Shown here: positions 1 through 64,000 of the stretch, piece after piece
How positions within the stretch are numbered: position 1 is the stretch's first letter
How the letters are laid out: every line of letters begins with the position of its first letter
NCBI RefSeq assembly: GCF_000350165.1
Contig: NZ_CAUI01000023.1
Coordinates: 620,001-684,000 of the forward strand
Direction of reading: 5' to 3'
Source of the DNA: Halanaerobium saccharolyticum subsp. saccharolyticum DSM 6643
GTDB taxonomy: Bacteria; Bacillota; Halanaerobiia; Halanaerobiales; Halanaerobiaceae
DNA: 64,000 bases
The notes under the pieces: model-generated
What the model was told of the DNA's origin: nothing
The model's database searches: none
What the model saw: the letters and a program-made list of their open reading frames with translations, nothing else
Position numbers and translations under genes: made by a program

Positions 1-186
1 TATTATTTCTCTTTTATCCACTCTAAAAACCCTTTCTCTTATAAAGTTAAATTAAACTTCCTTATTTTTTTATCATCTATTTATTTATATTCACTTAATA
101 TCAGCAAAAATATTTAAAATTTTATCTATATAATTGTAATTATTTTAAATTTAATTAAAATATTACATTTAGTTATTATAATCAAA

Positions 187-222
187 AAAGCCCTGACCAC
201 TTAAAAAAGCAATCAGGGCTTT
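187..222 (-). terminator. Terminator of first cold-shock gene
   Basis: A 10-bp perfect stem (AAAGCCCTGA with TCAGGGCTTT) encloses a 16-nt loop. It lies 29 bp past the stop of the cold-shock gene at 251-454 and has T residues on the minus-strand exit side. The remaining 186 bases to the left edge hold no gene that I can see. Confidence 0.8.
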
Positions 223-250
223 CAATTCTATTATAAAACTATTATTTGCT

Positions 251-454
251 TTATAACTTAACGATGTTAGCAGCTTGTGGGCCGCGATCGCCTTCTACGA
301 TTTCAAATTCTACTTCCTGACCTTCTTCAAGGTTTTTGAAACCTTCTTCTTCAATAGCTGAGAAGTGTGCGAACACGTCGTCTCCGTCTTCTCTTTCAAT
401 AAAGCCAAAACCTTTTTTCCCATCAAACCACTTAACTGTTCCTGTGTAAATCAT
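251..454 (-). CDS. Cold-shock protein (CspA/CspB family)
   Basis: This 67-residue single cold-shock domain is an OB-fold that binds single-stranded RNA or DNA and keeps mRNA unfolded. The RNP1 motif (KGFGFIE, residues 14-20) and RNP2 motif (VFAHFSAI, residues 27-34) are intact, and the length is exactly that of the family. It is nearly identical to the gene at 716-919, differing at one residue (Glu versus Asp, residue 37), so the two are a recent tandem duplication. The ATG start follows an AGGAGG site. Its own promoter and terminator make it a single-gene unit. Confidence 0.95.
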
Positions 455-517
455 TAAATTATTCCTCCTATTATTAACGATGGAATTGTTACTTGTTTTT
501 TGTTTTCCATCTTTTAC

Positions 518-546
518 AGTTTAGCATTATTATATGCTTCTGTCAA
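518..546 (-). promoter_or_regulatory. Promoter and leader of first cold-shock gene
   Basis: On the minus strand there is TTGACA, a 17-bp spacer and TAAACT. The untranslated leader that follows carries GATGGAA and TTCCATC as an inverted pair just before the ribosome binding site. The same leader layout precedes the second cold-shock gene, so the hairpin is probably part of cold-dependent expression (inference). Confidence 0.7.
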
Positions 547-658
547 CTGTTATTTAAAATTATATTTTTATAACATTAATTTTCTCTTTTATAGATCGAC
601 ATTTAGCCGACCAAACTCTTTTTGTGTTCTAGTTTACATTCTTATAAAGCAGCTTTAG

Positions 659-690
659 AAAAGCTCTGTCCAATTAAATGAACAGAGCCT
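659..690 (-). terminator. Terminator of second cold-shock gene
   Basis: On the minus strand, AGGCTCTGTTC pairs with GGACAGAGCTT around a short loop, followed by TTTC. It lies 26 bp after the stop of the gene at 716-919. Confidence 0.7.
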
Positions 691-715
691 TAAATTCATA
701 AAACTATTTTATGCT

Positions 716-919
716 TTATAATTTAACGATATTAGCAGCTTGTGGGCCGCGATCGCCTTCTACGATTTCGAATTCTACTTCTTGACCTTCTTCAAGGTTT
801 TTGAAACCGTCTTCTTCAATAGCTGAGAAGTGTGCGAACACGTCGTCTCCGTCTTCTCTTTCAATAAAGCCAAAACCTTTTTTCCCATCAAACCACTTAA
901 CTGTTCCTGTGTAAATCAT
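716..919 (-). CDS. Cold-shock protein (CspA/CspB family), second copy
   Basis: This 67-residue cold-shock domain protein has the same RNP1 and RNP2 motifs as the copy at 251-454, and nucleotide identity is very high across the whole coding region. It lies in tandem and in the same direction but with an independent promoter and terminator, so the copies are separately controlled. The start is an ATG with an AGGAGG box about 11 nt upstream. Function as an RNA chaperone is family knowledge. Confidence 0.95.
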
Positions 920-982
920 TAAATAAATTCCTCCTAATTTTTAACAATGGAAATGTTTCTTGTTTTTTTCTCCATCTCCCAT

Positions 983-1011
983 AGTATAGCATTCTGATAT
1001 AACTCTGTCAA
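983..1011 (-). promoter_or_regulatory. Promoter of second cold-shock gene
   Basis: On the minus strand there is TTGACA, a 17-bp spacer and TATACT, a near-consensus housekeeping promoter. The downstream leader again contains an inverted ATGGA/TCCAT pair before the AGGAGG site, matching the first copy. Confidence 0.75.
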
Positions 1012-1039
1012 GGGTTATTTAAAATTATTTTGATATATC

Positions 1040-1885
1040 TCATTTTTTCGCTAAAAAATCTAATAGTTTATTATTCCGTTTTACTTTAGATTTTCCAAGC
1101 CAGATTAAGTGACCCCAAAAATCATCAGCATAGATTTCCGATTCTTTTATATTCACTGCTGCATATTCTGCATGCTTAAAAGAAACTGATTGATCATATT
1201 TACTGTGCATTATTAAAGTAGGGATTTCTATTTTCTGCAGCACTTCTTTTGCTGTCTGGTGTTCAAGATCATAGATAAAACCATTATCTGAACCATAACG
1301 GTTTGTCATTTCAACTAATTCTTTTATATCAGAACTCTCCATTTGATTCATAACTTCTTTTATCGAGAGGGTTGAAAACTGAGATAAAAATATTTTTGCA
1401 AAAAACTTAGGAAAGTTATTAGCGAGCTTGCGCAGCATAAACCAGGTAATTTTTTGTATTTTTGGGTTAAAAATAATTTTTCCTACATTATAATCTAAAT
1501 CATTTTTGCTCAACCAGGCTTTAGATGCTGCTGACTCTAAAACTAACTTTTTAACTCTAGCTGGATAATTAGCTGCCAGATAAATTGCAGTTAATCCCCC
1601 TGCAGAAACACCGATTAAATAAACTTTATCTATTTTTAGATAATCTAAAAATTCAACCAAGACTTTTGCGGTTTCAGCTGCGGTTTTACCAACTTCCACA
1701 TCTGTTCTGCCATAACCGGGACGCGAAGGAGTTAAAATGCTGTAGCCGGCATCTAAAAGAGGTTGATAGCCAAAGTTTTCCTGTGAGTTAGAGTGACCGC
1801 CGTGCAAATTTAAAATTACCGGACCAGCTCCCCGCAAAGTATATTCTATTTTCCCTTTTTCCAGTTTTGCAATCTCACTTTTCAT
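1040..1885 (-). CDS. Alpha/beta hydrolase
   Basis: A serine hydrolase of the alpha/beta fold, about 281 residues. Visible features are the oxyanion-loop motif LHGGHS near the N-terminus, the nucleophile elbow GVSAGG, an acid-bearing segment (HSKYDQSV) and the catalytic His in WGHLIW near the C-terminus. The substrate is unknown; the set of motifs fits small-ester or lactone hydrolases. I chose the ATG at 1885 because it follows a GGGG box and overlaps the stop of the upstream gene by 11 bp, which suggests translational coupling. A longer in-frame start at 1975 would overlap that gene by 100 bp and is unlikely. Confidence 0.8.
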   Translation of the reverse strand: MKSEIAKLEKGKIEYTLRGAGPVILNLHGGHSNSQENFGYQPLLDAGYSILTPSRPGYGRTDVEVGKTAAETAKVLVEFLDYLKIDKVYLIGVSAGGLTAIYLAANYPARVKKLVLESAASKAWLSKNDLDYNVGKIIFNPKIQKITWFMLRKLANNFPKFFAKIFLSQFSTLSIKEVMNQMESSDIKELVEMTNRYGSDNGFIYDLEHQTAKEVLQKIEIPTLIMHSKYDQSVSFKHAEYAAVNIKESEIYADDFWGHLIWLGKSKVKRNNKLLDFLAKK

Positions 1886-2540
1886 TTTTATCAACCCCAT
1901 TAAAGCTTCCAAATTCAAGAAACTCAACCACAAGATCAGCAGTTTCTTCCTGAAAGTGAATATCTTTATGGCCATAAGGTAAAACTATAAAATCTTTTAA
2001 ACCAGGAATTCTAACAGATTTTACTCTAATCCTCCCGTCATTTTCTTTGTTTAGAAATCTGCCTAAAAATAAATTGCTTTTATTCCCTGCGATAGCTGCT
2101 ATTTCAAAATCACTGACTGCTACCATCTCTAATTTTTTAACATTTTCAACCCCAATTGAAGCCAGGGTTTTAAAGACAGCTGTTAAAGGCCTAAAATACT
2201 TTTTAGCAAAATAAGCAAGCCGACTCCCGCGATTTGGGGCAGCTATTAAAACTATTCTGCCAATTTTATCTTTATCTTCAGTAACTGCTAAAAACTTTCT
2301 GATTAAAAGTCCACCGGTGCTGTGGCCTACAAAATTAATCTTCTCTCCTGCTTTAGATTCTGCAATGATTTTTTCGACTTCTTTTTTAAAGTGCGGGAGA
2401 GTCGATTTCAACTTTTTAAAAGTCAGGGGCAGATTAACTGTATGCACTTCAAAATTTGCTTTTTCTAGTTTAGTCTTCAAAGCAAACATATCCTTTTCAT
2501 TTTTAAAATAGCCATGAACTAAAACAACTTTTTTCTTCAT
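1875..2540 (-). CDS. Lipase-like alpha/beta hydrolase
   Basis: A 221-residue alpha/beta hydrolase with an N-terminal VLVHGYF oxyanion strand and the lipase-type nucleophile elbow GHSTGG, followed by the AAPNRGSRLA segment seen in triacylglycerol-lipase and PGAP1-like families. The catalytic His is probably in the C-terminal YGHKDIH stretch. There is no signal peptide, so it should be cytoplasmic. The start is the ATG at 2540, because the AAGGAAGGGCGG ribosome binding region lies between it and a TTG farther upstream. It precedes another hydrolase with overlapping ends, so the two are probably co-transcribed. Confidence 0.8.
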   Translation of the reverse strand: MKKKVVLVHGYFKNEKDMFALKTKLEKANFEVHTVNLPLTFKKLKSTLPHFKKEVEKIIAESKAGEKINFVGHSTGGLLIRKFLAVTEDKDKIGRIVLIAAPNRGSRLAYFAKKYFRPLTAVFKTLASIGVENVKKLEMVAVSDFEIAAIAGNKSNLFLGRFLNKENDGRIRVKSVRIPGLKDFIVLPYGHKDIHFQEETADLVVEFLEFGSFNGVDKNEK

Positions 2541-2575
2541 TTTAACCTGCCGCCCTTCCTTAAGCAATGATAGTT

Positions 2576-3766
2576 TTACTTTCCAAGCACTGCCGAAATC
2601 AATCTGGATGTCAGTTGTGCTGCTTTTTGCTGCTCAACTTCCTGTTCACTGTTGTTAATTGTTACCGAAACAGCATAAATATCTGATTCTTTTCTTTTCT
2701 GCAGCAGATGCGTAAATTGTAGAACACCCGGCTCTGAACCACCTTTAAATCCAGCCAGAAAATAATTATCTTTATTTACCAGCCCAGAATTTATTTTAAT
2801 CTCCGGCATATATCTTAACTGATAAATCAACTCTGCCAGCTCTTCAGTGCTGAAATACCATTCCAGTTGATCAATTAAAATCGGTTTATTGTCAACTTCA
2901 ATGTTAGTAAGCTTACTCTTTGAAAGCTCAGTTAGAATATCTCGTTTTTCTGCCAAATTTGCATTTAAATAACGTTCTTTGAGCTGATTAGCGTCAGAAA
3001 ATTTTAGCATAAAAAATTCTCTGGTCTTTAAAAATGGAAGATTTAGATCATCTAGACCGCTTTCCAGTTTTTCTCTACCTAAATAATCAATTAAATGATC
3101 TGTTGCAGTATTATCACTCTGAGAAATCATTAAGCTGCTTAACGTTTTTAAAGTCAGCGGTGTACCGACTGTCCAATCCTGTAAAATTCCGGAAGGCAGT
3201 GATTTATTTTTAGCTTTTAATTCTATTACATCACTCCAGCTTTTATCACTATCTTCAATTTCTTCATATAATCTCCTTAAAACATGTAATTTAAAAGTAG
3301 AACCTACTGCTAACTTTTTTTGATCATTATAGCTAAATACTCTTTCCTGATTGTTTTTGATTACTGAAATTGAAAGTTCACCTGGAAGTTCTTTCAAATC
3401 TGCTAAAATAGCATCTAGATTATCTTCTGCCAGGGTATAATTTCCAAACCAGAGCCCAATTATTTTATCTTCTTCATTTAAGCTTATCTGAGCTGGAGCA
3501 CTACCCTTTTTAAACTGCAGACTATATCCTTCCTCAGTTTGTTTTGCTGATTGAACAGCTCCTAAGGCACTTCCATACTGATTGACAATTGCTTCAATCT
3601 GATTTAAGGAAACCTGTTCTAAAAAAGAATCTGCAAATAGAGACTCCAGATTTTCTTTTTCCCCTCTAAAAATATCCTGCAACACTTCCACTTCTGAAGC
3701 CGCCATAACTGTCCCAGACAAAATTAAGGAAAAAAACAGAATACAAATTATTAAATTAACTTTCAA
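2576..3766 (-). CDS. Exported class A beta-lactamase-fold serine hydrolase
   Basis: A 396-residue protein. The signal peptide (residues 1-22, ending VMAA) is followed by a cystatin-like domain of about 85 residues, like the N-terminal domain of LpqF/ORF12-type proteins. The rest is a beta-lactamase/transpeptidase fold with the three expected motifs in order: STFK (active Ser and Lys), SDN, and KGGSEPG in the KTG position. The class A omega-loop glutamate motif is not obvious, so a true antibiotic-hydrolysing role is doubtful and an esterase or cell-wall role is as likely. The gene lies 8 bp past the hydrolase at 2540 and 36 bp from the flavodoxin gene, so a small operon is possible. Confidence 0.75.
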   Translation of the reverse strand: MKVNLIICILFFSLILSGTVMAASEVEVLQDIFRGEKENLESLFADSFLEQVSLNQIEAIVNQYGSALGAVQSAKQTEEGYSLQFKKGSAPAQISLNEEDKIIGLWFGNYTLAEDNLDAILADLKELPGELSISVIKNNQERVFSYNDQKKLAVGSTFKLHVLRRLYEEIEDSDKSWSDVIELKAKNKSLPSGILQDWTVGTPLTLKTLSSLMISQSDNTATDHLIDYLGREKLESGLDDLNLPFLKTREFFMLKFSDANQLKERYLNANLAEKRDILTELSKSKLTNIEVDNKPILIDQLEWYFSTEELAELIYQLRYMPEIKINSGLVNKDNYFLAGFKGGSEPGVLQFTHLLQKRKESDIYAVSVTINNSEQEVEQQKAAQLTSRLISAVLGK

Positions 3767-3802
3767 CTAATCTCACCTCATTTATTGCTGTTCTCAGCGA
3801 TT

Positions 3803-4336
3803 TTAAACTTTAAAATACTCCACTATCTCCCTGATATTCTCACGCTCTGTAAAATCAACCGGCTCCTCATATGCTGCAAGCATGCCTTTTTCTTCTTCCG
3901 TCAGTTTTTCCCCTTTGTTCTTTTTACTGTTTAATTTCCATTTCATAATACCCATTAATACTTTATCTTTAAATCCTAATTTGCTATAATTGAATCCGCC
4001 ACGAAGATAGAAAAATTTAAAATATTTCTGCTCTTTTTCAGTAAAATTTTTATTTTTCACTTCTTCAATAATTTCATTTTTAGCTGGTGAGGCTCCAGTT
4101 GCAAAAACAGCAGTTTTCTTAGCTTCAAGTATTTTTATATTCTTTTTGATGAAATCTGCTCCTTTAATTCCTACTGCATAAAGACTGCCGCCAAAAATAA
4201 GCTGATCGTAGTTTTTTAGTTTTTCTGGTTTAATTTTTCTACCAGGTATTAAATCGGCCTCAAGTTCTTCAGCAATCCACTCAGCATATTTTTTAACAAA
4301 ACCAGTTTTGGACCAGTAAACAATTAGAGTTCTCAT
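3803..4336 (-). CDS. Flavodoxin-domain protein
   Basis: A 177-residue flavodoxin fold. The N-terminal phosphate-binding loop (VYWSKTGFVKKYA) replaces the usual T/S-x-T-G-x-T pattern, and the GGSLYAVGIKG and ATGASP segments correspond to the flavin-contacting loops. It resembles the flavodoxin/HemG-like group (menaquinone-dependent protoporphyrinogen oxidase type), but the exact partner is unknown. It is the first gene of the leftward group 1040-4336. The ATG is preceded by an AAGAGGTT site. Confidence 0.7.
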   Translation of the reverse strand: MRTLIVYWSKTGFVKKYAEWIAEELEADLIPGRKIKPEKLKNYDQLIFGGSLYAVGIKGADFIKKNIKILEAKKTAVFATGASPAKNEIIEEVKNKNFTEKEQKYFKFFYLRGGFNYSKLGFKDKVLMGIMKWKLNSKKNKGEKLTEEEKGMLAAYEEPVDFTERENIREIVEYFKV

Positions 4337-4454
4337 TTGTATAACCTCTTTTCTTAAATATTAAAATTATTAATTAAGCTTTCATCTTTATAATTAACTT
4401 AAAATTATATTTTTCCTGCTTAAATTAAACTTAATTAATATTTCTTGAAAATAA

Positions 4455-4483
4455 TTTAACTGTATTTTTTTAAATGATATAAT
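4455..4483 (+). promoter_or_regulatory. Candidate promoter for CitE-like gene
   Basis: TTTAAC, a 17-bp spacer and TATAAT end 51 bp before the chosen TTG start. The -10 box is consensus but the -35 box is weak, so this is a moderate call. Confidence 0.5.
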
Positions 4484-4533
4484 AAAAACATAAATTGAAT
4501 TTACAAAATATAATTTTACTGGAGGGGAATGAT

Positions 4534-5704
4534 TTGAGACATCACTTATACAATCCTGATTTCAAGTTTGTTAAAGAACCTGCTCAGTTTGATAAAAACA
4601 GCAGCAAAAAATTACTTCAGTTCTGTCTGGGAGCCACTCTTTATACTCCAGGTACAAAAGATTTAAAAGAAAAGTTAATTAATGAAAATAAACTAGCTGG
4701 ATTAACATCTCTAGTTCTAGATTGTGAAGATTCAATTTCAGAGTCTGACTTACATGAAGCCGAAGAAAATATAATTAGTATTTTAGAATATACAGCAAAT
4801 ATGTTAGATAAAGGAAAACTAGATAAATCTGATCTTCCCCTATTATTTATAAGAGTAAGAAATATTGATCATTTTAAACAGTTTTCAAAAAAATTTTCTA
4901 AACAGCATTTAGAAATTATAACTGGGTTTAATTTCCCAAAATTTGATACAAGAAATGCCAAAGAATATCTGAATCAACTTGAAAATTTAAATAATAAATA
5001 TAATAAAAAACTATATGGAATGCCAATCTTGGAAAGTAAAGAACTTGCCTATAAAGAAAAAAGAATTCATAATTTAGTAAATCTAAAAGATATAATTCAA
5101 CCTTATAAAAAATTTATTCTAAATATCAGAGTTGGTGCAACTGATTTTTCATCTCGTTTTTTCTTTAAGAAGGGGGATAAATTTTTCGATTTATGATCTG
5201 ACTGTTGTTAAAGAATGCCTGTCTGATATTATAAATTGTTTTTGTAGAGATGAAGAAGGTTATGTAATTTCTGGACCTGTCTGGGAATATTTTTCTTCAG
5301 CGGATAACTTAAATTTAAATCAGATTGATCAGACAAAAAACAAAGATTTATATTCAAAGTTGTTAAAACATGGAAAATTGATAAACAAAGAGATTGATGG
5401 TCTATTAAGAGAAATAATCTTGGACAGGCTGAATGGATTTATAGGGAAAACTATAATTCATCCTTCTCATATAAGATATGTAAATGCTCTACAAACTGTC
5501 ACTAGGGAAGAATACAGGGATGCCAGACAAATAGTTTCTGAAGATGATGGTGTAATAAAAAGCTACAGTGGTAATAAGATGAACGAGATTAAACCTCACC
5601 GAAGCTGGGCAGAAAGAACAATTTGCAGGGCACAAGCATATGGAGTGATAGAAAATAAAAGTGATTATTTTAAATTAATTTTTAAGAGAAAAGACCAGGA
5701 ATAA
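4534..5704 (+). pseudogene. HpcH/HpaI aldolase, citrate-lyase-beta-like (CitE-like), frameshifted
   Basis: A CitE-like C-C lyase of the HpcH/HpaI TIM-barrel family. The N-terminal LGATLYTPGTK and LVLDCEDSI motifs (the latter with the metal/CoA-side acidic residues) and the central RVGATDFS motif are in the first frame, which stops at 5196. The expected continuation (SLRRGINFSIYDLTVV, then GKTIIHPSHI) is in the next frame and runs to 5704. Removing one T from the TTTTTT run at about 5157-5162 restores a 389-residue protein. The TTG start at 4534 follows GGAGGGGA. The form resembles the CitE-like proteins found with Ter-type biosynthetic genes, though none are nearby. The frameshift could be a true mutation, slippage or a sequencing error. 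Confidence 0.8.
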
Positions 5705-5718
5705 TACCTGGTCTTTTG
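5690..5718 (+). terminator. Terminator of CitE-like gene
   Basis: AAAGACCAGG pairs with CCTGGTCTTT around a 9-base loop. The stem overlaps the stop codon region of the aldolase gene, so it terminates that gene. The T tail after the stem is short. Confidence 0.7.
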
Positions 5719-5782
5719 GAAGGAAGATGTATCGAGAAAAATTATATATTTTAAAATTATAAGCTGCTTTTTGAAATTATAG

Positions 5783-6571
5783 CTAGGTTTTTATGGCATT
5801 TTTAATTTCTTTAGCAAATTTTCCAGCATTTTCAAGCATCTCTGCTTCAGTTTCACCAGCCTGAATGGCTTTAATCAGAGCACTGCCAATAATGATTCCA
5901 TCGGGATAATCAATTATTTTTCTAACCTTTTCTGGGCCATCAATTCCAAAACCAAGTCCCAATGGCAGTTCACCTGCTGCTTTACGAACCCGCTTGAGAT
6001 AGTTTTCTAACTTTGGATAAACTCCCTGCTGCCCATCTCCTGTAGTACCTAAGTGAGCAACACAGTAGAGAAAGCCTGAACTTTTAGCTGTAATTTCTTT
6101 TAAGCGTTGTTTTGAGGTATTGGGGGTTACCAACATAATCTGAGAAACTCCATAATTTTCAAGATACTTTGATAGTTCAGCTTTTTCATCCACAGGTAAA
6201 TCGGGAATAATCACCCCTGAAACACCAGCTTCGGCGATATCGCGGGCAAAATCTTTTTCTCCATAATTTAAAATAGAATTATAATAACCCATCAGCACCA
6301 GCGGTACTTCAACCTGAGCCTGAATTTCATTGATTTTTGCAATCAGCTTTTTTAAAGTAGTTCCAGCTTTTAAGGCTCTTTGAGAAGCCTCCTGAATCAC
6401 CGGTCCATCAGCTAAGGGATCAGAAAAAGGAATCCCAATTTCAATAATATCTACACCTTCAGCCTGCAGTTTATAAATCAATTTTTCGGTCATCTCTAGG
6501 CTGGGATCACCACCACTGATGTAAGTTATTAATGGCTTTTCACCCTGAAATTGTGCCGTTATTTTATTCAT
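5783..6571 (-). CDS. trpA: Tryptophan synthase alpha subunit
   Basis: TrpA, 262 residues, cleaves indole-3-glycerol phosphate to indole and glyceraldehyde 3-phosphate, passing indole to TrpB through the alpha2beta2 tunnel. The two catalytic acids are in place (Glu44 in [12 protein letters not shown] and Asp55 in DPLADGP), and the phosphate-binding GFGIDGPEK and IIGSALIK loops are present. Its start overlaps the trpB stop by 8 bp. It is the last gene of the surviving trpC'-F-B-A segment. No clear terminator follows before the convergent aldolase gene. Confidence 0.97.
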
Positions 6572-7748
6572 CCTTTTCTACCTCCTTGACCTTCTTAAAA
6601 TTATTGATGTCTTTATCGCCCCGACCGGAAAGATTAACCACAATTATCTGATCCTGTTCCAGTTCTGGAGCCAATTTTTCTAAATAAGAGAGGGCATGTG
6701 AAGTCTCCAGCGCCGGAATAATACCTTCTTTTTCGCTTAAGAGCTTAAAGGCAGCCACTGCCTCCATATCAGTTGCTGCTTGATAAGTGACCCGCTCAAT
6801 TGATTTTAAATAGCTATGTTCTGGTCCTACTCCCGGATAGTCAAGACCGGCAGAAATAGAATAAGCAGGAATAATCTGACCATCATCATCCTGCAGCAGA
6901 TATGATTTACTGCCGTGTAAAACTCCAACTCTGCCCGCAGACAAAGTAGCTGCATGCTGACCTGTCTCTATCCCCTTACCGGAAGCTTCGATTCCTATCA
7001 TTTTTACTTCCTGATCATCAACAAAGGGATAAAAAAGACCCATCGCATTACTGCCACCACCGACACAGGCTAAAAGATAATCAGGTAGTCTTCCTTCTTG
7101 CTTTTGAATCTGCTTTTTTGTCTCATCCCCAATTATTCTCTGAAAATCTCGCACCATCTCTGGATAGGGATGAGGACCCACTACAGAACCAATAATATAA
7201 TGAGTGTCTTCAACATTTGTTACCCAGTCCCGAATTGCCTCATTTGTTGCATCTTTTAAAGTCTGAGTGCCGCTGGTAACTGGAATAACTTCTGCCCCCA
7301 GCATTTCCATCTTATAGACATTAAGTGCCTGCCGTTCAATATCCTCCGCCCCCATATAAATCTCACAGTCTAAATTAAAACGGGCTGCCACAGTTGCAGT
7401 TGCCACTCCATGCTGGCCGGCACCTGTTTCTGCAATAATTCTTTTTTTACCCATTTTTCTGGCCAACAGAATCTGGCCCAAAGTATTATTTATTTTATGT
7501 GCTCCGGTGTGATTTAAATCTTCTCTTTTTAAATAAATTTTTGCTCCCCCGTAATATTTGGTCAGCTGCTCCGCATAATATAAGGAAGTCGGTCTGCCGC
7601 TGTAATCAGCAAGCAGTGACTTTAATTCATTAATAAATTCCGGATCATCTTTCAATTCTAAGTAAGTTTCTTCCAGCTCATCTAAAGCCGGCATTAATGT
7701 TTCCGGAACAAAACGTCCCCCAAATTCTTCAAAATAACCTCTGCTCAT
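6564..7748 (-). CDS. trpB: Tryptophan synthase beta subunit
   Basis: TrpB, 394 residues, condenses indole and L-serine to L-tryptophan with PLP. The PLP lysine is in HTGAHKINN (Lys85 from the chosen start), the PLP-phosphate loop is [10 protein letters not shown], and the C-terminal NLSGRGDKD stretch is typical of TrpB1. I use the ATG at 7748 because it has an AGGAG site 8 nt upstream and matches the usual [18 protein letters not shown] start; an ATG six codons earlier has no clear site. It lies 48 bp after trpF and overlaps trpA. Confidence 0.97.
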
Positions 7749-7796
7749 TTCCTCTACTCCTTTCATTTTTTAAAAGTAATTAATCCTATCTTTATT

Positions 7797-8423
7797 TTAA
7801 TCGTAGAATTTTTTTATTTTTTCCACTGTTTTTCTCACTAAACGATGATTTTTCTTTCCTGGTTTATTTTCGACCTGACTGTTAAGATCAACTGCCCGAG
7901 GATTTAATTTTTCAAGAGCCGCTTCTATATTTTCTACTCCCAGCCCTCCGGCCAGTATATAAGGCAGTTTCAGCTCATTAATCAACTTCCAATCAAAGCT
8001 CTCTCCTGTACCACCAGTCTGGCTGCCGATCTTAGTATCAAATAAAAGATAATCTGCACTCCCTTTATATTTTTTTACCTCAGCCAGATCCTCTTCTCCT
8101 GCAATTGAAATAGCCTTAATACTTTTTAGAACTGTATTTTTAAGCATTTCCGGTTCCTCACTGCCATGAAACTGAATATAATCAAATAATTTACTTCTTT
8201 CAATCTGTTTGACTTCTTCTGCCTTTGGATTGACTACAACTGCTACCCGATTAATAAAGGGCGGCAGATTACGTGTCAGCTCTCTAACCTGATCCAGGCT
8301 AATCTGTCGCGGACTTTTGGCCAGAATAAAGCCCAGAGCATCTACTCCGATATTTACTGCAAAAACAACATCTTCTCTGCGAGTCATACCACAGATTTTG
8401 ATCATAGTTCTGTTTACTAACAA
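7797..8423 (-). CDS. trpF: Phosphoribosylanthranilate isomerase
   Basis: TrpF is a TIM barrel of about 208 residues that converts phosphoribosylanthranilate to its ribulose form. The catalytic Cys is in IKICGMTRRED, the catalytic Asp is in LFDTKIGSQTGGTG, and the C-terminal phosphate-binding ILAGGLGVENI and VDLNSQVE segments are complete. The start is uncertain: a TTG at 8423 has a GAGGTGG box at good distance, a GTG lies three codons upstream at 8432, and the family-typical Met (MIKICGMT) is at 8405. It follows the trpC remnant by 49 bp. Confidence 0.93.
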   Translation of the reverse strand: MLVNRTMIKICGMTRREDVVFAVNIGVDALGFILAKSPRQISLDQVRELTRNLPPFINRVAVVVNPKAEEVKQIERSKLFDYIQFHGSEEPEMLKNTVLKSIKAISIAGEEDLAEVKKYKGSADYLLFDTKIGSQTGGTGESFDWKLINELKLPYILAGGLGVENIEAALEKLNPRAVDLNSQVENKPGKKNHRLVRKTVEKIKKFYD

Positions 8424-8472
8424 AATATCCACCTCACAATATTTAATTAATTATATTTTTTATTACCTAGTT

Positions 8473-8988
8473 TTAAGGCAGACCCAATTCTTTAACTTTT
8501 GCTGCTGGAGATTCTGCTTTCATTAGTGTTTCACCAATCAAAACTCCATCAACACCAATTTCTTTTAAAAAATCTATATCTTCTCTTGTCTTGATTCCGC
8601 TTTCTGCAATCAGATAATGATTATCCCGCTGGCCCAGTCTTTTTAGTTCTTTTGTCAGCTCTGTTGTAGTTTTTAGATCAACACTGAAATCATTCAAATC
8701 ACGATTGTTAATTCCGATAATTTCGGCCTCTGTTTTAAGGACCCGTTCCAACTCATCCAGATTATGAACCTCAACGATCACTTCCAGCTTAAGTTCTCGG
8801 CAGAGAGTCAAAAAGCTCTCCAACTGCTCATTATCTAAAATAGCTGCAATTAAAAGCACCAAATCAGCTCCGATAAAAAAGCTTTCATAAATCTGTAATG
8901 GATCAATAATAAATTCTTTGCGTAAAATTGGCAGTTCAGTCAGCTCTCTCATCTGCTGTAGAATCTGATTACTTCCCTGAAAAAATTT
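8473..8988 (-). pseudogene. trpC: 3' remnant of indole-3-glycerol-phosphate synthase
   Basis: This encodes the C-terminal 171 residues of TrpC (family length about 260). The open frame starts at the TrpC-typical KFFQGSNQILQQM, continues through the conserved LPILRKEFIIDP, and carries the later motifs EVHNLDEL, GINNRDL, AESGI and VLIGETLMKA. Going upstream, the frame meets a TAG at 8989-8991 and TrpC similarity stops there. The missing 90 or so residues include the N-terminal phosphate-binding and substrate lysine region, so this fragment should not be active even if it starts at the internal ATG at 8952. The sequence immediately upstream belongs to the HEPN cassette gene. Confidence 0.9.
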
Positions 8989-9674
8989 CTAGAGCAGTGA
9001 TAATTAATATCTATTTTTATCCATTTTTCATCTGAACTTTGATAAAAGAACAAATTACAATATTCATTTTCTATGTTACTCAAAGATTCATACCACTTTT
9101 CTTGAGTATTTGTAGGAACAATATCAGTTATCTGAATTATATTTAAAAGACCTTTTTCAACTGAATTTAAAATATGATTTCCATTTTGCTTAACTAATTC
9201 TACATCCTCTTTTTTCATTGGTCTAAAATGAGCTAAAGCATTTCTAACATTACTAATTTCATCTAATTTAGTTTTAACCAGTTTTCTTTTGCAATTAAAA
9301 TAATCATTAAAGTATTTCCAATAAGAATCTGAAACAATTATACTAATTAATTCTCCACTAGTAAGGTACATCATAGGGCAAGTTACTGAATAACCTAAAT
9401 AACCATAATCTTCATCTTGACTCATTCTTCTTTTAGCAATTGAACTAATAGTTCCTTTTTCATTGTCATCACTAGTAATTTGAATGGAATCCCAACCATC
9501 TTGGTATTGCTCTTTTAATATTATATATACAAATATTCTCAAAGAATTTTCTATTCGAAATAATATATTAAATATTTCATAATAATGTGAATGTATCCAT
9601 TGGTTAGGTATTTTTAGTTTTCTTTGTGCTTTAAAACCATCATTTTTTTCAATTTCCATATCTCCCCAATTCAT
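8949..9674 (-). CDS. HEPN-domain protein (third, broken cassette)
   Basis: A 241-residue protein that is mostly helical. The motif RNALAH (residues 144-149) is the RX4H signature of HEPN ribonucleases; it sits in VRNALAHFRPM, a form seen in Swt1-like/abortive-infection HEPN proteins. The N-terminal helices (SHYYEIFNILFRIENSLRIFVYIIL) fit that family. Toxic RNase or anti-phage activity is inference. The last 13 or so residues (SRNFFREVIRFYSR) are trpC DNA read out of frame, so the natural C-terminus and the cassette's own attC-like site have been lost. The ATG has an AAAGGAGG site and the cassette begins 35 bp upstream. Confidence 0.75.
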   Translation of the reverse strand: MNWGDMEIEKNDGFKAQRKLKIPNQWIHSHYYEIFNILFRIENSLRIFVYIILKEQYQDGWDSIQITSDDNEKGTISSIAKRRMSQDEDYGYLGYSVTCPMMYLTSGELISIIVSDSYWKYFNDYFNCKRKLVKTKLDEISNVRNALAHFRPMKKEDVELVKQNGNHILNSVEKGLLNIIQITDIVPTNTQEKWYESLSNIENEYCNLFFYQSSDEKWIKIDINYHCSRNFFREVIRFYSR

Positions 9675-9702
9675 AAAAAGTTCCTCCTTTAAAATGCTAT
9701 TT

Positions 9703-9844
9703 CTGATAACGTCCCTGGGATTTGCGCTCGTGACTGGTTCCGCAGGAACTGGCGTAAAGCTTGCTTTTTCGTATCCGTAATTGGTTAGCCTGCAAGCTTT
9801 ATGACAGAAGGTATGACGCCAATCCCATGTTATGTGATGGAGCC
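9703..9844 (-). repeat. attC-like recombination site 2 (end of cassette 2)
   Basis: Read on the minus strand, the site starts with GGCTCCATCACATAAC (R''-like), then ATGGGATT, an inner arm ending CATAAAGCTTGC, a variable loop, the partner arm GCAAGCTTTA, AATCCCAG and finally GTTATCAG (R'-like, cut site after the first G at 9710). The outer arms pair (ATGGGATT with AATCCCAG; ATAAC with GTTAT). The R'' part matches the inverted start of cassette 2 at 14 of 16 positions. The stop codon of the nucleotidase gene lies inside R''. Most bases outside the central loop match site 1. Confidence 0.85.
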
Positions 9845-10741
9845 TGGTTCTTCTTTATATGGTACTTGAGCAACTGGTACGAATTTAGCAGCAGTGTCTA
9901 AATGAACTATTTGATCATCAAAGAATATATGAGCTCCAAATGCATCTAAAACTTTTCCTTTAGGTGCACCTCCCAAAAAGAAAGCCTCATCAATTCGAAT
10001 TCCCCATTCTCTCAAAGTTCTAATTACTCTTTCATGTGCTGGCATATTTCTTGAAGTTACTAAAGCAGTTCTAATTGGTGATTTTTCACCATTGAATTGT
10101 TTCTGAATAAAAGATAAAGATTTTAATAGTTTTGCAAAGGGACCTTCTGGTAAGGGTTTTTTTGCATTCTCCTTTTCATGTTCTAAAAATGCTTCTAACC
10201 CCTTTTCTTGATATATTTTCTCTGATTCATCTGAAAATAAAACAGCATCTCCATCAAATGCAATTCTAATTTGATCAAGATCATCTTCAGCATAGGTGTA
10301 ATTCTCATATATTAATCCTGCAGCAAAGCCAGCATTAATTGCTTCTTGAACATCTTCTTTATCAGCTGATAAGAAAAGATCTACATCGAAGGCATTCAAA
10401 TAAGGGGTTAATGATTCACCACTAGTTAGTGCAGCTCTAGAAATATCTAGATTATATTTTTCTATTGAATTAAAAATTCTTAAACTTGTATCAGCATTAT
10501 TTCTTGATAAAATTATTACTTCAGACTTTCTTTTGGTAGATACAATCTCATTAATATGTAAAAAACCTTTTATAAGGTTAAAACCTGCTCCTTGTTTTAA
10601 AATATCATTTTCATGCTCAATTTGATATTTAGAATATTCTTTTAATCCCTTTTCTTCATATATCTTGTTTTCTAAAGATAAGTCAAATAAAGCTCTCGAT
10701 GATATTCCAATAACAAGATATTTGTTTAAATCAAAAGGCAA
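9830..10741 (-). CDS. Cytosolic-type 5'-nucleotidase (cassette 2)
   Basis: A protein of about 303 residues of the cN-I-like 5'-nucleotidase family (Pfam 5-nucleotidase type), which dephosphorylates nucleoside monophosphates in the cytoplasm. Family features: the N-terminal KYLVIGISSRALFDL, the ILSRNNADTSLRIFNS segment, the NAFDVDLFLSA segment, an acidic DGDAVLFSDE motif and a C-terminal FFDDQIVH motif that should bind the metal. I chose the TTG at 10741 (MPFDLNKY) because AAAGG lies 9 nt upstream; an ATG three codons earlier directly abuts that site. The last codons and the stop are made by the attC-like site. A role in nucleotide depletion during infection is possible but speculative. Confidence 0.85.
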   Translation of the reverse strand: MPFDLNKYLVIGISSRALFDLSLENKIYEEKGLKEYSKYQIEHENDILKQGAGFNLIKGFLHINEIVSTKRKSEVIILSRNNADTSLRIFNSIEKYNLDISRAALTSGESLTPYLNAFDVDLFLSADKEDVQEAINAGFAAGLIYENYTYAEDDLDQIRIAFDGDAVLFSDESEKIYQEKGLEAFLEHEKENAKKPLPEGPFAKLLKSLSFIQKQFNGEKSPIRTALVTSRNMPAHERVIRTLREWGIRIDEAFFLGGAPKGKVLDAFGAHIFFDDQIVHLDTAAKFVPVAQVPYKEEPGSIT

Positions 10742-10791
10742 AATAATCATCCTTTCTTTTAAAATAAGATTTTAAGTTACAAAGGCTCTGT

Positions 10792-10935
10792 CACATAACG
10801 TTACTGGGATTTGCGCTCGTGCCTGGTTCCACAGGAACTGGCATAAAGCTTGCCGTAATATTTCTTGCTGCTTAATAATTGCAAGCTTTATGACAGAAGG
10901 CATGATGCCAATCCCATGTTATAGGAAGTCAGGCT
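10792..10935 (-). repeat. attC-like recombination site 1 (end of cassette 1)
   Basis: Minus-strand order: R''-like AGCCTGACTTCCTATAAC, ATGGGATT, an arm with ATGCC then CATAAAGCTTGC, a loop, GCAAGCTTTATG, a small side hairpin (GTTCC-tgt-GGAAC), AATCCCAG and R'-like GTTATGTG with the cut expected after G at 10799. The R'' part is the inverted copy of the start of cassette 1 at 13865-13882, matching at 17 of 18 bases. Arms are shared with site 2 while the central loop differs, as in attC families of one integron. Confidence 0.85.
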
Positions 10936-10946
10936 ATGAATTTGAA

Positions 10947-13829
10947 TTATTCAAAACCATATCTTTCTTCTCTTTTTTTGAAGGCATCTTTTCCTCCTTC
11001 TAATATTTCACATACATGCTGTTTAATGCCTTTTTTATATAGAACACCATTTTTTTCTTTATTTTCAAAAGTACATTCTAAAGCTCCAGTTATATATTCA
11101 AATTTATATTTTTTATTATCTCTACCTATTTCTTGTCCGTCTTGATTTGCCACAATTACTGATTCTGCATCTGTAGAAACTACTAAATTTGCATTATGAG
11201 TTACTATAATTATCTGTCTTTCAATTTTTTTGTTTTTAATAAATTCATTTAATTCTTTATATATTGTTCGATTGTCTAAATTGTCTTCTGGTTGATCAAT
11301 AAGAATAGGGTGTTTTGAATTACTCAAATGCAAAAATAGTTGTAATAAAACTAATCCCCTTTTGCCAGGAGACATATGAAATATGGGATCTCCATTTTGA
11401 ATCAAATCATAATTTATGTAGAAATAGTCTTCTAACAAATTTGTTAAAGCATTTCTTTTAGTTGAATTTTTCTTTAGTTTAATATTATTGTTTTCTTTAT
11501 TAAGTAATTTTCTAAATAGATCGTTTATATTTTTTAAATGATTATTTTTATCATAATTATAAATATAATTTTCATAAAACTCATAATCATTCAAGTTAGT
11601 TAATTTTTTATTAATCTCGTCAGTAAAATGATTATCAAATTCATCTTTCTTAAATTTTAATGAAGCTTGTAATTCTATATTTTCAAACACATAATTTTCT
11701 TCTTCTAAATAATTTATAATTTCTTTATATGACTCATATCTTTCTTGATATAAAGAAATAATTACCTCTTTTATTTTTTCTTCTTTATCTAAATTTTTAT
11801 TTATTTTCTTTTCTTCTTTTATAATATTACTTAACTCATTTTTCCTTTCATTTAAATTTTTTTGTAATTTTTCTAATTGATTCTGATTTTTAAATTTAGC
11901 TAAATACGGTTTTAAATCCTTTTTTAATTCTTCATTCTTTGATTTTAATGTTTTAAGTTCATTTTCGTATTCTAATATTGGCTTGAAACTTTTTTCAGTT
12001 ATTTTTTCAACATTATTTTTGAAAGCATTATAAAGCTCATTATATATTTTTTTTAAAATATTTTCATTATCCTCAAAATTAATTAATAATTCTTGATAAC
12101 TATTTTCTATTTTTTCTATAAAATTATTCATTGCAATATTTGTATCAGATTTAAATTTTGTTAAATTATTTATTATTTTTTCTAAATTATTAATTTCTTT
12201 TTCAACTTTTTCCTGTTCATCTTTTATTTGATTGTATTTTTTATTCTCTTCTTCAGAAAAGTTCGAACTTTCTCTTAAAATTTCAATTTCTGAGTTTATA
12301 TTTTTAATCTCTGCTTCTATTGCTTCTTTGTCTCCCAATTTTTTAAAATTTTTATACTGCTCTTCAATTTCTTCTCTAAGCTCAAAAAGATTAACAATCG
12401 AAAGATTAATATCTTTATTTAATTCTTTTATTTCCTCTTGTTTATTATTATATTCGTTTTTAAAATCATCATCTTGTTTCAAAATATCTAAAACTAAACT
12501 ATTTAAATCATCATCACCATCTTCTTCAGCTAAATTATTTATATACATTTGTGGAAGATAAGTTATTGACCGTATATTTTCTTTTTCATTTGATAATTTA
12601 TCTATTCTTCCATCTTTCCATTTTACTTCAAAATCAAATTCAGATTCATCTTCAAAATCATAACCTTTTATTTCAGTTGTATTAATTTTTTTAATAACTT
12701 GTACTGAATCAATAGTTTTAGCAATATGATATAATAACAATGACTTTCCAGAAGATTTACCTCCAATAATTACATTAAGATTTGAGTTTAATTCTATCCA
12801 ATCATCTGGAAAACGATTATCACAAGAATCATCTAAAAATTTAACTTTATCTACTACTTGATAATTAGATTTGTTTTTAGGTTTGATTTGTGAAATTTTT
12901 ACTCTAGTTTCAGGTTCAAATATTATCTGCTTTAATCCTTCAAAACTAGGATTAGCCTTAATCCAAGTTATTTTGTCACTCGGAAATTGACCATATTTTG
13001 AAAACTTATGTGCATCTGTTCCACAACAAGCTGGTTTGGGTTTATTTCCTAAAGTTTTTTGGAAATTATCTATAAAATCTTTGTTATTATCGTTTTTGTT
13101 TCCTAGAAAAAGATCAACATTAGATTCTTTTCGAGTTTCAAAAATATGTGTGGATTGCATAAAATAGTTATCAGCAGAGGGATGATTTGCCCAATCTAAT
13201 TTTTCTAACCCATCTGAAGTGTCATAAGGCATCATAATGAAACCCATATTAGATGGTATTGTATTAAAAGCTTTTTTTAATGATTGACGAGTAATTTCAA
13301 TTGTTTTACAACCAAGCTCAAACAATTCATCATTGTTTAATTTATCTGGTGAAGCATAACCATGATGTTCAGCTTTACTATCATCAAGTGTTTTAGCAAA
13401 GTTAATAATAGCTTCTTTAGATAAAGGTCTATTAATTGAACTTATATGAAGTTGTGATTTAAAATCTAATAACTCTTGTTTTGTTAGGCTATCAGAAAGA
13501 ATAACTTGAACATTTAATCTATAATCAACTGGCGCTTCAATTCGTAACTCCATTCCTGGAAAAACTGTTTTTTTAAGTTTTAAATTATTATCATCAATAT
13601 ATTTATTAAACATTAAATAACCATTAAATGTCCAATAATCTACAAAAGTAAAAACTGATACTTCACAATTATTAATAGTTTTAAGCATTTTTTCTAGCAA
13701 TTCATTTTTTTCATCATCGTTACAATTTGAAAATTTCATTCCATTCCAATGAAAAGAAGCAGGAGTATGGACATGTAAATCCCATTTTCTCCATTCAGAA
13801 CCCTTTGGATATTGGATAAAATCTTTCAT
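10947..13829 (-). CDS. PHP-domain/SMC-like ATPase (TrlF/Ppl-like), cassette 1
   Basis: A 960-residue fusion. The N-terminal PHP phosphoesterase domain has its first metal motif at WDLHVHTP (Asp17, His19, His21) and a late motif CCGTDAH (Asp272, His274). Then comes an SMC/ABC-type ATPase: Walker A GGKSSGKS (about residues 356-363), a long lysine- and glutamate-rich coiled coil (about 460-730), the signature-like SPGKRGL and Walker B ILIDQPEDNLD. This matches the PHP-AAA architecture called TrlF in protein families and Ppl in experimentally tested anti-phage genes; the phage role here is by analogy. The ATG has a GGGAGG site. It is the cassette nearest the recombinase. Confidence 0.85.
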   Translation of the reverse strand: MKDFIQYPKGSEWRKWDLHVHTPASFHWNGMKFSNCNDDEKNELLEKMLKTINNCEVSVFTFVDYWTFNGYLMFNKYIDDNNLKLKKTVFPGMELRIEAPVDYRLNVQVILSDSLTKQELLDFKSQLHISSINRPLSKEAIINFAKTLDDSKAEHHGYASPDKLNNDELFELGCKTIEITRQSLKKAFNTIPSNMGFIMMPYDTSDGLEKLDWANHPSADNYFMQSTHIFETRKESNVDLFLGNKNDNNKDFIDNFQKTLGNKPKPACCGTDAHKFSKYGQFPSDKITWIKANPSFEGLKQIIFEPETRVKISQIKPKNKSNYQVVDKVKFLDDSCDNRFPDDWIELNSNLNVIIGGKSSGKSLLLYHIAKTIDSVQVIKKINTTEIKGYDFEDESEFDFEVKWKDGRIDKLSNEKENIRSITYLPQMYINNLAEEDGDDDLNSLVLDILKQDDDFKNEYNNKQEEIKELNKDINLSIVNLFELREEIEEQYKNFKKLGDKEAIEAEIKNINSEIEILRESSNFSEEENKKYNQIKDEQEKVEKEINNLEKIINNLTKFKSDTNIAMNNFIEKIENSYQELLINFEDNENILKKIYNELYNAFKNNVEKITEKSFKPILEYENELKTLKSKNEELKKDLKPYLAKFKNQNQLEKLQKNLNERKNELSNIIKEEKKINKNLDKEEKIKEVIISLYQERYESYKEIINYLEEENYVFENIELQASLKFKKDEFDNHFTDEINKKLTNLNDYEFYENYIYNYDKNNHLKNINDLFRKLLNKENNNIKLKKNSTKRNALTNLLEDYFYINYDLIQNGDPIFHMSPGKRGLVLLQLFLHLSNSKHPILIDQPEDNLDNRTIYKELNEFIKNKKIERQIIIVTHNANLVVSTDAESVIVANQDGQEIGRDNKKYKFEYITGALECTFENKEKNGVLYKKGIKQHVCEILEGGKDAFKKREERYGFE

Positions 13830-13864
13830 TAAAATCCTCCCTATATTAATATTTTAAAAATTTT

Positions 13865-13967
13865 AGCCTGATTTCCTATAACTTACATATTTGTGAATTT
13901 AATTTCTTTAAAAGCCAAAAAAAATAAATCTTCGTGTCTTGTATTTCATTAAGATCAATATATATCT
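13865..13967 (-). promoter_or_regulatory. Candidate attI-like site and start of cassette 1
   Basis: Between the recombinase stop (13968) and cassette 1 lies a 103-bp AT-rich stretch. It ends on the minus strand in GTTATAGGAAATCAGGCT (13882-13865), where G at 13882 followed by TTATAG is the expected insertion point. No full hairpin like those of the attC-like sites is visible here, as expected for an attI. Extra recombinase-binding boxes cannot be identified by eye. Confidence 0.55.
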
Positions 13968-15062
13968 CTATAATTTATCAAAAGGATTAATAATTCTGGT
14001 TAAGCTTTTATTGCTAACATGAGTATATATTTCAGTTGTTGTGGAACTCTTGTGGCCTAATAAATTTTGTATATATCTTAAATCGACTCCCTGCTCCAAT
14101 AAATGAGTAGCAAAAGAATGTCTTAAAGAATGAATTCCAACCTTTTTATTTATTCCAGCTTTATGGCAGGCTTTTTTAAAAACTTTCTGTGCACTTCTTT
14201 TAGATAAATGCCTATCCTTATTCTGGCCTGGGAAAAGCCACTGTTTATCGTATTTTTGCACCTGAAAGGCTTTTAAATATAGTTTAAGCTTAGTTAAAGC
14301 ACTTTGAGATAATAATGTATACCTATCCTTGTCCCCCTTGCTGTTGCGTATATAAATCAACATTCTTTCTGAATCAATATCAGATATTTTAAGTTTCACA
14401 ACTTCGCTAACTCTTAAGCCTGCAGAATAAGTTATAATTAAAATTAATTGATGTTTTAAATTATAAACTGAGTTAATAATATCTTTAACTTCTCTTTTAT
14501 TTAAAACTTTAGGCAGCTTTTTCTTCTTTTTTGGACGAAATAATTTTCTATTAACGTTCTCCAAGCCTAAAATTAAATTATTAAACGTCTTAAAGGCACT
14601 AATAAATTGATTTGCAAATGAATGAGTATTCTCTTTTTCATCTATCAGATACAAAATATAATCATTCAAATCGTTCATTGTTATAGAAAACAGATCTTTT
14701 TTAAGATAACTAATAAAATTTTTATTATGGTTAATATATACTTTAATTGTACTCTGAGAATAACCTTTTAGCTTTAGCTTTTTTTCAAATTGAGGTAGAT
14801 AATAATAATTTAAATAATCAGTAATTGCATCTGCTGCGGCAAAATTTTTAATTTCACTTTCAAAAATCAAATATTCATCTTTAAACATTTCGATAAAAAG
14901 GGCCAGCTTAGCTTTGTCATTATTAAAGGTCCAATATTTTTGAGCAGGATTCCAACGGCTGCCGGGTATTAATCTGATTTTATTAATAATTTCCTGATTA
15001 TAATTGAATTTAACACAAATTAAATCATTATTATTTAATTTCAAGCTCATTTTCAACCTCAT
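13968..15062 (-). CDS. Tyrosine recombinase with HARP-like N-terminus, candidate cassette integrase
   Basis: A 364-residue tyrosine recombinase with all catalytic residues: Arg217 (AGLRVSE), Lys245 (GDKDR), His311 and Arg314 (HSLRH), His337 (LLGHKS) and Tyr346 (YTHVS). Residues 1-65 form an extra module (VKFNYNQEIINKIRLIPG, then RWNP and YWTF) resembling the HARP domain of SMARCAL1-type proteins. A SAM-like core-binding domain follows at about 80-175. The stretch between Lys245 and His311 is short, so the additional segment that marks classical IntI is missing. It is transcribed toward, and in the same direction as, the cassettes. The ATG at 15062 has AGGAG 10 nt upstream; the ATG at 15050 is an alternative. 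Confidence 0.85.
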   Translation of the reverse strand: MRLKMSLKLNNNDLICVKFNYNQEIINKIRLIPGSRWNPAQKYWTFNNDKAKLALFIEMFKDEYLIFESEIKNFAAADAITDYLNYYYLPQFEKKLKLKGYSQSTIKVYINHNKNFISYLKKDLFSITMNDLNDYILYLIDEKENTHSFANQFISAFKTFNNLILGLENVNRKLFRPKKKKKLPKVLNKREVKDIINSVYNLKHQLILIITYSAGLRVSEVVKLKISDIDSERMLIYIRNSKGDKDRYTLLSQSALTKLKLYLKAFQVQKYDKQWLFPGQNKDRHLSKRSAQKVFKKACHKAGINKKVGIHSLRHSFATHLLEQGVDLRYIQNLLGHKSSTTTEIYTHVSNKSLTRIINPFDKL

Positions 15063-15171
15063 TTAATAAGATCTCCTATTCTCTTAATAGTTTCCGTATT
15101 CTTATATTTCTATAAATGATTAATTTTTCCTTTAAAATTCCAAAAATAACTATTCAATAAAATATTAGTTA

Positions 15172-15200
15172 AATTTAAGTAGCCAATAAAAAGTTGTCAA
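15172..15200 (-). promoter_or_regulatory. Promoter of the cassette recombinase
   Basis: TTGACA, a 17-bp spacer and TAAATT lie 110 bp upstream of the recombinase start, leaving a leader of about 100 nt. I see no clear SOS (LexA) box overlapping it. Confidence 0.6.
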
Positions 15201-15232
15201 ATTAACCATTGCGGGTGAATTTGATTCTTTAA

Positions 15233-15937
15233 CTAATCATCTTTAAGATAAGGGCGATCATTCATTTTTAGATAAACGCCATTTTTTAAGGCTTGAAACT
15301 TCCAGGAAAAATCACCAATCAAAGTATAGAGCCATTTCTGAGAAACCATTGGATTAGAAGTTTTTTCAATGACATAAGTTGATAATTTTTTGTTTTTTAA
15401 AATATCTTCAGCTGCCTGGTCGAGTCCTTGAATTATGTCATTTACCATTCCACCCATTTCAGATAAAGATTTACCACTTACTGCTCCTCCCATTCCAACA
15501 GCAATTCCTCCTAAATATTTAAAGTCTGCTTCTTTAGCAAACTCTTCGTAAACTCTAAGGGCGATTTTATTTTGTTCAGCTTCTGGAAAACCGCAATTAA
15601 CTATCACTGTTAAGCTTTTAGCATTTTTAGACCCACTTAAATCATTATTAATTTTATCCTTATTTTTAACTATTAAATTTAGTGCTTTAATTACTTTTGC
15701 TGGAAGAGTATCAACATAGAGAGGCGCTGCTAAAATAATATAGTCGGATTCCTGTAGCTTTTCAAAAAATTTGATTGTTTTCACTTCGGAGCTTATTTCA
15801 GAATGAATGTGAACTGTTTCTACTTCAATTTCATATTCTTCAATTTTTTTTAATAAATATCCCCCGAGACTGGCTGATGAACTATTTTTATTCTTAGGAC
15901 TTCCTATTAATAAAATTGCTTTTTTGATACTATTCAT
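15233..15937 (-). CDS. NADPH-dependent FMN reductase-like flavoprotein
   Basis: A flavodoxin-fold protein of about 234 residues. The N-terminal ILLIGSPKNKNSSSASLG is the FMN-phosphate loop of the NADPH-dependent FMN reductase/iron-sulfur flavoprotein group, and AAPLYVDTLPAKVIKAL is the second flavin-contact segment. There is no cysteine cluster, so it probably carries only FMN. The ATG at 15937 has an AGGTGAG site; a GTG three codons earlier is the alternative. It overlaps the end of the flavoprotein gene at 15930-16526 and is the last gene of a four-gene leftward operon. Substrate unknown. Confidence 0.8.
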   Translation of the reverse strand: MNSIKKAILLIGSPKNKNSSSASLGGYLLKKIEEYEIEVETVHIHSEISSEVKTIKFFEKLQESDYIILAAPLYVDTLPAKVIKALNLIVKNKDKINNDLSGSKNAKSLTVIVNCGFPEAEQNKIALRVYEEFAKEADFKYLGGIAVGMGGAVSGKSLSEMGGMVNDIIQGLDQAAEDILKNKKLSTYVIEKTSNPMVSQKWLYTLIGDFSWKFQALKNGVYLKMNDRPYLKDD

Positions 15938-16526
15938 GCTGCTCACCTACTTTTTTAGAGATCATGCTGACACATTTTTTAAGTTCTGTCCCATCAAAAT
16001 CATCGGTTAAATTAAAAACTTCAGTTTTGAAATGCGGTGAATAAAAATTGATACTGTTTCTAAGCGCAAGTTTTTTGAAAATATCACTTTGTGTTTTGAT
16101 TTTTTCTTCATTTATCTCTTTTCCGATACCAATGACTAAAAGTGAGGGATATTTAGAATAACGTTTTTTATGGTGGATTTCTCCTTTAACTTTTTTAAAA
16201 TAAGGAGAGATTAGAGGAATCATCCGGTCCAGAGCTTTTTTAAGCTGAAAAGAATAGCTACCAAATATAATTGGGCTCAGAAAAATTAGAAGATCTGAAT
16301 TAATTACTTTAGCTGCAGCCTCTCTGCCGTAATCATCAATTATACAGGTACCTGGGGTTTTAACCCAGCACTTAAAACAGCCAAGGCAGTCAGCAATTTC
16401 TTTTTCTTTTAACAATATTTCTTCGACTTGAGTATTATTGTTTTTTAATTCTTCTTTTATAATTTTTGAAATTTGATTTAAAGAAAGACCATCCAACTCT
16501 TCTCCATTTAAAATTAATGCTCTCAT
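15930..16526 (-). CDS. Flavodoxin-family reductase with cysteine motif
   Basis: A 198-residue flavodoxin-fold protein. CLGCFKCW with GTCIIDD (residues 48-66 or so) is the cysteine pattern of NAD(P)H-dependent reductases related to iron-sulfur flavoproteins, and LIFLSPIIFGSYSFQLKKALDR is the flavin-binding loop. The ATG follows AAAGGAG. It overlaps the next flavoprotein gene by about 8 bp and lies 27 bp after the AAC(3)-like gene, so the two flavoproteins are likely made together and may form a redox pair (inference). Confidence 0.8.
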   Translation of the reverse strand: MRALILNGEELDGLSLNQISKIIKEELKNNNTQVEEILLKEKEIADCLGCFKCWVKTPGTCIIDDYGREAAAKVINSDLLIFLSPIIFGSYSFQLKKALDRMIPLISPYFKKVKGEIHHKKRYSKYPSLLVIGIGKEINEEKIKTQSDIFKKLALRNSINFYSPHFKTEVFNLTDDFDGTELKKCVSMISKKVGEQHE

Positions 16527-16553
16527 TTTTTTCTCCTTTTAAAAGCCATCAAA

Positions 16554-17360
16554 CTACTGTTTTCTTTTTTCTAACCAACTTACTGCAAAGTCAACCATTT
16601 CTTTTTGATCAAATAACTTTGCTTCTGTCAGACCAGTTCGGGCAGTACTGTATTGGTATTTTGATTCATACTCGCTGCCAATTGCTGAAAAGAGATCATC
16701 ATTAAATTCAATATCCTGATATTTTGCCCATATCTTTTTTCCATTTTTAATTATTGGGGAACCAAAGATTTTTATTCTAAGATCGTGGTCAGCCCGATAT
16801 TCTGCAAGATGAAGAGATGTGTTACTGTCATGACCGACTCCGATTAATAGTGCTTTCCCTTTTCTTTCATAAATTTTGGCTAAAGGCGAGTTGTCTCCTA
16901 GAGCGTAATCTAACTTATGATCAGCGGTAATAGCTTTAGCTTCTTTGCCCCAGGCAGAAAATGAAAGGCAGGGATGATCACTTCTGATAACATCAGGAAA
17001 TTTGCGAAAAATTTCCGGAGTAACCCCTAAACCTCGAGTCGGGGTTATTTCTGGTCTGTAAGCAGGCATTTCTTCTCTGATTATTTGATACCATGATTCT
17101 GGCACAGGGGGATTTTCCCAATATTTAGGTTCTGAATAATCTCCACTGTGGGCTGGCATAATTAATGTACCTTCCTTTGTTATAACTTCCTGCAGAGCTT
17201 CAATTAAAGCAACCGCTCCTCCACAGACCCAGCCTAGTTTGCTGAGTGCAGAGTGAACAATTACTACCTCTCCTTCTAGATTTAGCTGTTTTAAGTCCTT
17301 AATTAATGATTTTTTTGTAATTGGTTCTTTAGATTGTTTTATCAATTTTTCTTCTTTCAC
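16554..17360 (-). CDS. AAC(3)-family acyltransferase
   Basis: A 268-residue member of the aminoglycoside 3-N-acetyltransferase (antibiotic_NAT) family. These transfer acetyl from acetyl-CoA to an amine. Family motifs visible: VIVHSALSKLGWVCGGA, the GTLIMPAHS strand, PTRGLGVTPE and the RSDHPCLSFSAWG region, plus ALLIGVGHDSNTSLHLAE near the active site His. Whether it confers drug resistance cannot be told; many chromosomal members do not act on aminoglycosides, and some modify natural products. It lies between a GNAT acetyltransferase and two flavoproteins in one operon. Confidence 0.85.
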   Translation of the reverse strand: MKEEKLIKQSKEPITKKSLIKDLKQLNLEGEVVIVHSALSKLGWVCGGAVALIEALQEVITKEGTLIMPAHSGDYSEPKYWENPPVPESWYQIIREEMPAYRPEITPTRGLGVTPEIFRKFPDVIRSDHPCLSFSAWGKEAKAITADHKLDYALGDNSPLAKIYERKGKALLIGVGHDSNTSLHLAEYRADHDLRIKIFGSPIIKNGKKIWAKYQDIEFNDDLFSAIGSEYESKYQYSTARTGLTEAKLFDQKEMVDFAVSWLEKRKQ

Positions 17361-17387
17361 TTTTCTTTCCTCCTATTATCTAATTAT

Positions 17388-18182
17388 TTATTTCTTAATT
17401 TTAATCCAGCTGATTACTCTATCAAATTCAAATCCAAGTGAATAAAATAACTTTTTTGCCTTTAAATTATTTTGTTCAACATTTAAAAATACATCATTAT
17501 TGTTTTTTCTTTTATCTTCGATCAATTTTTTTATAATCAGCCGAGCAAAGCCCCTTTTTCTGAAAGCCTTTCTGACATGAATAAAACCAACTGCGCCATC
17601 ATCATGAGTTAAGCCCCAGGCTGCAAGTTCTCCCTTAATGAAAATTCCAGCAGAGCAATCTGCATCAATTCTTTCTCTGATATATGGCTTAGAGGTGAAT
17701 TTCTGATAGTGAGAGTGATCAAATATAAAATCGGCATCATCTGCTTTTAGTTTTCTAATTTTAATTTCTTCTATATTTTCTGTATCTTTTTCTTTGATTT
17801 CTGTTTTTTTGTTTTCTGTATCTTTTTTGGCTGATGAAATTAATTCAACTTTCTTAGCTAGCTTAAGCTTTTCAGGCAGAATTAATCTTTCAGTTTTTAA
17901 TTCCCATTCGATTTTTCTATTTTGACTAATAGCTGGGATCATCCAACTTTCTATAGAAGCAAAGTAAGCTGTTCTATTCTCAAATTTTTTTAAAAGCTCA
18001 ATTAATTCATTTCTGCTATTACTGCTAATATAGCACCACAGCTGATCTGTTCTAACAGTAATTAAAAGTGAATCTCCAAATTCAAGATTGCTTTCAAGCC
18101 CGTAGTTCTCTATTATACCTATCATACTTATGTTTTTAGCTCTATTTTTATTTAACTGATTTATAATTTTATTTTTAAGCAT
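17388..18182 (-). CDS. GNAT N-acetyltransferase
   Basis: A 264-residue protein. Residues 1-125 or so form a poorly conserved N-terminal domain (GNAT-like without clear motif). After a charged linker (ENKKTEIKEKDTENIEE) comes a complete GNAT domain: AAWGLTHDDGAVGFIHV, the acetyl-CoA loop RKRGFARLI, and NVEQNNLKAKKLFYSLGFEF. The acceptor substrate is unknown. It is the first gene of the leftward operon 15233-18182 and has its own promoter just upstream. The ATG has an AGGAAG site. Confidence 0.85.
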   Translation of the reverse strand: MLKNKIINQLNKNRAKNISMIGIIENYGLESNLEFGDSLLITVRTDQLWCYISSNSRNELIELLKKFENRTAYFASIESWMIPAISQNRKIEWELKTERLILPEKLKLAKKVELISSAKKDTENKKTEIKEKDTENIEEIKIRKLKADDADFIFDHSHYQKFTSKPYIRERIDADCSAGIFIKGELAAWGLTHDDGAVGFIHVRKAFRKRGFARLIIKKLIEDKRKNNNDVFLNVEQNNLKAKKLFYSLGFEFDRVISWIKIKK

Positions 18183-18240
18183 TTTAATCTTCCTAACTTT
18201 TGCTAATTATCTATGTTCTTATCCGGCTATTTTTACTTTA

Positions 18241-18269
18241 ATTTTAATAACCAGGTCTATATTTGTCAA
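18241..18269 (-). promoter_or_regulatory. Promoter of acetyltransferase/flavoprotein operon
   Basis: TTGACA, a 17-bp spacer and TAAAAT on the minus strand, 59 bp upstream of the GNAT gene start. Confidence 0.65.
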
Positions 18270-18356
18270 TCTATTTATAAAAGTAATTAAGATATTAAGA
18301 TATTATGTATAATTATTATATTTCAAGATAATTAATATATTTCCTTCATAACTAGA

Positions 18357-18386
18357 AAAAGCAGGCCAGAAAATTCAGCGGCCTGC
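18357..18386 (-). terminator. Terminator of clpB
   Basis: On the minus strand, TGCAGGCC and GGCCTGC pair around an 11- to 12-base loop and are followed by TTTTT. It lies 64 bp past the clpB stop. Confidence 0.85.
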
Positions 18387-18449
18387 ATTCAAAAATATCT
18401 TTTTAGAGTTTTATTTCAAAGCATTATTATTTAATACATTTTCTAAATA

Positions 18450-21032
18450 TTATTTATTGAATTTAAACTCTCCTTTTTCAAAGTCTACCTTAATTTGATC
18501 ACCTTCTGTAATTTTTTCCTCTAAGATCAGCATTGCCAGTTCATCTTTGATCTGATTTTGAATAATTCTTCTTAAAGGACGGGCTCCATATGCTGGATCA
18601 AAGCCGAGTTCTAAGAGCTCTTCTTTGGCAGCTTTGCTTAAGTCAATTTCTATATCCTGTTCAGATAAGTTATCCTGCAGATAAGAAATCTGAATATCAA
18701 TAATTTTAAAGATATCTGCTTTAGTTAAGGAATGGAAGATTATTTTTTCATCAATTCTATTTAAAAACTCAGGTCTAAACTGTCCCTTGAGAGCTTCGTC
18801 AATTTCTTCCTTAATTTTTGTTTCATCATCTAAATCCTGAATGTACTGAGAGCCAACATTAGAAGTCATGATAATTACTGTATTTCTAAAGTCAACTTCT
18901 TTACCCTGACTGTCAGTTAAAACACCGTCATCAAGAATCTGCAGCAGAATGTTAAAGACATCCGGATGAGCTTTTTCGATCTCATCAAAGAGGATTACAG
19001 AATAGGGATTGCGCCTTACTTTTTCAGTCAGCTGTCCACCTTCTTCAAAGCCTACATAGCCGGGTGGTGAACCAATTAGCTTAGAAACTGCATGTCTTTC
19101 CATATATTCAGACATATCGATTCTGGTCAGTGCTTTTTCGTCATCAAAAAGATACTCAGCTAGAGTTTTAGCAAGCTCAGTTTTACCAACTCCGGTTGGT
19201 CCCATAAACATAAAGGAAGCCAGTGGTTGATCTGCATCCTGCAGACCTGTGCGCGAGCGGCGAATTGCATTACTTACTGCTTTAACTGCATCGTGCTGAC
19301 CAACAACCCGTTTTTCTAATTCGTCTTCTAAATGAATCAGCTTTTCTTTTTCTTCCTCCATCAGCTTCTGCAGAGGAATATCTGTCCAGAGAGAAACAAT
19401 TTCTGCAATATCTTCTTCAGTTACTTCTTCTTTCACCAGATGAGTGGCATCCTGCTGAGATTCCTCAACTTTCTGACTGGTTTCGGCCAGTTCCTTGCGC
19501 AGTTCATTTAGCTTTCCATAACGTAATCTGGCAGCTTCTTCATAATTTGCTTCTCTTTCTGCAGCTTCGGCGCGATATTCAATTTGTTCTATTTGTTCTT
19601 TCAGTTCCTGCATTTTAGCAAGTTGATCTTTTTCATTTTTCCATTTTAAACGCAGTGGATCACGTCTGTCCTTTAATTCCTGCAGTTTTTCTTCAATTTC
19701 TTTTAGCCTCTCCTGCGCCTCTTCGGTATCTTCATTTTTTAAGGCCTCTTTTTCAGTTTCCAGCCTTCTTACCTTACGGTCTAGTTCATCAATCTCGATT
19801 GGCATCGAATCAATTTCAATTCTAATTTTAGAAGCTGCTTCATCAATTAAATCAATTGCTTTATCAGGCAGAAATCTTTCTGTTAAGTAGCGGTCAGAAA
19901 GTTTTGCTGCTGCTACAATTGCATTATCTGTAATTTTAATTCCGTGATGAATTTCATATTTTTCTTTTAGACCTCTCAAAATTGAAACTGTATCTTCAAT
20001 ATCTGGTTCAGATACCTGAACTGGCTGGAATCTTCTCTCTAAAGCTGCATCTTTTTCTATATGCTTTTTGTATTCAGCCAGAGTTGTTGCGCCTACACAG
20101 TGTAGTTCACCGCGGGCTAGGGCTGGTTTCAAAAGATTTGCTGCATCCATTGAGCCTTCTGTTGCGCCAGCTCCAACTAAGGTATGCATTTCATCAATGA
20201 AAAGAATAATCTGTCCTTCAGCTTTTTTGATTTCTTTTAAAACTGATTTTAATCTTTCTTCAAACTCACCGCGAAATTTAGTGCCGGCAACTAAAGAACC
20301 CATATCCAGTGAAATAACCTTCTTGTTTTTCAAACCTTCTGGAACATCACCATTAATTATTCTCTGAGCCAGTCCTTCTACAATTGCAGTTTTACCTACA
20401 CCGGGTTCCCCAATTAAAACTGGATTATTTTTGCGGCGTCGTGACAGAACCTGCATCACTCGTCTGATTAAATTATCACGACCGATAACTGGATCCAGCT
20501 TACCGTTTTTGGCCAGCTCAGTGATATCAATTGTATATTTTTCTAAAACATTAAAACCTTCTTCTCCCTGCTGAGAATCAATTTTACTGCCTCCGCGGAC
20601 TTCCTGGATAATTTGTTTGAGATCATTATAGTTTAAATTTTTCTGATAGAGCATCTTACCTAAGTCAGTTTTTCTGTTTTTTAAAATAGCAAGTAAAAAA
20701 TGCTCGGTGGAAACATATTGATCACCAAGCCCTTCTGCCTGTTTTTCTGCCTCTCGCATAATCTCATTTAACTGATGTGACATATAGGCCTGGCCACCCT
20801 GCTCCGAATAAACCTGAGGTAGCTTCTGCAGCAGATCTTCGTTTTCAGCCTTAAGTTCGGCTATATTTGCTTCAGCTTTCTGCAGCAGTGGAATTACTAT
20901 TCCGTCATCCTGATTCAATAATGCTTTAAATAAGTGGGAAGGAAATATTTCCTGATGCTGATAGTCTTTAGCTAAATTCTGTGCTTCAACCAGACTCTGC
21001 TGTGCTTTGCGTGTAAACTTTTCCATATCCAT
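18450..21032 (-). CDS. clpB: Chaperone ClpB, protein disaggregase
   Basis: ClpB, 860 residues (normal length), a hexameric AAA+ disaggregase that works with DnaK. Order: the N-terminal double-Clp repeat (about 1-145); AAA1 with GEPGVGKT and [13 protein letters not shown]; the long middle coiled coil that distinguishes ClpB from ClpA/C (about 400-530); AAA2 with GPTGVGKTE and [10 protein letters not shown]; and the C-terminal small domain. The start is preceded by an AGGAGG site. A promoter overlapped by a CtsR-type operator lies upstream, so it is expected to be heat- and stress-induced by loss of CtsR. Confidence 0.97.
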
Positions 21033-21096
21033 TGTTATTCCTCCTTTAGTCCAAAATATTCGATTTTATATATTTTATAATTTAGATTCTATAATA

Positions 21097-21126
21097 ATTA
21101 TAATACAAAGGTCAGAGAAGGTCAAT
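21097..21126 (-). promoter_or_regulatory. clpB promoter with CtsR-type operator
   Basis: On the minus strand there is TTGACC (21120-21125), a 17-bp spacer and TATAAT (21097-21102). On the plus strand the same region reads GGTCAGAGAAGGTCAAT (21110-21126), two heptads spaced by three bases. This fits the CtsR consensus of repeated RGTCAAA, with one mismatch in each heptad. The operator covers the -35 box, so repression by CtsR is expected. Confidence 0.8.
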
Positions 21127-21232
21127 AGCTAAAATAGAGGATTTTAAGGTTTTTAATTGAATAAAATAAAATAGAGTCTATTTCACTTGTTGGTACCTGG
21201 TTAAAAAGAAATGATTCACTAACTCAAAGGAT

Positions 21233-22171
21233 GTGATTAAAATTTCTCAATTAGATTTTTTACAAGCTTTAAATAAATTCAAAAAATATCTTGGTGTGGA
21301 AAAAGGATATTCGGAACTGACAATTAAGGAATATAACAGTGATCTGCATCAATTACATAAATATCTGCGGGAAGAACTTGATTTTGAGGAAGGTTTTAAA
21401 GCTGATGACGTTGACCGACTTGATATTGCAGAGTTTTTAGCTGATGCAGTTATTATTAATGATAACAAGGCTGTTACCAGAAATCGCAAGCTTTTTGCTG
21501 TCCGTTCTTTTTATAAATATTTGCTCCATTATGGAATAGTTGCTAAAAATCCTGCTGAAGCTATAGAAAGTAGTAAAACTGATAACAGGCTGGAGCCAAT
21601 TTATTTAAAATTAAAGGAAGCACAGCAATTTATTCAGGCCATTGATGAGCATGGTGGAATCAACCGTCTGCGTGATCTGGCAATAGTTAAATTATTTTTA
21701 TATGCCGGCCTCCGTATCTCGGAACTGGTTAATTTAGATTTTGATAATATTGATTTCGAAGATGGTTCAATCAAATTTTATGGTAAGGGTAAAAAGGAGC
21801 GTTATGTACCGCTGCATAATGATGTGGTGTTAGCAATCAGACGTTATATGCGGGAAAGAAATTCTATTAAAATTAAAGATAGTGATGCCCGACAGGCAGT
21901 TTTTATTTCCCGTCACGGCCGCAGAATCAATCCAAGAACTATTCAGCTATTTGTTAAAAAATATGCAAAAAAAGCAGGTTTAAAAAGAGCTGATAAAATA
22001 ACGCCGCATAAGCTGCGCCATACTTTTGCTTCAACTCTTTATCGCCAGACTAAAGATATTAAAGTACTGCAGGACCTTTTGGGTCATGCCAATCTTTCTA
22101 CAACTCAGATATATACTCATGTAGATACAGAAGAAAAGAAAAATGCTATTGATGAAATGCCAGATTTTTAA
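21233..22171 (+). CDS. XerC/XerD-type tyrosine recombinase
   Basis: A 312-residue recombinase. A SAM-like N-terminal domain (about 5-105) is followed by the catalytic domain with Arg in YAGLRISE, Lys in GKGKKERYVPL, His-x-x-Arg in HKLRHTFA, His in LLGHANL and Tyr in IYTHVD. Length and lack of extra modules fit chromosome dimer resolution at dif, but an integrase of another element cannot be excluded. The GTG start has AAAGG only two bases upstream, so the true start might be a few codons later. It is divergent from clpB. Confidence 0.8.
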   Translation: MIKISQLDFLQALNKFKKYLGVEKGYSELTIKEYNSDLHQLHKYLREELDFEEGFKADDVDRLDIAEFLADAVIINDNKAVTRNRKLFAVRSFYKYLLHYGIVAKNPAEAIESSKTDNRLEPIYLKLKEAQQFIQAIDEHGGINRLRDLAIVKLFLYAGLRISELVNLDFDNIDFEDGSIKFYGKGKKERYVPLHNDVVLAIRRYMRERNSIKIKDSDARQAVFISRHGRRINPRTIQLFVKKYAKKAGLKRADKITPHKLRHTFASTLYRQTKDIKVLQDLLGHANLSTTQIYTHVDTEEKKNAIDEMPDF

Positions 22172-22195
22172 TCAATAATCAAATTAAATACAGAA

Positions 22196-22233
22196 AGAGG
22201 ACATCACAGCTTCTTAGAAGCCAGATGTCCTCT
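22196..22233 (+). terminator. Terminator between xer gene and aminotransferase gene
   Basis: AGAGGACATC pairs with GATGTCCTCT around an 18-base loop that itself contains CTTCT/AGAAG. The two flanking genes are convergent, so it may serve both. Confidence 0.7.
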
Positions 22234-22260
22234 CTTAATTTAGAAGTTATTAAATAAATT

Positions 22261-23382
22261 TTAGTTTAATATTATTTTTAATTTTTCTATCAGCTCATCA
22301 ATCTCTTCTTTAGTAATATTAAGGGCAGGTAAAAAGCGAATTACTTTACCTTTAACAATATTAAGTAATATTCCTTCTTGCTGAGCCTTATCTCTTAAAT
22401 TAGGGATTTCTTCTTTTAATTCTATACCCAGCATTAAACCAATTCCTCTAACTTCTTTAATCTTTTTGGATTTAAGTTCTTTTAATTTATTTAAAAAATA
22501 TTCTCCTCTTTCTGCGATTGAAGCTTCCATATCTTTTAGTTCTTCTAAAACAACTTTAGCCCCCCTTAAAGCAAGAGGATTTGGAGCAAATGTTGAGCCG
22601 TGATCACCTGGCTCTAAAACATTTTTCATCTCACCGGCCATTATTACAGCACCTAAAGGTAAACCGCCACCAAGTGCTTTAGCAACAGTAATCAAGTCAG
22701 GTTTTAGATCAAAATGCTCAAAAGAATATCGCTTAGCAGTTCTATATAAACCGGCCTGTACTTCATCACAGGCTAAAATCCAGCCATTGGCTGCAATCTG
22801 ATTTTTAAGTTCAGCTATAAATTCTGCTGATGCCGGCTGAACCCCACCTGAACCCAGCAGACCTTCGAAGAAAACAGCTTTAATCTCAGGATTAGCGGCT
22901 GCAGTCTCCTTTAAACTCTCAATATCATTAAATTCTGCCTCAACTGTACCGGGAAGCAGCGGCTTAAACTGATCTCTAATCCCTGGAAAACCATTAACTG
23001 ATAAAGCTCCTAAAGTTCTGCCGTGAAAAGAATTACTGAAAAATAGGATCTTTGCATCTCCAATTTTCTTTTTGATAATTTTTAGGGCCAGCTCTGTAGA
23101 CTCAGTCCCTGAATTAACAAAAAATGCTTTTTCTCCCTTGGAAGTAATCAATTCTGCCACTTTTTCTGTATCCTCATCTAAAAAATAGTTAGAGGTATGA
23201 GCATAACGCTCCAATTTTGAAGAGATTGCTTTAACTACTTCAGGATGACTGTGGCCCAGGGCCAGCACTCCAATCCCAGCAAAAGTATCAAAATATTTAT
23301 TTCCCTCAGTGTCATAGATATAAACGCCTTCTGCCTTCTCGATTGTAAATTCAAAATTATTATAAAGTTTTAAATAACGCAT
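22261..23382 (-). CDS. Class III aminotransferase, ArgD-like, in lysine operon
   Basis: A 373-residue PLP enzyme of the acetylornithine aminotransferase subgroup. Motifs are NSGTESTELALK, the SFHGRTLGALSVNG PLP-ring contact, CDEVQAGLYRT, the Schiff-base lysine in TVAKALGGGLPLG, and GSTFAPNPLA. As the last gene of a lysA-dapA-dapB-dapH operon behind a lysine riboswitch, it most likely makes N-acetyl-diaminopimelate from N-acetyl-amino-oxopimelate rather than serving arginine synthesis (inference from context). The matching deacetylase is not in the window. Confidence 0.85.
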   Translation of the reverse strand: MRYLKLYNNFEFTIEKAEGVYIYDTEGNKYFDTFAGIGVLALGHSHPEVVKAISSKLERYAHTSNYFLDEDTEKVAELITSKGEKAFFVNSGTESTELALKIIKKKIGDAKILFFSNSFHGRTLGALSVNGFPGIRDQFKPLLPGTVEAEFNDIESLKETAAANPEIKAVFFEGLLGSGGVQPASAEFIAELKNQIAANGWILACDEVQAGLYRTAKRYSFEHFDLKPDLITVAKALGGGLPLGAVIMAGEMKNVLEPGDHGSTFAPNPLALRGAKVVLEELKDMEASIAERGEYFLNKLKELKSKKIKEVRGIGLMLGIELKEEIPNLRDKAQQEGILLNIVKGKVIRFLPALNITKEEIDELIEKLKIILN

Positions 23383-23441
23383 TTAATACACCCTCTGTAA
23401 AATTATTTGGGAATTAACTAAAATCTGCCTACCTATTTTAA

Positions 23442-23470
23442 AAGCTGACTAGATAAAAACCAGCCAGCTT
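23442..23470 (-). terminator. Weak hairpin between dapH and aminotransferase gene
   Basis: AAGCTG and CAGCTT form an imperfect stem with neighbouring CTGG/CTAG, followed by TTTTAAAAT. It could lower expression of the last operon gene, or be a processing site. Confidence 0.35.
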
Positions 23471-23544
23471 AAAAATAATATTTTTAATTATAAGCTCTAA
23501 TTTTATTTCTGCTTAGACTAACTATATTTTCAAAAAATAAATAT

Positions 23545-24243
23545 TTAAAGTTGGCGTAAACTTGCCATTACTTCAGTTTTCTGCTTTGTCTGATCATCTA
23601 CATCTTTAATCTTTTTAGCAGGAGCACCAGCATAAACTTCACCAGCTGGAACATCATCAATTACAATTGATCCGGCTGCAACAACTGCACCTTCACCAAT
23701 CTTAACTCCTTCTAAAACAACAGCATTAGCTCCAATCAATACATTATCTTCTACAATAACTGGATCAGCACTAGGTGGTTCTATAACGCCAGCTAAAACA
23801 GTTCCAGCACCAATATGACAGTTATCACCAACTGTAGCTCTACCTCCGAGTACTGTATTCATATCAATCATTGTATTTTTACCAATTTTAGCGCCAATAT
23901 TAATAACGGCACCCATCATTAGTACACAGCCATCTCCAATTTCAACCTGATCTCTAATATGTACTCCAGGCTCAATGCGGCAATTGTACTGGCTGTAGTC
24001 AGCTAAAGGTATTGCGGAATTTAATCTATCCATTTCAATTCTGGACTGAGTCAATTTATCTCCCAGCTCTTTTTTAAGTGCTTCTGCATCTTTCAGCTCA
24101 CAGAAAACAACACCAGAACTATCATCTCCATAATATTCGTAAGTACTTACTGCCTCTTTTAATCCCTCACCTTTTATATAAAACTTAACAGGTGACTTTT
24201 TGGTTGAATTCGAAATATAGTCTATTAAATCGTAAGAATCCAT
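23545..24243 (-). CDS. dapH: Tetrahydrodipicolinate N-acetyltransferase
   Basis: A protein of about 232 residues of the DapH type, which uses acetyl-CoA to make N-acetyl-2-amino-6-oxopimelate. The N-terminal DapH domain is followed by left-handed beta-helix hexapeptide repeats (IGDGCVLMMGAVINIGAKIG onward), with NTVLGGRATVGDNCHIGAGTVLAGVIEPPSADPV and the C-terminal AGAPAKKIKDVD. The start at 24243 has GGAGG 7 nt upstream; an in-frame ATG at 24282 has no good site. It lies about 150 bp after dapB in the lysine operon. Confidence 0.92.
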   Translation of the reverse strand: MDSYDLIDYISNSTKKSPVKFYIKGEGLKEAVSTYEYYGDDSSGVVFCELKDAEALKKELGDKLTQSRIEMDRLNSAIPLADYSQYNCRIEPGVHIRDQVEIGDGCVLMMGAVINIGAKIGKNTMIDMNTVLGGRATVGDNCHIGAGTVLAGVIEPPSADPVIVEDNVLIGANAVVLEGVKIGEGAVVAAGSIVIDDVPAGEVYAGAPAKKIKDVDDQTKQKTEVMASLRQL

Positions 24244-24389
24244 ATTTTTGCCTCCAATTATATATTTTATAAACATTTTCATGTTAATTTAAGTTTTATC
24301 ACTTAGAATAAAGATTTAAATTTACAATAAAAGTATTCGTCAAAAATAAGAATTAAAATAAAATGAGATTGGGAGTTTAATTTTAATTC

Positions 24390-25037
24390 TTAGTTTAATA
24401 TATCTTTAAAAGTATAAAAACCTGCATCTAAATCTAAAGCTGCCTCAGCACTTATTAAAACACCGCGGGTAAAAGCTTCCCTAGAATAAGCTCTGTGCTT
24501 TAAGGTGAGTACTTCTCCAGTGCTGGCAAAATCAACTTCGTGTTCACCAAATTCGGAACCCAGTCTTTTAGAATGCATTTCTAACTCATCTCGATCAATT
24601 AAATCTCCGAGCATTATCGCAGTTCCGGAAGGTTTATCTTTTTTAAAGCGGTGGTGAGTTTCAGAAATTTCAATATCCCAGTCCTGATCTACATACTGAT
24701 TAACCTTATTTATTAGTTCAGATAAAATATTAATTCCAATCGAGAAATTAAAACTCTGAATAACCGGTACCTCTTCTGCCAGTCTTTTTAATTCAGCGAA
24801 ATCGTCTTGATCTAAGCCTGTAGTTCCAATTACTAAAGCTACCTGCTTTTGCTCAATTACTTTTACAGTCTCTGCAAAGGCTTCTTTTAAAGAAAAATCA
24901 ATTATTACTTCTGGTTTTTCTAATTCTTTTTCACCAGCCTCATCTTTTTGATAGACCAATTGATGGCCGGCTTCAGAAAATAATTCTTCTATTGCCTGGC
25001 CCATGCGGCCGGAATAACCTATAATTCCATATTTCAT
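24390..25037 (-). CDS. dapB: 4-hydroxy-tetrahydrodipicolinate reductase
   Basis: DapB of 215 residues, slightly short for the family (usually 225-270) because the region before the second nucleotide-binding motif is compact. The N-terminal KYGIIGYSGRMGQAI is the NAD(P)-binding loop, VIGTTGL is the second loop, and SETHHRFKKDKPSGTA carries the catalytic His and Lys. It reduces the DapA product. It overlaps dapA by 4 bp (ATGA), which indicates translational coupling. Confidence 0.95.
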   Translation of the reverse strand: MKYGIIGYSGRMGQAIEELFSEAGHQLVYQKDEAGEKELEKPEVIIDFSLKEAFAETVKVIEQKQVALVIGTTGLDQDDFAELKRLAEEVPVIQSFNFSIGINILSELINKVNQYVDQDWDIEISETHHRFKKDKPSGTAIMLGDLIDRDELEMHSKRLGSEFGEHEVDFASTGEVLTLKHRAYSREAFTRGVLISAEAALDLDAGFYTFKDILN

Positions 25038-25912
25038 ACAATATCAAGCTCCTTCATTTCACTTAAAAGTAATTCTTGATCTGCTTGACTTAAGTTAACT
25101 AAAGGACGACGTAAATTATTATTAGCAAATCCAATCTGCTGCATAGCAAATTTAATTGGAATCGGATTAACATCAATAAAGATTAAGCGCATTAGATTAA
25201 GATACTTATAATGTAAGTCTCTAGCAGCCTGATAATCTTCAGCTAGAATATCAGAAGTAATTTTTTTCATTACGCCCGGCATTAAATTAGAGAATACAGA
25301 AATAACTCCCTGACCTCCAGACATCATTAATGGTAAAGCCTGGTCATCATTACCTGATAAAACAGTTTTATCACTGCCTGCAATTTCAATTACATTTAGA
25401 ATCTGGCTCATATCTCCACTTGCTTCTTTGATAGCAACAATATTATCTTCCATCTCTGACATTTTTTTGAAAGTTTCTGGCTCAATATTAACTCCGGTTC
25501 TGGAAGGAACATTATAAGCAATTATTGGCAGTTCTGTTTCTTTAGCAATATGTGTATAGTGATCGATTAAACCTGCCTGACTAGTTTTATTATAATATGG
25601 AGTTACAATTAGAAGTCCATCCGCTCCATTTTTTTCAGCCAGTTTATTCATTTCAATAACTTTAATAGTATCATTAGTTCCAGTACCTACAATTACCGGT
25701 ACATCTCCATCAGCCTTTGCAACAGCCATTTTTGTCAGTTCTTCTCTTTCTTCTAAATGAACAGTTGGAGATTCTCCAGTAGTACCCAGCACAACTAATG
25801 CATCAATGTCATTTTCTAATTGATAATCTAAAAGTTTTTCAAATAATTCATAATCAACCTCTCCATTTTCCTTAAAAGGAGTGATCAAAGCAGTACCTAC
25901 ACCCTTAAACAT
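25034..25912 (-). CDS. dapA: 4-hydroxy-tetrahydrodipicolinate synthase
   Basis: DapA, 292 residues, condenses pyruvate with aspartate semialdehyde. The TIM barrel shows GTALITPF, GTTGESPT (catalytic Thr pair), YNVPSRTGVN (catalytic Tyr), the Schiff-base lysine in VAIKEASGD and SGNDDQALPLM. It starts one base after the lysA stop and overlaps dapB, in the middle of the riboswitch-controlled operon. Confidence 0.96.
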   Translation of the reverse strand: MFKGVGTALITPFKENGEVDYELFEKLLDYQLENDIDALVVLGTTGESPTVHLEEREELTKMAVAKADGDVPVIVGTGTNDTIKVIEMNKLAEKNGADGLLIVTPYYNKTSQAGLIDHYTHIAKETELPIIAYNVPSRTGVNIEPETFKKMSEMEDNIVAIKEASGDMSQILNVIEIAGSDKTVLSGNDDQALPLMMSGGQGVISVFSNLMPGVMKKITSDILAEDYQAARDLHYKYLNLMRLIFIDVNPIPIKFAMQQIGFANNNLRRPLVNLSQADQELLLSEMKELDIV

Positions 25913-25913
25913 A

Positions 25914-27146
25914 TTAATAGCCCCCTATAATAGTATTCGTATAATCTTTAAAATTCTCATCTCTTCTAATCTGTTTGACTTCTCCATCAATTGTATATAA
26001 AAATTCTCCATTTTTAAGCATTCCATTGTAATTAAAGCCCATTGCATGTCCGTGAGCTCCTGTATCGTGAATCACAATTAAATCACCCAATTTACTCTTA
26101 GGTAGTCTGCGGTCAATCGCAAATTTATCATTATTTTCACAGAGTGAACCAACTACATCATAATTTTCAAATTCTTTTTCTGCCCGAGCTTCTGCATCAA
26201 TATTTGTTAAGTGGTGATAACTTCTATACATTGCAGGTCTCATTAAATCTGACATTGAAGCATCTACCCCAAGGTATTTTTTATATGTTTCTTTTTCTTT
26301 AATTACCTCGGTTACTAAATAGCCTGATTCTCCTGTTATATAACGACCTGACTCCATAAAAATCTTTGGTTGAAGCCCATTCGCTTTTAGAACCTTATCA
26401 TATGAACCTTTTACTTCTGCAGCTATTGCTTTCACATCAACAACTTGGTCCTCTTGATAGGGAATACCAATTCCACCACCAATATTAATGAAATCAATTT
26501 CTACTTTAAATTCTGAAATTATTTCTCTGGCAAATTCAAAGATCATCTCGGTATATTCTCCAAAAATATCTGAGCTATTTTCATTGGAAACAACCATCGT
26601 ATGCAGTCCAATTGAATTTATACCCTGCTCTTTTAAAAAGGCTACCGCATCTTTAATCTGTTCAGCAGTTGAGCCAAATTTTGACTCTTTGGAATCACCC
26701 ATTATTTCATTTTCAATTGAGCCAGGATTTAATCTAAAACAGATATTTTCAGGAATAATATCATTTTCAAAAAGCTCATAAATATCTGCGGCCCAATCAA
26801 TATTGATGATACAACCTCTGTCTACAGCGTATTGATAGGCATCAACTGTTGTCAGATTAGAAGTAAACATTATATCTTCACCACTAAAACCAACTTCTTC
26901 TGCCAGCTGTATTTCTGTAACAGTTGCTGCATCAACTCCACAACTATTTTCTTTCATTATTTTTAGAATATGTGGATTAGGATTAGCCTTAATTGCAAAG
27001 TATTCTTTAAAATCCACCCAGTTAAAAGAAGAAATTAAATTGTTTAAACGATCCACAATTATTCTTTCATCATAAATATGGAAGGGTGTTCCATATTTTT
27101 TTACTGTTTCCCTTATTTTGTTCTCTGCTATAGTTATTTTTTTCAT
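25914..27146 (-). CDS. lysA: Diaminopimelate decarboxylase
   Basis: LysA, 410 residues, a fold-III PLP enzyme making lysine from meso-diaminopimelate. The PLP lysine is in EYFAIKANPNP, the glycine-rich PLP-phosphate loop is INIGGGIGIPY, and the second-domain substrate motif is VGSLCENNDKFA (CEXXD type) with a C-terminal tyrosine in HGHAMGFNYNG. It is the first gene of the lysine operon; the leader upstream holds a lysine riboswitch. Related carboxynorspermidine decarboxylases are a less likely alternative given the context. Confidence 0.92.
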   Translation of the reverse strand: MKKITIAENKIRETVKKYGTPFHIYDERIIVDRLNNLISSFNWVDFKEYFAIKANPNPHILKIMKENSCGVDAATVTEIQLAEEVGFSGEDIMFTSNLTTVDAYQYAVDRGCIINIDWAADIYELFENDIIPENICFRLNPGSIENEIMGDSKESKFGSTAEQIKDAVAFLKEQGINSIGLHTMVVSNENSSDIFGEYTEMIFEFAREIISEFKVEIDFINIGGGIGIPYQEDQVVDVKAIAAEVKGSYDKVLKANGLQPKIFMESGRYITGESGYLVTEVIKEKETYKKYLGVDASMSDLMRPAMYRSYHHLTNIDAEARAEKEFENYDVVGSLCENNDKFAIDRRLPKSKLGDLIVIHDTGAHGHAMGFNYNGMLKNGEFLYTIDGEVKQIRRDENFKDYTNTIIGGY

Positions 27147-27237
27147 AAATCTACTCCAATTTTTAATTTTTTTATTCCTTAAAATTATTTTATCATAACT
27201 AGACTCTAAAAGAAAAATATATACTTATATAACAAAA

Positions 27238-27492
27238 ACTCAGCGAAATCGCTGAGTTAAATACTTAATCAGAGAAATCACCTCTTCCATCTTTTGAGAT
27301 AGCTCAACATCAGCAGCCTGGATAAAACTACTAATGACAGTTCTGCATATTTTTTATACAGACCCAGCAGACAGCCATTAAACCCTGACTGAAAACTTCG
27401 GCGAATCAGCTTTTTTTAAACAACAGCGGTTTAAGCTAAAGTTGAAAAATACTAATCTAAATTCGCGCCTCTACCCCATCTAATTGATGAGG
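27238..27492 (-). promoter_or_regulatory. Lysine riboswitch (L-box) with terminator
   Basis: On the minus strand the leader has GGGGTAGAGGCGCGAATTTA and AGTA at the 5' part, CGCCGAAG in the middle and CTGCTGGGTCTGT later, the characteristic L-box blocks. It is followed by a perfect terminator, ACTCAGCGA/TCGCTGAGT with TTTTTG (27238-27257). Lysine binding is expected to favour termination and shut off lysA-dapA-dapB-dapH-aminotransferase. With the promoter and the space before the glutamate dehydrogenase gene, this accounts for the 620-bp intergenic region. Confidence 0.92.
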
Positions 27493-27530
27493 CATTTTCC
27501 TATTAAATTTATTATAATTTACTTTGTTTA

Positions 27531-27559
27531 AGTATATATAATAGAAGGAAACTTGTCAA
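27531..27559 (-). promoter_or_regulatory. Promoter of lysine operon
   Basis: TTGACA, a 17-bp spacer and TATACT on the minus strand place the transcript start just before the first L-box block. Confidence 0.8.
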
Positions 27560-27763
27560 GAATTATGGCAATTTTTGTGTTTATTTTGTCTGAATTATAA
27601 AAATTATTTTAGCTTAAAAATCACTATAAAGACGTCACTTTTTTTAGAAATATTCTGCGAAGTATCCTTGTATACATTCGATAATCGGTATTTTTAATTG
27701 ATTTTAAGTGAAATATATATTAAGATTAATTTGTGATAGTTTAATGATATAAAATTTTTTTGA

Positions 27764-29116
<1,353 letters not shown>

Positions 29117-29161
29117 ACACTTTAAATTCTAAAAGTAAATAAAATCCTATACTTAAATCAT

Positions 29162-29215
29162 CCCCTTCTGGTAGACAGATTACCCAAAATCTGTTTTATC
29201 AGAAGGGTTTTTTTA
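29162..29215 (+). terminator. Terminator of gdhA
   Basis: CCCTTCTG pairs with CAGAAGGG, enclosing an inner CAGATT/AATCTG hairpin, followed by TTTTTTT. Confidence 0.9.
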
Positions 29216-29368
29216 TGTAAAATTTTACTATAATTATTTTTAACTCTATATTTTTAGATACTCACTTCTTAAAAAATTCCTCACCTAAAGCTTTCCCCTG
29301 GCTAAAAACAATTCTCATGTCAGCTTTATTAAATAATTCGCTAATAATCTAAAATACTTGGATACATA

Positions 29369-29397
29369 TTGACCTAGTGAATAAATTAACCTATAAT
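29369..29397 (+). promoter_or_regulatory. Promoter of aminotransferase-permease-ADH operon
   Basis: TTGACC, a 17-bp spacer and TATAAT, 72 bp before the aminotransferase start. With the terminator before it, this accounts for the 350-bp gap after gdhA. Confidence 0.75.
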
Positions 29398-29468
29398 GAC
29401 GAGTATATTAAAAATAGATAACATAAAGCTAACATCAGATGGTAATTTCAAAAAGGAGGAAAATAATT

Positions 29469-30806
29469 ATGAAAGAAAAATCAATTGAGTTAAAAACAGA
29501 AATTCCTGGCCCAATTGGTCAAAAATCAATGCAAAAAAGAAAAGAATATATTCCACAGGGAGTATATAATTTAGCCCCACTAGTTGCCAGCAAAGCTGAG
29601 GGAGCAATATTAGAAGATCTTGATGGAAACAAATATCTAGATTTTGTGGGTGGAATTGGAGTTCTTAATGTTGGCCACAATGCACCCAAAGTAGTGGAAG
29701 CAATTAAAAAGCAGGCAGAAGAATTAATCCATAGCTGTTTTCATGTGGCAGCTTACAAACCATATATTGAGTTAGCAGAAAGATTATCTAAATTAAGTCC
29801 CGGTCCTACTCCCAAAAAGACAATGTTTGCAAATAGTGGTGCAGAAGCAGTTGAAAATGCAATTAAGATAGCTAAAAAATATACTGGCAAATCAGCTATA
29901 ATTGCTTTTGATTATGCTTTTCACGGGCGGACTCTAATGACTATGTCCTTAACAAGTAAGGTAAAACCTTATAAATTTGGTTTTGGGCCTTTTGCACCTG
30001 AAGTTTATAAAGCTCCTTATGCTTACTGCTACCGTTGTCCTTTTGGTCTTGAGTATTCAGACTGCAATCTAAAGTGTGTGCAAAATTTTGCTGAAATCTT
30101 TAAAAGAGATATTCCAGCTGAAGAAGTAGCTGCTGTAATTTTAGAACCTGTTCAGGGTGAAGGTGGCTTTATCTCTCCTCCTAAAGAATTTATACAGGGA
30201 GTTAAAAAAGTATGCGAAGAAAATGATATTTTACTGATTGCAGATGAAGTTCAGACTGGTTTTGCCAGAACTGGAACTTTCTTTGCGGTAGAAGATTATG
30301 AGATAGAACCAGACATAATTACTACAGCTAAATCTATAGCAGGCGGAATGCCTTTAAGTGCTGTTATTGGTAAAAAAGAAATTATGGATGCACCTCAACC
30401 TGGAGAAATTGGAGGTACTTATGGCGGTAATCCAGTCAGCTGTGCAGCTGCTCTAGCTGTTTTAGATATAATTGAAAAAGACAAATTAGTAGAAAGATCC
30501 AATAAATTAGGAAAGAAAATGAAAGTTAGATTAGATGAAATGAAAGAAAAATATTCGATTATTGGAGATCTAAGAGGTAAAGGATTTATGCTGGCTGTAG
30601 AATTAGTTAAAGATACAGAAACTAAAGAACCTGCAGTTGAAGTCAAATCTGAAATTATAGATGAATGCTTTAAAAACGGACTGATCCTGGTTGGTGCAGG
30701 TTTGCATAGTAATGTAATTCGCTTTTTAGCTCCAATCTCAATAACTGAAGCACAGCTGGAAGAAGGTCTTGATATTTTAGAAGCAGCATTTGCTAAATTT
30801 GCTTAA
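29469..30806 (+). CDS. Class III aminotransferase, GabT-like
   Basis: A 445-residue PLP enzyme. Motifs: NSGAEAVENAIKIAK, DYAFHGRTLMTM, ADEVQTGFARTG, the PLP lysine in TTAKSIAGGMPL and GTYGGNPVS. A four-cysteine stretch (CYRCPFG then CNLKC) lies in the large domain, as in a group of 4-aminobutyrate aminotransferases. The start at 29469 follows GGAGG. The permease and alcohol dehydrogenase genes downstream suggest transamination of GABA (or a related amine) to succinate semialdehyde; other omega-amino acids are possible. Confidence 0.85.
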   Translation: MKEKSIELKTEIPGPIGQKSMQKRKEYIPQGVYNLAPLVASKAEGAILEDLDGNKYLDFVGGIGVLNVGHNAPKVVEAIKKQAEELIHSCFHVAAYKPYIELAERLSKLSPGPTPKKTMFANSGAEAVENAIKIAKKYTGKSAIIAFDYAFHGRTLMTMSLTSKVKPYKFGFGPFAPEVYKAPYAYCYRCPFGLEYSDCNLKCVQNFAEIFKRDIPAEEVAAVILEPVQGEGGFISPPKEFIQGVKKVCEENDILLIADEVQTGFARTGTFFAVEDYEIEPDIITTAKSIAGGMPLSAVIGKKEIMDAPQPGEIGGTYGGNPVSCAAALAVLDIIEKDKLVERSNKLGKKMKVRLDEMKEKYSIIGDLRGKGFMLAVELVKDTETKEPAVEVKSEIIDECFKNGLILVGAGLHSNVIRFLAPISITEAQLEEGLDILEAAFAKFA

Positions 30807-30831
30807 TCATATTTAAGGAGGGAAGTTAAAA

Positions 30832-32235
30832 ATGAAAAAAGAAAATTTTAATAGGGTTTTATCTAAAAAAGATACACTGGCATTATCGTTTGGGGCTATG
30901 ATTGGATGGGGTTGGGTTGTCTTAGCAGGAAATTGGATTAAGAGTGCTGGAACTTTAGGTTCTATAATTGCCTTTTTACTGGGTGGGATTATGGTTGTAT
31001 TTGTTGGTCTTACTTATGCTGAATTAACATCGGCAATGCCCAAGTGTGGAGGTGAACATGTCTTTAGCAAGCGAGCGCTAGGGAAAAATGCCTCTTTTGT
31101 CTGTACCTGGGCGATTATTTTAGGTTATGTTTCAGTAGTTGCCTTCGAAGCAGTTGCTCTGCCGACGGTAGTTGAATACCTCTTTCCCAGCTATCTCAAG
31201 TTTAAAATGTACACAATAGTCGGTTATGATGTTTATTTAACCTGGGCTTTAGTAGGAATAGTTGCCTCTATTATTGTTACAGTCTTTAATTATTATGGTG
31301 TCAAACCACTGGCAGTGATGCAGGGAGCAGTTACGATCATGGTCGGATTAATCGGATTATCTTTCTTTGGTGGCGCAGTTGCTAATGGAAGTGTGCAGCA
31401 TATAGAACCGTTTTTCATTGATGGCATGAAAGGGATTTTAACAGTTGCTATTATGACGCCGTTTATGTTTGTCGGTTTTGATGTAATACCACAGGCAGCA
31501 GAAGAAATTGATATGCCTTTTGATCAGCTGGGAAAACTCTTAATTACTTCAGTTTTAATGGCGATAGTCTGGTATATTATGATTATTGTAGGAGTTGGAC
31601 TTGCTCTACCAAAATCAGCTTTAGAGACTTCTTCTATTGCTGCAGCTGATGGAATGCGGGCAGTTTTCTTTAATAGTTCCTGGGCCTCAAAAGCGATGAT
31701 AATTGCAGGAATTGGAGGAATCATAACCAGCTGGAATTCATTTTTCGTAGGTGGCAGTAGAGCAATTTATGCTCTAGCTGAATCAGGTCAATTACCTCCT
31801 TTTTTGGCTAAGCTACATCCAAAATATAAAACACCTACAAACGCTGTTTTATTAATTGGAATCCTCTCTTCGCTCGCCCCATTATTTGGAAGACCAATGT
31901 TAGTCTGGCTGGTTAATGCTGGTGGTTTAACAATTGTCTTAGCTTACTTTATGGTGGCTCTTTCATTTTTAGTTCTGCGTTATAGAGAACCAGAGATGCC
32001 GAGACCATATAAGATAAAAAATGGAAAAATTGTTGGATATATAGCTTCAGCATTAAGTTTAGGTATGATCCTATTGTATCTTCCAGCAGCACCTGCAGCT
32101 TTAGTCTGGCCCTATGAGTGGATGATAATTATTGGCTGGAGTGTTCTTGGAGCTATTTTCTTTGTATCTAATAAATTATATTCAGTTGAAACTACTGTTG
32201 ATCAATCAGTATTAGAAGGCAGTGAAACAATATAA
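30832..32235 (+). CDS. APC-family amino acid permease
   Basis: A 467-residue polytopic membrane protein with about 12 helices. The first helix contains the APC-type unwound motif (LSFGAMIGWGWVVLAGNW). Segments GGIMVVFVGLTYAELTSAMPKCGGEHVFSKRALG and the late TPTNAVLLIG are family features. It likely imports the substrate of the neighbouring aminotransferase, perhaps GABA or glutamate (inference). It lies 25 bp after the aminotransferase gene with a GGAGGG site; the next gene begins 34 bp after its stop. Confidence 0.88.
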   Translation: MKKENFNRVLSKKDTLALSFGAMIGWGWVVLAGNWIKSAGTLGSIIAFLLGGIMVVFVGLTYAELTSAMPKCGGEHVFSKRALGKNASFVCTWAIILGYVSVVAFEAVALPTVVEYLFPSYLKFKMYTIVGYDVYLTWALVGIVASIIVTVFNYYGVKPLAVMQGAVTIMVGLIGLSFFGGAVANGSVQHIEPFFIDGMKGILTVAIMTPFMFVGFDVIPQAAEEIDMPFDQLGKLLITSVLMAIVWYIMIIVGVGLALPKSALETSSIAAADGMRAVFFNSSWASKAMIIAGIGGIITSWNSFFVGGSRAIYALAESGQLPPFLAKLHPKYKTPTNAVLLIGILSSLAPLFGRPMLVWLVNAGGLTIVLAYFMVALSFLVLRYREPEMPRPYKIKNGKIVGYIASALSLGMILLYLPAAPAALVWPYEWMIIIGWSVLGAIFFVSNKLYSVETTVDQSVLEGSETI

Positions 32236-32269
32236 AAAATTTAATAATTTGTTTAAAGGAGAAGTATAT

Positions 32270-33424
32270 ATGAACAGTATAAAACTTCATGGAGATAAAG
32301 TGTTTTTTGGAGAAGGAAGTATTAGAGTATTAAGAACACTAAAAGGTAAAAAAGCATTTGTTGTTAGCGGTGGAAATACCATTAAAAAAATGGGTTATCT
32401 TGATCGCGTCTTTGCTGAACTAAAGGCAGCCGGTTTTTCTATCAAATGCTTTGATAAAGTAGAACCCGATCCAAGTATAGAAACTGTAAAGTTAGGTGCA
32501 GAAGCAATGCTAGATTTTGCACCTGACTATATCATAGCTATTGGCGGAGGTTCACCAATTGATGCTGCAAAAGCAATGTGGATTTTCTATGAGTGTCCTG
32601 AGTTGGATTTTGCTAATACATTAGACTTAGTAGATATTCCTCCACTCAGAAACAAAGCTAAATTTGTGGCTGTGCCAACAACAAGTGGTACTGCAAGTGA
32701 AGTTACAAAAGCAATGGTTATTAAAGATAAAAAGAAAAAATTGAAAAAAGGTATTCGATCTGAATATGCGATTCCAGATCTGGCAATTTTAGAACCTGAG
32801 TTTACAGCAACAATGCCGCCCGGGTTGACTGCAGCTACAGGAATGGATGCCTTTACCCATGCTTTAGAAGCTTATGTTTCAACTAAAGCAAATGATTTTA
32901 GTGATGTATTAGTTAAAGGAGCATTAGAAGGTATTTTCGAATTTTTGCCCTTAGCTTATAAAAAACCTGATAACTTAAAATATCGAGAAAAAGTACTTAA
33001 CTTTCAAAATATAGCAGGAATGGCCTTTTCTAATGTAGGTTTAGGAATAGTTCACAGTATGGCTCATCAGCTGGGAGGAATATTTAAAATTTCGCACGGA
33101 CTGGCTAATGCCTTAATCCTGCCCTACATAGTTCAGTATAATAACAAATCAGATAAAGCAAAAAAGAAATATGAATTATTAGCTAAAAGATTGGAGGTCC
33201 TGGATTTAGCCTCAGCAATTAAAAATTTAAATCAAGAATTACAGATTCCAACAAGTATTAAAGAATTAAATATTTCTGAAAAAAGATTCCAGAAAGAATT
33301 AGATTTAATGATTGCTCGAGCTCTGGTAGATGGTTGTACAGCAACTAATCCGCGTCCAGTTAATGAGCAGGAAATGAGTAAATTATTCGAGTCTATATAT
33401 CAGGGGAAGGAAATTGATTTTTAA
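32270..33424 (+). CDS. Iron-containing alcohol dehydrogenase, possible 4-hydroxybutyrate dehydrogenase
   Basis: A 384-residue group III (Fe-type) alcohol dehydrogenase. The NAD(P) loop is IAIGGGSPIDAAKA, then VPTTSGTASEVTKAMV, and the metal ligands are in GMDAFTHALEAYVS and the HSMAHQLGG/ISHGLANA region. In this operon it could reduce succinate semialdehyde to 4-hydroxybutyrate. The ATG at 32270 has AAAGGAG 8 nt upstream; an earlier in-frame start would lie inside the permease gene. It is the last gene of the operon. Confidence 0.88.
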   Translation: MNSIKLHGDKVFFGEGSIRVLRTLKGKKAFVVSGGNTIKKMGYLDRVFAELKAAGFSIKCFDKVEPDPSIETVKLGAEAMLDFAPDYIIAIGGGSPIDAAKAMWIFYECPELDFANTLDLVDIPPLRNKAKFVAVPTTSGTASEVTKAMVIKDKKKKLKKGIRSEYAIPDLAILEPEFTATMPPGLTAATGMDAFTHALEAYVSTKANDFSDVLVKGALEGIFEFLPLAYKKPDNLKYREKVLNFQNIAGMAFSNVGLGIVHSMAHQLGGIFKISHGLANALILPYIVQYNNKSDKAKKKYELLAKRLEVLDLASAIKNLNQELQIPTSIKELNISEKRFQKELDLMIARALVDGCTATNPRPVNEQEMSKLFESIYQGKEIDF

Positions 33425-33455
33425 AATTAATATAAAATAATAAAGCCAAATTATT

Positions 33456-33494
33456 AAACCCCGCTCAAGCTAAAAAAGCCTGAGCGGGGTTTTG
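33456..33494 (+). terminator. Bidirectional terminator between ADH and betaine permease genes
   Basis: AACCCCGCTCA pairs with TGAGCGGGGTT, with inner GCT/AGC. T runs suit the plus strand best, and A residues on the left also give T residues on the minus strand. It lies between convergent stops. Confidence 0.9.
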
Positions 33495-33506
33495 CTTTAA
33501 ATCTAA

Positions 33507-34355
33507 TTAAGAATCTCTTCCAAACATTCTATCAAGAACCATAGCAATAATTACTACACCAAGACCAGCTTCAAAACCGAGTCCAATGTCCACAACATTT
33601 AAAGATCTTAAGACTGGTTTACCAAGTCCACCTGCACCAATCATAGCTGCAATAACTACCATGGATAGCGAAAGCATAATACACTGGTTAATTCCCATCA
33701 TAATTGATGGCATTGCTCCTGGCAGTTCTATTTTAAATAAGATCTGCCACCAGTTAGCACCAAATGCATGTCCGGCCTCTTCTAATTCTTCATCTACCTG
33801 CTGTATTCCGAGGTAGGTTAATCTAATTGGAGGTGCAATTGCAAAAACAACAGTTGCAATAACTCCTGATACATTTCCAAGCCCAAAGAACATTAGAGCC
33901 GGAATTAAATAAACAAAAGGTGGTATTGTCTGCATAAAGTCCAGTATTGGGCGAGTAATTAAATCTACCCATTTGTTATGTGCCTTAATAATACCGACTG
34001 GAATTCCAATGACCAATGCAACTAAAACAGAAGTAATTATCGATGCTAAAGTTGTGATCAGAGGATCCCACATCTCTAAATTTAAAACAAGACCCAGACC
34101 AAGGGCTACAAATACCGCCATTTTTTTACCTTTAAGTTTCCAGGCAATCAGTGCAAAAATTGCAATAAAAACCAGCGGGTGGGAAAAAGCAAGAACTGAC
34201 TCTACTCCACCTACAATTGACTCAATAAATGAAGAAAATCCATTTAAAGGTCCACTAAAATTATTTATTAAAAAATTTACTAAATTTTCTACCCAGTTCC
34301 CCAGAGGAATTTTGGTTGTCAATAGTTCAATTATATTGTTAATAATAATCACCAT
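33507..34355 (-). CDS. Glycine betaine/proline ABC transporter permease
   Basis: A 282-residue permease with about six to seven helices. The binding-protein-dependent transport signature EEAGHAFGANWWQILFKIELPGAMPSIMMGINQ is present in full, and the family-typical QTIPPFVYLIPALMFFGLG helix is clear. It is the last gene of an operon with order ATPase, binding protein, permease. The start is uncertain: the ATG at 34355 directly follows AAGG, and the next codon is a GTG. It should form the ProW/OpuAB channel for osmoprotectant uptake. Confidence 0.92.
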   Translation of the reverse strand: MVIIINNIIELLTTKIPLGNWVENLVNFLINNFSGPLNGFSSFIESIVGGVESVLAFSHPLVFIAIFALIAWKLKGKKMAVFVALGLGLVLNLEMWDPLITTLASIITSVLVALVIGIPVGIIKAHNKWVDLITRPILDFMQTIPPFVYLIPALMFFGLGNVSGVIATVVFAIAPPIRLTYLGIQQVDEELEEAGHAFGANWWQILFKIELPGAMPSIMMGINQCIMLSLSMVVIAAMIGAGGLGKPVLRSLNVVDIGLGFEAGLGVVIIAMVLDRMFGRDS

Positions 34356-34370
34356 CCTTATTTAATTTTT

Positions 34371-34400
34371 ACTGGCGGCATCATTTTGGATACCGCCAGT
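34371..34400 (-). terminator. Intercistronic hairpin between binding-protein and permease genes
   Basis: ACTGGCGG and CCGCCAGT form a perfect 8-bp stem, followed by AAAAATT rather than a T run. It is more likely a partial terminator or mRNA stabiliser that keeps the binding protein in excess. Confidence 0.6.
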
Positions 34401-34455
34401 TCTGAATCTTTATTTTTTAGTTATAATCTACTTTAGTTATAATGATGTTAAGTGT

Positions 34456-35394
34456 TTAGTTATTTACTATCTCTTTGATAGCTTTACGAGCCATCTCTCC
34501 ATCAGCAGTTTCTACTCCATAAACCCACTGATTTACAACATCTAAATTATTAGCTATCCATTCTTCTGCAACTACTTCTGGATCTTTTTCCTGTCTTTTA
34601 TAACTATCTATCCACTGATTCTGGATAGGTGCTGTAACTTTAAACTGTTCTAAGAATTTATAAAAATTAGGATTTTCATCCTGATATCCATTTCTGGCTA
34701 CAGTATATACTCTTTCGCCTTCTCCCCAGATTCCTTCTGGATCTTCAAGATATCTAAGATCAAACATTACATTCATATAGTGAGGCTTCCAACCATTAAA
34801 TGCAATCCATTCTTCATTATTTACTGCCCTTTTAACTGAGGTAAGCATTCCAGCTGTAGAGCTTGACTGTAAAGTCCAATCTCCTAAATTATAATTGTTA
34901 TTTTTAATAGCATTTTGAATAATAATATTTCCTTCATTTCCAGGTTCAATACCATAAATTTTACTGTTAAACTTATCAGCATATTCATTTAAATCAGCTA
35001 ATGATTTAACTCCAGCTTCATAAACATATTCAGGTACAGCAGTTCTATAAACTACATCAAACAGATTTACTCTAACATTATGAACTGATCCCTTTTCTTC
35101 ATACTTATCAAAGTGCATTTTCATTGTCGGAAGCCAGTTACCTAGAAATACATCTAAATCACCTGTATCCATTCCCTTAAAAACTATTGCCTGAGAACCA
35201 GATGTCATTTTGGTCTCATAACCTAGGTAATCTGCAATTTTAGCAGCTACATGTGTTTTTATTGTAACTCCAGGCCATTGAACATACCCAAAATCAATTC
35301 TGTCATCTTGAGCTGCAACCTGGGGTACTGCTGCAAAAAGTCCGAATCCTAAAAGAACAATTAATAACGTTGAAACTAATTTTTTGTTATTCAT
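34456..35394 (-). CDS. Glycine betaine ABC transporter substrate-binding protein
   Basis: A 312-residue exported protein with a Sec signal peptide at residues 1-28 (cut near AAVPQVAAQDD). No lipobox Cys is visible, so it is unclear how it stays at the membrane. The OpuAC fold has the aromatic-rich quaternary-amine box features GYVQWPGVTIK, LGNWLPTMK, VYRTAVPEYVYE and WIAFNGWKPHYMN. It is paralogous to the protein at 37940-38869. It is the middle gene of the OpuA/ProU-like operon; a stable hairpin after it may raise its relative expression. Confidence 0.93.
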   Translation of the reverse strand: MNNKKLVSTLLIVLLGFGLFAAVPQVAAQDDRIDFGYVQWPGVTIKTHVAAKIADYLGYETKMTSGSQAIVFKGMDTGDLDVFLGNWLPTMKMHFDKYEEKGSVHNVRVNLFDVVYRTAVPEYVYEAGVKSLADLNEYADKFNSKIYGIEPGNEGNIIIQNAIKNNNYNLGDWTLQSSSTAGMLTSVKRAVNNEEWIAFNGWKPHYMNVMFDLRYLEDPEGIWGEGERVYTVARNGYQDENPNFYKFLEQFKVTAPIQNQWIDSYKRQEKDPEVVAEEWIANNLDVVNQWVYGVETADGEMARKAIKEIVNN

Positions 35395-35502
35395 TTATAT
35401 CCCTCCAGAGATATTATTAGTATAGTTTAGTTGTACTTTTTTGATTAACTATAATCTTTTTAACCTAAGCATAATTATATTTAAACTTTACCATAGTTAT
35501 AT

Positions 35503-36680
35503 TTAAACTTTTTCTGCCGCTAAATTTGCAACTACATTTGTTTTAACAATAACACCTTTTAATTTCTGCTTATCATCTAATACTGGCAGAGGTGTATTAA
35601 TATCTGCAATTTTTGAAAATAAGTCATTTACTGATTCTTCAGGTTCAGCAATTGGAACCTCTTTAATGATGTCATCTAAATCATTTTTATCTTTATTAAT
35701 AGCTTCCACAACATCTTCGATAGTTACTATACCTCTATACTTATTTTTTCTCCAAGCACAAAAATACTCCCAATTTCATTATGGCGCATTTTATGGAGAG
35801 CAGTGCGTAAACCATCCTGTTTATATAATACTGCTTTTGGTTTATCCATAATATCTTTTGCAGTTAAAACACGAGAACGATTAACATCCTGAACAAATTC
35901 TGCTACGTAATCGTTTTCAGCGTTTGTTAATATTTCTTCGTGATTTCCTACCTGAACAATTTCTCCATCTTTCATAATAGCAATTCTATCACCTAGTTTT
36001 AGTGCCTCATCGAGGTCATGAGTAATAAAAACTATTGTTTTATCTATATGTTCATACAGGTCAAGTAGTTTATCCTGCATGTCTTTTTTGATTAGTGGAT
36101 CTAAGGCACTGAAGGGCTCATCCATTAATAATATGTCTGTATCTACAGCAAGTGCTCTTGCTAAACCAACTCGCTGCTGCATACCACCACTAAGCTGATC
36201 AGGTTTTTGATCTTCATAACCCTCTAAACCAACCTGTTTTAAAGCTTTCATAGCTTTTTTTCGTCTTTCTTCTTGATCTACACCTTCAATTTCCAAACCA
36301 AATTCAGCATTTTCTAAAACAGTTCGATAAGGGAAAAGAGCAAAATTCTGAAAAACCATGCCGAATTTCTCTTTCCTAAATTCTCTTAATTTTTCTTTAT
36401 TTAACTCCATAACATCTGTTCCATCTACTTTTACTGATCCAGCAGTTGGCTCAACCAGTCGATTTATACAGCGGAGTAGTGTGGATTTACCACTACCAGA
36501 GAGTCCCATGATTACAAAAATTTCTCCTTCTTCTACTTCAAAGCTGGCATTGTTAATTCCAACTGTGGCCCCTGTTTCTTCCAAAATATCATCTTTACTC
36601 ATTCCATTTTTTAGCATTTCGATTTCTTTCTGGCCTTTGCCATCGAAAACCTTATAGAGATTATCTGCTTTTATTTTCAA
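35503..36680 (-). pseudogene. Glycine betaine ABC transporter ATPase, frameshifted
   Basis: A ProV/OpuAA-type ATPase. The first frame (36680 to 35727) has Walker A MGLSGSGKSTLLR, signature LSGGMQQRVGLARAL, Walker B ILLMDEPFSALDP and the start of the CBS regulatory pair. It then reads VLGEKISIEV and stops. The other frame continues KYRGIVTIEDVVEAINK and the second CBS segment to 35503. One extra A in the six-A run at about 35743-35748 would restore a 392-residue protein. The TTG at 36680 has GAGGTGA in good position. Loss of the second CBS half could alter osmotic control but leaves the ATPase core whole, so the gene may still work. Confidence 0.85.
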
Positions 36681-36723
36681 TATTGTCACCTCTTTATTTT
36701 ATTTTTTAAAATTTTACTGGCAC

Positions 36724-36872
36724 AAAAAAAGGTTTAGAAAATGTTCAATTAGAACAAATCCTAAACCATATATTTAAAATTAGGCTTCAAAACAATCACC
36801 CTATTATCAGCAAAGTTTCAATTCTGATAATAATGCGGGATAAATTCATCCCACTAGCTTAACTCCACAAAC
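36724..36872 (-). promoter_or_regulatory. Structured leader with attenuator before betaine operon
   Basis: From the promoter the minus-strand leader holds hairpin GGGAT/ATCCC, hairpin TTATCAG/CTGATAA and then a terminator, GGTTTAG/CTAAACC followed by seven T residues (36724-36767), about 44 bp before the start codon. CCTAA upstream of the terminator can pair with TTAGG inside its 5' arm, a candidate anti-terminator. I cannot match it to a known riboswitch class. Confidence 0.65.
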
Positions 36873-36901
36873 AGAATAACAAACTAAGTCCACTCTGTCA
36901 A
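36873..36901 (-). promoter_or_regulatory. Promoter of glycine betaine operon
   Basis: TTGACA, a 17-bp spacer and TATTCT on the minus strand, followed by a leader of about 180 nt. Confidence 0.8.
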
Positions 36902-36943
36902 ACGATCTATAGAATTAAAAATTGTCTTTATATTATAACTTTA

Positions 36944-37726
36944 TTAAAAAGGCAGCCATCTAATCACATCTAGAATCTTCTGATCCCAATAATCCCATTG
37001 ATGAGCAGCAGCTTCTTCTTCATATTTTAATTTTATTTTATTTCTTCGGCAAAAATGTTTAAATTTAAGATTATCTTGATATAAAAAGTCATCTTTTCCA
37101 CAACATTGATAAAGAGCTGGAATATTCGTTTTATTTTTCTTTAATTTTTTTAGCAGATAAAATAAATCATTCTTTGTCTTTTCAACTTTATTCAAATCTC
37201 CAAAGATCCATTTTAACTCCTGATAAAGATCTTCTTTTTGATCAGCCATCGCCGCATTTTCAGCAAGGTTTAAGGCACCTGAGAGACTGGCGGCAGCTTC
37301 AAAACTCTCAGGATTATTTAATGCAAGCTTAAAAGCACCATATCCTCCCATCGATAGTCCAGCCACAAAAGTGTTATTCCGTCCAGTTCGAAGTGGAAAT
37401 AATTTTTCTGCAATCTCTGGTAGCTCCTGACTGACAAATGTAAAATAATCATTGCCAGACTCCATGTCAGTGTAAAAACTGCGGTGCACATTGGGCATTA
37501 TTACTGCCAGTCCGTATTTATCTGCATAGCGCTCAATTGAAGTTCTTCGCATCCAGGCAGTATGATCATCAGAAAGACCATGCAGTAGATATAAAACAGG
37601 ATATTTCCCCTGTTCAGCTTTTGTTTTAATTCCTATTCTATTTTTTTTATTTTCTGGTATTATTACATTCATTGATGAGGACATTTTTAAAACATCTGAA
37701 AAAAAATCACACTGTATAAATGCCAT
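36944..37726 (-). CDS. Esterase family protein (esterase D-like)
   Basis: A 260-residue alpha/beta hydrolase of the putative-esterase group (tributyrin esterase and S-formylglutathione hydrolase relatives). Motifs: YLLHGLSDDHTAWMRRTSIERYA, the PNVHRSFYTDM loop, nucleophile elbow GLSMGGYGA and the catalytic His in AAAHQWDYWD near the end. There is no signal peptide. It is read leftward upstream of the betaine promoter region, with a GGGAGC-type site before the ATG. Natural ester substrate unknown. Confidence 0.88.
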   Translation of the reverse strand: MAFIQCDFFSDVLKMSSSMNVIIPENKKNRIGIKTKAEQGKYPVLYLLHGLSDDHTAWMRRTSIERYADKYGLAVIMPNVHRSFYTDMESGNDYFTFVSQELPEIAEKLFPLRTGRNNTFVAGLSMGGYGAFKLALNNPESFEAAASLSGALNLAENAAMADQKEDLYQELKWIFGDLNKVEKTKNDLFYLLKKLKKNKTNIPALYQCCGKDDFLYQDNLKFKHFCRRNKIKLKYEEEAAAHQWDYWDQKILDVIRWLPF

Positions 37727-37832
37727 TTTTAGCTCCCTCTTTTTATTAATTATTTTATATTAACTCATATATAACTAATTATCTCTAAGTTAAAAATATC
37801 CTGCTTAATTATATAATATTATCAATAATTTG

Positions 37833-37886
37833 ACCCTCCTCGGGGCAAGCACACGAGGTTTGCGAGCAGACTTTCACTCTATCACA
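37833..37886. repeat. 54-bp direct repeat, copy A
   Basis: It matches copy B at 38934-38987 at 52 of 54 positions and has the same orientation. It contains an inverted CCTCG/CGAGG pair. It lies just beyond the terminator of the second betaine-binding-protein gene, in an otherwise empty intergenic stretch. Nature unknown. Confidence 0.85.
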
Positions 37887-37899
37887 AATTTAAAGACTA

Positions 37900-37932
37900 A
37901 AATGACCCCCACACATAAATTAATGGGGGTCT
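37900..37932 (-). terminator. Terminator of second betaine-binding-protein gene
   Basis: GACCCCC pairs with GGGGGTC around a 13- to 14-base loop, followed by ATTTTAG. It ends the single-gene unit 37940-38869. Confidence 0.8.
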
Positions 37933-37939
37933 TAATCAT

Positions 37940-38869
37940 CTATCCTGAAATGTTTAGATCATCAATTAGTTTTTGATAAGCATTTTTACCATCTACTGTT
38001 TTTACCAGACTTAACCATCTTCTAACTTCTGTTATATTACTTTTTATCCATTCTTTTGCAACTTTATTAGGATCACTTTCATTATATCCTATTTCATATA
38101 TCCATTTATCATTAGCTTCCACATCAACTCTAAACTGCTGTAAAAATCTATAAGCTTGAGGGTAATCCTCTTCAAATCCTTTTCTTACTAAAGTATCTAC
38201 CCAGGAATATGGACTCTCCCATAATCTTTCTGGATCATTTAAATATTTTATATCAAATTTAGTGTTCATCCAGTGAGGTCTCCAACCTACAAATATTATA
38301 AATTCTTCATTATTAATAGATTTTTCCACCTGAGCCATCATCGCACTTTGACTGCTGTTAACAGTTTCCCAGTCATCTAAATTATAAATATCATTTTCAA
38401 TGGCTTTTTTCATTGTTTTTTCTGAAGCCCAGCCGGCAGGTCCTACATATAATTTTTTATCAAATTTATCAGCAAATTTTTCTAAGTCAGCATAACTCTT
38501 TACTCCAGCCTCCCAGACATAACTGGGTACAGCCATAGTGTATATACCATCTGTCATATTTTGAGTAACATATTCATATTGGCCTTTATATTTTTTACGC
38601 ATATCAGTAATCTGTGGCATCCAGGAGCCTAAAAATGCATCAACATCTCCTTGAGTTAAACCCTGATGGAGTAATGGATCTTGAGCTAACATGCTTTCAA
38701 CTTCATGGCCCATTGATTTTAAAATAACAGAGACTACTGCATTTTTAGCTCTTATACCAGGCCAGTCTCCTTCTCCTAAAACAATTGGTTTCTCAGATTG
38801 AGCTCCAGCAATACCTGCTGAACTTAATACCAGAACAAGAAGTAATAATGAAATTATAGTTTTTTTCAT
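37940..38869 (-). CDS. Second glycine betaine-type substrate-binding protein (orphan)
   Basis: A 309-residue OpuAC-family protein with a signal peptide at residues 1-23 (cut near GIAGAQS). Family features: GEGDWPGIRAK, LGSWMPQITDM, YTMAVPSYVWEAGV and FIIFVGWRPHWMN, supplying the Trp-rich ligand box. No permease or ATPase gene adjoins it, so it may feed the operon at 33507-36680 or bind another quaternary amine. It is flanked by the two copies of a 54-bp direct repeat, which hints at insertion or amplification of this gene. The ATG has an AGGAGG site. Confidence 0.9.
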   Translation of the reverse strand: MKKTIISLLLLVLVLSSAGIAGAQSEKPIVLGEGDWPGIRAKNAVVSVILKSMGHEVESMLAQDPLLHQGLTQGDVDAFLGSWMPQITDMRKKYKGQYEYVTQNMTDGIYTMAVPSYVWEAGVKSYADLEKFADKFDKKLYVGPAGWASEKTMKKAIENDIYNLDDWETVNSSQSAMMAQVEKSINNEEFIIFVGWRPHWMNTKFDIKYLNDPERLWESPYSWVDTLVRKGFEEDYPQAYRFLQQFRVDVEANDKWIYEIGYNESDPNKVAKEWIKSNITEVRRWLSLVKTVDGKNAYQKLIDDLNISG

Positions 38870-38933
38870 ATAAATAAGTCCTCCTATTTATATTTTAATG
38901 ATTTTAACATTTAAATTTAAATGATTTATTTTT

Positions 38934-38987
38934 ACCCTCCTCGGGACAAGCCCACGAGGTTTGCGAGCAGACTTTCACTCTATCACA
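38934..38987. repeat. 54-bp direct repeat, copy B
   Basis: The near-identical partner of copy A at 37833-37886, with differences at only two positions. It begins 3 bp past the nadE stop and ends before the binding-protein gene's upstream region. No third copy is visible in the window. Confidence 0.85.
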
Positions 38988-38990
38988 CTT

Positions 38991-39788
38991 TTAATTATGA
39001 TTAAATATGGGAATTTCTAATTTAGACTCAGCATTATTAATTAAATATTTTACTAAATCAATTTTTTCCTCTTCAAAATTATCAAGATTTTTATTATTTG
39101 TTAAAGCTTTATATATTTTTTCTAATTCATTATAGGCTAATCCTATATCCTGTTCATCAGTTTCTCCGCCTCTTAAGCCACCACTTGGGGGGCGTTCAAT
39201 TATTTCTTCGGGAACTCCAATATTTTCAGCTAACTGCCAGACCTCTGATTTGAATAAATCTCCCAGTGGTCGTAAATCAGTAGCGCTATCGCCGAATTTA
39301 GTATAATATCCTGTTAATATTTCACTTTTATTTGAAGTACCCATTACTATGTAATTAAATTTTTCAGCTACAAAATGTAAAGCAATCATTCTTAACCTGG
39401 GTTTCATGTTGTGTAAAGCATGATTATCAACATTTTTAGCTTCTACTCCAGTCTGCGGCCATTCTTTTCTATCATATTCTTTAATTCCTAAATTTTCTTC
39501 ATTTACTTTAGAAAATAATTTTTCATAGCTATTATAAACCTCTTCGAGATTAAGCTCCATTGTCTGCAAATCAAAGGTTTCAGCAGTTTGTTTAGCATAT
39601 TTTTCATCTTCACTAATATTTCCTTCACAGGGGAGTAATAATCCCAGAGTGTTATCTCCAAAAGCTTCTTTGATAAGTCCAGCTACTGCTGCGGAATCAA
39701 CTCCACCACTCAAACCAACAACTGCTCCTTCTGCATTTCTCGCTTCAACTTTTTGCTGCATCCATTCAATAATTTCTTGATTTAGCAT
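38991..39788 (-). CDS. nadE: NAD+ synthase (ammonia-dependent type)
   Basis: A 265-residue NadE that converts deamido-NAD to NAD with ATP. The N-terminal PP-loop is VVGLSGGVDSAAVAG; later motifs are GTSNKSEILTGYYTKFGD, DLRPLGDLFKSEVWQLA and PPSGGLRGGETDEQDIG. There is no glutaminase (nitrilase) domain, so free ammonia is the expected donor. The ATG has an AAAGGAGG site, and a strong promoter lies upstream. Confidence 0.96.
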   Translation of the reverse strand: MLNQEIIEWMQQKVEARNAEGAVVGLSGGVDSAAVAGLIKEAFGDNTLGLLLPCEGNISEDEKYAKQTAETFDLQTMELNLEEVYNSYEKLFSKVNEENLGIKEYDRKEWPQTGVEAKNVDNHALHNMKPRLRMIALHFVAEKFNYIVMGTSNKSEILTGYYTKFGDSATDLRPLGDLFKSEVWQLAENIGVPEEIIERPPSGGLRGGETDEQDIGLAYNELEKIYKALTNNKNLDNFEEEKIDLVKYLINNAESKLEIPIFNHN

Positions 39789-39832
39789 TAATCTTTTTCC
39801 TCCTTTGGCTTTATTAATTAATCACAATTAAC

Positions 39833-39861
39833 AGTATAGGTAATCCTGCAACTTATGTCAA
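39833..39861 (-). promoter_or_regulatory. Promoter of nadE
   Basis: TTGACA, a 17-bp spacer and TATACT on the minus strand, 45 bp upstream of the start codon. Confidence 0.8.
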
Positions 39862-39982
39862 GCTTTAAAAGGATATTATCTCTTATATGCTCTTTAATTC
39901 AACTATATTCTTCTATATGTAATGCTATCTCTTTATTATAGATGTACTATATTTAAATTGGTCCCAGGACTAGCATATTTAT

Positions 39983-40011
39983 TTGACTTTAAACTGAGCC
40001 TAAGATATACT
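39983..40011 (+). promoter_or_regulatory. Promoter of helicase leader or small RNA
   Basis: TTGACT, a 17-bp spacer and TATACT on the plus strand, well placed to produce a transcript from about 40018 through the terminator at 40068-40104 toward the DEAD-box gene. Confidence 0.7.
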
Positions 40012-40017
40012 AAGAGG

Positions 40018-40104
40018 GCTGACTAAAAAAATTAATGTTTAATAACTTAATAGATAATATAGCAACTAAGCCCTGACTATATGAATGTAGTCGGGGCTTT
40101 TTAC
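40018..40104 (+). ncRNA. Candidate small RNA or attenuated leader before DEAD-box gene
   Basis: A short transcript of about 87 nt is defined by the promoter at 39983-40011 and an intrinsic terminator (AAGCCCTGACT with AGTCGGGGCTT, then TTTTT, 40068-40104). The terminator lies about 108 bp before the helicase start. Either a separate small RNA is made, or read-through controlled by temperature or ligand feeds the helicase gene. No known family recognised. This explains most of the 423-bp gap. Confidence 0.5.
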
Positions 40105-40211
40105 GTATAAGTATAAATTTATCAACCGGCTGCAGTATTATTTGTTAAGAAAATTGTGTGGTTGGTAGATTTAGTATAAGAATATAATAAAAAAAGGAAG
40201 TGGAAGTTAAT

Positions 40212-41804
40212 TTGCAAAAGATTAAATTTAATGAATTAAATGTATCAGATGAAATTTTAAAAGCAGTTGAAGAAATGGGTTTTGAAGAAACAACTCCAAT
40301 TCAGACAAATGCTATTCCGGCAGTACTTAATGGTAAAGACATTGTTGGACAGGCACAGACAGGTACTGGTAAAACAGCTGCCTTCGGTATCCCTCTTTTA
40401 GAGGAAATGGATGCTAATAATAAAGATCCTCAGGCAATCATACTCTGTCCTACAAGAGAACTTGCTATTCAGGTATCAGAGGAATTAAAACGACTGGCAA
40501 AATATAAAAAGAGAATTTATACTCTTCCTGTTTATGGTGGACAGTCAATCGGAAGACAGATTAAAGCCTTAAATAAAGGAGTTCAAATTGTAATTGGTAC
40601 TCCTGGTAGAGTAATGGACCATATAAGACGTGGAACTTTGAAACTTGATAATATAGATTATTTTGTACTTGATGAAGCCGATGTTATGTTAGATATGGGT
40701 TTTATTGATGATATTGAGACTGTATTAAGAGATATTCCAGAAGACAGACAGACTCTTTTCTTTTCTGCAACTATCCCTCAGTCAATTAAAAGATTGAGCA
40801 AAAAGTATCAGAAAAACTCAGAGTTTTTAAGAGTTGCTCACGAAAAATTAACCGTTCCTTCTATTGAACAGTATTATTATGAAATTAGAAGACACGATAA
40901 ACTTAAAGCTTTAACAAGAATTCTTGATTTAAGCAATCCGGAGTTGGCCATTGTTTTCTGTAATACCAGAAAAATGGTTGATGAACTGAATATTAAACTT
41001 CAGGCTCGCGGTTATTTGTCTGATGCTATTCATGGTGGTTTAAATCAAAATCAGCGTGACCGAGTAATGGGTAAATTTAGAAACGGAATTATCGAAATAC
41101 TGGTAGCTACTGATGTAGCAGCCCGTGGTATTGATGTAGAAGATGTTGAAGCAGTATTTAACTATGACCTGCCTCAAGATACCGACTATTATGTACACAG
41201 AATTGGACGTACAGGTAGAGCCGGAAAAAGTGGTGAAGCTCACAGTTTTGTAGTGGGTAAAGATATTTATAAACTGAGAGATATTCAAAAATATACCAAA
41301 TCAAAAATTAAAAGATCAGAAATTCCTTCTCAAAATGATATTGAAGCAGCTAAATTTGATCAATTTAATGATGAGCTGAGTCAATATATGGATTCTGCTG
41401 ATTTAGGAAAATATATTGAATTAATTGAAGACTTAATTGATGAGCAGTATTCTGCACTAGAAATTGCAGCTGCTTTAATGAAAAAATCAATCGAAAGAGA
41501 AGATAGTGATGATAATCAGCCTGAAAATGCAGGACAGAGCTTTGGTGATACTGGTGCTGAACCAGGAATGGTTAGATTATTTATCAATATCGGTAAAAAA
41601 GATAGAGTCTCTCCTCGCCATATTGTAGGAGCTATTGCTGGTGAAACAGGAATGCCCGGTGGCTTAATTGGAGCAATTGATATTTATGATAACTTTACCT
41701 TTGTTGAAGTTCCTAGAGAAAAAGGGCATGAAGTATTACAGATCATGAAGGATAACTATATCAAAGGAACTAAAGTTAACATCGAAGCTGCAAGATCTAA
41801 GTAA
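40212..41804 (+). CDS. DEAD-box RNA helicase (DeaD/DbpA-like)
   Basis: A 530-residue RNA helicase for ribosome assembly and mRNA unwinding. In order: Q motif (GFEETTPIQ), Walker A AQTGTGKT, PTRELA, motif II DEAD (VLDEADVMLDMG), SAT, then in domain 2 ATDVAARGID and HRIGRTGRAGKSG. The C-terminus carries a DbpA-type RNA-binding domain (VRLFINIGKKDRVSPRHIVGA onward). The TTG at 40212 has GGAAG about 6 nt upstream and gives the usual MQKIKFNELNVSDEIL start. A terminator-containing leader lies upstream. Confidence 0.93.
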   Translation: MQKIKFNELNVSDEILKAVEEMGFEETTPIQTNAIPAVLNGKDIVGQAQTGTGKTAAFGIPLLEEMDANNKDPQAIILCPTRELAIQVSEELKRLAKYKKRIYTLPVYGGQSIGRQIKALNKGVQIVIGTPGRVMDHIRRGTLKLDNIDYFVLDEADVMLDMGFIDDIETVLRDIPEDRQTLFFSATIPQSIKRLSKKYQKNSEFLRVAHEKLTVPSIEQYYYEIRRHDKLKALTRILDLSNPELAIVFCNTRKMVDELNIKLQARGYLSDAIHGGLNQNQRDRVMGKFRNGIIEILVATDVAARGIDVEDVEAVFNYDLPQDTDYYVHRIGRTGRAGKSGEAHSFVVGKDIYKLRDIQKYTKSKIKRSEIPSQNDIEAAKFDQFNDELSQYMDSADLGKYIELIEDLIDEQYSALEIAAALMKKSIEREDSDDNQPENAGQSFGDTGAEPGMVRLFINIGKKDRVSPRHIVGAIAGETGMPGGLIGAIDIYDNFTFVEVPREKGHEVLQIMKDNYIKGTKVNIEAARSK

Positions 41805-41856
41805 ATTAGAACTTGATAGAGTTTCTTATAAAAATTATAGCAGATTGAATATAAAA

Positions 41857-41897
41857 ATGGTGCCAGAAGTATAAAAGCTTCCAGCACCATTTTTTTG
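41857..41897 (+). terminator. Bidirectional terminator after helicase gene
   Basis: ATGGTGC pairs with GCACCAT with an inner AAG/CTT step, followed by TTTTTTT on the plus strand and TTTTTATATT on the minus strand. It lies between convergent genes. Confidence 0.9.
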
Positions 41898-41926
41898 TTT
41901 AATTTTTTTTAAATTGCCAGATTTGT

Positions 41927-44116
41927 TTAAATCTTTTTGAATCTCCAGATTTTTGAAGAAAAATCTCCTTTTAAATGAGGCACTTTAAGCCCATAATTCA
42001 TCAATTCATCCCCACCATAAATTTCTTTACTATTAATATCTTTATAATCAGCTTTAGCATCCAAGTTTTTTAATTTAAGCTTCTCTTCTCGTGGATTGGG
42101 AGAAGCTAAAATCTGATAAAAACCTACCAGTATTTCTTCTTTATCTTGATCAGTATAAGACCAGGCAGTAAAATTACCTGCAAATGGACTTCTGAGTCTA
42201 TAAAAATCACCAAACTGCACCAGTTTTCTTATTTGTTTATAATTATTTACTTGATCTTTAACCGTCTTAATTGCTTCATCATCTAATTTAGTTAGATCAA
42301 GCTCATAACCTAAATTACCAAAACTGGCAGTATCATATCTCATTTTAAGAGATGGACTGCGTTTTACCTGGTGATTTGGAACTGCAGAAACATGGGCTCC
42401 CATTGAAGATGGTGGATATACCATTGAAGTTCCATACTGAATTTTTAGTCTTTCTACTGCATCAGTATTATCACTGGTCCAGGTCTGAGGCATATAATAG
42501 AGCATTCCTGGATCAAAGCGACCTCCACCACCAGCACAGCTTTCAAATAATATTTCAGGAAAACTAGAAGTTATTTCTTCTAAAACTCTATAAAGACCCA
42601 AAATATAGCGGTGATTTAACTCCCTCTGTCTTTCAGAATTTAGTTTTAAAGAACCATATTCAGTCATTGGTCTATTCATATCCCATTTAACATACGAGAT
42701 ATTCGCCTTATTTAAAATGTTGGATACTTTTTCGATAATATAATCCTGAACATCTCTGCGGCTTAAATCTAAGATTAACTGCTGTCTGGAAAGCGAAGAT
42801 TCACGATTTTCAACCTGGATTGCCCATTCTGGATGCTCGCGATATAAGTCACTGTCTGGAGATACCATTTCTGGCTCAAGCCAGAGACCGAAATCCATTC
42901 CTAATTTATTAATCTCTTGAGCCAAATATTTTAATCCACCAGGCAGCTTCTCTTCATTGACATACCAATCACCAAGTGATGAAGTATCATCATTTCTCTT
43001 TCCAAACCAGCCATCATCAAGTACAAATAATTCAATATCTACTTCTGCAGCCGCTGCTGCCATTTCCAAAATTTTATCAGTATCAAAATCAAAATAGGTA
43101 CCTTCCCAATTATTAATTAAAACCGGTCTTTCTTTTTCCCTGTGTTCTCCCCTGACCAACCGTCTTTTATATAAATTATGATAATTTTGGGACATCTTAT
43201 TTAAGCCCTGATCAGAATAGTTCATTACAACCTCTGGCGTCTGGAAAGCAGTACCACTTTCAAGCAGCCAGTTGAAATTGAAAGGGTTAATTCCCATTGT
43301 TATTCTTGTTTTTCCATAATGATTTTTTTCAGCCTGAGCAATAAAATTAGCAGAATAAACCAGACTAAAGCCATATGCTTCTCCATGGTACTCATCAGTT
43401 TCCGGTTCTACTAAAGCAGCAAATGGATTTTGCTGGTGGCTGCTGCCACCCCGTTTACTGTCAATCCTAGTTATTCCCTGTTCCAGAGGGCGACGAATAA
43501 TATCGCGCTCCCTCCCCCAGGCACCTGATAACTGAAGCAGTTCTAAGTCTCTATTTTCAAAACCAACACTTACTGACAGGGCTCTTTTAAGATTAATTTT
43601 TTGATTCCCTCTATTTTTAAAGTTAACTGATCGACAAATAACCGGATAATCCTTAAAAATTGTATAAGTTAAGGTTACTTCTAAATCTAAAACATCGTCA
43701 TATAATTTGATATCTAGACTTTCTGCCTCTTCTTGCTTTTCTACATAAACTGAAGGTAAAGTATCTAAACTTTTCTTTCCTGGATAAATCTTTTGATCTT
43801 TATATTTTAAATCACTGATAATTGAACCAGTTTCATTTTCTATCTGATAGGCAGGCTCCCTAAAATCAGATTGCCCAAAAGAGGGATACTCGCGCGCAAT
43901 ATTTTCGAGAATAAAACCAGTATCATTTTTAACTGCATAGGCCTCATAAGGTTTATGCTGGGAAACCGGATAACGATCCAATCTTTCAGCATTTTTAATT
44001 TTTTTCCCCCAGTAAAGATGGCCTAATTGACCATTTTTTAATATTTTAATTACATAACTTATCTCATTATTTTGTAAATGAAAGATTTTCCTGTCTGCAT
44101 AAAAATCAATAGACAT
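41927..44116 (-). CDS. Alpha-galactosidase, GH36
   Basis: A 729-residue retaining alpha-galactosidase of the long GH36 type that releases terminal alpha-galactose from raffinose-type sugars. The N-terminal beta-supersandwich (1-330) is followed by the TIM barrel with LFVLDDGWFGKRNDD, WLEPEMVSPDSDLY, the nucleophile Asp in YVKWDMNR and the acid/base Asp in WTSDNTDA. There is no signal peptide, so it should act in the cytoplasm on imported sugar. A GGAGGG site precedes the ATG. It is the last gene of the leftward group from 50 kb. Confidence 0.95.
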   Translation of the reverse strand: MSIDFYADRKIFHLQNNEISYVIKILKNGQLGHLYWGKKIKNAERLDRYPVSQHKPYEAYAVKNDTGFILENIAREYPSFGQSDFREPAYQIENETGSIISDLKYKDQKIYPGKKSLDTLPSVYVEKQEEAESLDIKLYDDVLDLEVTLTYTIFKDYPVICRSVNFKNRGNQKINLKRALSVSVGFENRDLELLQLSGAWGRERDIIRRPLEQGITRIDSKRGGSSHQQNPFAALVEPETDEYHGEAYGFSLVYSANFIAQAEKNHYGKTRITMGINPFNFNWLLESGTAFQTPEVVMNYSDQGLNKMSQNYHNLYKRRLVRGEHREKERPVLINNWEGTYFDFDTDKILEMAAAAAEVDIELFVLDDGWFGKRNDDTSSLGDWYVNEEKLPGGLKYLAQEINKLGMDFGLWLEPEMVSPDSDLYREHPEWAIQVENRESSLSRQQLILDLSRRDVQDYIIEKVSNILNKANISYVKWDMNRPMTEYGSLKLNSERQRELNHRYILGLYRVLEEITSSFPEILFESCAGGGGRFDPGMLYYMPQTWTSDNTDAVERLKIQYGTSMVYPPSSMGAHVSAVPNHQVKRSPSLKMRYDTASFGNLGYELDLTKLDDEAIKTVKDQVNNYKQIRKLVQFGDFYRLRSPFAGNFTAWSYTDQDKEEILVGFYQILASPNPREEKLKLKNLDAKADYKDINSKEIYGGDELMNYGLKVPHLKGDFSSKIWRFKKI

Positions 44117-44189
44117 CTTGTTCCCTCCAGTTAATAAAATTATAAATTCGATTTAAAGCGATATAAATCAGGTGCACGGTGCATCTAAG

Positions 44190-46412
44190 TTAATTATATT
44201 TTTTTAGCTGCATAATTTTATAATAGAGTTGCTCAGCTTTTTTAGCCATTTCATCAATAGAATAATTTTCAGCCATTTCTCGTGCATTTTTAGCACTTTC
44301 TTCATATTTTTCTCTATTAATTAATAATTCTTCAATTTTGCTGCTCCATTTATCAATATCTGCTTCTGTTTTATAACCGTTATATCCATTATTAATTACA
44401 TCATCAATTCCACTTGATTTAAGAGCAACAACAGGATTATTGCCTGCCATAGCCTCTAATAAGACCATTCCTTGTGTTTCAGTTGTAGAAGCAAAGACAA
44501 ATAGCTCAGATGCTAGATAATATTTTGCCATCTCTCTAAAATCAACTGCACCTATTAATTCAATATAGTTCTCTAAGTTATTATTCTTAATATACTGCTC
44601 AATATTTTCTTTTTCAGAACCACTACCTATGATTATTAATTTAAAATTTAGATCACTATTTTCTTTTAATCTTTTAATTCCTTTCAGCAGAAAATATAAG
44701 TTTTTTTCTTTAGATAATCTAGAAACAGTAATTAACAAATACTTAGAATCACCAATTAGCTTTTCTCTCAGTCTATCAATTTTTTCCTGACTGCAGTTAT
44801 AATAATCAAAATCAATTCCAGTCGGCATAACTTTAATGTATCGACTAACTCCCACATTACGCAAATATTCTTTAGTTGATTCAGTTGGTGCAAAAACAGC
44901 ATCAGTCTTATTTGAAAAGCTTTTAATCAAAAAATGTGAAAGTCTATTAGCAAAAAATTTACGCATAAATAAAATATTAGGAACATAGTGAGCATATTTT
45001 TCCAGACGGGTATGATAGGTAAATGCAAGTGGTAAATTAAACTTTTCTGCCAATTTTCTTCCCTTATTACCAAGCCAGAACGGATGGTGTGCATGGACTA
45101 AATCAAAATTACCAGCTTTAAAATCTTTTTTAATCTGAGGTGAATAAATATTTGTTACAGGAAATTCTAGACCTGATTCTTCATAATGATAAATTGATTT
45201 ACAGCGTATAATATTTTCTTCGTTTTCAGTTTTTTCTTTATACTCTGGTGCAAAAATTTTAATCTCATGTCCTCTTTTTCTTAAAGCTTTTGCAAGACGC
45301 TGAATTGAAATCGGTACTCCTCCAATAACTGGAAAATAATTATTTGTAAACATTGCTATTTTTAATTTTTTATCTTCAAGCTCATTTTCTGAATAAGCAA
45401 AATCACGATAATAATCTACCTCTTTATTGATTTCTCTATGTAAAATATAGAGAATTGTTAGTCCAATAAACAATACTAATAAAATATTAATATAATTTGC
45501 GTAAAAGAAAGACTGCAGAGCTACCCAAACATTAACTAATAATTTAGAAAATGTACCCGGATTATTTTCTAAACGTTCTAAATTTACCTCAATTCCATTT
45601 TTATCTACATTAACCAACAAGTAGTGATAGAAACTGTTTTCATTCTCAAAAATTAATTCTCCTCCAGCACCACCACTAATATAATAGTTAACACCATCAA
45701 TATTTTCCTGATGATAGATTTCCAGATTTGAAGAAAAAACAGTATTAACATTGTATTCTGCAAAGATATTTTGATAAAAATTTCTCAACTTTTTTTCTTC
45801 AATGTATTTAATGCTGTCATCTATTAAATAATCCGTATCTATATTTAAAGGTGTTTTATTCATTATTACAAATTTCTTTTCATAAGCAGCCGCTTCTTTC
45901 AATTCATTTTCCAGCCACTGCTGCTGCCAGCTTAAATTAGTATTTTCAGTAGTATCTAAAAATATAAAATATGAATCATTAATTTGGAAAGAATAATAAA
46001 AAGGTCCAAAATATTTATAAAAATTTTCATTACCATCATCTTTAATTTCTTTACTGCCTATAGCAGTTAAAAATGGAAGATTCATCTTTTCTAAGGTTCT
46101 GTAAAAAACCCTATATTTACTTTCATCTCCATCTCTAAGATTATTACCTGTAGAAATTATAAAATCTACATTACCACTATTAATTTGTTCTAGAATTCTA
46201 TTATCAAATATTGTAATAGAATTTTCAATATTACCAACTACAGCAAATGTATATTCGTTTGCCTGAACATTATTTTTGATAATATCCATATTTTTTACAT
46301 TTACTGCATTAAAATCTTGAATTGTATAAGGGGCATAAATTTTATAAGTAATTAAAATTAGAATTATTAAGATAAAAATTGTTAAATAAATTTTGCTTTT
46401 ACTTTTCATCAT
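44190..46412 (-). CDS. Calcineurin-like ectodomain fused to GT4 glycosyltransferase
   Basis: A 740-residue fusion. A first membrane helix (about 8-26) is followed by about 270 residues with the layout of a calcineurin-like phosphoesterase (FAVVGNIEN, ISTGNNLRDGD, LTAIGSKEI, YISGGAGGE), but the metal-binding Asp, Asn and His residues are mostly replaced. A second membrane helix (about 303-327) leads to a cytoplasmic GT4 glycosyltransferase (IAMFTNNYFPVIGGVPISIQ, HAHHPFWLG, PTGIDFDYY, SRLSKEKN and the E-x7-E region TTETQGMVLLEAM). The GT4 part resembles diacylglycerol glucosyltransferases. The gene overlaps the flippase-like gene by 14 bp, so the two are co-translated. Confidence 0.85.
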   Translation of the reverse strand: MMKSKSKIYLTIFILIILILITYKIYAPYTIQDFNAVNVKNMDIIKNNVQANEYTFAVVGNIENSITIFDNRILEQINSGNVDFIISTGNNLRDGDESKYRVFYRTLEKMNLPFLTAIGSKEIKDDGNENFYKYFGPFYYSFQINDSYFIFLDTTENTNLSWQQQWLENELKEAAAYEKKFVIMNKTPLNIDTDYLIDDSIKYIEEKKLRNFYQNIFAEYNVNTVFSSNLEIYHQENIDGVNYYISGGAGGELIFENENSFYHYLLVNVDKNGIEVNLERLENNPGTFSKLLVNVWVALQSFFYANYINILLVLFIGLTILYILHREINKEVDYYRDFAYSENELEDKKLKIAMFTNNYFPVIGGVPISIQRLAKALRKRGHEIKIFAPEYKEKTENEENIIRCKSIYHYEESGLEFPVTNIYSPQIKKDFKAGNFDLVHAHHPFWLGNKGRKLAEKFNLPLAFTYHTRLEKYAHYVPNILFMRKFFANRLSHFLIKSFSNKTDAVFAPTESTKEYLRNVGVSRYIKVMPTGIDFDYYNCSQEKIDRLREKLIGDSKYLLITVSRLSKEKNLYFLLKGIKRLKENSDLNFKLIIIGSGSEKENIEQYIKNNNLENYIELIGAVDFREMAKYYLASELFVFASTTETQGMVLLEAMAGNNPVVALKSSGIDDVINNGYNGYKTEADIDKWSSKIEELLINREKYEESAKNAREMAENYSIDEMAKKAEQLYYKIMQLKKYN

Positions 46413-47460
46413 CTATGCCTCCCCTAATAATCAAATAGAAAAAAACAAAAACACCAATAAAAATACCGACGTATTTACTAAAAAATCTCCAATAAAATAA
46501 TAAGGGGAATAAGTCTTGTTTTTCAACAAATCCAGCAAATAGTAATGAATAGCCTCCTTCTGCAATCCCAGCAGCTCCAGGAGTAGGAGCGAAATACATA
46601 ATAAAGACAACTAGTATCTGTAGTGTCAAAATCCTTAAAAAGTTAATATCATAGCCGAGTCCCTGCAGGACTAAATATGAAAATGAAAATTCTGCTAATA
46701 AAAATAGAGTTGTACATAAAAATGATAAAATGACAAAAATCTTTTTCCCTTGAATGAAAAATGCCAGATCTTCTGAAAAAAGTTCAAGGTGCTTAAAAAT
46801 ATATAAGATTATTTTTCTAAATCTTTTTTTAGATAATAAGTGTTTAGATTTAAGAAAATAAAAAAACTTATAAATACATTTCATAATTAATCTGAGTTTG
46901 AAAATCAAAAGGTAGAACACAAAAAAATAAAGAGCTAAAAATATAGCTAGATAAATAAAAACATAATTTCCAGGAAGTAAGTTAAGCATAGATTGATTTC
47001 TAAAAATAATAAAAGGAACTGATAAAAATAGCATTGTAGCAGATAATAAAGTTCTAATTAAAACTGCAGCTGATGATTTTCCTAAGGGTACTCCTTTTTT
47101 TTGCAAAAAATATACCTGAGCAAAACCCCCACCGGTTGCAAGTGGTGTTATATTTGAAATAAAAATATTAATAAAAACTAGCTTATAAACATTCCAAAAT
47201 GAGATATCTGCATTTAAAGTTTTTAGAACAAAATATAACCTTGATCCATCCAAAATGAAATAAAAAAACAAAAGCATAATAATCGAAATTATAATTGCTT
47301 TAGGAAAAGTAAAGAATATATCTAAATTACTTCCCTGAGAATAAATTTTCCTAATATAATATAAAGATACTGCTGATATAAATATAAAAAGCCCAAAATA
47401 GAGGAGAGAATTTTTTAAATTAAAATATTTTTCTATAAAATTTTCATTTTTATCTGCCAT
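46399..47460 (-). CDS. Flippase-like membrane protein (LPG_synthase_TM family)
   Basis: A 353-residue integral membrane protein with about eight helices of the lysylphosphatidylglycerol-synthase transmembrane/UPF0104 family. Family motifs are the NITPLATGGGFAQVYFLQKKGVP segment and the late APTPGAAGIAEGGYSLLFAGF. It lacks the C-terminal aminoacyltransferase domain of MprF, so it is likely a lipid or glycolipid flippase-type partner. Coupling with the glycosyltransferase gene suggests a glycolipid made by that enzyme (inference). Confidence 0.85.
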   Translation of the reverse strand: MADKNENFIEKYFNLKNSLLYFGLFIFISAVSLYYIRKIYSQGSNLDIFFTFPKAIIISIIMLLFFYFILDGSRLYFVLKTLNADISFWNVYKLVFINIFISNITPLATGGGFAQVYFLQKKGVPLGKSSAAVLIRTLLSATMLFLSVPFIIFRNQSMLNLLPGNYVFIYLAIFLALYFFVFYLLIFKLRLIMKCIYKFFYFLKSKHLLSKKRFRKIILYIFKHLELFSEDLAFFIQGKKIFVILSFLCTTLFLLAEFSFSYLVLQGLGYDINFLRILTLQILVVFIMYFAPTPGAAGIAEGGYSLLFAGFVEKQDLFPLLFYWRFFSKYVGIFIGVFVFFYLIIRGGIDDEK

Positions 47461-47566
47461 AAAATCCTCCCTTTCTTAGTTTAATAGTCTTATATATCAA
47501 TTATATTATACTTGAGAAAAAATGTAAAAATAGAATTTATTTTAATTAACTCTTAATTTTTTTAAC

Positions 47567-49978
47567 TTAACTTAATTTAATAGTAATTTTATTCACAGTA
47601 ACTGGAACTTTAAATTCCAAACTGTTATTAAAATAATTAAATTTAGTTAATTTGCTGTTATCAACATCAATATTTAGAGGTTCTTTTGTTAAATTATTAA
47701 AAATTAGTTTATAGTCTTTAAACTCCTGTTGATAATTATCTTGGATGCTATTGATCTTAAATATTATTTGATTGTCAGTATATTTGTAATCAAATTTAGT
47801 GATATTATATATTCCATTTTGATAATCATAAGAAATACCATCATCATCATAAAGTTCATAACTACCGGAATTATTGACTTCAGATAAAAATATATTTAAT
47901 TCCAGAGATTCAATTTCTTTTTCACCAATATAATTCAGTTTTTCATTTAAGGGAACAATACTTCCTGCTTTAATTAAAATTGGCATAGTAGCTAAAGGTG
48001 CATCTATAATAATGTGTTTTTTACCATGATAAATTTCTTTTGTCCAAAAATCAAACCACTTACCTTCAGGCAAGTAGATCATTCTTTTATCTTTATCGGG
48101 CTGATAAACTGGTGCTATCATTATACTATCTCCAAACATAAACTGATCTGATAGGTTCTGACATTCTTCATCTTCTGGAAATTCCATAATTAAAGGTCTC
48201 ATAACAGGAATTCCTGTTTTAGATGCCTGATAAAAAAGATTATAAAGATGTGTTATAAATTTATATCTTAATTCGATATATTTTTTTATTATTTTTTCGT
48301 ATTTTTTTCCAAAAGACCAGGGTTCTTGAGAAATTGCTCTAACCTCACAGTGATTTCTAAAAAAAGGAGAAAAAGCTCCAAGTTGAGTCCAACGGCATAA
48401 AAGTTCACCATTACTATTACCGGTAAAACCGCCAACATCTGTCCCACAAAAACTTATACCTGACATTCCCATATTCATCAGCATTGGCATTGCCAATTTA
48501 AGATTATCCCAAAAACTTCGGTTATCTCCCGTCCAGACTGCAGAATAACGTTGAATACCAGCAAAACCTGCTCTGGTTAAAACAAATGGTCTTTCATTAT
48601 CTAGACTTTCTTTTAATCCTTTATAAGTAGCTTGATCCTCTAGGAGTCCATATAAATTATGAAAACGGCGGTGAGTTCCGGAATCACCATCATTTTGATG
48701 CATCACAGCAAGATCCATAGTGTCCTCTTCGTTAAAAACAGCCGGTTCATTCATATCATTCCAAATTCCTTTAACTCCAAGCTCTACAAAATCTTGCTGC
48801 AATCCTGACCACCAGTTTCTTACTTTTGCTTGAGTAAAGTCAGGAAAAGCACAATTACCAGGCCAGACTTTATCTATAAATACTTTACCATCAAGATATT
48901 TGCAAAAATAATCATTTTCCATTCCCTCTTGATAAAGTTTATATTCAGGATCTTTTTTAATACCAGGATCTATAATTGTAACTGCTTTAATCCCCTCTTT
49001 GCCCATTTTGGAAATCATGGCGGCAGGATCAGGAAAACGATCTTCATTCCAGGTGTAAATTTTATATTGGTCCATGTAATGAATATCAAAATGAAAAGCA
49101 TCACAGGGTATTTCTTTATCTCTAAATTTTTTAACAAGCTCAGCAACTTTTGCCTGTGGATAATAACTGTAGCGTGATTGATGATAACCCAGGGACCATT
49201 TTGGAGCTAAAGGCATAGTTCCTGTAATTTTAGAATATTTGCTGATTACTTCTTTTAATGAAGGGCCATTAAAGAAATAATAATCCAGAACTCCACCTTC
49301 AGCCCAGAAAGAATAATAGGGCTGACCTTCACTACCAAGATCAAAGTATGTTCTATATGAGTTATCAAAATATATCCCATAACTATTGTTTTGATTAAAA
49401 CTTATCAAAAATGGAATTGATTGGTACAAAGGATCAGTATCACTAACATGGGGGACAAATGTATCGTGATTCCACATCTCATAAAGTCTACCTTTTTTAT
49501 CAAGCCAACCGGTTTTTTCACCAAGTCCGTAAAACCTTTCGTTATTTTTAAATGACTTCCAGGCTCTAAGCTTCTTTTTTTTCCAACCTAAAGAATATTT
49601 GCTGTAATCTTGATGAATTAATTTTCCTTCTTTATTAAAAACTTGGAGAAAAAATTTTTCTTTTTCAATCTTAATTACTAATTTTTCTGTTTTTATAATT
49701 AATTCTTTGTTATTTTCTTCAAATTTAAAATCATTATAACTTAAATTATGATCAATAACTGCCTCTGTACTTTTGTAATTAAACTGCTGCTTTGAATTTG
49801 CCATAATAATTCTAAAAATATCAGCGGTTAAAAATCGAATTACTAAGCTGGCGTTTTTAAAGTTAAATCTGATTTGATTATCCTCAATTTTGTAATTTAA
49901 AATTCCACTTAATTTATGATAATCTATACTGTCATCTCTGCTGCTTTTACCCTGTAATAAAGTTTCACTATTATCCAT
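47567..49978 (-). CDS. Alpha-glucosidase/alpha-xylosidase, GH31
   Basis: An 803-residue GH31 enzyme. The N-terminal galactose-mutarotase-like domain (about 20-230) is followed by the catalytic barrel with DAFHFDIHYMD, the nucleophile Asp in GIWNDMNEPAVF, and the acid/base Asp in AVWTGDNRSFWDNL, then the proximal and distal beta domains. There is no signal peptide, so it probably acts on intracellular alpha-glucosides. The start at 49978 has GAGGAGGAG 7 nt upstream; an earlier in-frame ATG at 50026 has no site. Together with the GH36 gene it suggests use of plant-type alpha-glycosides. Confidence 0.94.
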   Translation of the reverse strand: MDNSETLLQGKSSRDDSIDYHKLSGILNYKIEDNQIRFNFKNASLVIRFLTADIFRIIMANSKQQFNYKSTEAVIDHNLSYNDFKFEENNKELIIKTEKLVIKIEKEKFFLQVFNKEGKLIHQDYSKYSLGWKKKKLRAWKSFKNNERFYGLGEKTGWLDKKGRLYEMWNHDTFVPHVSDTDPLYQSIPFLISFNQNNSYGIYFDNSYRTYFDLGSEGQPYYSFWAEGGVLDYYFFNGPSLKEVISKYSKITGTMPLAPKWSLGYHQSRYSYYPQAKVAELVKKFRDKEIPCDAFHFDIHYMDQYKIYTWNEDRFPDPAAMISKMGKEGIKAVTIIDPGIKKDPEYKLYQEGMENDYFCKYLDGKVFIDKVWPGNCAFPDFTQAKVRNWWSGLQQDFVELGVKGIWNDMNEPAVFNEEDTMDLAVMHQNDGDSGTHRRFHNLYGLLEDQATYKGLKESLDNERPFVLTRAGFAGIQRYSAVWTGDNRSFWDNLKLAMPMLMNMGMSGISFCGTDVGGFTGNSNGELLCRWTQLGAFSPFFRNHCEVRAISQEPWSFGKKYEKIIKKYIELRYKFITHLYNLFYQASKTGIPVMRPLIMEFPEDEECQNLSDQFMFGDSIMIAPVYQPDKDKRMIYLPEGKWFDFWTKEIYHGKKHIIIDAPLATMPILIKAGSIVPLNEKLNYIGEKEIESLELNIFLSEVNNSGSYELYDDDGISYDYQNGIYNITKFDYKYTDNQIIFKINSIQDNYQQEFKDYKLIFNNLTKEPLNIDVDNSKLTKFNYFNNSLEFKVPVTVNKITIKLS

Positions 49979-50188
49979 AAAAATCTCCTCCTCAAGTTTT
50001 AAGTATCTATAAAACTTTTTGAACAAAAAATTGCCTCCATCTAAAAATTTATTTTATATTTAATATATATTCACATCTTAATACACTATTTTTAGATTTT
50101 CAAGTTTTTGGAATGGCTTATATTTTTGTAATATTTACTTTTAATCTGATATAATCATAGTTAATAGTCGAATAAGGAGGAAAACGTT

Positions 50189-51478
50189 TTGAATAATAAT
50201 ATAAAGAGAGTTTTACAAGATAGTGAAAAAATTATATTGTTCAAAAAGATTAAAGAAGATAAATTAATTTCAAAGTTAAAAAAATATTATTTTGAAAATG
50301 AAAATTCTAGCTTAAATTTGAGTGGAATCATTTATGAATTAATTGAACTAAGTATTAAAGAAGGTTTAAGCGGTGATCTCTGGCATAATTATCTTAAAAT
50401 TAAGCTGGCTGCAGCTGAAAATATTTTTGCTTTAAATGCTGAAAGGAATTTAATGAATAAAAAAAGTAGTCTTTATCAAATTGCATTAAATGATGTTAAA
50501 ATTATTAATATGTTATTTTCTTACTCTTTTCAAGATATTATCCAACCTTTAAACCACAATGGCATCAAAAATTTAAGAGAGTTTAAACTTACTGAATCAG
50601 AATTAAATACTTATAATTCAAAAAAATATTCTAAGTTATTTAAAAATAGAACTGCTCAAGCTAATTTAGATAATCTAATTAAATTTTATCAAAATCATGG
50701 CGCTGGTATTTTAAATCAAAGCCGGGCGTTTTATTGGCAGCAGAATAATTTAAAAACAGTTAATAATCCAGATTCAATTAGCTTTAACCAATTAATCTCC
50801 TATCAAAAAGAAAAAAATAGACTAATAGAAAATACTGAAAGTTTTTTAGATGGTTATCAGGCACATAATGTACTTTTATATGGAGATAGTGGAACTGGTA
50901 AATCATCTTCAGTTAAAGCACTTTTAAATAAATATTATAAAGAAGGCTTACGCTTAGTTGAAATTAATAGTTCTCAAATCAAAGAGCTACCAGCTATTTT
51001 AGATTATTTAAATAGACGTGGACTTTATTTTATTATTTTTATGGATGATCTTTCTTTTGAAGAATTTGAAACTGAATATAAATACTTAAAAGCAGTTATG
51101 GAAGGTGGAGTAGAATCAAAACCTGCAAATGTTCTTTTCTATGCGACTAGTAACCGCCGTCATCTGGTTAGGGAGAAATGGCAGGATAGAGAATCTGAAG
51201 TCCATGAAAATGACATATTAAATGAAAAATTGTCACTTTCTGAAAGATTTGGTTTAACTTTAATGTTTAACAATCCATCTCAAACAGAATATTTAAAGAT
51301 AGTCAAAGAATTAGCAATCAGTGAAGGTTTAGAAATCAAAGAGGCAAAACTTAAATCTAAGGCTTTACAGTGGAGTAAGTGGAATAATGGACGTTCAGGC
51401 CGTTCCGCAAGACAGTTTGTTAATCAAATATTAAAAGAAAAACAAATCAAACGAAGAACAAATCAATCGCAAAAATAA
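50189..51478 (+). CDS. DUF815 AAA-type ATPase
   Basis: A 429-residue protein. A variable N-terminal half (1-205) leads to a P-loop ATPase of the DUF815 family: Walker A LLYGDSGTGKSSSVKA, Walker B IIFMDDLSFEE, then sensor-type FYATSNRRHLVREKW and ERFGLTLMFNNPSQTEYL. The cellular role of this family is unknown. The TTG start follows AGGAGG by 8 nt. It is divergent from the GH31 gene and is followed 70 bp later by a small membrane-protein gene. Confidence 0.85.
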   Translation: MNNNIKRVLQDSEKIILFKKIKEDKLISKLKKYYFENENSSLNLSGIIYELIELSIKEGLSGDLWHNYLKIKLAAAENIFALNAERNLMNKKSSLYQIALNDVKIINMLFSYSFQDIIQPLNHNGIKNLREFKLTESELNTYNSKKYSKLFKNRTAQANLDNLIKFYQNHGAGILNQSRAFYWQQNNLKTVNNPDSISFNQLISYQKEKNRLIENTESFLDGYQAHNVLLYGDSGTGKSSSVKALLNKYYKEGLRLVEINSSQIKELPAILDYLNRRGLYFIIFMDDLSFEEFETEYKYLKAVMEGGVESKPANVLFYATSNRRHLVREKWQDRESEVHENDILNEKLSLSERFGLTLMFNNPSQTEYLKIVKELAISEGLEIKEAKLKSKALQWSKWNNGRSGRSARQFVNQILKEKQIKRRTNQSQK

Positions 51479-51548
51479 ATCAAACGAAAAAATAAATCAT
51501 AAAATATTGTATCCAGCATAATATTTATAGATGAGGTGAAAAACATAA

Positions 51549-51974
51549 ATGCTTTATAATCAGGATCTTTATTATCTAAATTTGGGCAGAAAAGCAACTC
51601 TCATTTCAATTATTGGTTTTGTAATAGGAATTATTTTTGCATTTTCACTTTCTCTTTCAAAAATAGCAATTTTATTTACAGCTCTAATATTTTCTTACAT
51701 AGCTCTTTCATCTTTTTGGGGAGCTCATAATTTAGCTAAATGGTTTAAAAAATATCGTTACAGAATGCCTCAATATTTATGGTATTTTCTAAATATATTT
51801 GTATATTTAGCAGGTATTATAATTGGTTTAATTGGATATGGTTTTATCGAACACTTTTTGTTAGTTTTGGCTATTGATCAGCAGAAAGAAAATATCGGTT
51901 TAATTTCAGCTCAAATTATTTTAATACCATATTTTGGTTCTAAATATGCAGAAAAAATTAATTATCATTCCTAA
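51549..51974 (+). CDS. Small membrane protein of unknown function
   Basis: A 141-residue hydrophobic protein with four probable helices (about 18-36, 37-55, 77-97 and 112-130). I do not recognise the family. The ATG has a GAGGTGA site about 10 nt upstream, and the gene follows the DUF815 ATPase in the same direction, so the two may form an operon. Confidence 0.65.
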   Translation: MLYNQDLYYLNLGRKATLISIIGFVIGIIFAFSLSLSKIAILFTALIFSYIALSSFWGAHNLAKWFKKYRYRMPQYLWYFLNIFVYLAGIIIGLIGYGFIEHFLLVLAIDQQKENIGLISAQIILIPYFGSKYAEKINYHS

Positions 51975-52041
51975 GTTGAAATTTTAGACTTTAAATGTAC
52001 GATTAATTATAGTATGCCTGACATAAATATTTGCCAACAGA

Positions 52042-52072
52042 AGAAAAGGCCACTGGAGAATATCCAGTAGCC
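52042..52072 (-). terminator. Terminator of ADP-ribosylglycohydrolase/prs operon
   Basis: AAGGCxACTGGA pairs with TCCAGTxGCCTT, and on the minus strand it is followed by TTTCTTCT. It lies 43 bp past the operon end and may also act on the plus-strand gene. Confidence 0.75.
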
Positions 52073-52114
52073 TTACATTTACAAGAACTTTTACCAACCC
52101 ATTCCTAAAGAAAA

Positions 52115-53089
52115 CTAATTATTTCCCTGCTGCTTAATTTTATATAATTTTTCAGCAATATCTTTAAGTAATGGATAATGAACTAATTTGTCAATCCATT
52201 TCTCTGGTATTGAATTGAAACCATAATATGAACCAGCCAACTGACCAGTAACTGCTGCTACAGTGTCTGCATCATCACCAAGATTAGCAGCTAATAATAC
52301 TGCTTCATCAAAAGAATCAGTATTTAAAAATGACCAGAGACTGGCTTCTAAAGTATGTATTACAAAACCGGTGGACTTAATTTCATCCCTATGTTTTTCA
52401 AAAGAGCCATTTATTGCGCCAAGAACTTCATCATTTAAATTTATATCTAAAGCTGTTTCTTTGATAACTTTAATTTTAAAAGCTTCAACTTTAAATCTTG
52501 AATTAATAAATTGCTGTATTAAAGCACCTAAATATCTACAACTATCTATGGCCATTTGATTGTTATGAGTTGTTAAAGAACTTTTCCCAGAATATTTAAC
52601 AGCCTCTTTAAAATCATTTCTGTAATAAATTGGTACTGGAGCTAATCTCATTAAAGATCCATTCCCAGCCGCTCTTTCTCTGGCCGGTGGAAGTTCCCCA
52701 TTTTTCTCATAATGTTCAAGAGAATTTGCTGTAATATTCCCAATATCAAAACAGTTTCCAGTTGAACTTAAATAACCTTCTTTATACCATTTGATATACC
52801 TCTGCAGCTGATCTTCTAAATTAAAATCTTTTTCAGTCAAACTTTCTGCAAGGCAGAGTGCCATTGAACTATCATCAGTCCAATAACCAGCATCTAAACC
52901 ATGTGGCCCACCTGCCCTCATATCAGTTAACTTTTCAAAAGTATCTCTTGCTTTAAATTCAACGGCAGCTCCTAAGGCATCTCCAATAATTAATCCAAAA
53001 AAAACGCCAAATGCATTATTTTTTATTTCTTTTTCTATTTTTTTCATAAGTTTTTTATTATCAGAAAAATTTTTATGCACTTTACTCAC
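52115..53089 (-). CDS. ADP-ribosylglycohydrolase family protein
   Basis: A 324-residue DraG/ARH-fold enzyme that removes ADP-ribose from proteins, RNA or small molecules. The metal-site motifs are GLIIGDALGAAVEF, YWTDDSSMALCLAESL (the Thr-Asp-Asp of the first metal site), AAGNGSLMRLAPVPI, LTTHNNQMAIDSCR and AANLGDDADTVAAVTGQLAG (second Asp cluster). It starts 3 bp after the PRPP synthetase stop, so they are co-transcribed. The substrate is unknown; release of ADP-ribose that feeds ribose-phosphate use would fit its partner. Confidence 0.9.
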   Translation of the reverse strand: MSKVHKNFSDNKKLMKKIEKEIKNNAFGVFFGLIIGDALGAAVEFKARDTFEKLTDMRAGGPHGLDAGYWTDDSSMALCLAESLTEKDFNLEDQLQRYIKWYKEGYLSSTGNCFDIGNITANSLEHYEKNGELPPARERAAGNGSLMRLAPVPIYYRNDFKEAVKYSGKSSLTTHNNQMAIDSCRYLGALIQQFINSRFKVEAFKIKVIKETALDINLNDEVLGAINGSFEKHRDEIKSTGFVIHTLEASLWSFLNTDSFDEAVLLAANLGDDADTVAAVTGQLAGSYYGFNSIPEKWIDKLVHYPLLKDIAEKLYKIKQQGNN

Positions 53090-53092
53090 CTT

Positions 53093-54244
53093 TTATTTAC
53101 CTACAATACTTTTAATTTTATTTGTTGAGTCTAAAATTGGACTTACTGAATCATCATAATTTACAGTATCAATAAGTAGTGAAATTAATTTAGACATATC
53201 AACTTCTTCAAACCATTCAGCATCTTTAAATTTCTGAGGTACATAAGTTAAATTAGTAGAGAATAATTTTTTAATATACCCTTCTTCATAGTATTTATTC
53301 ATTTTTTCAATTCCATTTGTAAAGAAAGTAAATGAAACTGCAACATAAATATTTCTTGCATTTTTCTTTTTTAATTCTTTAGCAATATCAAAAACAGATC
53401 CACCAGAAGCAATCATATCATCAACAATTAAAATATCTTTGCCCTCTACTTCTGCTCCCATATATTCATGCTGAATAATTGGGTTTCTACCATCGATAAT
53501 CTTTTTGTAATCTCTTCGCTTATAGAATAAACCAACATCAAGTCCTAAAACACTTGCATAATAAATTGCTCTATCCATAGCACCTGTATCAGGAGAAATT
53601 ACCATCATTTCATCTTTATCAAAACAAATTTCTGCATCTACTTTATTCATTGCTTTAATAATTTGATAGGTGGAATATAGACTTTCAAAACCAGTTTGCG
53701 GAATAGCATTTTGAACTCTTGTTTCATGAGCATCAAAAGTAAAAATATTTTCAACACCTAAATTTTCTAACTCCTGTAAAGCCATAGCACAATCTAAAGA
53801 TTCCCGGCTATTTCTTTTATCCTGACGGCTTTCATATAGCAGCGGCATGATAATATGAATTCTTCTGGCTTTTCCAGCAATAGCCGAAATTAAACGCTTG
53901 ATATCCTGAAAATGGTCATCAGGACTCATTCTATTTTCGTGTCCAAACATATTATAAGTAACACTATAGTTACCTATATCTGCTAAAATATAAATATCTT
54001 TACCTCTAATTGTTTCTTTAAGAGATCCTTTAGCCTCTCCATTAGCAAAACGAACTATCTCACTATCAATGACATATGTATCTTTGATCTCTTCTAAATG
54101 ATATTCGCTGCAGCTGTTAGCAAACTCTTCTTTTCTTCGCTCAACAATGTAATCATCAACTTTTTGCCCCAGCTCTTTACAGCTTTCGTGGACAATAATC
54201 CCCAGTTGTCCAAATGGTATCTTAGTTATTGTTTTGTCTTCCAC
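53093..54244 (-). CDS. Ribose-phosphate pyrophosphokinase, long form
   Basis: A 383-residue PRPP synthetase-like protein, about 70 residues longer than the usual enzyme. The extra length is mainly N-terminal and near the end. Features: RFANGEAKGSLKETIRGKDIYILADIG, IIMPLLYESRQDKRNSRESLDCAMALQELE, the catalytic-loop region ENIFTFDAHET, PDTGAMDRAIYYA and the PRPP loop DILIVDDMIASGGSVFDIA. The flexible-loop KRR is in FYKRRDYKK. It lies directly before an ADP-ribosylglycohydrolase gene. A housekeeping or NAD-salvage role are both possible. Confidence 0.88.
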   Translation of the reverse strand: MEDKTITKIPFGQLGIIVHESCKELGQKVDDYIVERRKEEFANSCSEYHLEEIKDTYVIDSEIVRFANGEAKGSLKETIRGKDIYILADIGNYSVTYNMFGHENRMSPDDHFQDIKRLISAIAGKARRIHIIMPLLYESRQDKRNSRESLDCAMALQELENLGVENIFTFDAHETRVQNAIPQTGFESLYSTYQIIKAMNKVDAEICFDKDEMMVISPDTGAMDRAIYYASVLGLDVGLFYKRRDYKKIIDGRNPIIQHEYMGAEVEGKDILIVDDMIASGGSVFDIAKELKKKNARNIYVAVSFTFFTNGIEKMNKYYEEGYIKKLFSTNLTYVPQKFKDAEWFEEVDMSKLISLLIDTVNYDDSVSPILDSTNKIKSIVGK

Positions 54245-54414
54245 TTTTAATATAGCACCTCATTTGTATATTATTTTTCTTCCACTAATATAATTTCAAG
54301 ATTTAAATACAAATCCCTTTATATATTACAAAATAAAAGAAAGTTTATATATTTTTTATATTCTTACATTGACATTTTGTTCCAATTGCAAACCAATTAA
54401 CTTATATTATTAAC

Positions 54415-55764
54415 TTATATTAAATGAATCAAAAATGTTCTTGCCAATCCTAAGAAAACAAAGAACCCAAAAACATCTGTCACAGTTGTTAAAAATATTG
54501 CTGAAGCTAAAGCAGGATCAATCCCTAGCGACTGCAGTGATAGTGGAATTAAAAAGCCAAACATACCTGCTATTAATAAATTTAGAATCATAGCAAAGAA
54601 AATTATAATTCCTAAATAATAATTTCCATACATCAAATAAAGAATAAAACCTGTAACTAAACCTGTGGCCGCACCATTGATTATACCAACCATGGCTTCT
54701 TTAAATAGCAACATCCAATTGTCCTTAAAATCAATTTCTCCTAAAGCTATACCTCTTATTACAATCGAAAGTGTTTGAGTACCAGCATTTCCACCCATAC
54801 CAGCAACTATTGGCATTGCTGCAGCTAAAGCAACAACCTGAGAAATAACATCCTCAAATATTGCTACAGTAAATGTTGCTAAAAATGCAGTTGCCAAATT
54901 AATGAACATCCAGGGTAATCTACTTTTAACAGATTGGAGTAGTGTTGTATCCGATCTTTCTTCTTCATCTACCCCGTGCATTTTATATAAATCCTCAGTA
55001 TTCTCTGCCTCTATTACATCAATAATATCATCAACAGTGATAATTCCAATTAATATATCATTTTTATTTATAACTGGTATTACAGTTAAGTCATATTTTG
55101 CTACCTGCTGAGCAACTATTTCCTGGTCAACATCAGCGGTAACTTTAACAATATTGTCATCCATCAATTCTTCTAATATTTTATCATCATCAGAACTTAA
55201 AATATCTCTTAAATCAACACTACCAACTAATTTTTTTCTATCATCAGAAACATAAATAGTATCAATAATTTCTGTATCAGGGGCTATATTTTTTATTTTT
55301 TTTAAAGCCTCTGTTGTTGTTAAGTTTTTATTTAATAAGAGATATTCGGTGGTCATTATACCACCAGCAGATTCTTTGTCATATCCCAGCAGATTTTTTA
55401 CTACTAATGCGTCATCTTGTTTCATGTGACGCAGCAATTCTTTGCGCTTTTGAATAGTTAACAAACCTAAAATATCAGTTATATCATCAGCTGCCATATG
55501 AGAAAAAATATCAATTATTTCTTGCGAACTTTTGCTTTTCAAAATATCAATTTGTAAGTCTTTTTCTGATTCTTCAAAGATATCAGCAAGATCTTCTGTT
55601 TCTAATAATTTAGTAAAATTGTTAATCTCTGAAGCTTCTAATTCTGATAATGCCTCAGCAATATCTATTGGATGATTATCTTCAATCCAATCTTCTTTAA
55701 CATTTTTTTCTTGATTTAAATAGTTATTAATTTCCTCTTTAATATTATCAATTTTATTTTCCAT
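54415..55764 (-). CDS. mgtE: Magnesium transporter MgtE
   Basis: A 449-residue Mg2+ channel. The acidic N-domain (about 1-130) is followed by two CBS domains (about 130-255), a connecting plug helix and five membrane helices, with the pore signature MPIVAGMGGNAGTQTLSIVIRGIALGEI complete. The N-domain and CBS dimer sense cytoplasmic Mg2+ and close the pore. No M-box riboswitch is visible; the 115-bp region upstream is a plain intergenic gap after the ATPase gene. Confidence 0.95.
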   Translation of the reverse strand: MENKIDNIKEEINNYLNQEKNVKEDWIEDNHPIDIAEALSELEASEINNFTKLLETEDLADIFEESEKDLQIDILKSKSSQEIIDIFSHMAADDITDILGLLTIQKRKELLRHMKQDDALVVKNLLGYDKESAGGIMTTEYLLLNKNLTTTEALKKIKNIAPDTEIIDTIYVSDDRKKLVGSVDLRDILSSDDDKILEELMDDNIVKVTADVDQEIVAQQVAKYDLTVIPVINKNDILIGIITVDDIIDVIEAENTEDLYKMHGVDEEERSDTTLLQSVKSRLPWMFINLATAFLATFTVAIFEDVISQVVALAAAMPIVAGMGGNAGTQTLSIVIRGIALGEIDFKDNWMLLFKEAMVGIINGAATGLVTGFILYLMYGNYYLGIIIFFAMILNLLIAGMFGFLIPLSLQSLGIDPALASAIFLTTVTDVFGFFVFLGLARTFLIHLI

Positions 55765-55878
55765 CTGATCACCTCTATCATAAAATCATTTTTTTGAAAT
55801 TATCAGAAAAACTAAATTGAAGAGTTAAATTATTTGCCAGAACAACCATTATAAAACTTCAATCTATAAGTTATATAA

Positions 55879-58749
55879 TTAATATTTTAGATAATCAATT
55901 AATTTTTGTCGTTGACTCAGCTCAAATTTTCCTGATTCAAGCTTCCAATATTGAGCAGATTTAGTTATCTCCCCAATATATTTAACTAAATGTGGATGAC
56001 AGCTTAAAACAAATATCTGGTGCTGCTTTGCTAAATTAACAATTATTTTAGCTGTATTATATAAATGATTGCTGTCAAAATTAACGAGCGAATCATCTAA
56101 AACAATTGGTAATTTAGGTTTTATTTCTTTAATTCTACTAATTCTAACTGATAAAAAAAGCTGTTCTAAACTACCGCGGCTTAGCTGATTTACACTATTA
56201 AACTCCTTACCATCAGCAGTAATAGTTTTAAACTCTGAACTTTCTAAGTCATCAGCTGTTTCTAATTTTTTATAATATTTATCACTAATTTTAGCCAGTA
56301 TATCGGAAGCAGGCTTTAATAGTTCAGTTTCTGCTTTTTCAACCATTCTTGCTCTTAATTTCTTTAAAATAAAATAAACACTTTTATTGACAGCATATCT
56401 TTGAGCTTTTTTCTCTAAATTATTTTGAGCTTGATTAATTTTTGCTTGCGTATTTTCTATTTTTGTAGAACTAGAAAGAGCTTTAATATCATTTTTCAAA
56501 GTTGTTATTCTTTGCTCTACTTTATCTTTTTGTTTTTGCGAAAAATTCAAATCTTCAGTAAGGCTAATTTTTTCTTCTTCGACAGCTGCTAATGATGAAA
56601 AATTTCTGTAAAGCTTTAAAAAACTCTGATAATAATCTGCTGCTGGAGCTAATTTATTTAGGGTTTCTTTAATTTTATCTGAAGCTTTTAAAGTATATTC
56701 TAATTGAGATTTTTTATTTTGATACTCGTCTTTAATCTTTTTGTATTCAGTAGATTTTTCTGCCATTTTATAATAAGCATCTAATCTAATTTCAAGATTT
56801 TCTCCTTTTTTAAAATCATTCAAAAAATCTTCAATATCATTAATTAAATGGTTTAACTCTTGTTGTTTATCAGAAAAATCAGCAGCCATTTTTTTTAATT
56901 TAGTTAACAGTTCTAAATCTTTAAATAAATACTCTGCTTGCTTAATTAATTGATCAGTTTGTTCAATTTTTATAGTTTTAATATTGAATTTTCGATTACA
57001 ATATACATCTGCTTTTTTAATTAAGTTATATATTTTTTCTAAATCAGTAATTATTTCCTCTTTAAGTTTATCGTTTTCTTTGTCATCTGTTTTTAATTTA
57101 TTATATCTTCTTTTTTTATCTTTTATTTCTAAAAAATAAGATTTCAGATAATTAAAATTTTGATCTTCATCAGTATTTTTAATTTTTAATGATTGAGCAA
57201 TGTTTGTTAATTTTTTTTCAGTTAGCTTTAAACTATTTTTTTTCTCACTTAATTTTTTCTTTAAAGAATTCAGGTTATTTTCCTTTTGAATTAAATTATT
57301 TTTAAGGTTATCTGCTCTTTCTTTTTCTAATTTAGAACTCTTATAATTAGAATTATAATATATAAAAGCAGTTAAAGCTATAACTAGAGAAAAATACTTA
57401 ATTTGACTGTAGTTGATAAAGATAGATGATGTTAGTATAATCATTGATAAAACCAAAATAGAATAAGTTTTTTTCAAGATAGAAGCTGGTTGCTTATAAT
57501 TAATATCAGTCAGCTCTGTTTCAGTTTTTTCAATATCGAGCTCTAATCTATCAATTTCAGCTGTGATACTCTTAATTTTAGATTTCAGTTCATCATTTTT
57601 TCTTAAATTATTATTTAAAGTTTCCTGATTTAATAAATCTAAATTAATCTCATCTAAGTTTGTTAAAGGGTTTTCCCAGTTAGAATTTAAATTATTACAC
57701 TCTAAAATTAAAGCTTGATATTCAGTATTTATTTTATTATTTTGAGTACTAAAATTTTTAATTTTTTCATTTAATAAATCAACTTTTTGGTGATAATTAT
57801 TAATTTCAATATTTTTTGATCTTATGAAATTCAAAAAGTCTGCTAAGGTATCACTCTTAATTGATTTAATTAACTCATTTTTAGAAGTCTGCAGTTCATC
57901 TTTCTTTAAATCAAGTCTTTGTTTATAATCAGATATTTTATCCAAATTTATAAAATTAATATTATTATTTTTTACTGTTGACTGTTCTAATTTTAGTTTT
58001 AAATTCTCTACTTTATTAAGAGTAGAATAATTGTTTTTTAAGAGATCCAAAATAAAAATTTTATCTTCAAGTTGGCCAATATTATTTTTTAGTTTTTTTG
58101 ATTTTTCTTCAGCTTTTTTTAACTCTTCTCTTTTTTTATTAAATTCTTTTATTTCTAAAAGTGCTTGATCTCTTATTTCCTCTGCTTCTTTAATCTCATT
58201 ATAATATGGTTTAAATGAAGCAACAGAAGGATCTCCCAAAATCCCTCCAATATTTTTAGCAGAATTAAAATATTTATCTGCAAGTTCGGGTACTTTAACC
58301 AATTCTGAAAGCCCTGCCCCCATTAGAACAGAATAAAGACGTTTTTCTTTCTTTTTCCCATCTGCAATTTTAGATAATTTTTGAAGTTCATTTAAACTAA
58401 TTGTAAATAACTGCTGATAACTAAGCTGATCTAAATGATTGAAAAGTTCAGCAGATTCAATTTTATTTTCATCTTGGTCAATAACCTCAGGTGCAGCATA
58501 ACCATTTAAAAATAATTTATAATCTTTATTTTCTCTTTCAATTTCAGTTTCAATATAATATTGATTGCTTGCTGGCGGAATAGAATTATTTTGAGGTAAA
58601 CCATAGGGCAGATGACGCAATAATTTTAAAAAAGTACTTTTACCTGCTCTATTTTTACCACCAATAACTACTAGATTTTTTGAAATATCATTGAGATTCT
58701 GATTATTAAATATTCCAAAATCACGAATATATATATTTTTGTAAAACAT
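55879..58749 (-). CDS. SMC-like ATPase (YhaN/SbcC-like)
   Basis: A 956-residue RecF/SMC-type ATPase. The N-terminal Walker A is IGGKNRAGKSTFLKLL; long coiled coils flank a central pair of membrane-like helices (about 425-465), as in YhaN of Bacillus. The C-terminal signature NQLSRGSLEQLFLSVRISRI and Walker B PIVLDDSLVNFD follow. It starts one base after the stop of the nuclease gene, so the two form an SbcC/SbcD-like pair in DNA end processing. Membrane anchoring is inferred from the helices. Confidence 0.88.
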   Translation of the reverse strand: MFYKNIYIRDFGIFNNQNLNDISKNLVVIGGKNRAGKSTFLKLLRHLPYGLPQNNSIPPASNQYYIETEIERENKDYKLFLNGYAAPEVIDQDENKIESAELFNHLDQLSYQQLFTISLNELQKLSKIADGKKKEKRLYSVLMGAGLSELVKVPELADKYFNSAKNIGGILGDPSVASFKPYYNEIKEAEEIRDQALLEIKEFNKKREELKKAEEKSKKLKNNIGQLEDKIFILDLLKNNYSTLNKVENLKLKLEQSTVKNNNINFINLDKISDYKQRLDLKKDELQTSKNELIKSIKSDTLADFLNFIRSKNIEINNYHQKVDLLNEKIKNFSTQNNKINTEYQALILECNNLNSNWENPLTNLDEINLDLLNQETLNNNLRKNDELKSKIKSITAEIDRLELDIEKTETELTDINYKQPASILKKTYSILVLSMIILTSSIFINYSQIKYFSLVIALTAFIYYNSNYKSSKLEKERADNLKNNLIQKENNLNSLKKKLSEKKNSLKLTEKKLTNIAQSLKIKNTDEDQNFNYLKSYFLEIKDKKRRYNKLKTDDKENDKLKEEIITDLEKIYNLIKKADVYCNRKFNIKTIKIEQTDQLIKQAEYLFKDLELLTKLKKMAADFSDKQQELNHLINDIEDFLNDFKKGENLEIRLDAYYKMAEKSTEYKKIKDEYQNKKSQLEYTLKASDKIKETLNKLAPAADYYQSFLKLYRNFSSLAAVEEEKISLTEDLNFSQKQKDKVEQRITTLKNDIKALSSSTKIENTQAKINQAQNNLEKKAQRYAVNKSVYFILKKLRARMVEKAETELLKPASDILAKISDKYYKKLETADDLESSEFKTITADGKEFNSVNQLSRGSLEQLFLSVRISRIKEIKPKLPIVLDDSLVNFDSNHLYNTAKIIVNLAKQHQIFVLSCHPHLVKYIGEITKSAQYWKLESGKFELSQRQKLIDYLKY

Positions 58750-60069
58750 TTAATCTCCGCCTTCTATTAATTCAGATATAATAATTTTTTCAACTTCTTC
58801 TAAAATATTTTTCTGCAGCTTTGAATCAGCATAAAATCTGTAGTTTGACCTGTCTTCTGCATTTTCATCTCCCTGCCAGATTTGACCCCATTCGGCAAGT
58901 AATTCCTGGTTCAGCTCATTATCAGTTAAAAGATCATTAATCAATTGATTAATATTTTGGTAAAGTTGACTGCTTTTTTTAAGTTCTTCTAAATTTTTTA
59001 ATGGTTTAGCTGTTCTTAATATTAGAGAGTGAAGCCAAAGTGATGGACTTTCCCGGCTAAATTTGATCCTCATATCTTCCAGTAGAGTTTCTTCTAATTC
59101 TTCTCTGTTATCAGCTACATATTGATGGACAGGAGTTCTGCCCACAATATTTAAACGTATTACAGCTGCTTTAATTTTATATTTTCTTGATTTGTTATTA
59201 ATCTTAATATTATTAAATTGTTTTTCTAATTTCTCATTTATCAATTGCTGTAATTTTGTAATATTATCTAATTCATTTTCTCTTTCTAGATCTACTACGA
59301 TCTCTTTAAAAATAATAGGTGATAGGGGAACAAAATTTTCTTTTATTTTCAAATTAGAATCTACTTCTACTAATATGGCTCCTTTGCTGCCCTGTTCACT
59401 AATATTATGAGACTGTAAAGCACCTGGAAAATTAATAGAAGGGTCTTGGCTGAGCTTTTGATATTGATGTAGATGTCCCAGAGCCCAATAATGAATTTCA
59501 TTTTTAGTTAATAATTCACTTTTATTAACTGGTACATAACGGTTATTATCCTTATTTAAGGCTGTATGTAGTAAGGCAATATTAAAAACAGATTTATCCG
59601 GCGCAGTATAATAATTATACATTGTTCTATTTTCAAATTTCTGCCTGTAAGACTGACCAATTATTCTAGCAGCCAGTTTATTATCTTTTTTATATTTTAT
59701 AGTTTCGACTTTTTCACTAGAAAAATAATGTACATTTTCAGGTAGCTCAAAAACTTCATTTTCTATTCCCGCTGGATCATGATTACCAGATATAATATAA
59801 ATTTTTATTTCATTTTCATTAAGGTACTGACACTGTTTTAAAAAGAATCGACTAGACTTAATTGATCTAGCTTCTCTATCATAAAGATCGCCAGCAATTA
59901 AAATAAAGTCAATTTCCTCTGCCACAGCTAATTCAACCAAGTTTTTAAAAGCCTGCTCAGTCGCGTTGATGAAAATATCTTTTACTTTACTATTTTTGGA
60001 ACTATTACAGCTGAGCTTTTTACCTAAATGTACGTCTGCTGTATGAATAAATTTAATTGATTTTGACAT
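58750..60069 (-). CDS. DNA repair exonuclease (SbcD/YhaO-like)
   Basis: A 439-residue calcineurin-like nuclease with all metal motifs: FIHTADVHLG, ILIAGDLYDRE, YIISGNHDPAG, ALLHTALN and WALGHLHQYQ. The C-terminal capping domain of about 180 residues fits YhaO. It should form a complex with the following SMC-like ATPase gene. The ATG at 60069 is preceded by GGAGG with 5 nt spacing; a TTG four codons upstream overlaps that site. It follows a small membrane-protein gene by 14 bp. Confidence 0.9.
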   Translation of the reverse strand: MSKSIKFIHTADVHLGKKLSCNSSKNSKVKDIFINATEQAFKNLVELAVAEEIDFILIAGDLYDREARSIKSSRFFLKQCQYLNENEIKIYIISGNHDPAGIENEVFELPENVHYFSSEKVETIKYKKDNKLAARIIGQSYRQKFENRTMYNYYTAPDKSVFNIALLHTALNKDNNRYVPVNKSELLTKNEIHYWALGHLHQYQKLSQDPSINFPGALQSHNISEQGSKGAILVEVDSNLKIKENFVPLSPIIFKEIVVDLERENELDNITKLQQLINEKLEKQFNNIKINNKSRKYKIKAAVIRLNIVGRTPVHQYVADNREELEETLLEDMRIKFSRESPSLWLHSLILRTAKPLKNLEELKKSSQLYQNINQLINDLLTDNELNQELLAEWGQIWQGDENAEDRSNYRFYADSKLQKNILEEVEKIIISELIEGGD

Positions 60070-60083
60070 TATAGCCTCCAAAT

Positions 60084-60551
60084 TTAGCTGTAATCTCTTT
60101 CAGTTCTATTTTCCCATTTTACAAAAAACCAACTAAAAACAAAAATTTCTATTGTGAATTTAATAAATACAGCAAAATGTTCTATTAAGCTACTTTTAGT
60201 ATAAATTAAACCTTCAATAGAACCCGGTATAGGTGCAACTGAACCAATTAGAGAAAATCCCCAGATTAAAAAAAATAGTTTTAACCATGCATAATCACTT
60301 TTAATAATTACATTATAAAAAGGATATAAAATAAATGCAAAAAAAGCACCTCTAAAAATCTGCCAAAATGATGCCATTCTGAAAATAGTCGACTTTGGAG
60401 ATCGAAAATCAAAATAATCTCCTATATTAATAAAAACAGCATAATAATTTTGGAAATTTTTAAAGATAACACCAATAAAAATATAAATTAGTACATGAAC
60501 AAGAATAAAACGAATTGTAAAATAGATAAATCTTTTAGATGGTTTTAACAT
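60084..60551 (-). CDS. Membrane protein of unknown function
   Basis: A 155-residue protein with about four hydrophobic helices (near 10-28, 63-82, 88-107 and 128-147) and a central PIPGSIEG loop. No family recognised. It is the first gene of the leftward nuclease/ATPase operon, with a GGGG-type site before the ATG, but nothing else connects it to DNA repair. Confidence 0.6.
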   Translation of the reverse strand: MLKPSKRFIYFTIRFILVHVLIYIFIGVIFKNFQNYYAVFINIGDYFDFRSPKSTIFRMASFWQIFRGAFFAFILYPFYNVIIKSDYAWLKLFFLIWGFSLIGSVAPIPGSIEGLIYTKSSLIEHFAVFIKFTIEIFVFSWFFVKWENRTERDYS

Positions 60552-60645
60552 TTCATTCCCCTTTTTCGTTAAATTTTATACTTGTTATTAATATTTCTAT
60601 ATAAAAGAATTAAATCCTGTAATTTATTTTAAATATAAATAAAGA

Positions 60646-60674
60646 TTGACAGTTTAAAATATTAGGAATATAAT
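60646..60674 (+). promoter_or_regulatory. Promoter of riboswitch-controlled small gene
   Basis: TTGACA, a 17-bp spacer and TATAAT. The predicted transcript start is just before the first base of the aptamer stem. Confidence 0.85.
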
Positions 60675-60681
60675 TAATTAT

Positions 60682-60769
60682 AGGAGAAAGTTTAAAAGCA
60701 AAACATTTAATAAAATGTTACGCAAAGCTATGGACCCACTAATTGGGCTGCCAGGCTGCCAGATCTCCT
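60682..60769 (+). promoter_or_regulatory. Class I c-di-GMP riboswitch (GEMM-I)
   Basis: The closing stem AGGAGA/TCTCCT encloses hairpin ACATTT-AATA-AAATGT, then the conserved ACGCAAAGC, a second hairpin with CCCA/TGGG, and the GCCAGGCTGCC receptor-side block. The 3' strand of the closing stem (TCTCCTCTTT) can alternatively pair with the AAAGGGAGG ribosome binding site 30 nt later. Ligand binding would therefore free that site: a translational ON switch is the simplest reading (inference). Confidence 0.85.
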
Positions 60770-60808
60770 CTTTAAAAGTCTAGACTTTATTAAAGGGAGG
60801 GGTATCTT

Positions 60809-61090
60809 ATGAAAAAGTTGAATATTTTGTTGGCAGTTTTTTTGGTCTTGGTAATGGTTTTTAGTGTTTCTCTTTCTGTCTTAGCATTAGCTGTTGATCC
60901 CGAACCTGGTCCTGAACCCGGTCCTGGTCCTGAGCCTGGTCCTGGTCCTGAACCTGAGCCTGATCCACCTACAAAAGGTAATAATGGTTTTGGTAATGGA
61001 GACCAAGATGCACCTGGAAATTCTGGAGGTCATAATAACGCAGAAAATGCTAATCCTCAAAGAGAATATCCTGGTAAATCGCAGCATTAA
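60809..61090 (+). CDS. Small secreted Pro/Glu/Gly-repeat protein
   Basis: A 93-residue protein. The signal peptide (residues 1-29 or so, long hydrophobic core ending VLALAVD) is followed by a repeat of PEPGPGPEPG units (about 31-53) and a polar, Asn/Gly-rich tail with DAPGNSGGHNN and the end PGKSQH. There is no cysteine and no sorting signal. It is expressed behind a c-di-GMP riboswitch and followed by its own terminator, so it is probably an extracellular matrix or surface-attachment-related peptide made when c-di-GMP changes. The function itself is unknown. The ATG follows AAAGGGAGGGG. Confidence 0.8.
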   Translation: MKKLNILLAVFLVLVMVFSVSLSVLALAVDPEPGPEPGPGPEPGPGPEPEPDPPTKGNNGFGNGDQDAPGNSGGHNNAENANPQREYPGKSQH

Positions 61091-61111
61091 AAACAATAAT
61101 TAAATTTCATA

Positions 61112-61145
61112 AAATAACCTGCAGTAATTACTGCAGGTTTTTCTT
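61112..61145 (+). terminator. Terminator of small secreted protein gene
   Basis: AACCTGCAGTA and TACTGCAGGTT form a near-perfect stem with a tiny loop, followed by TTTTCTTTT. Confidence 0.9.
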
Positions 61146-61184
61146 TTGAAAATATAATAAATATATTCCACTTTAAATTTTATT

Positions 61185-61541
61185 TTATTCTTTTTTTTCA
61201 AAACTTTCCCCGAAAATTAATTCTTCAGCTACATCACCAATAAAAGGTAATTTAAAAACTTCACCACTATAAGCTTTATACATCAGCAGCAACCAGAGAA
61301 TTGTTCCAACAAATGTTATCAAAGAAGAAATCATAATTCCGATCACTGGAATTACTAAAATTAAAGAAGAGGCTATAAACAATGAAAAAAAGGTGATCAA
61401 GGACTGCATTGCATGAAAACGAACATGATTGTTTTCCTTTTCTATAAATAAAAAAATCAAACCCGTTACCCAGATACCTGCATAAGCTATAATAGACTCA
61501 ACATTTTCATCCAGACCGAGACTGGTTTTTTTATGATACAT
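61185..61541 (-). CDS. DUF4870/Tic20-like membrane protein
   Basis: A 118-residue protein with three to four helices. The N-terminal GLDENVESIIAYAGIWVTGLIFLFIEKENNHVRFHAMQSL pattern is typical of the DUF4870 group (small Tic20-like membrane proteins of unknown function). It stands alone, convergent with the secreted-protein gene. Confidence 0.85.
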   Translation of the reverse strand: MYHKKTSLGLDENVESIIAYAGIWVTGLIFLFIEKENNHVRFHAMQSLITFFSLFIASSLILVIPVIGIMISSLITFVGTILWLLLMYKAYSGEVFKLPFIGDVAEELIFGESFEKKE

Positions 61542-61687
61542 AATTTTGAGATAATTATCTAATTAAGATAATATCTCTTCCCCCTTTCTCTCTAGTATTT
61601 ATTTTTTTGAATTTTGTTTAACTTCTTCTAATATTATTTTAACATAATAAAATGATTTTAAAAAGCACTAACCATAATTAAAAAAAG

Positions 61688-61738
61688 GAAAACCCGCCTG
61701 TATTCTGATAAAGATAGTAGAATACAAGCGGGCTTTTT
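61688..61738 (-). terminator. Terminator of pyruvate carboxylase gene
   Basis: GCCCGCxTGTATTCT pairs with AGAATACAxGCGGG. On the minus strand it is followed by TTTTCCTTTTTT, and T residues also follow on the plus strand. It lies 86 bp past the carboxylase stop. Confidence 0.85.
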
Positions 61739-61823
61739 AATTAAATTATTATATTTATTTATTAAATTGTATATATTTTTACATTTTTATAGTTCTATAG
61801 TTTTAGTTATTCTAAAGTTTTAG

Positions 61824-64000
61824 CTATTCTAATTCTAAAATGAGCTCTCCAGATTCAAGTTGTTGCCCTGCTTTAGAATGAATAGCTGCCACAATACCAT
61901 CAGCAGGCGCAGTTATATTGGTTTCCATTTTCATAGCCTCCATAATAACTAAACTCTGATTTTCCTTAACCTCTTCCCCTTCTTCTACTAATATTTCTAC
62001 TATATTTCCGGGAAGACTGGCCCCTATTTCCATTTCATTTTTAGGATCAGCCATCTGTTTAATTGCAGAATCAGCTTTAGCTGTACTTGCTTCATCATAA
62101 ATTTTGATTTCTCTTCTAAAACCATTAACTTCAAAAGCAAGTCTACGATAACCCTGGTCATCAACTTTTCCAATTTCTAGAAGTTTAACAACAAGAGTTT
62201 TACCTTCTTCAACTTTGATTTCACTAGTTTCTCCTTCACGCAGAGCATGGAAATAAACATCACTACCCATATGACTTAAATCACCATATTCTTCAAGATA
62301 ATCTAAATAATCCTGATAAACTTTAGGATATAGTGCATATGCTAAAAGATCTTTTTGAGTTGGCTTAAAATCATAGTTTTCTTTTAGTTCAGCCTCTGCA
62401 GCTTCAAAATCATATTCTCCAAGTAGAGTACCCGGCCTAACTGTTATTGGGTCTTCACCTTTAAGAACAATCTGCTGAATATCTTCTGGGAAACCTCCAG
62501 GAGGCTGACCAAGCATTCCCTTAAAGTAAGCTTCTACAGAATCTGGAAAGGCCATATTTTTGGCTTTTTCACAGATATTATCAGGTGTTAGATCATTTTT
62601 AACCATAAAGATTGCCATATCTCCTACCATTTTAGAAGAAGGTGTAACCTTAGGTATATCACCTAACATAAAATTGACTTTACGGAACATTTCTTTAAAT
62701 TCTTTAAAACGGTGACCTAAACCAACACTTTCTACCTGTGGTTTCAGATTAGAATATTGACCTCCAGGTATTTCATATTTATATATTTCTGCAGTACCAG
62801 ACTTTAATTCTGATTCAAACTGAGAATATACTGGTCTTACAGCACCCCAATAATTAGATATTTTTTGAATATCTTCAATATGCATCTCAGGATCACGATA
62901 GGTATTAGTTAAAGCCGCTACTATTGAGTTCATTGGAGGTTGACTTGTTAAACCTGCCATTGTATTAAAGGCAGTATCCACAATATCTACTCCTGCTTCA
63001 GCAGCCATTAAAAGTGTTGCCCCACCATTGCCACTAGTATCATGTGTGTGTAAATGGATTGGAATAGAAATTTCAGCTTTTAAAGCTTTAATTAATTCAT
63101 AAGCAGCATAAGGTTTTAAAAGACCTGCCATATCTTTAATTCCCAAGATATGAGCACCCATTTCTTCTATACCTTTAGCTAATTCCAAATAATAATCTAA
63201 ATCATATTTTTCTCTTTTATCATCTAGTATATCTCCAGTATAACACATTGAAACTTCTGCAATTTTACCCTGTTTAACTACCTCGTCTACAGAAATTTCC
63301 ATACCAGGCAGCCAGTTTAAAGAATCAAAAATTCTAAAAACATCAATTCCTGCCTCTGCAGATTCTGCTACTAGATTTCGGATTACATTATCCGGATAGT
63401 TTTTATATCCCACACCATTTGATCCTCTTAACAGCATCTGAAATAAAATATTTGGTATTCTTTCTCTTAACCTCTCAATTCTTTCCCAGGGAGATTCTTT
63501 AAGAAATCTGTAAGAAACATCAAAGGTTGCTCCTCCCCACATTTCAAGTGAGAATAAGTTTTTAGCTAAATGAGAAGTAGCTTCTGCAATTTTCTCCATA
63601 TCAACTGTTCTCATTCGAGTTGCCATTAGAGACTGATGAGCATCCCTGTATGTTGTATCAGTTATAAGAATTTCCTCTTTATTTTTAATCCACTCTACAA
63701 CAGCTTCTGGACCACCCTCGTCTAATATTTGTTTTGTACCTTCTAGACCATCTATTTTCTCAAAATCAGGTACTTTAGGTACATCAAAGTCAGGTTTATG
63801 ACCTCTAGTTTCATTAACAATTTTTTCTCCTAAATAGCTTAAGATCTTCTGTTCTTGATCAGAACCCGGTTTAATATCAAGTAATTCAGGGTTATTAGCA
63901 ATAAATCCGGTATCACATATTCCTTTTTTAAAGTCTTCGTGGTTTAAAACATTGATTAAAAATGAGGCATTAGTTTTTACACCGCGTACTTTCATTTCTT
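61824..64000 (-). CDS. pyc: Pyruvate carboxylase, C-terminal part (gene runs off right edge)
   Basis: The 725 or so visible residues begin at the end of the biotin carboxylase domain (EMKVRGVKTNASFLINVL), then have the carboxyltransferase barrel (ITDTTYRDAHQSLMATRMRT, LEMWGGATFDVSYRFL, HLHTHDTSGNG and GIKDMAGLL with the metal Lys/His set), the allosteric/PC-type region and a C-terminal biotin domain with VIMEAMKMET. The reading frame stays open to the last base, so this is most likely a full-length single-chain enzyme of about 1,140 residues making oxaloacetate from pyruvate. The N-terminal third lies outside the window. A separate PycB/OadA subunit is less likely, because the frame starts inside the carboxylase domain. 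Confidence 0.9.
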   Translation of the reverse strand, partial: EMKVRGVKTNASFLINVLNHEDFKKGICDTGFIANNPELLDIKPGSDQEQKILSYLGEKIVNETRGHKPDFDVPKVPDFEKIDGLEGTKQILDEGGPEAVVEWIKNKEEILITDTTYRDAHQSLMATRMRTVDMEKIAEATSHLAKNLFSLEMWGGATFDVSYRFLKESPWERIERLRERIPNILFQMLLRGSNGVGYKNYPDNVIRNLVAESAEAGIDVFRIFDSLNWLPGMEISVDEVVKQGKIAEVSMCYTGDILDDKREKYDLDYYLELAKGIEEMGAHILGIKDMAGLLKPYAAYELIKALKAEISIPIHLHTHDTSGNGGATLLMAAEAGVDIVDTAFNTMAGLTSQPPMNSIVAALTNTYRDPEMHIEDIQKISNYWGAVRPVYSQFESELKSGTAEIYKYEIPGGQYSNLKPQVESVGLGHRFKEFKEMFRKVNFMLGDIPKVTPSSKMVGDMAIFMVKNDLTPDNICEKAKNMAFPDSVEAYFKGMLGQPPGGFPEDIQQIVLKGEDPITVRPGTLLGEYDFEAAEAELKENYDFKPTQKDLLAYALYPKVYQDYLDYLEEYGDLSHMGSDVYFHALREGETSEIKVEEGKTLVVKLLEIGKVDDQGYRRLAFEVNGFRREIKIYDEASTAKADSAIKQMADPKNEMEIGASLPGNIVEILVEEGEEVKENQSLVIMEAMKMETNITAPADGIVAAIHSKAGQQLESGELILELE

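Follow-up and report, generated by a model that had tools for sequence, protein, structure and literature searches.

The window analyzed here, a 64,000-nucleotide stretch of the low-GC, 2.87-Mb genome of Halanaerobium saccharolyticum subsp. saccharolyticum DSM 6643, likely holds the part nearest the recombinase of a chromosomal platform of gene cassettes, integron-like but run by a recombinase other than IntI. The recombinase gene, an attI-like site, and single-gene cassettes that all lie on one strand and are each closed by a palindrome of ~145 nt are read directly in the DNA; recombination itself is inferred. On the minus strand, the recombinase gene (15062-13968) is followed, after ~85 nt, by cassette 1 (from 13882), a site, cassette 2, a second site, and cassette 3, which is truncated (Table 1). 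The conservation of the attI-like site in nine genomes stops just past A|GTTA, the cassettes differing from the G|TT point (13882/13881) onward, and the motifs within this site include TCGTGAAGAT and TTCGCAAA. The original prediction, that two imperfect palindromes at 9703-9844 and 10792-10935 are attC-like sites of integron-type cassettes, held as to their exact places, their common arms were confirmed, and the cassette mode of working is supported. The extent then assigned to the feature held only in part, as the attI-like site, the recombinase, and arrays on two other contigs also belong to it; the recombinase directly upstream, which is not IntI, and the spread over at least two phyla were missing from that prediction. 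No LexA-type GAACN4GTTC box was found within the window. Elsewhere in the window, two near-identical cold-shock-protein genes (251-454 and 716-919) form a tandem pair.

Table 1. Coordinates of the cassette platform features within the window
Feature	Position	Strand	Remarks
Tyrosine recombinase gene, 364 aa	13968..15062	minus	Core-binding and catalytic domain; without the IntI additional (I2) domain
HARP-like N-terminal domain of the recombinase, ~residues 12-61	14880..15030	minus	Pfam, PDB profile, and fold matches
attI-like site, ~85 nt, recombinase stop to A|GTTAT	13883..13967	minus	Conserved in 9 genomes
Cassette 1, G|TT to G|TT	10799..13882	minus	Gene 10947-13829, TrlF-family AAA ATPase, related to anti-phage Ppl
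attC-like site, cassette 1	10792..10935	minus	Arm 10918-10935 pairs with own start 13865-13882, 17/18
Cassette 2	9710..10799	minus	Gene 9830-10750, 5'-nucleotidase PF06189 (PADLOC candidate PDC-S08)
attC-like site, cassette 2	9703..9844	minus	Arm 9829-9844 pairs with own start 10784-10799, 14/16
Cassette 3, truncated	8990..9710	minus	Gene from 9674, Swt1-like HEPN protein (PADLOC candidate PDC-M34B)

The two palindromes have stretches of 73 nt (86%) and 43 nt (95%) in common, and the start of cassette 1 (GTTATAGGAAATCAGGCT, minus strand from 13882) agrees with the reverse complement of its own arm at 17 of 18 positions; this count and that predicted for cassette 2 (14 of 16) held exactly. Across 105 cassettes, each lying between two detected sites in the same genome or its relatives, own start and own arm matched at 10.1 of 15 positions compared with 6.7 for mismatched pairs, a difference reached in 0 of 2000 permutations; the effect is a lower bound, as some of the 105 intervals contain an undetected site. 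The signal fades at about position 20 of the cassette start, and own pairing in distant arrays again gave 0 of 2000 permutations, so that the pairing of a start with its own site is not due to chance. The sites are hairpins of ~145 nt with strand asymmetry, built on an R core (GTTAnnn), an inner stem, and a one-nucleotide bulge, with a longer arm and an asymmetric spacer, although no canonical attC model was compared. When folded, the plus strand of the two window sites (the bottom strand as seen from the cassettes) proved far more stable than its shuffles (z of -4.0 and -4.5), against -2.3 and -2.6 for the opposite strand, and in sites rebuilt as they would stand in the excised circle the bottom strand was the more stable in 64 of 65 (mean of -41.1 versus -34.1 kcal/mol for the top strand). 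In all 51 ungapped own pairs, arm position 11 is A in the cassette start and G in the reverse complement of the site arm, which gives an unpaired A-C on the top strand and a paired G-T on the bottom strand; a second class of own pairs has one extra base at this position, and the A/G difference recurs in most well-paired cassettes from Bacteroidota, Clostridia-like, and viral contigs. The folded bottom strand is thus likely to be the working form, although the support is indirect, resting on the stability count and the G-T position by analogy with integrons and on no recombination data. An Rfam match of the palindrome to mir-980 fell under the gathering score and was discarded as spurious.

Within the genome, the site sequence was found in at least 16 places, none dispersed and all within three arrays, namely that of the window (contig C22), an 11-kb contig of cassettes (C17), and the first 13 kb of a third contig (C14). 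The outcome that would have refuted the original prediction, shared arms scattered outside cassettes, was thus not found in this genome, as all 16 DNA matches lie in arrays. It is of note that C14 and C17, when read along the cassettes, share their opening sequence and site (L036 ~668-886, L037 ~10223-10426), and a duplicated cassette likely broke the assembly there. Cassette 3 is without an attC-like site of its own and abuts a truncated trpC at ~8984-8990. Because contig C18, which carries the front half of trpC, ends inside this same gene and overlaps the window copy (8653-8990) by 337 nt at 99% identity, the junction is probably an assembly misjoin, with a partial duplication remaining possible otherwise; insertion of the array into trpC was set aside on the same overlap, and the array end in the window is unreliable. 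Beyond the genes listed in Table 1, the cargo of these arrays includes a KAP NTPase (PDC-S20), a PIN protein, a ParE/Phd pair, an OLD-like ATPase-TOPRIM protein, and a HEPN/RES protein. A large part of the cargo looks defense-like, a matter of similarity only, with functions inferred from the sequences.

Comparison between genomes shows that cassettes move as units with their ends at G|TT, an inference from aligned sequences. Ten whole-cassette pairs between species show 96% identity between their two G|TT ends, whereas their flanks, at 58% before and 56% after, lie at the background of 54% found for random 200-mers of these loci; for example, a 1037-bp cassette is 100% identical between G012 and G018 with different neighbors. 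In 13 further genomes of the family, neither the TrlF gene nor the 5'-nucleotidase gene of the window is present, so the cassette genes are not bound together as a constant group, and permanent linkage of the three genes without sites, the other outcome that would have told against the original prediction, was not found. A covariance model (R1) built from 15 sites (alignment A1) gave hits in 21 of 38 genomes from the order, with 21 sites in G031 and 53 in G014, a genome of the same genus assembled as a single contig of 2,309,262 bp. The recombinase gene of G014 (L046 13388-15730) is split by an IS3-like element; this copy is likely dead, and the 53-site array may now be immobile. No recombinase was detected with the arrays of three other genomes (G011, G013, and G021).

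Our analyses also place the system in at least two phyla, as read from gene and array order. Same-strand arrays follow a recombinase with a HARP-like N-terminus (hereafter HARP recombinase) in four further genomes of the phylum (G042, G076, G084, and G089) and, among Bacteroidota, in Seonamhaeicola, Rufibacter, Winogradskyella, Algibacter, and Flavobacterium aciduliphilum. The Rufibacter arrays were read by eye, as was the canonical IntI array used for comparison, where automatic detection by self-BLAST gave a single site. Among 299 sampled genomes of the phylum, 30 contain a relative at E < 1e-60, roughly half of these full-length. A strict signature of paired start and extended arm occurred downstream of HARP recombinases in 69 same-strand and 1 opposite-strand pairs (247 kb), compared with 2 and 0 downstream of relatives that are not HARP recombinases (160 kb; both in L183, where the recombinase is only partly present) and none in one canonical IntI array; it is sparse in Bacteroidota (4 in ~115 kb), and no clear array was seen in the 10 kb downstream of the HARP recombinases of L139 and L140. 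HARP recombinases with cassette arrays are also carried by two IMG/VR contigs (L205 and L206), whose viral status is inferred from the database only. Others are encoded in an archaeal bin (Candidatus Undinarchaeales) and in a bin of Spirochaetota (L126 and L128), on contigs too short past the gene to reveal arrays, and in Marinilabiliaceae and a related bin (L162, L178, and L180) the open frame is ~680-720 aa, possibly a fusion.

These data bear on the view that the palindromes are dispersed repeats, such as MITE or REP sequences, that happen to follow genes, the cassettes being immobile. In favor of this view, the sites are abundant, alike, and palindromic. On the other hand, every copy in the genome lies in an array, ~18 nt of the arm pair with the start of the same cassette, whole cassettes are common to species while their flanks are unrelated, and the strand bias is 69 to 1. 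This explanation can be regarded as practically ruled out.

The recombinase carries the catalytic set R217, K242, H311, R314, H337, and Y346, invariant across its relatives, and its best match among curated families is archaeal XerA/Xer (NF040815, 236 bits against a cut-off of 220), whereas the IntI profile scores 191 bits, under its cut-off of 265. Because the IntI profile aligns in two pieces (2-180 and 231-315) and skips positions 181-230, which form the additional domain, the recombinase lacks this domain; in agreement, the distance from the KGxKxR to the LFP motif is mostly 30 aa in HARP recombinases and mostly 61 aa in canonical IntI. In our tree, 10 IntI proteins form a clade of their own (support 100/100), also recovered in a larger, quick tree, and the HARP recombinases fall outside it, 24 HARP-type proteins grouping with IS91-type accessory recombinases and a few others (96/89). 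The position of this second clade as sister of IntI is weakly supported (86/48), so that the cassette mechanism may have arisen once or independently in the two. A canonical integron with an ordinary but diverged IntI would account for several observations, as the top fold match of the full-length model (pLDDT 84) is IntI4 (2a3v), the IntI profile matches both halves of the protein, and the G|TT point, an attI, and single-gene cassettes are all there. Against it stand the skipped region and the 30-aa spacing, the exclusion of HARP rows from the fully supported IntI clade, the score of 191 against 265, and the absence of a second, true IntI, none of 61 genomes of the phylum reaching the profile cut-off. 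We consider this alternative highly improbable: by sequence, the enzyme is not IntI, either by the defining feature of IntI, its additional domain, or by clade.

In place of an IntI-type addition, the first ~75 residues of the recombinase resemble HARP. The Pfam family HARP (PF07443) is the top match for four independent recombinase N-termini and, when the set was widened, fitted 6 of 17 members (best E of 5e-7), with E-values ranging from 5e-7 to 0.009 across members and 21 bits for the recombinase of the window, against a gathering cut-off of 25. The best solved structure for a profile of the domain is SMARCAL1 HARP (4o66, E of 0.0024), and the model of the domain, which is confident (pLDDT 89), has XPB and 4o66 as its nearest folds (probability 0.94-0.99, E of 0.035-0.06). 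The assignment is a remote similarity, inferred from sequence and model on moderate E-values. The domain is thus like SMARCAL1 HARP and XPB in sequence and fold, but in those proteins it is joined to a helicase or translocase and here to a recombinase. HARP binds branched DNA, and by analogy the HARP-like domain might be a structure-specific DNA-binding module, a tentative role for which there are no binding data.

The domain missing here has been described as a requirement for IntI activity (Messier and Roy 2001, cited in PMC9668308), so the IntI mechanism cannot be carried over to this enzyme unchanged. In the scheme we propose, the cassette circle would expose the bottom strand of the site, which would fold into a hairpin whose outer R arm (~18 nt) would be complete only in the circle. 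The HARP-domain tyrosine recombinase would bind this hairpin, with the HARP domain probably reading its branched or bulged shape in replacement of the I2 helix of IntI, and would join it at G|TT to attI or to another site; excision would be a site x site reaction. No recombination event, circle, junction PCR, or read supports this scheme as yet, and the mechanism is inferred from sequence alone.

That the HARP recombinase is the enzyme of the array is likely, and likewise inferred, without recombination data, from its linkage, its conserved catalytic residues, and the adjoining attI-like site. Alternatively, the cassettes could be moved on double-stranded, pdif-like sites by another recombinase, for example the host Xer, with the HARP recombinase a passenger. 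The arrays without a detected recombinase and the host Xer protein encoded at 21233-22171 speak for this possibility. However, in many lineages of two phyla the HARP recombinase immediately precedes the attI-like site and first cassette, and recombinase-free arrays can be detached ends, as are the CALINs of canonical integrons. Moreover, Xer/dif sites are short (~28 bp) and double-stranded, whereas the sites here are long hairpins with bottom-strand asymmetry and do not fit an Xer/dif system. We therefore find the passenger explanation improbable and retain the HARP recombinase as the enzyme.

The platform resembles sedentary chromosomal integrons, such as the Vibrio superintegron, in its combination of a recombinase, attI, and same-strand single-gene cassettes in large arrays, in its inferred G|TT crossover, in palindromic sites with a bottom-strand preference inferred from folding, in the pairing of a cassette start with its own R'' box, and in cassettes common to species with defense-like cargo. 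It differs in a recombinase that lies outside the IntI clade, lacks the additional domain, and has a HARP-like N-terminus, in a recombinase gene pointing the same way as the array, and in an asymmetric spacer between the arms of the site. The R arm pairs over ~18 nt with a fixed A/G position, compared with ~9-10 nt in a canonical IntI array (L188), a comparison made by eye on a few cassettes only; a search of L188 with model R1 gave no match. The recombinase gene also reads in cassette direction in the integrons of Spirochaetota, where a reversed intI orientation has been reported (PMC9668308), but their recombinases are IntI and the HARP recombinase is not. Archaeal XerA/Xer is alike in sequence family, both being without the IntI insert. 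Xer proteins differ in that they act on short double-stranded sites, where they resolve dimers, and are not known to have a HARP domain or cassette arrays. The accessory tyrosine recombinases of IS91-type elements belong to the clade of the HARP recombinases but have no HARP domain, and the next gene in L049 and L050 looks like an IS91-type transposase, in place of attI and cassettes. The recombinases of L049, L050, L122, L123, and L124 are all same-clade proteins without the HARP domain, and that of L050 seemingly lies within the long G005 array, with weak site matches on either side.

To date, integrons have been held to need IntI with its I2 helix for recombination of folded single strands, and acquisition of I2 has been regarded as the step to single-strand recombination (Escudero et al., PMC7790495). 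Smyshlyaev et al. (PMC8138268) found the insertion not fully conserved in an integron-like subgroup while calling it essential for integron function. IntegronFinder calls IntI by the overlap of PF00589 with an IntI-specific domain (PMC9668308), and because it requires that domain, the HARP recombinase is missed by design. That integrons are little known in low-GC anaerobes, as the original prediction had stated, held: IntegronFinder 2.0 reported one complete integron among all Firmicutes genomes screened (PMC9024848), in contrast to the 53 sites of a single-contig genome from the genus of the window. In the literature searched, which left out preprints and many subscription journals, no paper linked integron, attC, and Halanaerobium, and within the same limits none linked a HARP domain with a tyrosine recombinase; the few papers naming integrons together with Halanaerobium or Halanaerobiales treat other subjects, judging by their titles. 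An integron-like platform with a non-IntI recombinase thus appears likely to be new, although a preprint describing it is not excluded.

From an evolutionary point of view, we lean, without pressing the point, toward a bolder reading in which Bacillota, Bacteroidota, and some other lineages harbor a second, ancient class of integron, with HARP recombinases that recognize single-stranded hairpin sites without I2. In this class, the role of I2 would fall to the HARP domain together with a longer R arm, either as one of two solutions to the same task or with I2 having been added later in the IntI line. The finding makes it possible to test whether I2 is the sole route to hairpin recombination and how integrons arose from Xer-like enzymes, a question discussed by Escudero et al., and it suggests that anaerobes and Bacteroidota hold a large reservoir of cassettes still to be mined, many of them defense-like.
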